DNA of 28,501 nt from Victivallales bacterium (lineage in GTDB: Bacteria; Verrucomicrobiota; Lentisphaeria; Oligosphaerales; Oligosphaeraceae). The stretch lies in assembly GCA_017964325.1 (NCBI GenBank), contig JAGCSE010000010.1:1-28501 (forward strand), in the 5' to 3' direction. Each line of letters begins with the position of its first letter. The first letter of the stretch is position 1. Below are positions 1 through 28,501 of this stretch, in pieces. The notes beneath the pieces are model-generated. The model did no database searches and was not told the DNA's origin. It saw nothing but the letters and a program-made list of their open reading frames with translations. A program made the translations under genes and the position numbers.

Positions 1-313
1 CCTTCTCACATTGTTTCTTCTCGTCCGCGAAGCGCTTGCGTCCATACGAATCAAGAAGCCAGTCGTAATGGTCGAGGGTCTTTTCAACTCCCTGCGTCAT
101 GTCCATTTTAAATACCTCCTTTAACAGTGTCTTCCTTTCATCAACCGTCAGCGCGGGAGTCGTCAGCACCCAGATGAAGCCGCACAAGTCCTCCTCCCCG
201 CCGCCAATCCCGTAGTCGCCGCCGGCATTCACGACGGTCATGCGGAGCTTGTCGTACATGGCGGGAGGCAGCAATCCTCCGCCGTCGCCTTCCGCCGTCA
301 TCCTGAACCTCAT
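1..313 (-). CDS. C-terminal piece of a PD-(D/E)XK nuclease-family transposase (runs off the window)
   Basis: This minus-strand reading frame opens at an ATG at 313, with GGGAGA just upstream, and stays open to the window edge, so its 3' end is missing. The visible part is 104 residues. Its order, a glycine-rich stretch (VVNAGGDYG), a hydrophobic helix (FIWVLTTP), then LTVDERKTLLKEVF and a segment beginning MDMTQGVE, matches the C-terminal tail I associate with PD-(D/E)XK nuclease-family transposases (Rpn-like), where an 'EEKK.iLee...i.mT.e.E' pattern follows the nuclease core. It lies in exactly the same frame as the 329-835 gene, separated only by one TAG and five codons. It is therefore probably the second half of one broken gene rather than an independent gene. 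Translation could restart at the ATG at 313 or at the one at 106, which has a strong AGGAGG. The family call is inferred from remembered motif patterns. Confidence 0.6.
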   Translation of the reverse strand, partial: MRFRMTAEGDGGGLLPPAMYDKLRMTVVNAGGDYGIGGGEEDLCGFIWVLTTPALTVDERKTLLKEVFKMDMTQGVEKTLDHYDWLLDSYGRKRFADEKKQCEK

Positions 314-328
314 GATTCTCCCTTGCCA

Positions 329-835
329 CTACTTGAGCGCAGCCGGACATATCCAGGCGGAGTTCACCCGCTGCGCCTTTTCAAACTGAGGGTATGTATA
401 TATCATTCCATATTCCATGTAATATATTCCCGATGCATATAACATACCCCTTGCAAGGCATCTGTCAAATTTCCTGCTGTCGTTCTGGACTTCGACGTTG
501 AGAAGCTGCGGCCTCCACTCATTGCGAAACCGCTTGGGCGGCTGCAGTTCGAACAGGAGGTCACAGTCCATCATGTAGCCGTTCGGGAGGGGCCTCTTCG
601 TATGCAGGGCCTTGGCGAACTCGGGGTGGCACTCTCCCGAACTGTCGCTGAAATCGTCAAAGCACTCCTCCTCTATGAGCCTGCACGAAAACGGAGCGTA
701 TTCCGGCAAGCACGCCTTCACAATGCGTGAAAGAACACCCTTAATTGAAAATAGCCCGTTCGCCCAGTTGTCATTTTTGAGGGAGCCACCCCCGTTGTCG
801 ATGATCTGCGCAAGTATGCTCGGTATGTCCGCCAT
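329..835 (-). CDS. N-terminal piece of a PD-(D/E)XK nuclease-family transposase, ended by an in-frame amber codon
   Basis: 168 residues, starting at an ATG preceded by AGGAGG seven bases upstream. The candidate nuclease core lies at about residues 85-125. An aspartate in MMDCDLLFEL is followed by LLNVEVQND, an ExQ variant of the E-x-K motif. After it comes a helix CLARGMLYASGIYYMEYG and then RVNSAWICPAALK. The arginine-tyrosine helix followed by an 'SIWIC' strand is typical of the PD-(D/E)XK nuclease-transposase (Rpn-related) families, which are usually around 280-330 residues. This gene stops at about half that length, directly after the WIC strand. The frame continues past the TAG into the 1-313 piece, so a nonsense mutation is the simplest explanation. 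Such nucleases are thought to cut DNA and promote recombination. Activity of this copy is doubtful. Confidence 0.6.
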   Translation of the reverse strand: MADIPSILAQIIDNGGGSLKNDNWANGLFSIKGVLSRIVKACLPEYAPFSCRLIEEECFDDFSDSSGECHPEFAKALHTKRPLPNGYMMDCDLLFELQPPKRFRNEWRPQLLNVEVQNDSRKFDRCLARGMLYASGIYYMEYGMIYTYPQFEKAQRVNSAWICPAALK

Positions 836-960
836 GGTCCGCCTCCTAATGATTGACTTTCATTTTATGGCAATACCATACTATAAATGCACATTATAAA
901 AATTCAAATAACTTATTTATTTCAAATTAGTTTTATAAAATAATCATATAAATTATTGTC

Positions 961-1026
961 ATTTTTTATGATTCTTTATGATTCCTTATGACACTTGATG
1001 ATTTCTGATGATTCCCGATGACTGTT
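961..1026. repeat. Tandem 10-bp repeat, about six units
   Basis: Successive 10-base blocks follow the pattern ATTCyTkATG, where the last four bases (TATG or GATG) recur every 10 bases from 961 to about 1020, with a degenerate next unit. The array sits in the AT-rich 836-1122 gap, between the nuclease-transposase start and the aminopeptidase terminator. No gene is visible in that gap. The exact 10-base period places identical bases on the same helix face. Confidence 0.7.
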
Positions 1027-1044
1027 TCAACACGCCTCAGCAAC

Positions 1045-1089
1045 AAAAAAAGAAAGGACATCGCTCACAATACAAGCGATGCCCTTTTT
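1045..1089 (-). terminator. Rho-independent terminator of the aminopeptidase gene
   Basis: A 10-bp stem (GGACATCGCT at 1056-1065 against AGCGATGCCC at 1075-1084, one mismatch) is flanked by an A-run on the left (1045-1055) and a T-run on the right (1085-1089). Read on the minus strand the hairpin is followed by a T-rich tract, 34 bases beyond the aminopeptidase stop. The flanking runs make it potentially bidirectional. Confidence 0.75.
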
Positions 1090-1122
1090 GACAATTCAAA
1101 ACAACAGTTTTTACTTTTGTTT

Positions 1123-2247
1123 CTAGGCATTTAGCTCCAAGAAAACAGGAGCCGTCGTCAAGTCTTCACAGCCATCTTCCGTCACGACGACAACATCTTC
1201 GATGCGGATGCCACCCCATTCGGGATAATACACGCCTGGCTCGACAGTTACGACATGACCAGGAGCCAGCGGTTTGTCATAGCGCGGACTAAGTGACGGC
1301 GATTCATGAATTTCCAACCCAAGCCCATGACCAAGCCCATGGAAGAAGCCGTGCGGCGGCTTGCAAGCGGAATCCGTCGGGTAACCCGCCGCCGTCAAGG
1401 CATTGGCGACATGATTATGGACATCGCCGCCGATCACACCTGGCTTGATCATGTCAATTGCCTCACGTTGAACACGATAGACTGCCTCAAAAGCCCTCTT
1501 CACAACATCCGACGCATGCCCTTTCACGACGGTTCGCGTCAAATCGCCGAAATATCCCGTTGCATCACAACGCGGGAAAATGTCCATCACAATCGGCTCA
1601 TTGGCATGGATTGGACCATGCCCCGTTTGATGCGGATCTGCTCCTTGGACTCCAGGAGCTGTAATCGTCTGCGAAGCTGTCCCACCACGTTTGGCAATCG
1701 CCATATCCACTTCGCCACGTAGGATTTCCGCCGTCAGGACTTCGCCATTCCATTCCAAAATTCCGTCACAATTGACTGTCGCCTCACGCAATACGTCAAA
1801 TCCACGGTACAAGCCAGCTTCCGCCAGCTCGACACCATGTCGGATTTTCTCCACCTCCTCCGCCGTCTTGACGATGCGTCCAGGCGAAAACGGTGACAAC
1901 ACCGATAATTTCACGCCCGCCGTCGTCAACGCCGCCGCAAGCCCGTATGGAAGACTGTATGGCACTTGCCACGACCAGTCAGAGTATTTTTTGGAAATAC
2001 CAGCGATGATGTTGACGATCGTCATGGGCGTCTCCTTGGCGATGCCCCACAGCTCACGCGCCTCATCGTTGTTCAGGACTTTCACATCGGATCTAGCCTG
2101 TTTGACGGCGCGACCATATTCCAAGGCAGACACCACGATGGCTTTTTCACAAGGCGTTTCAACCCAAAGAAATGCGTCTGGCGCAGAAAAGCCCGATTCA
2201 TACCATAAATCTGCACAATGTTCGCTTGCAGCGTAGATTAATCTCAT
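1123..2247 (-). CDS. M24-family aminopeptidase (Xaa-Pro peptidase type)
   Basis: A cytoplasmic metallopeptidase of the pita-bread M24B family, which removes N-terminal residues, commonly next to proline. 374 residues from the ATG at 2247. A longer frame begins 66 bases upstream, but the 2247 start has AGAGG about 10 bases before it and begins at the expected MRLIYAAS strand. The N-terminal creatinase-like domain covers about residues 1-125 and the catalytic domain about 130-370. All five metal ligands are visible: Asp222 and Asp235 (in IVMDIF and FGDLTRT), His307 (GLGHGLGLEIHE), Glu336 (VTVEPG) and Glu350 (GIRIEDV). The two aspartates are 13 apart rather than 11, a variant seen in a subset of the family. 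It is transcribed divergently from thioredoxin, has its own terminator and so is probably monocistronic. Confidence 0.9.
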   Translation of the reverse strand: MRLIYAASEHCADLWYESGFSAPDAFLWVETPCEKAIVVSALEYGRAVKQARSDVKVLNNDEARELWGIAKETPMTIVNIIAGISKKYSDWSWQVPYSLPYGLAAALTTAGVKLSVLSPFSPGRIVKTAEEVEKIRHGVELAEAGLYRGFDVLREATVNCDGILEWNGEVLTAEILRGEVDMAIAKRGGTASQTITAPGVQGADPHQTGHGPIHANEPIVMDIFPRCDATGYFGDLTRTVVKGHASDVVKRAFEAVYRVQREAIDMIKPGVIGGDVHNHVANALTAAGYPTDSACKPPHGFFHGLGHGLGLEIHESPSLSPRYDKPLAPGHVVTVEPGVYYPEWGGIRIEDVVVVTEDGCEDLTTAPVFLELNA

Positions 2248-2334
2248 TTTTTTCAACCTCTTTAGAACAATTTTATCCAGTTGTTGTCTTAACAATAAAA
2301 CAATAGTTTTCACCCCAAAACAAGGAGAAAAGCC

Positions 2335-2643
2335 ATGTCAGAAAAAATCCGTGAATTGACCTCCGCCGATTTCGCAGCCGCCACCGCCCAAGGCACCGTG
2401 CTTGTCGATTTCTGGGCTACCTGGTGCGGCCCATGCCGTATGCAAGGCCCTATTCTCGAAAAACTTGCAGAAGAACTACCCAACGTCTCCATCTGCAAAG
2501 TCAACGTGGATGCTAACGCTGACCTTGCCGTCAAATATCAAATCATGTCCATTCCCGCCCTGTTGATCTTCAAGGACGGTAAGCTAGCCAAGCAGTTCAT
2601 CGGCCTCACACAGGCCGATGAACTGAAGAAGGCACTAAATTGA
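2335..2643 (+). CDS. trxA: Thioredoxin
   Basis: A general cytoplasmic protein-disulfide reductase. 102 residues, close to the 105-109 usual for the family. The active site WCGPC is present with Cys31 and Cys34, preceded by VDFWATW, and the cis-proline is Pro74 in MSIPALL. The C-terminal FIGLTQADELKKAL helix is as expected. An AAGGAGA ribosome site lies eight bases before the ATG. The gene is divergent from the aminopeptidase (87-bp shared promoter region) and converges on murG with only three bases between the two stop codons. Its last codons carry a perfect 14-bp hairpin (2593-2625). With no reductase gene nearby, its role here is taken to be housekeeping. Confidence 0.95.
   Translation: MSEKIRELTSADFAAATAQGTVLVDFWATWCGPCRMQGPILEKLAEELPNVSICKVNVDANADLAVKYQIMSIPALLIFKDGKLAKQFIGLTQADELKKALN
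2593..2625. terminator. Perfect 14-bp hairpin inside the 3' end of trxA
   Basis: CAGTTCATCGGCCT (2593-2606), loop CACAC, then AGGCCGATGAACTG (2612-2625): the arms are perfect complements. It lies within coding sequence, 18 bases before the trxA stop, and the converging murG ends three bases beyond that. No clean T-run follows on the plus strand, so function as a terminator, or as a 3'-end stabiliser for both convergent transcripts, is inferred from position. Confidence 0.5.
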
Positions 2644-2646
2644 CTT

Positions 2647-3771
2647 CTATTTCATAACACTTAAAATCAGATGGACGAGATTTGCGGCAGCTTGCGGCTT
2701 GCCGAACTGACGCAGTTTCTCGCCCATTGCATTCCATTCCGCGCCATTCGCCAGAAAATCCTTCAGCAGCGACGACAATTTTTCGGGCGTCGCTTCTTTT
2801 TGTGGAAAATGACGAGCAGCTCCGGCGGCTTCCAAAACTTTTGCATTCACGGTCTGGTGGTCGTCTGCCGCCGTCGGCAACGGTATGAGCACCAACGGCT
2901 TGCCAAACAACGACAATTCACAGATGCTGGACGCTCCCGAACGACAGATTACCAAATCCGCTGCGATATAACACTTTTCGATGCTGGAATCCGCACGGCG
3001 AATGGATGCCGCCACGCCAGCTTCCTTGTAGGCGTTTTCCAATGCCGCATTGTCATCGGAACCCGTCAGATGCATGAACTGTATCCAGTCTTTCACATCC
3101 CCTAACAACGAAGCCGTTTTGGCAAACAGTTCATTGACGGCGCGCGCCCCCTGGCTGCCGCCAAATACAAGCACTGTCTTCTTGTCGTTTGACAACCCCA
3201 AGCTCGGTAGATAATCAGGCGATTTCTCGCAACTGCCCGCAGCAGCCTCCACTATCGCCTCCCGCAACGGCATACCGACCTGCTCCGAACGACGACCGCG
3301 CACCTGTCCCATGTCCGCCAACGGCAGCGACAATCCAATCGCACTCGCCTTGCGGATGAAAACACGGTTCGTCAGCCCCATGAAACTGTTGCCTTCATGC
3401 AAGACCAACGGCGTCTTCTTCGTGTTCACAGCCCAGCAGGCGGGAACCGCCGCAAAGCTGCCCATGCCCAAAAGCACATCGGCTTCCAATCGCTTCAAGA
3501 CCTTTTTCGCGCTCATGACACAGCTTAACATTCTGAATGGAAATGCCAACGCCGCAAGACTCGCCCCAGGCAGACGAACAGACGGAATCTCTATCGCCTC
3601 GATGCCAAAATCCGCTGCAATCTTCGTCTGCTCCTCTGCGTGTTTGCCCGAAACAAGAAGCGTCACCTTCCCGCTCGGCCGTTCCTTCAAAAACTCACGC
3701 GCCACCGCCAGCGTTGGATAAAAATGTCCACCTGTTCCACCGCTTGCTATTACCAAATGACCATCTGACAT
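2647..3771 (-). CDS. murG: UDP-N-acetylglucosamine--N-acetylmuramyl-(pentapeptide) pyrophosphoryl-undecaprenol N-acetylglucosamine transferase
   Basis: Transfers GlcNAc from UDP-GlcNAc to lipid I to make lipid II on the inner face of the cytoplasmic membrane, so the organism makes peptidoglycan. 374 residues, a GT-B fold of normal length. The N-terminal Rossmann domain opens with VIASGGTGGHFYPTLA (glycine-rich G-loop). The mid-protein loop VFGGSQGARAVNELF and the C-terminal donor-binding RSGASSICELSLFGKPLVLIP with the DDHQTVNA segment are diagnostic. The ATG at 3771 is preferred to an upstream GTG at 3777 because AAAGGAG overlaps that GTG but is correctly spaced for 3771. It does not sit in a mur/fts cluster. 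It has an upstream terminator and converges on trxA, an isolated position compared with the usual dcw cluster. Confidence 0.95.
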   Translation of the reverse strand: MSDGHLVIASGGTGGHFYPTLAVAREFLKERPSGKVTLLVSGKHAEEQTKIAADFGIEAIEIPSVRLPGASLAALAFPFRMLSCVMSAKKVLKRLEADVLLGMGSFAAVPACWAVNTKKTPLVLHEGNSFMGLTNRVFIRKASAIGLSLPLADMGQVRGRRSEQVGMPLREAIVEAAAGSCEKSPDYLPSLGLSNDKKTVLVFGGSQGARAVNELFAKTASLLGDVKDWIQFMHLTGSDDNAALENAYKEAGVAASIRRADSSIEKCYIAADLVICRSGASSICELSLFGKPLVLIPLPTAADDHQTVNAKVLEAAGAARHFPQKEATPEKLSSLLKDFLANGAEWNAMGEKLRQFGKPQAAANLVHLILSVMK

Positions 3772-3786
3772 GTCCACTCCTTTCTC

Positions 3787-3826
3787 GTCTAAAAACCAAA
3801 AAAGGGCAACCCACTGGATTGCCCTT
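3787..3826 (-). terminator. Terminator of the coiled-coil/lipoprotein operon
   Basis: Perfect 8-bp stem AAGGGCAA (3802-3809) and TTGCCCTT (3819-3826) with a 9-base loop. On the minus strand it is followed by a T-rich run (plus-strand A-run 3791-3804). It lies 23 bases past the lipoprotein stop and 15 bases or so before the murG start, so it separates the two transcription units. Confidence 0.75.
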
Positions 3827-3848
3827 CATATCGTCGCCGTAAATTAAA

Positions 3849-3992
3849 TCAAAATGGAATACCCAGAGTCTGGTTCTCCCAGTTCGCTGGCGCACTCCAT
3901 GGCAGGTTGCCACTCTGGTCATCCGTGCTTACACATCCAGAAACCGCCAGCAACACAGCCACGACTCCAATCCACAGCAATACCCGTTTCAT
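3849..3992 (-). CDS. Small lipoprotein, 47 residues
   Basis: The short frame MKRVLLWIGVVAVLLAVSGC followed by VSTDDQSGNLPWSAPANWEN and a GIPF end. It has two positive N-terminal residues, a 15-residue hydrophobic stretch and a lipobox (AVSGC, Cys20), a textbook signal for lipid attachment. The mature part is only 28 residues and rich in Trp, Pro and Asn. It starts 12 bases after the stop of the 32-residue gene and ends just before a terminator, so it is the last gene of a three-gene operon. The ribosome site is weak (GGACGACGAA). I recall similar short lipoproteins with an LPW...W tail in Lentisphaerota/Verrucomicrobiota, but cannot name a function. Confidence 0.7.
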   Translation of the reverse strand: MKRVLLWIGVVAVLLAVSGCVSTDDQSGNLPWSAPANWENQTLGIPF

Positions 3993-4004
3993 TTTCGTCG
4001 TCCG

Positions 4005-4103
4005 TTAGAAGAAGAACAACGTCTTCATTTCCAAGACCTGGAACGCAACCGCCGCACTCAAGGCCAGAAAGGCAACGACCATGCAAATGGAAAATACTTT
4101 CAT
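4005..4103 (-). CDS. Small single-pass membrane protein, 32 residues
   Basis: A 32-residue frame (MKVFSICMVVAFLALSAAVA, then FQVLEMKTLFFF) forms one predicted transmembrane helix with a short tail. It has a strong AGGAGG ribosome site within the 11-base gap after the stop of the large coiled-coil gene, which argues that it is translated. The next gene, the 47-residue lipoprotein, starts 12 bases downstream. No function is known to me. Operon position suggests a partner of the coiled-coil membrane protein. Confidence 0.6.
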   Translation of the reverse strand: MKVFSICMVVAFLALSAAVAFQVLEMKTLFFF

Positions 4104-4114
4104 TGTCACCCTCC

Positions 4115-5491
4115 TTATTCGACGTTAACTTTGTTGACGCCAGAATAGAAGACAATCGCGCCAGGCTTGATGTCGGCAACACGGCCCGTCACGATTTCCG
4201 CCAGAGACACGCGATCTTCAGCCTTGATGACCTTAACCGTCGCGATATAGTTGCCATTCTGGTTGACAGCAAGCTTCAAACCGGGAACAACTTGATCCTT
4301 GCCCAAATCCAGCGTGATGAAGCTCCACTCCTCGTCCACATCCAAAACACGGCCAGTGATTTCAACTTTCACTTCTTCAATCTTCTGAATCGGTTCGACA
4401 GGTGCATTCACATCTTTGTATTCGGATTTCGGCATGGACAGCAACTCGGCTTGTTTCTTCAACTGGTCGCGCTCGGCCGTCATCTTCTTCAGGTCTTCCT
4501 CCAATTGCGCAATCTTCGCGTCACGATCAGCCAGTTTCGCCTTGAAATCCTCGACTTCCTTCTTCAACTTGGAGACCTGCTCCTCCAAGTCGATGATCTT
4601 CGTATTGATTTCTTTCGCATCCGCAACCATCGCGGCCAACGCGCTCTTGTAATCATTTCCTTTGATGCGGGAGACGTTCACGCTCCAATTGTACTTGCTG
4701 ATGGCTGCGAATAAATCCGCATAACCTTTTTCGTATGCTGCCGTGCGATCAACGATGACCTTGGCGGCCTGTTCCAAAGCCTGGAGGGCACTCTGCGCAT
4801 CATAACCACCGTATTGGACGGCAGCTGCATCCGTCTCTTCCTCAGCGGCTTCTTCCTCCTCGCCTTCTTCGCCGTCTTCCGACTTCTTGGCGGGCTTCTT
4901 CGGAGCCTTCGGCGCGGAACCGTCAGCCGTCTTGCGGGTATAGAATTCGGGATCGCCAAAACCAGGAATCGAAGCCCGCAGAATACCGCTCAACGCTTCC
5001 AGAGAAATGCGGACTTCTTCGTCACGCTTCTGAACTTCTTCAACATGATTCTTAATCGCCTTGGCGGCTGCATCGTATTTGCCAACAGCCTTCAGATTGT
5101 CCGCAGACAAGCCCAAATCTTCTGGAGCCTTCAGCGAACTGCTGACGGCAGCCAATGTCTCGGCCAACGCATTGCGTTGCGCAGTAACGCGCTGCGCCAA
5201 ATCTTCAACCTGCTTGACCTTGTTCTTGTAATCCCCTGGATTCGCCTTGTAGTCGCCCCAGCCAAGATTGCCGCTTTCCTTGCCGCCACCAGATGCAGGA
5301 GTGAAGGAAACAGGCGCGGAAACACCTGAACCTGCCGCCAATGCTTTGCCTGTACTGTCCAACCCCGCAGCCAAATCAGCCGCGCGATCCCTGAACATTT
5401 GACGATGCTTAGACAGCAGGAAACTGAACGCCGCAACGACAATTGCCAGCACTAAAACCAAAATGCCGAAGATTTTACCGAGCTTACCCAT
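4115..5491 (-). CDS. Membrane-anchored coiled-coil protein with a C-terminal beta domain
   Basis: 458 residues, function unrecognised. Residues 7-27 form one transmembrane helix (IFGILVLVLAIVVAAFSFLL), with the rest probably outside the cytoplasmic membrane. Helical segments follow (about 85-170), then an acidic low-complexity linker (about 200-225, KKPAKKSEDGEEGEEEE followed by more acidic residues). A heptad-rich coiled coil spans about 275-345 (DLEEQVSKLKKEVEDFKAKL). The C-terminal domain of about 90 residues is predicted beta-rich: GRVLDVDEEWSFITLDLG, then PGLKLAV, YIATVKVIKAED and IKPGAIVFY. This resembles small OB/SH3-like beta barrels. It has an AAGGAG site before the ATG and heads an operon with two tiny membrane/lipoprotein genes. 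An envelope structural role is plausible. It is a lineage-restricted family as far as I can tell. Confidence 0.75.
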   Translation of the reverse strand: MGKLGKIFGILVLVLAIVVAAFSFLLSKHRQMFRDRAADLAAGLDSTGKALAAGSGVSAPVSFTPASGGGKESGNLGWGDYKANPGDYKNKVKQVEDLAQRVTAQRNALAETLAAVSSSLKAPEDLGLSADNLKAVGKYDAAAKAIKNHVEEVQKRDEEVRISLEALSGILRASIPGFGDPEFYTRKTADGSAPKAPKKPAKKSEDGEEGEEEEAAEEETDAAAVQYGGYDAQSALQALEQAAKVIVDRTAAYEKGYADLFAAISKYNWSVNVSRIKGNDYKSALAAMVADAKEINTKIIDLEEQVSKLKKEVEDFKAKLADRDAKIAQLEEDLKKMTAERDQLKKQAELLSMPKSEYKDVNAPVEPIQKIEEVKVEITGRVLDVDEEWSFITLDLGKDQVVPGLKLAVNQNGNYIATVKVIKAEDRVSLAEIVTGRVADIKPGAIVFYSGVNKVNVE

Positions 5492-5718
5492 CCTTATACA
5501 GCTCCTTTGATGACCTTTATTGACTTATGTTTAATATTCTTTTCCTATCCTCTGTCAATCACTCGTTTTCCCCTCCTCGACACGATACACCACCGCATTC
5601 CAAGTGAAATACTATTCAAATTACTTGATAATAGTAACTTTTCAAGCATTGAAAAGACTTTTTCCACAATTTTTTTTAACTTTGCCCTATTTTTTTACCT
5701 TTTCCGCCTATTTTTTTT
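5492..5718. other. AT-rich gap with phased T-tracts (possible curved DNA)
   Basis: Between the prepilin-peptidase stop and the coiled-coil gene start there is no convincing gene. The plus strand carries T-runs centred near 5661, 5673, 5682, 5693, 5702 and 5714, a mean spacing of about 10.7 bases. These are A-tracts on the minus strand, about 170-225 bases upstream of the 5491 start. The last one overlaps the prepilin-peptidase 3' end. Helical phasing of A-tracts is known to bend DNA. Confidence 0.45.
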
Positions 5719-6643
5719 CAAACAGTATGAAAAACCAATTGCCAAAACACATCCACGCCAAAGCTCCAACTCCCAAAAACGGACCATAAGGGACGCTCCA
5801 CCCCTCTTTCCTTAATAATATGCGGCGCACAAGCCCCCAGGCCAGTCCTGCCACCGCCCCAAGCATGACGATGAAAACGACGGAATCCGCTCCCAAAAAG
5901 CCGCCGCACATCCCCAGAAGCTTCACATCTCCATAGCCCATCGCCTGCGGACTCTTGAACAAATGCCGCCCAGCCACTGCAAACACGCCCAGCAGCACGA
6001 CTCCCGCAAACACGCCGAACAGCCAGTCCGCAAACGCCGCAATGATCGGCATGGAACGGATGTCCACCCCCAGCAACCTCCCCAACTGGTCGTAGGCCAT
6101 CGTGATGAAAAACGAACCATGGGAAGGATCACCGCCCAACTGCAACGCCAGCCGGCCAGTCGGCAGCAGCAACGCAAGCATCAGCGACACAAGAAGCCCC
6201 GCGTAGGTTATCTCATCCGGAATCATCCGATGTTTCATGTCTATCAATGCCGCCGACAACAACGAGCCAGCCAGAAAGAAATACCCTGGAATCACCCCCA
6301 GAGGCAAATTCCGCCGAAAAATCCCATACCATATAATAAAAAATAGAAGCCCTGTCGCCGATTCGCCCAGAGGATAGCGGATGGATATCGGCTGGTGGCA
6401 ACCGCTGCAACGCCCGCGAAGACAGAGCCAACTGATGACGGGAATATTCTCCCAAGGCTTGATCAAATGTCCGCAGTTCGGACAATGGCTCGGCGGCGTC
6501 AGCAAAGACTCGCCACGCGGGATGCGCCACACCACTACGTTCAAAAAACTACCTATGACACAGCCAAGGCAGAAGGCTACGGCATGCACCTGCCACAAAA
6601 TCGGCGACAAGTCGCCGGCAGTCATTGTTCCTATTTGATCCAT
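5708..6643 (-). CDS. Prepilin peptidase / N-methyltransferase (type IV pilin / type II secretion)
   Basis: A polytopic inner-membrane aspartyl protease that cleaves and N-methylates type IV pilin-like precursors. 311 residues from the ATG at 6643, which has GAGGA eight bases upstream. A longer frame would need a TTG. The N-terminal block GSFLNVVVWRIPRGESLL is diagnostic. Four zinc-binding cysteines (54, 57, 79, 82, CPNC and CSGC) mark the methyltransferase-associated loop. The catalytic aspartates are Asp135 (ALIDMKHRMIPDE) and Asp239 (GYGDVKLLG). A loop of roughly 60 residues between the two catalytic sites is longer than in classical PilD. No pilin or secretion genes are adjacent, so its substrates are encoded elsewhere. 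Confidence 0.93.
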   Translation of the reverse strand: MDQIGTMTAGDLSPILWQVHAVAFCLGCVIGSFLNVVVWRIPRGESLLTPPSHCPNCGHLIKPWENIPVISWLCLRGRCSGCHQPISIRYPLGESATGLLFFIIWYGIFRRNLPLGVIPGYFFLAGSLLSAALIDMKHRMIPDEITYAGLLVSLMLALLLPTGRLALQLGGDPSHGSFFITMAYDQLGRLLGVDIRSMPIIAAFADWLFGVFAGVVLLGVFAVAGRHLFKSPQAMGYGDVKLLGMCGGFLGADSVVFIVMLGAVAGLAWGLVRRILLRKEGWSVPYGPFLGVGALAWMCFGNWFFILFEKK

Positions 6644-6705
6644 CGTTTTTTCCTCGCACCCACCATCCTGGTCTTTCAAACAGCATTATCTGAATATAGC
6701 GCAAC

Positions 6706-6733
6706 TTGTTTATTCCACAACTTCAATTATAAT
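6706..6733 (+). promoter_or_regulatory. Putative sigma-70 promoter of the GHL10 gene
   Basis: TTGTTT (6706-6711), 16 bases, then a perfect TATAAT (6728-6733), 55 bases before the ATG at 6789. It lies in the divergent gap between the prepilin-peptidase and glycosidase genes. Confidence 0.5.
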
Positions 6734-6788
6734 ACTTATTTTGTAGTTTTTGTCTGTAACGTCCTTTCATAACCAAAGTCGCAACGTG

Positions 6789-9116
6789 ATGACACGAATA
6801 TCCATCCTCCTATTATTCTGCCTGGCCGCCATATCGCCACTTTCGGCGCAAATGATGAACAACAGAATCGCTGTCGCCAATTCGCGTGCGACAGGAGCAG
6901 CAAAACCACCTGCCTTCATCAATCATGGTTCTTCAACAGAACTTATTATGAATGCGGATTTTACACCAAGAAAAGACCCAACCGCTGCCATCTCTGACCG
7001 CGCATCGTGGGATTTCTCCGTCAAAGCCAATCTCATACACTGCGCAGGTGTCAGAATGCGCATTCTCGTGCAAAATCCACAGAATGTCTCCCATTTCAAC
7101 ATCTACCTGCAATTTGGTTCGACATGGTACGCCGCCCCCTTCACACCCACCAGAAACAACGCATGGGAAACGATTTACATCCCCAAAACCAGTTTCTTTC
7201 CAGAAGGCAACCCTGAATCATGGTCGCATTGTTCCATCATGCGCATATCCGCCTGGAAGGGGACCAACGCCAACGCCATCATCCATCTTGCCGAACTCGA
7301 ATTCGTCCGCCCGAACGCCAATTTCGCCCTCCTCAGAAGCGGGACAACTGCCGCCGTCCTGAAGGAAAAACTCTCCTACAAATATGCGGAAATACTCGGC
7401 AACGCGTTGACTTCCACTGGCTTGCATCCAGCCGTCATCGAAGATGCAGACTGCCAGACTCTCCACTTGAAACCATACGCCTTCGCATTCGTTCCATTCC
7501 AGTCCGCCGCCTCCCCCCCACAGCAGACGGCAATCGCCAACATGATTCAACGCGGCTCAAAAGTCGCTGTGTTCCATGAACTTCTGCCTATCATCGCCGC
7601 CCAGATGGATATGCCGAGCTCCCGCTTCATGAGGGCACAGGACCTCCCAAACTACAACAATGGCCAAGCATATCTCAAATACATCATCCCAATTCCTCAA
7701 AAACTGCCAGGAGCCAACGCCTTCCTGCATTCAACCAATTCCTTCATCGGCGTCACGACGGACCTCCAGCAGCTAGATGTCACCGCCTGGTGGTACGATT
7801 CCATGAACAATCGCACCAACTGGCCCGCCGTCATCCAAAACAAACATGGATTCTGGATGACCCACGTCTTTCAGGCGGATGATTTCAAGCGTTCCGTCCC
7901 ATTCCTCCTCGCGCAAACGGCGATATTCATGCCTGATATCAAGCAAATCGCAGCCCAGACGAAACTTGCAGAAGCACATCAGGCTTACCAGGATGCCAAT
8001 GCAACGCAACAAGCCCAGGCGGTGGAGGCCTTGTCAACTGCATATCGCCATTTCCAGACAAAACAATACGACCTAGCTCTCATCTACGCCGCCCTCACCA
8101 TCAAGAATCTAAACACGCCCGTCGCATTGCGCCCCGCCCCTAAAAACGAATTCCGCGCCGTCTGGATCAATTCGCTTGGCGGACTGCCGAACGCCAACTG
8201 GAACTCCACGATGGCTCTGCTCAAGCAGGCCCGCTTCAATGCCGTCTTCCCTTTCACCGCCTCGCCCTACGCCGCCAATTTCACCACAACCATTCTTCCA
8301 CGACAGCCTTTTCAGCCTGCCTTCGAAGACTGCATGACCGCCGCACGCGCCAACGGCATCCAAGTCCACGCATGGCTCAACTGCCTCAATGTCACGGAAG
8401 CTCCAGAAAATATCCGTGAATCCCTCAAAAACGAAGGCCGACTCCAAATGGATATCTTCGGCAAAACCATCTATTGGCTATGTCCGTCCAACCCTAAAAA
8501 CCGAAGCCATTTGGTGAACATCGTCCAAAATGTCGCATCATCTTTCCCGACGGCGGGAATCCATCTCGACATGATCCGCTTCAATTCCAGCCAGACCTGC
8601 GTCTGCCCTACCTGCCGCACATATTTTGAAAAATACATTCAGCATCCCGTCGCCCACTGGCCTGCCGACATCCTCCAGACAGGACAGCTTCGAAACGAAT
8701 GGCTCGCCTTCCGACAGCTCGCCATCACATCGCTTGTCACCGACTGCGTCACGACTGCCAGAAGCCAAAATCCAAACGCCGTCGTCTCTGCCGCCGTCTT
8801 CCCCGACCTCAATATCGCCCAAAAAACCGTCGCCCAAAACTGGCCCGAATGGTTCGGCCAGAACGGCGTCAATTTCATCTGCCCCATGGACTACCAGTCG
8901 TCAACCATCCTTTTCGATGCCGATATCAAGCGTCAAATCAACGAGTTGCAGTCAAGATCAAAAATGATTCCGGGCATCGGCGTTTCGTCGAAACAGCTTT
9001 CATTGGATGAAGTCAAACGTCAGATCAACGCCACACGCGAAGCCAACCTTCCAGGCTTCATCCTCTTCAAACTCGGCCCCCGCGAAGCAAACGACATCCT
9101 GCCATATCTAAACTGA
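6789..9116 (+). CDS. Secreted GHL10/DUF187-type glycosyl hydrolase-like protein
   Basis: 775 residues from the ATG at 6789. An upstream TTG-initiated frame is rejected because the signal peptide begins here: MTRISILLLFCLAAISPLSA then QMMN, a normal cleavable Sec signal. Residues about 35-175 form a beta-rich carbohydrate-binding-like domain (WDFSVKANL, FNIYLQFG, HLAELEFVRP). About 180-430 is a domain I cannot name, including a tetratricopeptide-like helical stretch. About 454-775 is a glycosidase-like TIM barrel: EFRAVWINSLGG, QVHAWLNCLN, GIHLDMIRFN (Asp594), CVCPTC (zinc-like cysteine pair), FICPMDYQSS and PGFILFKLG. These match the GHL10/DUF187 'family 10-like' hydrolases common in PVC and Bacteroidota genomes. 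It probably acts on a polysaccharide outside the cytoplasm; the substrate is unknown. yfcE follows 28 bases downstream. Confidence 0.85.
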   Translation: MTRISILLLFCLAAISPLSAQMMNNRIAVANSRATGAAKPPAFINHGSSTELIMNADFTPRKDPTAAISDRASWDFSVKANLIHCAGVRMRILVQNPQNVSHFNIYLQFGSTWYAAPFTPTRNNAWETIYIPKTSFFPEGNPESWSHCSIMRISAWKGTNANAIIHLAELEFVRPNANFALLRSGTTAAVLKEKLSYKYAEILGNALTSTGLHPAVIEDADCQTLHLKPYAFAFVPFQSAASPPQQTAIANMIQRGSKVAVFHELLPIIAAQMDMPSSRFMRAQDLPNYNNGQAYLKYIIPIPQKLPGANAFLHSTNSFIGVTTDLQQLDVTAWWYDSMNNRTNWPAVIQNKHGFWMTHVFQADDFKRSVPFLLAQTAIFMPDIKQIAAQTKLAEAHQAYQDANATQQAQAVEALSTAYRHFQTKQYDLALIYAALTIKNLNTPVALRPAPKNEFRAVWINSLGGLPNANWNSTMALLKQARFNAVFPFTASPYAANFTTTILPRQPFQPAFEDCMTAARANGIQVHAWLNCLNVTEAPENIRESLKNEGRLQMDIFGKTIYWLCPSNPKNRSHLVNIVQNVASSFPTAGIHLDMIRFNSSQTCVCPTCRTYFEKYIQHPVAHWPADILQTGQLRNEWLAFRQLAITSLVTDCVTTARSQNPNAVVSAAVFPDLNIAQKTVAQNWPEWFGQNGVNFICPMDYQSSTILFDADIKRQINELQSRSKMIPGIGVSSKQLSLDEVKRQINATREANLPGFILFKLGPREANDILPYLN

Positions 9117-9144
9117 ACCATTTGCAATAAAGACATTTACAATC

Positions 9145-9681
9145 ATGCGTTTTCTTATCGTCTCTGACATCCACGGCGCCACGGACGCCTTCCAGCTCGC
9201 AATCGACGCATTCCAACGCGAACACGCGGATTATTTCGTCCTCTGCGGCGACTACCTCTACCACGGCCCCCGCAATATGCTGCCCATCGGCTATGATCCA
9301 GCCGACCTCGCCCCGCTTCTTAATAAATATAAGGAAAGGATTTTGGCCGTCCGCGGCAACTGTGATTCTGAAGTCGATCAGATGCTACTCGATTTCCCCA
9401 TGATGAGCGACTACACGACGATTTTCCATGCGGGCCGCCGCTGCCTTGTCACCCACGGCCATCTTCCGCTGCCACCATTATCGCCTGGCGACATCGTCAT
9501 CTCCGGCCATACGCATGTCCCGCTATTGGAGGAACAAGACGGCATCATCCACGTCAATCCGGGCTCCACGACCATCCCGAAATCCCTCTCCAAGCCAGGC
9601 TACGCCGTCATGGACGAAACCTCCATCGCCCTCAAGACGCTTCGAGATGGAACAATTGTCAAGATGCTGAAACTACAATAA
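9145..9681 (+). CDS. yfcE: YfcE-type metallo-phosphodiesterase
   Basis: A 178-residue cytoplasmic calcineurin-like phosphodiesterase, close to the 184 residues of E. coli YfcE, to which it is similar throughout. The metal-binding motifs are all present: SDIHG (Asp8, His10), CGDYLYHGPRN (Asp36), VRGNCDSEVDQM (Asn72), THGH (His104) and SGHTH (His122, His124), then VNPGST. YfcE enzymes hydrolyse artificial phosphodiesters in vitro and their true substrate is uncertain. It begins 28 bases after the glycosidase gene and may be co-transcribed. No Shine-Dalgarno sequence is evident before the ATG, so translation may be weak or coupled. It converges on the VWA gene across a large inverted repeat. Confidence 0.92.
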   Translation: MRFLIVSDIHGATDAFQLAIDAFQREHADYFVLCGDYLYHGPRNMLPIGYDPADLAPLLNKYKERILAVRGNCDSEVDQMLLDFPMMSDYTTIFHAGRRCLVTHGHLPLPPLSPGDIVISGHTHVPLLEEQDGIIHVNPGSTTIPKSLSKPGYAVMDETSIALKTLRDGTIVKMLKLQ

Positions 9682-9693
9682 AATACAAGTTAT

Positions 9694-9800
9694 TGATTTT
9701 AAACAACTCGCAACATATAAAATTATAAACTGCGGAAACGCTGTTTTTTTCATCGTTTTCGCAGATTTTGATTTTATAATTTGCGAGTTGTTTAAATTCA
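9694..9800. terminator. Large nested inverted repeat between convergent genes (bidirectional terminator candidate)
   Basis: Outer arms TGATTTTAAACAACTCGCA (9694-9712) and TGCGAGTTGTTTAAATTCA (9782-9800) pair with one mismatch. Nested inside is CTGCGGAAACG (9730-9740) with CGTTTTCGCAG (9754-9764), which pair fully if one G-U is allowed, around a 13-base T-rich loop. It fills the gap between yfcE and the VWA gene stop codons. Its size exceeds a normal terminator and it might be a small mobile or REP-like element. Confidence 0.65.
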
Positions 9801-9830
9801 ATATGTTATGCATTAACCTCCCGTCCTCAT

Positions 9831-12029
9831 CTACACCAAATCCCATCTGCGGCGGAAATACCACTCCAGACAATATAGCAACAGCAGCGGAATCAGCCAG
9901 TGCCAGCGGTTCCACACGGGATACTCCGAAACCGTCTCCAATATCCGCGGTTCGTTTTTCAGCCTGCCGTTCAATTCATTCAACTTGTTCAACGGCACAA
10001 ACGCGCCACCGCTGCGCGAGCACAGTTCGCTCAGCAATTCACGATTCAGCGGAGCGCCCGTCAATTCATGCTCGGGACGCCGCACCAAGAGCAATGCCTG
10101 GGCCTGCTGCGTGCCGTCTTTGCTCTTCACGGCAATCTGATACGTTCCAGCCTCTTCGGGAACGAATTCGCACAACAGGCCATCCTGCGGCTGCCGCAGA
10201 CCAACCTGCCGCTCAAGACGCGCCTCCCGCATCGGATACGTCAGCGTTTCATGGGAAGGAGTCGTCACCAAACAATCAGCGCCGTCCTTCAGACGACCTC
10301 CAACCGCGCCGATTACGACGTTTTCACGCAAATCGACGTCATCGTCCGCCATCACAATCCGAAGCATGTCACCATTGTCGGCATCCAGCCCGTCAGGAGT
10401 CAGCAAATGGACAAGTTGCGTCACAAACCGTCCGTACATCCCCTTGCCCGAACCATCCGCGCCGCCCAACTGCCATTTCCACAACGTGTTGCTGAGCACG
10501 ATGACGACACGCCCCTGCCCATACCGCCTCATCGCCAAGACTGGATTCCCCTCTGCCGTCTCGATGATGGATGTCGAAAATTCCCCCAGTTTGACGGGAC
10601 TCCACACGCTCAGCAGCGAGGGAAACGCCCCACCGTCCAACATCCCCGCAAACGCGGGCAACACACGTCCAGCCGGCGTGAAATCGACGCGGTAACGGCT
10701 CCCCTCCTGCATTTTCGCTCCTTCCTTGCTCTCAATCGGCGACAAATCGCCGAATACGTCCTTTCCCAAATACCCGCCCTGACCGTATGAATGGCGTCCC
10801 CCGAACAACAACAGCCCGCCGCCCTTTTCGACAAATGACTTGACCGCCGCAACCTCCTCTTTCTTAAACAGTTCACCCGGCAGATCGCCCAAAATCAAAA
10901 GGCTGAAATTCCGCAAGTTCTCCTCTGTCAAGTCAGGCTTCGCGCCGCCGTCGCGCCGCTCGTCAAAACTCACGAACACGCCATCCGCCCCGCGCACAAA
11001 CGCGCTCAAACCCAGATTCTTCTCCGCAGCCAGTACACGTTTCATATATGTAAAATCATGACGCGGCGGACCTTCTAGATACAGAATCCTATTTCGCTCA
11101 TCCGTCACGTCCAGCAGGACCTCCTTCATGTTGTTCGACGGCTCGAAATCACCAGTCGGCTCTATTGCGACATGATAAAGGAAAGAGCCGTTTTCCGTCG
11201 CCTCAAACGTAAACTCCGCTTTTACAAACTTTTCCGAAGCCTCGAAATTCACCGTCTGCCGTCCGATTTCATTGTCTCCACGCTTCAAGACAACAGGAAA
11301 TGAAACAGCCGCCTCCCCGCCCCGCCGTTCGACATGAACCGTCATGGAAACCTTCCATCCCTTCGTAACGCGTTTTGGACTGCCAATTTGCGATATTGAA
11401 TAATCGACCGTGCCGCCATCTTCCTTCCGTTCCACAAACGGCTCCAATTCGGGAATCAATATCGGAGCATCCATCGTCAGTTCGTCCAAAGGAATGCCAG
11501 ATTGATCAAGCCCGTCGCTCAACAATAGCACGCCACCTACATTTTCGCCACGCAGTCGTTGCCGCAGTTGCGCCAATCCAGAAAGCAATTGCGTCTGCGG
11601 CGACGTAAACCGCGCACTGCCATCCAATGGAATGCCTTCCTCCAACTGCCGTCCGATTCCGAAGGACATCATGCGGTAGTCATCCCGTAATCCCGCCAGC
11701 CACGATGATTTCAGCACTTCCTGCGCCTTCTCCGCCCGTGTCCCCTCCACACCCGCGACATGGTCTTCCATGCTCGCTGATACGTCCAAAACCACTGCAA
11801 ACACGGGCTTTTCGACCTCCCGCTTCTCCTTGCGCAACGACGGCATCGTCAGCAGAAACGCGATGATGCAGAAAGCCACCATGCGAAGGCTCCACAGGAA
11901 AACCCGCTCCCATCGGCCCAGCCGACAGGCGGAATACGTCTTCCAGCTCAGCCAGAAGAACGCAATTCCGCATACGGCAATCAGCCATATCGGTATCACA
12001 GGCTCTAACAACAATACGCAGAAAGGCAT
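9831..12029 (-). CDS. VWA-domain membrane protein with a glutamine-amidotransferase-like domain
   Basis: 732 residues. Two N-terminal transmembrane helices (about 10-28 and 43-61) precede a von Willebrand A domain whose MIDAS begins DVSAS (Asp82, Ser84, Ser86) and includes VLLLSDGLDQSG. An Ig-like stretch follows (about 210-310). Then comes a class-I glutamine-amidotransferase-like fold without an obvious catalytic cysteine (LLILGDLPGELF, EKGGGLLLFGGRHSYGQGGY). The protein closes with a transmembrane helix (WHWLIPLLLLYCLEWYF, about 707-723). This order is typical of PVC/Bacteroidota proteins often labelled 'glutamine amidotransferase' or BatB-like. It is transcribed 24 bases after the BatA-like gene, so the two form an operon. 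Function is unknown; usual Bat operons also carry MoxR and DUF58 genes, which are absent here. Confidence 0.85.
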   Translation of the reverse strand: MPFCVLLLEPVIPIWLIAVCGIAFFWLSWKTYSACRLGRWERVFLWSLRMVAFCIIAFLLTMPSLRKEKREVEKPVFAVVLDVSASMEDHVAGVEGTRAEKAQEVLKSSWLAGLRDDYRMMSFGIGRQLEEGIPLDGSARFTSPQTQLLSGLAQLRQRLRGENVGGVLLLSDGLDQSGIPLDELTMDAPILIPELEPFVERKEDGGTVDYSISQIGSPKRVTKGWKVSMTVHVERRGGEAAVSFPVVLKRGDNEIGRQTVNFEASEKFVKAEFTFEATENGSFLYHVAIEPTGDFEPSNNMKEVLLDVTDERNRILYLEGPPRHDFTYMKRVLAAEKNLGLSAFVRGADGVFVSFDERRDGGAKPDLTEENLRNFSLLILGDLPGELFKKEEVAAVKSFVEKGGGLLLFGGRHSYGQGGYLGKDVFGDLSPIESKEGAKMQEGSRYRVDFTPAGRVLPAFAGMLDGGAFPSLLSVWSPVKLGEFSTSIIETAEGNPVLAMRRYGQGRVVIVLSNTLWKWQLGGADGSGKGMYGRFVTQLVHLLTPDGLDADNGDMLRIVMADDDVDLRENVVIGAVGGRLKDGADCLVTTPSHETLTYPMREARLERQVGLRQPQDGLLCEFVPEEAGTYQIAVKSKDGTQQAQALLLVRRPEHELTGAPLNRELLSELCSRSGGAFVPLNKLNELNGRLKNEPRILETVSEYPVWNRWHWLIPLLLLYCLEWYFRRRWDLV

Positions 12030-12053
12030 TCACATTCCCTTATTTACCAAAAA

Positions 12054-14189
12054 TCAAACGACGCCACCCCCATGACGAAGCAGGTCACCGACAAGATGCG
12101 GCTGCCCAACCGGACGGCTCCGCATATTCGCGAACACGACTTCCACCATGCTCAAAACAAACGCCCCCAGCAGCAGCCATGGCCACAACGGACGGCTCTG
12201 CCGCATCCCCAGCAGCTCGCGTCGCAACTCATCATGGCTTTCCGTATAGGCAACCGCCACATCAGGCAACGACCTGCACAAATCCTCCCCGCGCCAATAT
12301 GTCAGAACCATCTCGCCTGACGGGACGTTCACTGCCGCCATCCGCACAAAATCGCCGCTTGTCAAACGATATAGGCCAGGCTCGTTGAAGCCTGTCAGCA
12401 CAAATGGACGGCCAGCCGCTTCGCGTTCCGCCTCAACCATCCGTGCCGCGCCGTCTGGCCCCGTCACCGCAAATGTCCTGCGCAGTTCGCCACCCGCCAT
12501 ATACATGTTCAGCTCGCCGCCGACTTCCGTCATCAGGCTTCGTTGCCGAAGCCCTGCCGCCTGACGGCTAAGTTCCTGCACGAAAATGAAAAACATCGGA
12601 TGCAACGGCCAGTCCGACCAATCACGGTTCGCGCTTACGCCGCACAGCCACAACTCCCCTTCGCCCAATTTCCTCCTCAGCATCATGCTGCCGCCATCCT
12701 TGAACTGCATCATACTTCCATCCGCTGCCTGAAAACGCAATACACGACGTACAAGAAATGACCACGGCGACGGCAACGCCGCCTCAACACGTTGCGTTAC
12801 AACGCCATTCCTGTCCTCCGTCACGACCTCCAGATTCTTCGCCTCCGCAAATTCAAAATAACGAATTTTCAAATCCTTCCATGCGTCAAGTTTCGCCAAC
12901 GATTCGCTGTTGATCCGACCGGGTTCGTTGCCGCCAGGAAATATCACGGCGACTCCGCCGCCCTTTACATAATTAATAATTTGCCGTGCCGCCGCCTCCT
13001 CCAACGGCGGCGGATTGCAGACAAACACAATCACTTGCTCACCCAAATCGCCCATGGACAGGAAGCCGCTCCAATCCGTTTCTTTCGGAATGATCATCGC
13101 CAATGCCACGCCGCCCGGATTCAACGCGTGCTTCAAATACGACGAATCACGCCCGTCATCCGTCCCGTTCACCAACAGCGCCGACAGCCCAGTCAATCGC
13201 GGCAGACTGAAATACCAGCGGTTGTTCAAGTCGAACATATCCGCATCCAACTCCAGGCAACCTGCCGCATCGGCCTCCGCCGTCGCATCAACCGTCACAT
13301 TCATCATTCCCTTCTCACGACCGCCAGGCGACATCACGACGGTCGTCTGCGTCTTCTCCTCCTCTTCTATGCGTAGTTTTACCGTGTTCGTCCCAAGAAA
13401 ACTTTCGCCCGCCTGGATTTCCGCTTCGACATGGAACCGACCGTCCTCCAAAATCGCCTCCGGCATGAAACGAACCGCCGCCAGCCCCGCGTCATTCGCG
13501 GATTTCAAGCCGACACGATTGAAAAACACGTTCATGCTCCGCCGTTTCAATTCATCGGCGAGTCCTGCGGCAACAGTCTTGTCCCAACTGGAAGTCTGAA
13601 AGTCGCTGAATACATGGACTTCTGCATTCGACAACGATTCACCGCCCTTGGTCAGAACATCCACCAGCGTTTCGCCCAACGGCGCGGTTCCATAGCCACA
13701 CGAGAGTTCCAACAAGGCGGCACGAACGGCCTTGCCGTCGGAAACAGGTGGGAAGACAATGCGCGGTACCGCAGTTCCGGGCGCGATCAACGCCACGCGG
13801 TCGCCGTCCTGCAAACCGTCCAGAAGCGACAGCGCCCATGCCCGCGCATGTTCGAAATAATTCCTCCCGCCTTCCATGGTCTGCATGCTTGCGCTGCCGT
13901 CAATGACCAAAAGCACGGTACGATGTCCTGCCGGAATCAACCCGCTTTTCCGCAGAAACGGACGTGCAAACGCCGCCGCCAAAAGCAAAATGATCAGGAC
14001 TCGCATTAAAAGCGTCAGGCCTTGTGTCAACCGATGCGACCGCCGTGACTGCGCGATTGCCGTCTGGAGAAAGCGAAGCGTTCCGAACATAATCGGCTGC
14101 GGCCGACGGCGATGCAGCAGATGCAGCGCTATCGGCACGACCACCGCCAGCCCCGCCAGCAAAAAACTGCTTCCTAGAAAAAATGGCAT
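12054..14189 (-). CDS. BatA-like membrane protein with VWA domain
   Basis: 711 residues. The N-terminus is the BatA 'aerotolerance' signature: MPFFLGSSFLLAGLAVVVPI, ALHLLHRRRP, FGTLRFL, then a second helix (LMRVLIILLLAAAFARPFL). A VWA domain follows with MIDAS residues Asp97, Ser99 and Ser101 (VIDGSASM), GDRVALIAPG and VHVFSDFQTSSW. A further region carries an amidotransferase-like stretch (YVKGGGVAVIFPGG). A final transmembrane helix is near residues 670-690 (LWPWLLLGAFVLSMVEVVF). AGGA lies seven bases before the ATG. It is the first gene of the pair with the 732-residue protein. BatA proteins are inner-membrane and the VWA faces outward or inward depending on topology, which I cannot decide. 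Confidence 0.85.
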   Translation of the reverse strand: MPFFLGSSFLLAGLAVVVPIALHLLHRRRPQPIMFGTLRFLQTAIAQSRRSHRLTQGLTLLMRVLIILLLAAAFARPFLRKSGLIPAGHRTVLLVIDGSASMQTMEGGRNYFEHARAWALSLLDGLQDGDRVALIAPGTAVPRIVFPPVSDGKAVRAALLELSCGYGTAPLGETLVDVLTKGGESLSNAEVHVFSDFQTSSWDKTVAAGLADELKRRSMNVFFNRVGLKSANDAGLAAVRFMPEAILEDGRFHVEAEIQAGESFLGTNTVKLRIEEEEKTQTTVVMSPGGREKGMMNVTVDATAEADAAGCLELDADMFDLNNRWYFSLPRLTGLSALLVNGTDDGRDSSYLKHALNPGGVALAMIIPKETDWSGFLSMGDLGEQVIVFVCNPPPLEEAAARQIINYVKGGGVAVIFPGGNEPGRINSESLAKLDAWKDLKIRYFEFAEAKNLEVVTEDRNGVVTQRVEAALPSPWSFLVRRVLRFQAADGSMMQFKDGGSMMLRRKLGEGELWLCGVSANRDWSDWPLHPMFFIFVQELSRQAAGLRQRSLMTEVGGELNMYMAGGELRRTFAVTGPDGAARMVEAEREAAGRPFVLTGFNEPGLYRLTSGDFVRMAAVNVPSGEMVLTYWRGEDLCRSLPDVAVAYTESHDELRRELLGMRQSRPLWPWLLLGAFVLSMVEVVFANMRSRPVGQPHLVGDLLRHGGGVV

Positions 14190-14243
14190 GACGCTGTCCT
14201 GAAAAAAACACCACGAAAAAAACGGCGTCCCAACACAAAACTA

Positions 14244-14274
14244 CCGTTTTCCCTTGTCCTGCAAGAGAAAACGG
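14244..14274 (-). terminator. Hairpin downstream of the isomerase gene
   Basis: CCGTTTTCCCTTG (14244-14256) and CAAGAGAAAACGG (14262-14274) pair over 13 bases with one mismatch around a TCCTG loop. On the minus strand it ends the isomerase transcript 42 bases after the stop and is followed by a modest T-rich stretch (TAGTTTTGTG). A second perfect 9-bp AT palindrome lies at 14290-14310. Confidence 0.55.
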
Positions 14275-14315
14275 CAGCATCTACAATTAATTAATGATTA
14301 TATCATTAATCATTA

Positions 14316-15080
14316 TTAAAGCCCCATCTTCTCGCGCAGGTTGTAGCAGCTGCGGGCGAGACTGTCGAACGGATCGAGATCACCTGCATCGCGTTCGACG
14401 ATGTACCACTGGACGCCCGCATAGCGGCAGGATTCGAGGATGCGCGGCCAGTTCAGATTGCCGTCGCAGATTTCCGTCATCTTCGGTGTGCGCTGCGGCG
14501 TGATCGTCATATCTTTGAGATGGACGCACGGAATGCGGCCAGCCGCGCGGCGGATGTATTCCGCAGGATCCGCGCCGCCATGCTGCACCCAGTAGGTGTC
14601 GATTTCCATCCATGTATTCTCCTGGTCGAGCTTGCTCATCAGCAGGTCCATCGGGCGGACGCCGCCGGCGGGGCTGAATTCATGGCTGTGGTTGTGATAG
14701 CCGATCTTGATGCCGCTGCCAACGAATTTTGCCGCGATCTTGTTGTAGCGGACGATGAAATTCTCCCACAGTTCGCGCGTCCACTCTTCTTTCGGGAAAA
14801 AGCCGCCGATGGCCGTGTATTTGCAGTGCATCTTCTGATGGCGTTCGATCACCGCTTCCGTGTTGTTTTCCATCGCATCGATGGAAATGTGCGTCACACA
14901 GCACTGCAAGCCAGTGTCGTCCAGAATCTTCTGCATTTCGTCGCCGGGCAGTTCCACGACGCCCGACAACTGGACGCCGTCATAACCCATCTTCTTCACG
15001 CGTTCGCAAGCCTTTGCCAAATCGACAGCGGTCTTGCAGTGATCGCGCAACGTGTACATCTGAGCAGCCAATAATGCCAT
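14316..15080 (-). CDS. Sugar-phosphate isomerase/epimerase (xylose-isomerase-like TIM barrel)
   Basis: A 254-residue cytoplasmic metal-dependent isomerase/epimerase of the AP-endonuclease-2 superfamily. It starts LLAAQMYTLRDH, followed by GYDGVQLSG (barrel strand), THISI, KIGYHNHSHEF (His129, His131, Glu134), WMEIDTYWVQHGG (Asp161), PCVHLKDM (His187, Asp190) and WYIVERDAGD (Glu229). These are the usual metal and substrate ligands. A signal peptide is absent. AGGAG lies six bases before the ATG. It is divergent from the secreted esterase gene with a 164-base shared promoter region, so the two may be co-regulated in sugar use. The sugar substrate cannot be read from sequence. Related proteins are often annotated as inosose or hydroxypyruvate isomerases. 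Confidence 0.88.
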   Translation of the reverse strand: MALLAAQMYTLRDHCKTAVDLAKACERVKKMGYDGVQLSGVVELPGDEMQKILDDTGLQCCVTHISIDAMENNTEAVIERHQKMHCKYTAIGGFFPKEEWTRELWENFIVRYNKIAAKFVGSGIKIGYHNHSHEFSPAGGVRPMDLLMSKLDQENTWMEIDTYWVQHGGADPAEYIRRAAGRIPCVHLKDMTITPQRTPKMTEICDGNLNWPRILESCRYAGVQWYIVERDAGDLDPFDSLARSCYNLREKMGL

Positions 15081-15141
15081 TTTTGTTCTCCTGTTTGAGA
15101 TTGTTTCGACTCAAGGAAGCAAAAGCTTCTTGTATTTCTTT

Positions 15142-15169
15142 AGAATAACCCACGTCATTTGTTTTGCAA
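15142..15169 (-). promoter_or_regulatory. Putative promoter of the isomerase gene
   Basis: On the minus strand TTGCAA (15169-15164), 16 bases, TATTCT (15147-15142), about 60 bases upstream of the ATG at 15080. The leader contains a short inverted repeat (CAAGGAAGC/GCTTCTTG, 15112-15132). Confidence 0.4.
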
Positions 15170-15244
15170 ATTTTATTTTCCTCTGTATCTTTACATAAAT
15201 AGTCGATTGTACCGTTTATCCAAACAAAAAATAAGGAGTCTCTC

Positions 15245-17191
15245 ATGAAACACAAATGGATTTTCTCCGCTATTCTTCTCGTCGCATTCGTCGTGCACGC
15301 GCAGAATTTTGAAACCATCTTCAAATGCAATCCCCTCACATGGGCGAAGGACGGTTATGAAATCGACCGTTCCGAACTGTTGGACGGAACACTGAAAAAA
15401 ATCCGTTATACCTTGAAACTGACGGACAAGCAGGACAAAACCACATCCGTCACCGTCTCCTTCATCCCGCCGACCCAGAATCTTCCGGACCTCGGCATCC
15501 CTACGCCCGGCTCCCCCATCCTCCAGCAAAAAGTCAATGATCTGGAAATCGTAACAGATTCGCCCAACGTCAAATCTGGCAAATTCGCCCAAGGCTCCAT
15601 CGAGTTCTGGCCGTTCAACTACGGTGCAGGCACGAAGCTCGGCCTTCCGAACGCCAGCGACAAGACGTTCGATTTCGACGACACGCCCTCCCCCAACGGC
15701 GGCTACACCTCCATGCAGATCCACAACTACCTCGAGCGGCAGGTCGTCATGGCCCTCAACAAGCCTCAGGAAGGCGCCAACTGCGAACTCGGCATCGGCA
15801 ACAACACGACCATGCCACCCCACGGCAACGATGGACAGACGCCCAATCCGGACTGGACGTTCACCAATTCCGGCAAACTCTACAAATCCGCCGAACTCAT
15901 CATCGATGGACAATTCGAAAATCTCAAAATGAAGGAATTCATCGCGCTCAATCCACAAAAAGTATTCCTTAAAGGCGTGACGGACAAGCAGATAGCCACC
16001 AGCTACAAGGTCGATGAACCGATTGTCTTTACATTGACCGCAGACATGGCGGGCCAGAAACCCACAAAAGAATATTTCATCAAGTGGAAACGCACGGGCG
16101 ACGACGGCAAAGTCCAAGAAGGGAAAGCTCCCGCAAACGAACCTTGCGTTATCACGACATCCCTCTCCAAGCCTGGTTTCGTCCGCATCGAGGCATTCCT
16201 TGTCGATAACAAAGGCCGTCAAGTCACGAAGAAAGGCGTCACTGGCGACGGTCGCCGCGTCTTCTTCGACGGCGGCGCAGGCGCTGAAGTCGAAAAACTC
16301 TACGGCGCAGAGGAACCCGCCGATTTCTTGGAATTTTGGGAGAAGCAACGCGCCCGCCTCGCGGCCGTTCCGCTGAAGCCTGAATTGACGGAACTGCCCA
16401 GCAAGGATCCCGCTGTCAAGATTTACGCTGTCTCCATCCCCTGCCCTGGCCCCAACAACCGCCCCTGCACAGGCTATTTGACCATTCCCGTGAACGCGGC
16501 TCCGAAATCGCTTCGCGCCCAGGCCTCCTTCCACGGCTACGGCATCACCGTCCAGCGTGCCCCGTCCGGCGGTCCGCATGATTGCATCTCCTTCAACGTC
16601 AACGCCCACGGCTACGATCTTGGCAAAGACGACAAATATTACGCCGACTTCTTCAAGTCCATCAATCCCAGCGGCAGAGGCTATGCCTTCGACCCGAAGG
16701 AAAATGAAAATCCCGAAACCGCCTATTTCAACGGCATGGCACTCCGCCTGATGCGCGCCTTCGAATTCCTCAAGTCGCTGCCTGAATGGAATGGAAAGGA
16801 TCTGACCTCCCATGGTGGCAGCCAGGGCGGTCTCCAATCCGCCTGGGCGGGTGCTCTCGAACCGCAGCTCACGCAGACCAATCCGGGCATTCCGTGGTGC
16901 TGCGACATGAGCGGAAAGGAACTGTTCGGCCGCATCCACGGCGGTTGGCGCATCGTCGGCACGCAGGCCCTCCGCTACTACGACCCCATCAACATGGCGA
17001 AACACACGCCCAAGACCTGCTTCGTGAACATCACGCGCGCAGGACTTGGCGACTATTGCTGCCCGCCGTCCGGCGTCGCCATCTACTACAACAACATCCC
17101 CGGCCCCAAGAAAATATGGTGGGTCCAAGGCTCCACGCACGGCTATGTCCCGCCAGATCCGAAACAAAACTATTTCATTGAAAATAAGTAA
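15245..17191 (+). CDS. Secreted acetylxylan esterase / cephalosporin-C deacetylase-like protein
   Basis: 648 residues with a Sec signal (MKHKWIFSAILLVAFVVHAQ) and AAGGAG six bases before the ATG. Residues about 25-350 include Ig-like or beta-sandwich material of unknown function (EYFIKWKRTGDDGKVQEGKA). About 355-645 is an AXE1-type alpha/beta hydrolase. Its order is EEPADFLEFWEKQRARL, the strand YLTIPVNA, ASFHGYGI, the nucleophile elbow HGGSQGG (Ser526), the acid candidate Asp603 in AGLGDYCCPPSG and His632 in GSTHGY. Such enzymes remove acetyl groups from hemicellulose or small sugars. This one is about twice the length of the catalytic domain alone because of the N-terminal region. A strong terminator follows. 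Together with the GHL10 gene it points to plant or host polysaccharide use. Confidence 0.85.
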   Translation: MKHKWIFSAILLVAFVVHAQNFETIFKCNPLTWAKDGYEIDRSELLDGTLKKIRYTLKLTDKQDKTTSVTVSFIPPTQNLPDLGIPTPGSPILQQKVNDLEIVTDSPNVKSGKFAQGSIEFWPFNYGAGTKLGLPNASDKTFDFDDTPSPNGGYTSMQIHNYLERQVVMALNKPQEGANCELGIGNNTTMPPHGNDGQTPNPDWTFTNSGKLYKSAELIIDGQFENLKMKEFIALNPQKVFLKGVTDKQIATSYKVDEPIVFTLTADMAGQKPTKEYFIKWKRTGDDGKVQEGKAPANEPCVITTSLSKPGFVRIEAFLVDNKGRQVTKKGVTGDGRRVFFDGGAGAEVEKLYGAEEPADFLEFWEKQRARLAAVPLKPELTELPSKDPAVKIYAVSIPCPGPNNRPCTGYLTIPVNAAPKSLRAQASFHGYGITVQRAPSGGPHDCISFNVNAHGYDLGKDDKYYADFFKSINPSGRGYAFDPKENENPETAYFNGMALRLMRAFEFLKSLPEWNGKDLTSHGGSQGGLQSAWAGALEPQLTQTNPGIPWCCDMSGKELFGRIHGGWRIVGTQALRYYDPINMAKHTPKTCFVNITRAGLGDYCCPPSGVAIYYNNIPGPKKIWWVQGSTHGYVPPDPKQNYFIENK

Positions 17192-17209
17192 CTTATTCTG
17201 AATATGTTG

Positions 17210-17254
17210 AAGGGCTGTTGCAAAACCTCACAAGGCAAGCAACAGCCCTTTTTT
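17210..17254 (+). terminator. Rho-independent terminator of the esterase gene
   Basis: A perfect 12-bp stem AAGGGCTGTTGC (17210-17221) and GCAACAGCCCTT (17239-17250) is followed by a run of T (17249-17254), 19 bases after the stop codon. Confidence 0.88.
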
Positions 17255-17301
17255 CTACACTCCGCACTTCAGCGACTCTGCATTATATAAGAAGAATTAT
17301 C

Positions 17302-17739
17302 ATGCTTATCAAAATCCTCGTCATTGGAAAACTGAAAGACAAGGCCATGCAGGCCAGATGCGACGAATACGCCAAATGGATCGGCGGCTATGGCAAGCTT
17401 GAAATCCGCGAACTGCCTGACTCAACTGTCGAAAAAGAAGGCCAGGCCATCCAAAAGGAACTTGAAAAGGACCACGGTGCCTTCGTTGTCGCACTCTCAG
17501 AAGAAGGAAAGGAATACGCAACGGCTGATTTCGCCGCATTCATCGGCAAAATCGACCGCAAAATCATCTTCATCATCGGCGGCCCCTACGGCCTTGCGCA
17601 AACCATCCGACAGAACGCCGATCTCCTCTGGTCGCTGTCAAAGCTCACATTCACCCATGAAATCGCGCGTCTATTATTGTTCGAACAGCTCTTCCGTGTT
17701 CTGAACCTCAACGCCGGCGGCCATTACCACAACGCATAG
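17302..17739 (+). CDS. rlmH: 23S rRNA pseudouridine-1915 N3-methyltransferase
   Basis: Methylates the pseudouridine at position 1915 of 23S rRNA (E. coli numbering) in helix 69 of assembled 70S ribosomes, using S-adenosylmethionine. 145 residues, slightly shorter than the usual 155-160. The start at 17302 is chosen because MLIKILVIGKLKDK is the family N-terminus; an upstream frame start lies in the preceding terminator. The SPOUT knot is visible in IIFIIGGPYGL and LSKLTFTHEIARLLLFEQLFR, and the C-terminus ends NAGGHYHNA, where the family usually has a YH+Arg/Lys ending. TATATAA at 17284-17290 may be part of its promoter; the ribosome site is weak. Its stop codon overlaps the first base of a REP-like repeat. 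Confidence 0.93.
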   Translation: MLIKILVIGKLKDKAMQARCDEYAKWIGGYGKLEIRELPDSTVEKEGQAIQKELEKDHGAFVVALSEEGKEYATADFAAFIGKIDRKIIFIIGGPYGLAQTIRQNADLLWSLSKLTFTHEIARLLLFEQLFRVLNLNAGGHYHNA

Positions 17740-17820
17740 GGGAGAGCACACTCTTGCGCGACCGAATTTCAGAGCGGAGTGCGCTCCAGCGCGACCGAAC
17801 ACGCAAAGTGCGTCCCTCCC
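17739..17820. repeat. REP-like GC-rich repeat cluster (three units)
   Basis: Units resembling GGGAGGGACGCGCTCCTGCG plus CGACCG: a diverged unit at 17739-17765, a second at 17774-17798 (both ending GCGCGACCGA), and an inverted partial unit at 17799-17820 (its minus strand begins GGGAGGGACGCAC). They fill the gap between the convergent rlmH and FHA-protein genes. Related units lie at 24031-24088 and 26416-26476. Confidence 0.7.
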
Positions 17821-17825
17821 ATATC

Positions 17826-19160
17826 TTATATGGATTTCACGGACATCACGCCGCCATCTTCCACAATCTCCTGGTCAGGTTGGAGATATATGCAACGCCC
17901 ATTGTCCGTCAACAGATAGAACGCACCTTCCGTCCCCTGCGCCTCAGATTGATAGACAACACGCCAATTTGGCAACCGCGAATCCACCTGCCTCAACACG
18001 CAGCATTGCCAGACAAACACCTTGTAAAGTTTCGTCCATCCCGGATACGCCAATATCATGGACGATATGCCACAAGCTGCACAGCCATCACAGCACGGCA
18101 ACTGCAGACGCCCAGTACATTTCTGGACACGGGCCTGCCAGCGCACTTCCCATGAAAAGCCGAGTTCCACATCCCCCGTAATATCCGTTCCCTCGCCGGG
18201 AATCTCCTTCTCATTGATATAAGTCATACCTATTCTGCTCATGTTTTTCACACGAACGGCATCACCACGCCATTTCAGCTCCGTATGGATGCAACTGAGA
18301 GTCGGCTTTTCCTCCTGTTCCCTTCTCTTTTCTTCATCTGGACAACCTTGAGGTATCGTCACAACGACATCCGAATATTTCGTCACCTTGTATTGTGTCA
18401 CCCTGCCCAATGTCGCCTTTTTCATAGCATAAAGCTCCAGTTGCACGCCGTTCAGCCCCAGCATGATGCGCTCCGTCGGCCAAGGCGTTCCCTCTATTTG
18501 AACCCCCATTGTCATTTCCGAACGAAGCTGATAGCGACGCTTCCTTTCCGCCTGTCGTCTGACCTCATCTTCTCGGTCGATTTGTGACTGTGTCATCTTC
18601 TCAACCGCCCCATTTACTTTACAATCAACAGAAATCCAATGCGGCAGAATATCACGGAACGACTCCGGTCCAAAATGCAGGTTACCACTGCGAAGCTCCG
18701 GCCATGACTTTCTTTTCAGTCCAAGACCGTCTTCAAGAATGCCTGGCTTCAAAGCGGCTTGGACATAGCTCTTCAGACTCTCCTTGTCCATATCTCCACC
18801 GTGTTCCGCCAGCCAATCTGCCAATCCTTTGCCGAAATCGGAGTTCTCCATGTCAAGACGAACGGTCAGTTCCAGCGTCAAGGTAACTGGCCCATGGGCA
18901 TCCCGATGACGAATATCCACCTCAAAAAACAATGATACGCACCCAGGATAGATATAGTAGCAATTGTCCAACTTGCTATTTCCAAGCAACTTGTCATACC
19001 AGTTACACTGTTTTTCAGAGTGCTTTCTGAATATCCGCTCCCTGTCGTCATTTTGACTCAATTCATAAATATTCGAGAAGGGAAACTCGTCCCTAAACAA
19101 CTTTAACGATTTTATCTCGTCAGCACTTTTGACTTCCTGAACTAAAATGAAATTTTCCAT
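17826..19160 (-). CDS. FHA-like domain protein with possible SPFH/Band-7-like N-terminus
   Basis: 444 residues, no signal peptide. The ATG at 19160 is preferred to an overlapping TTG because GGAG is then well spaced. Residues about 70-150 (CVSLFFEVDIRHRDAHGPVT, LTLELTVRLDMENSDF, then helices to GLGLKRK) resemble the first half of an SPFH/Band-7 domain; this is tentative. A charged helix (about 190-215) leads into an FHA-like domain at about 235-345. It reads LGRVTQYKVTKYSDVVVTIP, an SCIHTEL equivalent of the SxxH motif, VKNMSRIGMTYINEKEI matching the NxS..G..N core, and GDVELGFSWEV. FHA domains bind phosphothreonine, and the Ser/Thr kinase gene lies directly upstream on the same strand, so it is a likely kinase target or reader. 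The last 100 residues are cysteine-rich (CCDGCAAC) and unrecognised. Confidence 0.65.
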   Translation of the reverse strand: MENFILVQEVKSADEIKSLKLFRDEFPFSNIYELSQNDDRERIFRKHSEKQCNWYDKLLGNSKLDNCYYIYPGCVSLFFEVDIRHRDAHGPVTLTLELTVRLDMENSDFGKGLADWLAEHGGDMDKESLKSYVQAALKPGILEDGLGLKRKSWPELRSGNLHFGPESFRDILPHWISVDCKVNGAVEKMTQSQIDREDEVRRQAERKRRYQLRSEMTMGVQIEGTPWPTERIMLGLNGVQLELYAMKKATLGRVTQYKVTKYSDVVVTIPQGCPDEEKRREQEEKPTLSCIHTELKWRGDAVRVKNMSRIGMTYINEKEIPGEGTDITGDVELGFSWEVRWQARVQKCTGRLQLPCCDGCAACGISSMILAYPGWTKLYKVFVWQCCVLRQVDSRLPNWRVVYQSEAQGTEGAFYLLTDNGRCIYLQPDQEIVEDGGVMSVKSI

Positions 19161-19163
19161 CAA

Positions 19164-19313
19164 TCATCTCCTTTTCCGTGCAGATGACGGTGCCATAACA
19201 TATCCCTTTTCCTCCAATTGATCCTTCGCCTCCACGCCTACCGCGTTCCACACGGCGACCGATGACAGGCATGGATCGGCTTCATCGGCTATAAAGGCTT
19301 TTCGGCTGTTATT
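19164..19313 (-). pseudogene. Orphan 49-codon frame, possible displaced gene 3' end
   Basis: The minus-strand frame has no start codon near its beginning but reads like real protein: KAFIADEADPCLSSVAVWNA, VGVEAKDQLEEKGYVMAPSS, ARKRR, then TGA. The stop lies three bases before the FHA-gene ATG, the usual spacing of adjacent genes in an operon. It is in a different frame from the kinase, which ends inside the first codon of this frame. It may be the old C-terminus of the kinase gene, or of a lost gene, cut off by the AT-rich duplicated module. The evidence is composition and position only. Confidence 0.35.
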
Positions 19314-20745
19314 CTATTGCAACGTTTAAAAACAAAACTGTCACAATCGGAAAAATAAACACGGTTGTAGCTTCCTCCAAAGTAACACTTCCAACTATAA
19401 CTCCAAATAAAGCCAAAAATGCGCACACAATTGCAACGTAGCCTTCAATTTTCATTATACTATGCCATTCAGATATTTTGCCAGAAATTTTCAAGTAGAA
19501 TGTTTCCGCAACTAAAAACAAAAATGCCACAATCGCTACAGAACTCGATACTACTATCGCTTCCTCTAAAGTAGCACCAGTAGCACCACCTCTTATAACT
19601 CCTATTAAAGAAATAAATGCAATCACAATTACAATGTAGCCCTCAATTTTCATTATATTACGCCATATACTATGCCATTCTGCTATTTTGCCAGAAGTTT
19701 TCGATGGAGCCGGAACCGACTGTGACTTAAGTTTTGCTTGTTGCGGAGACGGCTTCTCCACGATGACAGGGCTCGGCTGCGGAGTTGCCGCAGGAGGCGG
19801 CGTAACCTCAATCGGCGCGGGTGCGGGAGCGGCAGAAAGCGCCTCAGCGAACGCCGTGCAGTTCTCGAAACGGTCACCTGGCTTCTTCGCCAGCATCTTT
19901 TTCAACGCCGCGTTCATAGGAGCTGGCAGTTCCTTGATTTCTGGAACCTCCTCATAAATAACATTGTGCGCCAAAGCGATATCATTCGGGCCATTGAACG
20001 GACGCCTGCCGGCAAGCATCTCATACGCGACCGTCCCCAGCGCATACATATCCACCTCCATGCCGGGCTTCAGCGGCTCCGGGCTATCGCCGTACCTCAG
20101 TTCAAACAATTCCGGCGCCATATAGGCCGACGTCCCCTTAACCGCCCCAGAAGACACGCCCAGGCTGGCGGTGGTCGCCTGAATGTGGTAGCTCAGGCCG
20201 AAGTCCGTCAGTTTCAAGGAGTTGACTTTATCACCAATCTCGACCATCGTGTTCTCTGGCTTCACATCAGCATGGACGATATTTCTCTCATGCGCATGAT
20301 CCAAGGCCTCCGCCATGAGCCGTATGATTTTCAACGCTATCGCCTGACTGGGTTTTGGATTCTCCATCAGATAGTCCCTTAGAGTCTCGCCTTCCGCGTA
20401 GTCCATCACGATGTAGTACCGATACCCCCATTGGTCCATGACAAGATCCCGCACGGTCACGATGTTCGGATGGGTCAGAGCTTTCATAAGATTGCATTCT
20501 CTTATTAAGTCTTCCACCGCTTTCGGGTATTGATTCAGTATCTCATCGACCGTCTTCAAGGCCCTAGGTCCCCCCATCTTGCCAGTATCCTGAAAAAGGA
20601 ACACCTTCCCCATGGCGCCTTTCCCGAGCTTCCTCACGAACTTGTAACGCCCTGCCTTGTCAATGATGTCGCCCTCGTTGAACATGAGGGCCTTCACTCG
20701 CTGCGGTAAACCCATGCCAGTCGGTTTCGGTCTGTCGTCTTTCAT
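19309..20745 (-). CDS. Membrane-anchored Ser/Thr protein kinase with a duplicated C-terminal membrane module
   Basis: 478 residues. A Hanks-type kinase domain spans about 34-305: glycine loop LGKGAMGKVFL, Lys64 (RALK), catalytic loop HADVKPEN (Asp160, Asn165; HAD instead of HRD), DFG (Asp181), an activation segment rich in Ser/Thr, APE at 210-212 and DMYALGTVAYEMLAGRRPF. A Pro/Ala-rich linker covers about 305-350. The C-terminus holds two copies of a membrane module (351-415 and 421-478), each SGKI.EWHSI..MKIEGY followed by two hydrophobic helices. AGGA lies six or seven bases before the ATG. It is divergent from the ESCRT-III-like operon and upstream of the FHA gene. It most likely phosphorylates proteins of this locus at the membrane. 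The 3' 370 bases are visibly AT-richer than the kinase domain, suggesting a separate origin. Confidence 0.9.
   Translation of the reverse strand: MKDDRPKPTGMGLPQRVKALMFNEGDIIDKAGRYKFVRKLGKGAMGKVFLFQDTGKMGGPRALKTVDEILNQYPKAVEDLIRECNLMKALTHPNIVTVRDLVMDQWGYRYYIVMDYAEGETLRDYLMENPKPSQAIALKIIRLMAEALDHAHERNIVHADVKPENTMVEIGDKVNSLKLTDFGLSYHIQATTASLGVSSGAVKGTSAYMAPELFELRYGDSPEPLKPGMEVDMYALGTVAYEMLAGRRPFNGPNDIALAHNVIYEEVPEIKELPAPMNAALKKMLAKKPGDRFENCTAFAEALSAAPAPAPIEVTPPPAATPQPSPVIVEKPSPQQAKLKSQSVPAPSKTSGKIAEWHSIWRNIMKIEGYIVIVIAFISLIGVIRGGATGATLEEAIVVSSSVAIVAFLFLVAETFYLKISGKISEWHSIMKIEGYVAIVCAFLALFGVIVGSVTLEEATTVFIFPIVTVLFLNVAIE
19330..19700. repeat. Two diverged direct DNA repeats encoding the kinase membrane modules
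   Basis: About 19330-19495 and 19517-19700 align along most of their length, for example GTAGCTTCCTCCAAAGTA against ATCGCTTCCTCTAAAGTA, and CTTCAATTTTCATTATACTA against CTCAATTTTCATTATATTA. The second copy has a 12-base expansion that yields the extra WRNI residues. They make up the AT-rich 3' end of the kinase gene. Confidence 0.75.
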
Positions 20746-20874
20746 GTTATTCCTTTATATAATACGTCTTGCCAGCTATGCTCTCCATGTCATATAGGAC
20801 AAAAGATGCGTTTTTTCTGACTGCATATCCATGTTTTCTGATGAAAAAATAGGAATTTATTCAGGATGGTTTCA

Positions 20875-20970
20875 ATGGGACATCTGGGACTTCTGAAGCA
20901 CACATACGATGAATCGTAATAGTAACAGCACATCATGTTTCAAACATCCCATAAGTCCTCTATGTCCCAT
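20875..20970. promoter_or_regulatory. Long-range inverted repeat, candidate operator
   Basis: ATGGGACATCTGGGACTT (20875-20892) and AAGTCCTCTATGTCCCAT (20953-20970) are inverted copies differing at three central bases, so each half is ATGGGACAT-N3-GGACTT. Between them is a small palindrome ACGAT-GA-ATCGT (20906-20917). It lies 130-225 bases upstream of the kinase start. Two identical composite sites in opposite orientation suggest binding of a regulator or a DNA cruciform. Confidence 0.45.
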
Positions 20971-21148
20971 AATTCCCATGAAATGATTCCAAATAGATAG
21001 GTAAATATAAATTGTCTTTTCCATTTTGTCTTGTCAAGAGACAAACAACTTTGATTTTTTCTTCATTTTACTTCGGGAATCGCTTAAACAATCACCACAA
21101 CCATCCCTTTCTTCATGAAAGCTAAGACAATACCATTATTTGAAATGG

Positions 21149-21354
21149 AAGACACCAACTCTCCGTAAAGTGGCAGAACTAGCCTGAAAAGCGACAGTTG
21201 CGGTAACCCCGCCCTTTGCCAGAACTAGCCTGAAAGGCGACAGTTGCGGTAACCCCGCCCTTCAGGGCGGGGTAGATCAAGGAGGGCCATCCCGTCTGTA
21301 GGACGGCACCGCCGGAGGGCGTAACCCAAGACACCAACTCTCAGTAAAGTGGCA
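21149..21354. repeat. Mosaic repeat with GC-rich hairpin, possible IS200/IS605-type end remnant
   Basis: A 27-base sequence (AAGACACCAACTCTCCGTAA and on) occurs at 21149-21175 and 21328-21354 with one mismatch. Between them a 43-base unit beginning CAGAACTAGCCTGAAA is tandemly repeated at 21174-21217 and 21220-21262 (period 46, one mismatch). The second copy runs into a perfect hairpin CCCCGCCC-TTCA-GGGCGGGG (21253-21272). Such CCCCGCCC/GGGCGGGG hairpins are typical of IS200/IS605-type ends and related MITEs. No transposase is present. Confidence 0.5.
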
Positions 21355-21518
21355 TATCCCACAGAGCGATACCATGGAGATTAGCGGTTCTAAAAGGAAA
21401 AAACAAATAATAATTCCTTCGCACAGTCAGAAAAACGACAAGACACTCCCTTTCTTCATGAAAACACAAAAGGCAGACAATATTGCCCCTCTAAAAACAA
21501 ATAAAAGGAGACATCACC

Positions 21519-22091
21519 ATGACAGCGCCAGAATGGCTCATCAACACATTCATCCGCTTCGGCCTCAAAGACTCGGAGGAAAAACGGCTCAAACGCCGCA
21601 TTGCCGCCAGCCAGGAGAAAATTCGCTCCATCCGACAGCAGGCGGACAATATCGTGAACGAAATCAAGTCCATCGAAGCCGAATGCCGAGAGGCAAAGAC
21701 CGAATACGACGCCCTGCACGGCGTCGCCCGCGAGACGGTCCGCATCCGCATTGACAGCCTGCTTAAGGCACGTGAACGCTTTTCTGAAAGGAACGACTTG
21801 CTGGCCCAGCAACTGAACGCAGAAATGGCCATTCTCCAAGATCTCCAGCTTCGGCTGGATTATCAGCTTAGCCGTTCCCGCGATGAGTTGGAAGAAGCCA
21901 TAGATGAAAAGGACGATCTTGTCGCTGAGTTGGACGAAAATGAAAAAGTGGCTGATAGGCTGAAAAGGCCAACTTCCAGCAATTCCGCTAATAGCCCCAA
22001 AGCGGCTGACAAACAGGAAAGGACAACTTCAACCAATTCCACAGATAGTCCCAAAGACGACTACGACGAAAAATTCAAAGACTTCAACTAA
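21519..22091 (+). CDS. Coiled-coil protein, possible second ESCRT-III-like subunit or partner
   Basis: 190 residues with no signal peptide or clear transmembrane helix. An amphipathic N-terminal helix (PEWLINTFIRFGL) is followed by a basic segment (EEKRLKRRIAAS) and long helices to about residue 145. Their layout (basic first helix, long antiparallel hairpin at about 20-110, acidic helix DELEEAIDEKDDLVAELDEN) is similar to ESCRT-III/PspA architecture, but I see no diagnostic motif. The tail contains two 18-residue repeats (ADRLKRPTSSNSANSPKA and ADKQERTTSTNSTDSPKD), rich in Ser/Thr and thus possible kinase targets. AAGGAG lies eight bases before the ATG. It is the first gene of the plus-strand operon, 49 bases before the Snf7-like gene. 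Confidence 0.7.
   Translation: MTAPEWLINTFIRFGLKDSEEKRLKRRIAASQEKIRSIRQQADNIVNEIKSIEAECREAKTEYDALHGVARETVRIRIDSLLKARERFSERNDLLAQQLNAEMAILQDLQLRLDYQLSRSRDELEEAIDEKDDLVAELDENEKVADRLKRPTSSNSANSPKAADKQERTTSTNSTDSPKDDYDEKFKDFN
21951..22058 (+). repeat. 54-bp tandem repeat inside the coiled-coil gene
   Basis: Units 21951-22004 and 22005-22058 begin GCTGAtA and GCTGAcA and end AGCCCCAAAGCG and AGTCCCAAAGAC. They encode the two 18-residue Ser/Thr/Asn-rich repeats of the tail. Confidence 0.75.
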
Positions 22092-22140
22092 ACCTCCATT
22101 TAACCGACAAACTACCACCCAAACACAAAGGAACAAAACC

Positions 22141-22785
22141 ATGGCTATCTTCGACTGCTTCAAATCCGCAAAAGAACGTGAAAACGAAAAACGCCGCGAG
22201 GCGCGCCGCAACGAACGCAGGGTTGACCAGGACCTCGAAAATTTCGACGACAAAATAGCCGCATTGGTCAAACAGCGGGACGCCGCCTGGAGCCAGGCCC
22301 GCGAACTCCTCAAAAGCGGCCGTAAAGCCGACGCTCAACGCGCCCTCCTCTACTACAAGCGCTATGACCTGCTCATCGTCAAGCTTGAAAAACAGAAGGC
22401 CTTTCTGACCAGTCAAGCTGCGCAAATCCACTGCACGGGAAATGCAGCCGTCACGCTGGCCCACATCCGCAAGCTGGCCGCCGATCAGAACATCGATCCG
22501 GACACCCTCGCCGAGAACCTCGACGAAATTGATCTCATCACACAGGACATCGCCGACGGCGACAAGCAGATGAACGACGCCTTCGACCGCGACCTCGGCA
22601 ACATGGCCAAAGCCGAAGCCTCTTCCGAAATCCTCTACGAGGACGCCGACCTGATGGCCGCCTTGGAGAATGAATGCATCGCCGAAATCGACGGCCAGGC
22701 ACCCCCTTCGGAGAATACTTCCGACACGGCCGCCGGCATTGCCGAAGGCGCGGAACGTCTCAAGAAACTTCTCGGCGGAGAATAA
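22141..22785 (+). CDS. Snf7/CHMP-like ESCRT-III family protein
   Basis: 214 residues. ESCRT-III proteins polymerise on membranes and are remodelled by the AAA ATPase Vps4, whose likely counterpart is the next gene. The layout fits: a strongly basic first helix (about 8-30, KRREARRNERR), long helical hairpin (about 28-100) with ELLKSGRKADAQRALLYYKR like the CHMP 'Al.aLkrKKryE' segment, helices 3-4 (about 100-150), where NIDPDTLAENLDEID and TQDIADGDKQM resemble the CHMP4 'd.VdelMqDIadq' block. An acidic helix follows (YEDADLMAALENECIAEID, about 166-184), like the 'dEdELmaELe.l' helix 5. The last residues EGAERLKKLL resemble a MIM1 motif (RLxxL) that binds MIT domains. AAAGGA precedes the ATG. 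PspA/Vipp1 are the known bacterial members; this reads closer to eukaryotic Snf7. Homology is inferred from remembered motifs. Confidence 0.72.
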   Translation: MAIFDCFKSAKERENEKRREARRNERRVDQDLENFDDKIAALVKQRDAAWSQARELLKSGRKADAQRALLYYKRYDLLIVKLEKQKAFLTSQAAQIHCTGNAAVTLAHIRKLAADQNIDPDTLAENLDEIDLITQDIADGDKQMNDAFDRDLGNMAKAEASSEILYEDADLMAALENECIAEIDGQAPPSENTSDTAAGIAEGAERLKKLLGGE

Positions 22786-22812
22786 CCATACGGAAAGACA
22801 GGAGGCCCCTTC

Positions 22813-23916
22813 ATGAGCAATTTCCACTATAATAAAAAGATAGAGCATGAATCGGCTGCGGAAGTCGCCATCAAGCGTGAAGACTTCAACGCTGCTTTCA
22901 TCCATATCACCGAAGCCGCAAAACACACGCTCGCCCTCGCAAAGCAATGCACGGGCGACCTGGCGAAGGCGTATCTGCGGAACGCCAACGAACTGATGGA
23001 TTTGGCCGAAAAGAGCCGTTCAAAGGTGGCGGGAAGCAATGGCGTAACGGCGGACGGTGACAAGAAACAGTCCGCCGCCTCACGCTGCTGCCTTGTCGAA
23101 CGCCCATCCGTCCGTCTTGACGACGTGGCAGGCATGGACGATGTGAAACGGCAGATCCGCCTGCGGATGATCGAACCGCTCCAACATCCCGAAGAGGCCC
23201 AAAAACACGGTTTGAAAACGGGCGGCGGCATCCTGCTGTACGGTCCGCCCGGAACGGGCAAGACCTTCATCGCCAAGGCGGTGGCCGGTGAACTTGGGCT
23301 TCCGTTCTACACCATCACCCCCGCCGATGTCTTCGGCAAATATGTCGGCGAATCGGAGAACAACATCCGCGCCCTTTTCGCGGAGGCACGGAAGAACCCG
23401 CTCTCCATCGTCTTCATCGATGAACTAGAATCCATCTTCCGCAAACGGACGGCGGACATTCACGAAACGACACAAAAGGTCATCTCTGTCATACTCCAAG
23501 AGCTTGACGGCGTGAAAGACGGGAAGAACCCGTTCCTGCTCATGGGCGCGACGAACGCCCCGTGGCTCATCGACGAAGCCTTCCTTCGGACCGGCCGCTT
23601 TGATGTCAAGGCATACGTCGGACTTCCAGACCTGCCCGCCCGTGAACAGATCATCCGCAATGCGTTCAAAAACGTGGAATACCCCGTTGACGAAGACGCC
23701 ATCATGTATCTGGCTTCGGCTACAGGAAAATGCAGCGGCGCAGACATCAACGGCATTGTGCAGTGCATTCGCCAGACTGCCTTCGACCACCATCTCGACC
23801 ACTATACCATCGAACTTTTCCGCGAATGCACGAAGCATATCACGCCTTCCTGCAACGAGGAGACGCAGCGTAAAATCGAAGAATGGGAGAGGCAGAACGA
23901 AATCGTGGGTGAGTGA
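22813..23916 (+). CDS. MIT-like + Vps4-like AAA+ ATPase
   Basis: 367 residues; AGGAGG eight bases before the ATG. Residues about 10-72 look like an MIT three-helix bundle (AAEVAIKREDFNAAFIHITE, AYLRNANELMDLAEKSRSK). After a linker the AAA module opens with VERPSVRLDDVAGMDDVKRQ, the 'kP.v.w.DvaGl..aK' entry of the meiotic/Vps4 clade. Walker A is GPPGTGKT (Lys150), pore loop GKYVGESE (Tyr177), Walker B IVFIDE (Asp203, Glu204), sensor 1 GATN (Asn248), the arginine-finger region LRTGRFD and the small-domain signature SGADI (308-312). The C-terminal TPSCNEETQRKIEEW matches the Vps4 'rPsVs.e.l..yeeW' helix. The Vps4 beta-domain insert seems absent, and LRTGRFD is more katanin/FtsH-like. Placed 27 bases after the Snf7-like gene, it is its probable disassembly motor. 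Confidence 0.85.
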   Translation: MSNFHYNKKIEHESAAEVAIKREDFNAAFIHITEAAKHTLALAKQCTGDLAKAYLRNANELMDLAEKSRSKVAGSNGVTADGDKKQSAASRCCLVERPSVRLDDVAGMDDVKRQIRLRMIEPLQHPEEAQKHGLKTGGGILLYGPPGTGKTFIAKAVAGELGLPFYTITPADVFGKYVGESENNIRALFAEARKNPLSIVFIDELESIFRKRTADIHETTQKVISVILQELDGVKDGKNPFLLMGATNAPWLIDEAFLRTGRFDVKAYVGLPDLPAREQIIRNAFKNVEYPVDEDAIMYLASATGKCSGADINGIVQCIRQTAFDHHLDHYTIELFRECTKHITPSCNEETQRKIEEWERQNEIVGE

Positions 23917-24030
23917 ACTGCGGTGGAGACGGCGTTGCCATGGAGAGAAGGTGGAATGCCTTCACATTTTCTTGAATAAAACCTATTTACGGTGGGGAAG
24001 CACCGAACGCCGCCCAAGGGTGGCAGGCCG

Positions 24031-24088
24031 GGGAGGGCCGCGCTCCAATGCAGCGCTGATGATAATCCCGCAGGAGCGCGGCCCTCCC
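24031..24088. repeat. REP-like hairpin with perfect 16-bp arms
   Basis: GGGAGGGCCGCGCTCC (24031-24046) and GGAGCGCGGCCCTCCC (24073-24088) are perfect inverted repeats around a 26-base spacer. It lies in the 193-base gap between the ATPase and the next gene. It could attenuate transcription or protect mRNA between operon halves. It belongs to the same repeat family as 17739-17820 and 26416-26476. Confidence 0.8.
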
Positions 24089-24109
24089 GAAAACCAAAGG
24101 AACAAAACC

Positions 24110-24958
24110 ATGTTGTCCAAAATCTACAAATTCTTGAAAACAATCATGTTGATTATTGTTATCACCACTACAGCCATACGCATCCACAAGATGTTGATGC
24201 CGCTGGCGCCACCTGTGCCGCCGGAACGCGTCAAGGCGGTGGAAGAAATCGCCAAACGCTTCGTTGATGAATTGCGGAATCATCGTGGAAACGCCAAATC
24301 CGCAGTTGTCCTTCATCTGGACAACGACCCCACCCATTGCCTGACGCACGCCATCCGCCATCGCATCCGCGAGACTGGCATCCTCGCTTTGGCGGCTGAC
24401 TCTCTCAAGGAACGTCTTTTTACGGTCTTCAACCTGTCTTTCGACTGTTGCAAAGACGAACAAGAGGCTTTATGGCTGGCGGGAAACGCCCAGCAGGACT
24501 TGCTTATCTGGGGCGCCGTGGATCTTTTCGAGAGCGATGAAAAGGGCCGTCCCATCATCACTGGAAAACTGCATGTCATTGATGCCAAAACTCTTGAACT
24601 CATTTTCACCTTTCCACTTGACGACAAGCCAGAACTACTTAACATGCAATCATCAGAAATTGCCCACATGCAGAATGCAGGATTTTCCCTGCCATCCCGC
24701 CTGACCTCCCTCCTGTTGATGATTAGCTTTCTGTCATTGATGCTGTTCCCAAATATCCGAAAACTTGCCGCCAAACGATCCAACAACATCAATCTCGTGA
24801 TGCTGGTCCTCCTTTCCGCCATCGACACCGCACTGGCAACCGCATTGATTGGCGCCACAGGTTTCCTGCCGCTCCATTGGTTCCTGCCAATCGCCGCCTT
24901 GCTCATCGTCATCTACAATCTCATGCTTCTCAACCATGCCACCCGCCTGGAAATGTAA
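24110..24958 (+). CDS. Multi-pass membrane protein with a TolB-N/CsgG-like extracytoplasmic domain
   Basis: 282 residues from the ATG at 24110 (AAAGGA upstream, the same leader as the Snf7-like gene). A much longer frame reaching back to 23600 overlaps the ATPase and is rejected. The first helix is residues 10-27 (KTIMLIIVITTTAIRI). A soluble domain follows at about 40-170: AKSAVVLHLDND, an AIRHRIRETGILAL helix, a DSLKERLFTVF segment, AQQDLLIWGAVDLFES and TGKLHVIDAKTLELIF. The order 'avv.l...l...i+..l...g', 'aD.liwG.v', 'l.viDa.T.eli' is that of TolB-N/FlgO/CsgG-like domains. Three more helices lie at about 199-215, 228-250 and 255-275, with a positive loop (RKLAAKRS) placing the domain outside the cytoplasm. 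It may link the ESCRT-III machinery to the envelope. Confidence 0.65.
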   Translation: MLSKIYKFLKTIMLIIVITTTAIRIHKMLMPLAPPVPPERVKAVEEIAKRFVDELRNHRGNAKSAVVLHLDNDPTHCLTHAIRHRIRETGILALAADSLKERLFTVFNLSFDCCKDEQEALWLAGNAQQDLLIWGAVDLFESDEKGRPIITGKLHVIDAKTLELIFTFPLDDKPELLNMQSSEIAHMQNAGFSLPSRLTSLLLMISFLSLMLFPNIRKLAAKRSNNINLVMLVLLSAIDTALATALIGATGFLPLHWFLPIAALLIVIYNLMLLNHATRLEM

Positions 24959-24993
24959 CTTTTCATTCCAGTTTCATGACAAATACCATGTTC

Positions 24994-25021
24994 TTGATAT
25001 TTTTCCTTTATATGCTATTTT
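24994..25021 (+). promoter_or_regulatory. Putative promoter of the sigma factor gene
   Basis: TTGATA (24994-24999), 16 bases, TATTTT (25016-25021), about 50 bases before the sigma gene ATG in an AT-rich 109-base gap. A separate promoter would let the sigma/anti-sigma pair be expressed apart from the upstream genes. Confidence 0.35.
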
Positions 25022-25067
25022 TTTGTTATTTAAAATTTTATCACAAACACGCCCCGAGGTCACGCAC

Positions 25068-25712
25068 ATGGCAGAAAACGACGAACTGGAAGATAAAATC
25101 AAGAAGAACAAGGAAAAATTCAGAACCAAAGTCCGTCTTTTGTACGCGGGCGACAATGCCGAATGGGAGGTTGTTTACGAAGAGGTTGTACTCGTCGGCT
25201 TGCGCTTCCATACGAAAAACGGGCATTGCCTTGGAAAAATCATCAAGAACCGGGGCTTGAGCGAATATGATGTCCTCAGCGAACTTTATAAATTGATGAT
25301 CGTTGAAGAAAAACTGGATCTTTACGCATATCGCGGTGACCTTTATGCCTGGATGCGTAATTACGTCAAAGAAATTGTCCTACGCATCTGCAAGGGTCCT
25401 GCCATTGCCACCGATCCAGATGATATTGACGATACTGCTGATGACATTCATGATGAAGCTGAAAATTCATCGGACATGTCAGAAATGGACGCTTTGGAAC
25501 ACGCATTCGCCGAGCTATTCAAGACCAACCCGGAAGGTGCATTCATCCTGCTTCTCCATGAACGGGAGGGGTTGACTTCCAACGCCATCTGCGATGTGCT
25601 GGGGCTGCCTCACGACAAATCCCACATCAACCATGTGGACAATGCCTCCCGGCAGGCCCTGGAGGAAATCAAAAGAATCTTGAAACAACAAAAAAATCAT
25701 CATAAGGAATAA
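25068..25712 (+). CDS. ECF-like RNA polymerase sigma factor
   Basis: 214 residues from the ATG at 25068, preceded by GAGGT. A longer frame begins in the membrane-protein gene and is rejected. Residues about 25-105 fit sigma region 2: an aromatic-rich AEWEVVYEEVVLVG, then SEYDVLSELYKLMI and RGDLYAWMRNYVKEIVLRI, the last resembling the '..l..Wl..iarn...' helix. An acidic linker (about 115-140) leads to region 4 at about 142-205 (ALEHAFAELF, FILLLHEREGLTSNAICDVL, the helix-turn-helix, then SRQALEEIKRIL). The overall match to the family is diffuse but the architecture and the adjoining zinc-finger anti-sigma-like gene, five bases downstream, support it. It probably controls a regulon that may include this locus. 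Confidence 0.65.
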   Translation: MAENDELEDKIKKNKEKFRTKVRLLYAGDNAEWEVVYEEVVLVGLRFHTKNGHCLGKIIKNRGLSEYDVLSELYKLMIVEEKLDLYAYRGDLYAWMRNYVKEIVLRICKGPAIATDPDDIDDTADDIHDEAENSSDMSEMDALEHAFAELFKTNPEGAFILLLHEREGLTSNAICDVLGLPHDKSHINHVDNASRQALEEIKRILKQQKNHHKE

Positions 25713-25717
25713 AAAAC

Positions 25718-26407
25718 ATGTCCAAATGCCTGACTTCAATTCAACTGCTCCGCGCCATGGTGGAACCGACGGCGCCGGAAAACGCGGCTATCATGGCCCA
25801 CCTGTACGCTTGCGACAAATGCCTGAACGAATTACGCGAATGGCAGGAAGGCCTGGAAAACGCCGAATACATCCCGCAGCCGGGCGACGATGAAGCAGCC
25901 GCCAATGCAGTCAAATCCGTCCTGGAACAGCATTCCGCCTGGAAACGTTTCTGGAACACCTGTCAAAATTTCCTGTCAGGCTTCCGGTCGTTCTCCACGC
26001 TGGGCGCCATGCAGCCGGTCTTTGCAGGTGCTCGCCATCATCCTCCCCAGATAAGAACTGTCACCCAACAGCCTGTTTTCCACTTTGACTCCCGCCACGA
26101 CTCCGACACTCCTCGAATATACGAATGGCATGCCGTCATGACGCTACCCATGAGCGCCACCCCTGCCTCGGACATCCGCATCGACATCGTCTTTCCATCC
26201 CTTCCCCAAGGCGCATCCGTGCCGGAGAAACTCTCCTTCCAAGGCAAGGTCCTAACCATCGAAGACGGCAAAACCACAATCACTTGCAAGGAGTTTTATG
26301 ACTCCATAAGGACTGAAGACACAAAAAGAAAGAACGGTGAAATCTATGTGGATTTCGTTTTGGACAACGGACAGCCAAAACGAGTATATGGCGACCCAAA
26401 ACCTTGA
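25718..26407 (+). CDS. Zinc-finger anti-sigma-like protein
   Basis: 229 residues, starting five bases after the sigma gene stop with AAGGA upstream. The N-terminus has the anti-sigma zinc-binding motif HxxxCxxC at His28, Cys32, Cys35 (MAHLYACDKC) with Cys4 as possible fourth ligand, inside a helical region (about 8-45). No transmembrane helix is evident, so it would act in the cytoplasm. Residues about 120-229 form a beta-rich domain of unknown type (DIRIDIVFPSLPQGA, VLTIEDGKTTITC, GEIYVDFVLD). ZAS-domain proteins hold ECF sigma factors inactive until a signal arrives. Here the signal could pass through the beta domain. Confidence 0.65.
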   Translation: MSKCLTSIQLLRAMVEPTAPENAAIMAHLYACDKCLNELREWQEGLENAEYIPQPGDDEAAANAVKSVLEQHSAWKRFWNTCQNFLSGFRSFSTLGAMQPVFAGARHHPPQIRTVTQQPVFHFDSRHDSDTPRIYEWHAVMTLPMSATPASDIRIDIVFPSLPQGASVPEKLSFQGKVLTIEDGKTTITCKEFYDSIRTEDTKRKNGEIYVDFVLDNGQPKRVYGDPKP

Positions 26408-26415
26408 CATGATTC

Positions 26416-26476
26416 GGGAGGAGCGCGCTCCTGCGCGACCGCATACGATGGGAGGGACGCGCTCCTGCGCGACCGC
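26416..26476. repeat. REP-like tandem pair
   Basis: Two 27-base units at 26416-26442 and 26450-26476 (GGGAGgaGCGCGCTCCTGCG and GGGAGggACGCGCTCCTGCG, both followed by CGACCGC) differ at two positions. The first contains the perfect 14-bp palindrome AGGAGCGCGCTCCT (26419-26432). They lie between the anti-sigma gene and the peptidase gene. Confidence 0.8.
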
Positions 26477-26558
26477 CACGCCGTTGGTGCGGCATCCACC
26501 ACGCATATATGCCCCATAAAGGCGCCAAGAACATAGCCAGTACATTAACAGACACCCC

Positions 26559-28211
26559 ATGAATCCAACCGAACTGGACATCTCCTTCCTCCCGCGCCGC
26601 AACCAAGGCGATCGCGGTACCTGCATGGCCTTCGCAGTCTGCTCCCTTCTGGAATACTATTTCCATGTCCACGGAGACAACGTCCGCTTGAGCCCCCAAT
26701 ATCTTTACGCCCGATGCAAGCAGGCGGACCAAGACAGCCAACGTGCGGGAATCCACCTCGAAACAGCCTTCGACACGGCTAAACGCTTCGGTGTCTGCAA
26801 GGAGACGGACTGGCCGTACAATCCCTCCCACACGCCCGCTTCCGGCATGGAGGATGAGATTGAAATCTTGATGCAAACCCAGCTGGAACGCTTGAAACAA
26901 TTGCCAACAGTCGATTGCCTTGAAATCCTTGGCAACGAACATCGCCACATGCTTCTCACGCCAAGCAGCTTGGACGAATGCAAAGCCGCCTTGGACGGAA
27001 CCGGTGGATTCCGACCCATGCCCGTCGTCATCGGCTGCAAGGTATTCCCTTCCGTCTTGGAAAAAATCTCCCGGGATGGCTGGCTCCATTGGCCGTTGAA
27101 AGGAGAAGACCCATATCTGGCGGATGGGCACGCCATGCTCGTCGTCGGATACCAAGACACGCCAGAACTCAAATCCAAAGGATATTTCTTGGCATTGAAC
27201 AGTTGGGGGCCTTCCTTCCATGATGAAGAAGGCCATGAAGGCATGGTCAAAATCCCATACGAATACTATAGACAATACGTCACAGCGGCTGGAACCATCC
27301 GCGAAGAACTGGATGGAAACGACACGGAACAACCTAATTTTCAAGCTGCTCGCCAAGACAGTGAAACGACTGAGTCTATGATAAATCATACTGACAATCA
27401 TCAACCGCCTTCTGCCGCCATGGCAAATCTTTCGGATGTTTTTTTCGCTTCTCTGGAAACAAATCTCAACAGTCCGTCCTATAAGCTTCCGTATGATTTG
27501 TTCCAAATCAAGCCATGGATTCGATATTCTGCCAAGCCCATGCCGCCACAAGACGCAACCAGGCTTTTCTTGGGCTTCGTCCGTGAAAACTGCAAGTCGG
27601 ATCATGCACCGCAAGCGTCAGTCAAAGTCTATCCACTGTGCAAAGACAGTTCCTTCCGTCTTGTCGCCGCCGCTCTTTCCCATGACGACGGCTCATCAGT
27701 CACCACGGCGGACATCATCTGCCTCCGTGATTTCATCCGCAGGCGAGTGGCAAGAAACGGGCTGCATGATGTCCTCGTAATCGCCGCCAATGTCTTCGAC
27801 ATCAATGTCCAGCCTGTCCTGTCGCCGCCCGTCCTCCTTTGCAGGCCTCGCACCGACGGTTTGTGGGACTTTCAATTACCGCAGACTGCCTTTTCAGAAG
27901 AAAGCATTCAGTTCCTCCTACATGTCCTGCCAGGCATGGCCGAAGCGTACGCCGACCGGCTGGAGGCTTTGATTAACCATTGGCCCACAACAACATACTG
28001 CACAAAGGACGCCCTGCGTCCGAAACTCGCTCTCCATCCCTCCATTCCGGATGCCTTCTTCGTCCACTGGCTGAATGCGCTTTTCGAACGCGCCGCCCAT
28101 TCAAAAGACAAGAACGACTGGTACGCGAAGTATGACCGTGGCGTTATCTATCCCCCCGGCGCCGAACTACCGGAAGGGCATGGCGCAAAACGCGTCAAGC
28201 GGTTTGCATAG
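26559..28211 (+). CDS. Papain-fold (C1) cysteine peptidase with an unknown C-terminal domain
   Basis: 550 residues, no signal peptide and no clear Shine-Dalgarno sequence. Residues 1-252 form a C1A peptidase: oxyanion Gln16 and nucleophile Cys22 in RNQGDRGTCMAFAVCS, an LSPQYLYARC helix, catalytic His191 in DGHAMLVVGYQD and Asn214 in LALNSWG. All are intact and no propeptide precedes them, as in other bacterial cytoplasmic C1 peptidases. A polar linker (about 253-285) leads to a domain of about 265 residues that I do not recognise (KPWIRYSAKPMPPQDATRLF, SVKVYPLCKDSSFRLVAAAL, LHDVLVIAANVFDINVQPVL). It may recognise substrate or partner. It lies 151 bases after the anti-sigma gene and may belong to the same module, or may be independent. 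Confidence 0.85.
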   Translation: MNPTELDISFLPRRNQGDRGTCMAFAVCSLLEYYFHVHGDNVRLSPQYLYARCKQADQDSQRAGIHLETAFDTAKRFGVCKETDWPYNPSHTPASGMEDEIEILMQTQLERLKQLPTVDCLEILGNEHRHMLLTPSSLDECKAALDGTGGFRPMPVVIGCKVFPSVLEKISRDGWLHWPLKGEDPYLADGHAMLVVGYQDTPELKSKGYFLALNSWGPSFHDEEGHEGMVKIPYEYYRQYVTAAGTIREELDGNDTEQPNFQAARQDSETTESMINHTDNHQPPSAAMANLSDVFFASLETNLNSPSYKLPYDLFQIKPWIRYSAKPMPPQDATRLFLGFVRENCKSDHAPQASVKVYPLCKDSSFRLVAAALSHDDGSSVTTADIICLRDFIRRRVARNGLHDVLVIAANVFDINVQPVLSPPVLLCRPRTDGLWDFQLPQTAFSEESIQFLLHVLPGMAEAYADRLEALINHWPTTTYCTKDALRPKLALHPSIPDAFFVHWLNALFERAAHSKDKNDWYAKYDRGVIYPPGAELPEGHGAKRVKRFA

Positions 28212-28501
28212 AAAAGGCCATGCGGACGCCCGTTTCCTCTTTTCCGTTATAAAACGAGGTAATTTCAAAAGTTTTTTATTTTGCTTGATTTTCATCTGTG
28301 ATTTTCAGAACCAGCCTTGGCACCGGAGGCCGATGAATTCTGCTTTTTTTATATTTTTATAATTAAAATATTAAGCCATTTTGACGGCCTCGGTGGCAAG
28401 GCTATCCGTGAAAAATCAGTGTAATCCGTACTACTATTGTTCATTTTCTTGTTTTTTCGCAAAGATTTTCCTGCTGCCTAATCGTCTAATCATCTCCCGT
28501 C
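28212..28501. other. Gene-free AT-rich right flank
   Basis: No coding sequence is visible on either strand. The stretch contains the inverted repeat at 28296-28421 and several T-runs but no clear rho-independent terminator directly after the peptidase gene. Confidence 0.6.
28296..28421. repeat. Large imperfect inverted repeat
   Basis: The core arms AGCCTTGGCACCGGAGGCCG (28313-28332) and CGGCCTCGGTGGCAAGGCT (28385-28403) pair with one mismatch and one bulge. The pairing continues outward through TGATTTTCA/TGAAAAATCA to about 28296 and 28421. The 52-base centre is very AT-rich. The right end contains a CCGTGAAAAATCAGTGTAAT type phrase that I associate with dispersed intergenic repeats in several bacterial phyla. 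Confidence 0.6.

Follow-up and report, generated by a model that had tools for sequence, protein, structure and literature searches.

Snf7-type ESCRT-III-like gene linked to the gene of an AAA ATPase with a predicted MIT fold in a Victivallales bacterium: a likely bacterial membrane-remodeling cluster

The window (i.e., the whole stretch of 28,501 nucleotides analyzed here, positions 1 to 28,501 of contig JAGCSE010000010.1 of a Victivallales bacterium) carries a cluster of seven same-strand genes at positions 21519 to 28211, with intergenic gaps of 49, 27, 193, 109, 5, and 151 bp. In order, they encode a coiled-coil protein, a Snf7-like protein, an AAA ATPase, and a protein in which four segments are hydrophobic; these are followed by genes for sigma-like and anti-sigma-like proteins and, last, for a papain-like cysteine protease. 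The genes and the features within them are as follows.

21519 to 22091, + strand: coiled-coil partner, 190 aa (iterated-profile family)
22141 to 22785, + strand: Snf7-type ESCRT-III-like protein, 214 aa (Pfam Snf7, PDB profile, AF2 helices)
22168 to 22437, + strand: predicted helix 1-helix 2 hairpin, residues 10 to 99 of the ESCRT-III-like protein
22645 to 22689, + strand: acidic helix 5, residues 169 to 183, DLMAALENE region (conservation, 0.87)
22744 to 22782, + strand: C-terminal tail helix, residues 202 to 214, candidate MIT-binding motif (conservation, 0.85)
22813 to 23916, + strand: AAA ATPase with MIT-like N-terminus, 367 aa (Pfam AAA, 2.2e-39; intact motifs)
22813 to 23040, + strand: MIT-like three-helix domain, ATPase residues 1 to 76 (predicted fold)
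24110 to 24958, + strand: putative membrane protein, 282 aa, with one N-terminal and three C-terminal hydrophobic segments flanking a soluble domain (hydropathy)
25068 to 25712, + strand: putative divergent sigma-70-family (ECF-like) factor, 214 aa (homologs; start codon chosen by eye)
25718 to 26407, + strand: anti-sigma-like protein, 229 aa, with an H-x3-C-x2-C motif (motif and position)
26559 to 28211, + strand: papain-like cysteine protease, 550 aa (Pfam Peptidase_C1, 4.9e-11)

The two central open reading frames, which the original prediction had placed side by side, agree with it in coordinates, strand, and length (22141 to 22785, 214 aa; 22813 to 23916, 367 aa; both +); both start with ATG, and 27 bp separate them. 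A Ser/Thr protein kinase gene with four C-terminal hydrophobic segments lies at 19309 to 20745 (-), in an orientation divergent from the cluster. The remaining genes mark the window as bacterial; MurG-like and prepilin-peptidase-like reading frames, for instance, were recognized by eye from their translations. A 445-aa gene of the window had no related gene in the other loci at 1e-3. The nearest named relatives are ruminant MAGs, two of which are labeled Victivallales bacterium.

Searched as a single sequence, the 214-aa protein matched only Snf7 and Sp-DndD among Pfam families at an E value of ≤1, Snf7 being the best (E = 0.0028, under the curated cut-off). At the same threshold, Pfam Snf7 was matched by 16 of 18 close homologs (best, 2.8e-7) and by 22 of 25 diverse family members (best, 8.7e-9). 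A profile of the 25 diverse homologs recovered SNF7 as its top PDB match (2.8e-9), together with the yeast Snf7 core (1.2e-8), an Asgard ESCRT-IIIB protein (6.3e-4), and a further Asgard ESCRT-III protein (0.0025); the matches to Snf7 and to Asgard ESCRT-III span nearly the whole length of the family. PspA and Vipp1 were absent from the 26 PDB rows obtained with this profile. PspA_IM30 did not appear either among the best 25 of 100 Pfam families matched by these members, which leaves room for a match in one member at most. The neighboring coiled-coil family served as a natural control: in the same PDB library, the best 60 of its 100 matches were GCN4, tropomyosin, designed proteins, and other generic coiled coils, with no ESCRT-III protein among them. 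Judged from these profiles, the resemblance of the 214-aa family to Snf7 exceeds chance.

The AF2 model of the protein (helices at residues 10 to 58, 62 to 99, 102 to 115, 120 to 127, 130 to 160, 169 to 183, and 196 to 211) has a helix order that fits a helix 1-2 hairpin followed by helices 3 to 5, at a mean pLDDT of only 65. A Foldseek search with this model, a check proposed along with the original prediction, returned ESCRT-III superfamily proteins in all of its first 21 rows, none of them with an E value of <0.001. Superposition on the Snf7 core gave an rmsd of 1.2 to 1.3 over 78 to 81 residues, with unrelated helical folds scoring equally high by Z. Sequence profile and fold ranking together thus bear out the Snf7-like character first proposed for the protein. 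Toward its C terminus, helix 5 had the highest mean majority-residue frequency of five helices compared (0.87 over 18 homologs), and the tail helix was conserved at 0.85, against 0.50 for the preceding linker. A tail-helix pattern devised in this analysis occurs in 19 of 27 members and the strict MIM1 pattern in 0 of 27.

The N-terminus of the ATPase is predicted to form a three-helix bundle (pLDDT, 91.7) whose best PDB fold matches are VPS4 MIT domains; MIT-domain entries occupied 10 of the first 12 Foldseek rows, with VPS4 at the top. For three of these entries (4a5x, 2w2u, and 5fvl), the titles do not mention the domain, and we take them to be MIT structures. The Pfam MIT model matched none of 18 ATPase N-termini, and a PDB profile search with the N-terminus returned 16 rows without an MIT domain (i.e., designed helical proteins, TPR proteins [HOP], a dehydratase, and a weak CHMP1B match with an E value of 1.2). 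The ATPases of loci L036 and L037 align to the archaeal CdvC model across the MIT-like region. Since the sequence models gave no match and the fold search alone gave MIT, the assignment rests on fold and context; the predicted fold agrees with the MIT-like N-terminus of the original prediction, which the Pfam sequence model did not recognize. Two related observations concern this part of the protein. Close AAA paralogs of approximately 490 aa (P0073 and P0087) lack the MIT-like domain and instead carry at the N-terminus a long hydrophobic stretch that reads like several transmembrane segments, and the 332-aa ATPase at L043:15693-16691 lacks approximately 35 residues that link the MIT-like and AAA parts in the 368-aa protein of L002.

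The AAA motifs are intact (Walker A, GPPGTGKT; Walker B, FIDE; pore loop, GKYVGESE; second region of homology, GATNAPWLIDEAFLRTGRFD), and Pfam AAA matched at 2.2e-39. Among NCBIfam models, FtsH (181.7 bits), CDC48 (180.8 bits), and PAN (168.1 bits) scored above archaeal CdvC (156.1 bits), which ranked fifth because two PAN models preceded it. The window ATPase has NAPW after sensor 1, similar to the sequence of Vps4, and GRFD at the place where Vps4 has RRF. Scanned against the final 100 residues of the window ATPase, Pfam Vps4_C gave no match. Its matches were weak and below the cut-off in three of seven C-terminal pieces examined, and these three belong to more distant members (L032, 0.092; L037, 0.022; L038, 0.006). 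In L037, the CdvC model aligned from residues 16 to 366 of the ATPase to model positions 19 to 365 (191.5 bits), and the ATPases of seven loci of a more distant lineage carry the pore loop SKW[HY]GESE. From its sequence, then, the AAA module of the window ATPase is not clearly Vps4. The original description of a Vps4-like ATPase holds for the intact motifs and the predicted MIT fold, whereas the NCBIfam ranking and the missing Vps4_C match do not establish a motor of the Vps4/meiotic clade; an IEEW sequence does lie close to the C terminus, where that description had placed it.

We compared the window with 21 other loci (the named loci L002 and L003 and 19 genome stretches, one of which is the contig of the named locus L001), which together with the window hold 27 Snf7-like genes. 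A same-strand MIT-type AAA gene is present in the window and in 20 of the 21 other loci. It directly adjoins the Snf7-like gene (i.e., within 120 bp) in 16 of the 21 (17 with the window) and lies 0.7 to 3.6 kb downstream of it in L032, L034, L038, and L040; in L059, the sole locus without the AAA gene, the contig stops 32 bp past the Snf7-like gene. The linked pair envisaged in the original prediction is therefore not a one-off: the Snf7-like/MIT-AAA pair is a conserved arrangement. The MIT-type label derives from profile A5, which was built from 18 of the locus ATPases and matched by the four outside it at 8.7e-28 or better; of these four, those of L003 and L043 are near copies of L002, and those of L060 and L061 are not. 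Redundancy among the loci includes the identical Snf7-like protein sequences of L002 and L003, and L001, L004, L007, and L043 are one contig. Pairwise distances of the Snf7-like proteins and the ATPases are correlated (Mantel r = 0.76, P = 0.0001, 20 pairs, the near copy L003 and L061, whose ATPase is cut by the contig end, being left out and the ATPases trimmed to their first 380 residues), a correlation that shared descent alone could give. Locus L029 (G258:C5:16679-26082) has four Snf7-like and two MIT-type AAA genes within approximately 10 kb. ATPases with an MIT-like part and two AAA-type modules (i.e., two P-loops; 741 to 1,006 aa) are encoded at L028:5962-8982, L029:5872-8262, and L030:941-3166.

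The accessory genes vary more in how often they occur. An iterated profile, a type of search that can drift when the family is a coiled coil, found the coiled-coil family in 19 of the 21 other loci, in L040 only inside an unlikely 895-aa frame. In hhalign comparisons, this family aligned weakly with the ESCRT-III-like family (probabilities of 15%, 36%, and 46%); the coiled-coil protein is possibly a second, very divergent ESCRT-III-like subunit. The four-TM family occurs in 18 of the 21 (iterated profile), and its distant member at L035:13109-14257 matches LpoB at 2.9e-6. The window sigma-like protein (25068 to 25712) had no sigma match in Pfam by itself; homologs are present in 7 of the 21 loci, and its putative identity relies on Sigma70_r4_2 matches in two of three homologs scanned (L028, 8.4e-7; L030, 9.8e-5, under the cut-off), with L033 giving none. 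The anti-sigma-like protein carries HLYACDKC at residue 28, and the same motif stands at residues 27 to 33 in all five genes checked at that place; we presume that H-x3-C-x2-C is a sign of an anti-sigma protein. In those loci the gene comes just after the sigma-like gene, and a scored homolog exists in 6 of the 21. The protease has the papain-like motifs GTCMAFA, DGHA, and NSWG. Sigma-like and papain-like genes accompany the core in seven loci (L028, L029, L030, L033, L041, L060, and L061), six of which have a scored anti-sigma-like gene and one of which (L033) has one by position and motif. Only a shorter relative of the papain-like protein is present in L002, L003, and L043, and 11 of the 21 loci have neither a sigma-like nor a papain-like gene. 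In a second lineage, the Snf7-like and AAA genes of L035 (16761 to 18356 and neighbors) stand with SPFH/Band_7-zinc ribbon, FHA, trypsin-like, and LpoB-like genes; an SPFH-family protein is also part of the archaeal Meth_adaptin ESCRT systems described in a portion of PMC10936438.

The distribution of the Snf7-like family is patchy; of 387 genomes in a draw from the phylum, 16 gave matches, as did 14 of 197 genomes of the class. PspA exceeded the cut-off in none of 20 genomes carrying the family and is rare in any case (38 of the 387 phylum-draw genomes; 12 of the 197 class genomes). We considered and dropped the idea that the family replaces PspA: PspA exceeded the cut-off in 0 of the 16 positive genomes of the phylum draw, and because only approximately 1.6 would be expected among them, this absence carries little weight.

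Archaeal and eukaryotic ESCRT-III/Vps4 systems (i.e., Snf7/CHMP, CdvB-CdvC, and Asgard) resemble the present cluster in that a Snf7-type relative adjoins an ATPase with a predicted MIT fold and in that some genomes here (e.g., G258, with four) have several ESCRT-III-like paralogs. Unlike those systems, the cluster is bacterial, its AAA module is not clearly of the Vps4 type, the strict MIM1 is absent, and sigma-like, anti-sigma-like, and papain-like genes are included. With PspA/Vipp1 (PspA_IM30; PF04012), it shares membership in the bacterial ESCRT-III superfamily and, presumably, a membrane-stress context, whereas the profile of the present family matches Snf7 and not PspA/Vipp1. Also comparable are the bacterial systems presented in section 18 of PMC11237479, in which a classical AAA gene likewise adjoins a gene of the ESCRT-III superfamily. 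These include PspA/Snf7 clade members adjoining AAA ATPases, a PspA with a double-AAA partner whose first AAA copy is inactive, Snf7 homologs that contain a TM segment and are encoded close to an AAA ATPase and transporters, and Vps4-like ATPases in whose loci an unrelated TPR/6TM protein gene has taken the place of snf7. The original premise that bacterial ESCRT-III relatives work without a Vps4-type MIT-AAA partner was therefore too strong, since PspA/Snf7 genes beside AAA ATPases had already been reported there. An MIT-AAA gene beside a Snf7-type gene in bacteria is not described in that section, and we found no description of the pair in the accessible portions of the open-license PubMed Central literature (including PMC7203096, PMC13051332, and PMC7615534). 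The present cluster joins the two halves (a Snf7-type gene and the gene of an ATPase with a predicted MIT fold) in one conserved bacterial cluster. It thereby bears both on the statement, in a passage of PMC10936438, that ESCRT homologs are identifiable in archaea and not in bacteria and on a question left open in part of PMC8281802, namely, whether PspF is the Vps4 counterpart for PspA and whether an equivalent ATPase exists for Vipp1.

In our interpretation, to which we assign a probability of roughly 0.7, the Snf7-type protein and the ATPase would likely form a bacterial counterpart of the ESCRT-III/Vps4 pair and act in reshaping or repair of the cytoplasmic membrane. The ESCRT-III-like protein would polymerize on the inner membrane, where the coiled-coil protein might join it as a cap or second subunit. 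The ATPase would be recruited through binding of the conserved C-terminal helix of the ESCRT-III-like protein to the MIT-like domain, and its hexamer would thread subunits through the pore and drive filament turnover. The four-TM protein may be a membrane anchor or sensor, and the papain-like protease may be a processing or release enzyme of the pathway. The regulator genes suggest induction of the cluster by envelope stress, with the sigma-like/anti-sigma-like pair as the putative switch. By analogy, the likely role of the cluster is stress-induced, ATP-driven membrane remodeling, and some bacteria are likely to have their own powered machine for membrane remodeling, a kind of machine usually attributed to archaea and eukaryotes alone.

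Three other explanations were weighed against this reading. The 214-aa protein could be an unrelated coiled-coil adaptor that is Snf7-like by composition, working with a general AAA unfoldase whose N-terminus is TPR-like. The E value of the single protein under the Pfam cut-off, its weak fold model, and the failure of sequence models to find MIT all fit such an adaptor; we nevertheless consider it improbable, as the family profile reaches Snf7 and Asgard ESCRT-III near full length, which the coiled-coil neighbor does not do among the best 60 of its 100 matches, and ESCRT-III proteins fill the leading Foldseek rows. There is also a slight chance that the pair serves cell division, like archaeal CdvB/CdvC. 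Archaeal ESCRT-III/Vps4 pairs act in division, as stated in a part of PMC7615534, and 4 of the 20 family-bearing genomes had no FtsZ match at 1e-10. The other 16 had an FtsZ-family match (all below the curated cut-off, one at only 6.6e-12, with genome completeness not given), and the presence of the family in only 14 of 197 class genomes and of stress-type regulators in the cluster at part of the loci further argues against division.

A conflict or anti-phage module, in which the AAA ATPase would act with the papain-like protease (trypsin-like in the other lineage) and the ESCRT-III-like filament would be a sensor or a membrane-damaging scaffold, is unlikely, although several features of the cluster recall one. 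The linkage of an AAA ATPase gene with a protease gene is shared with the IetAS anti-phage system, in which IetA works with a protease; we know of no ESCRT-III-like gene there. The window ATPase scores up to 126.7 bits with the IetA models of PADLOC and 111.2 bits with IteA of NCBIfam (short of its cut-off of 510), but these models score below FtsH, CDC48, PAN, and CdvC. The window and 6 of the 21 other loci (L032, L034, L035, L037, L038, and L039) have kinase genes close by, and a gene for a DUF4011 helicase with an MTES_1575 nuclease domain lies two genes upstream of the L039 Snf7-like gene. Apart from the ATPase, nothing encoded in the 21519 to 28211 cluster has a strong PADLOC match; the next best is that of the coiled-coil protein to LmuB (E = 0.003). 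Neither 50,697 phage records nor viral contigs scanned with a pattern yielded a relative of the Snf7-like protein, a result that bears only on phage carriage.

A broader form of the membrane-remodeling reading, which we hold tentatively and at somewhat less than even odds, is that a complete ESCRT-III/IV machine is native to bacteria of the Lentisphaeria and related lineages, with an MIT-tethered AAA motor that drives Snf7-type filaments under the control of a sigma factor; MIT coupling would be its conserved core and the motor would be exchanged (Cdc48/FtsH/CdvC type in most loci, SpoVK/CbbX type in L039). If so, bacterial ESCRT-III would gain the powered partner that the field has been missing. 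The system is small and cloneable, and its filament, docking tail, and motor are open to reconstitution; the L039 motor offers a test of whether the docking module outweighs the motor in importance. At that locus (L039:9264-10995), the Snf7-like gene is followed by an ATPase gene whose product has an MIT-like N-terminus and a SpoVK/CbbX-type motor (301.2 bits, TIGR02881), an apparent motor swap. Eight proteins examined from the range P0139 to P0184 are of the Snf7-like subtype of L039.
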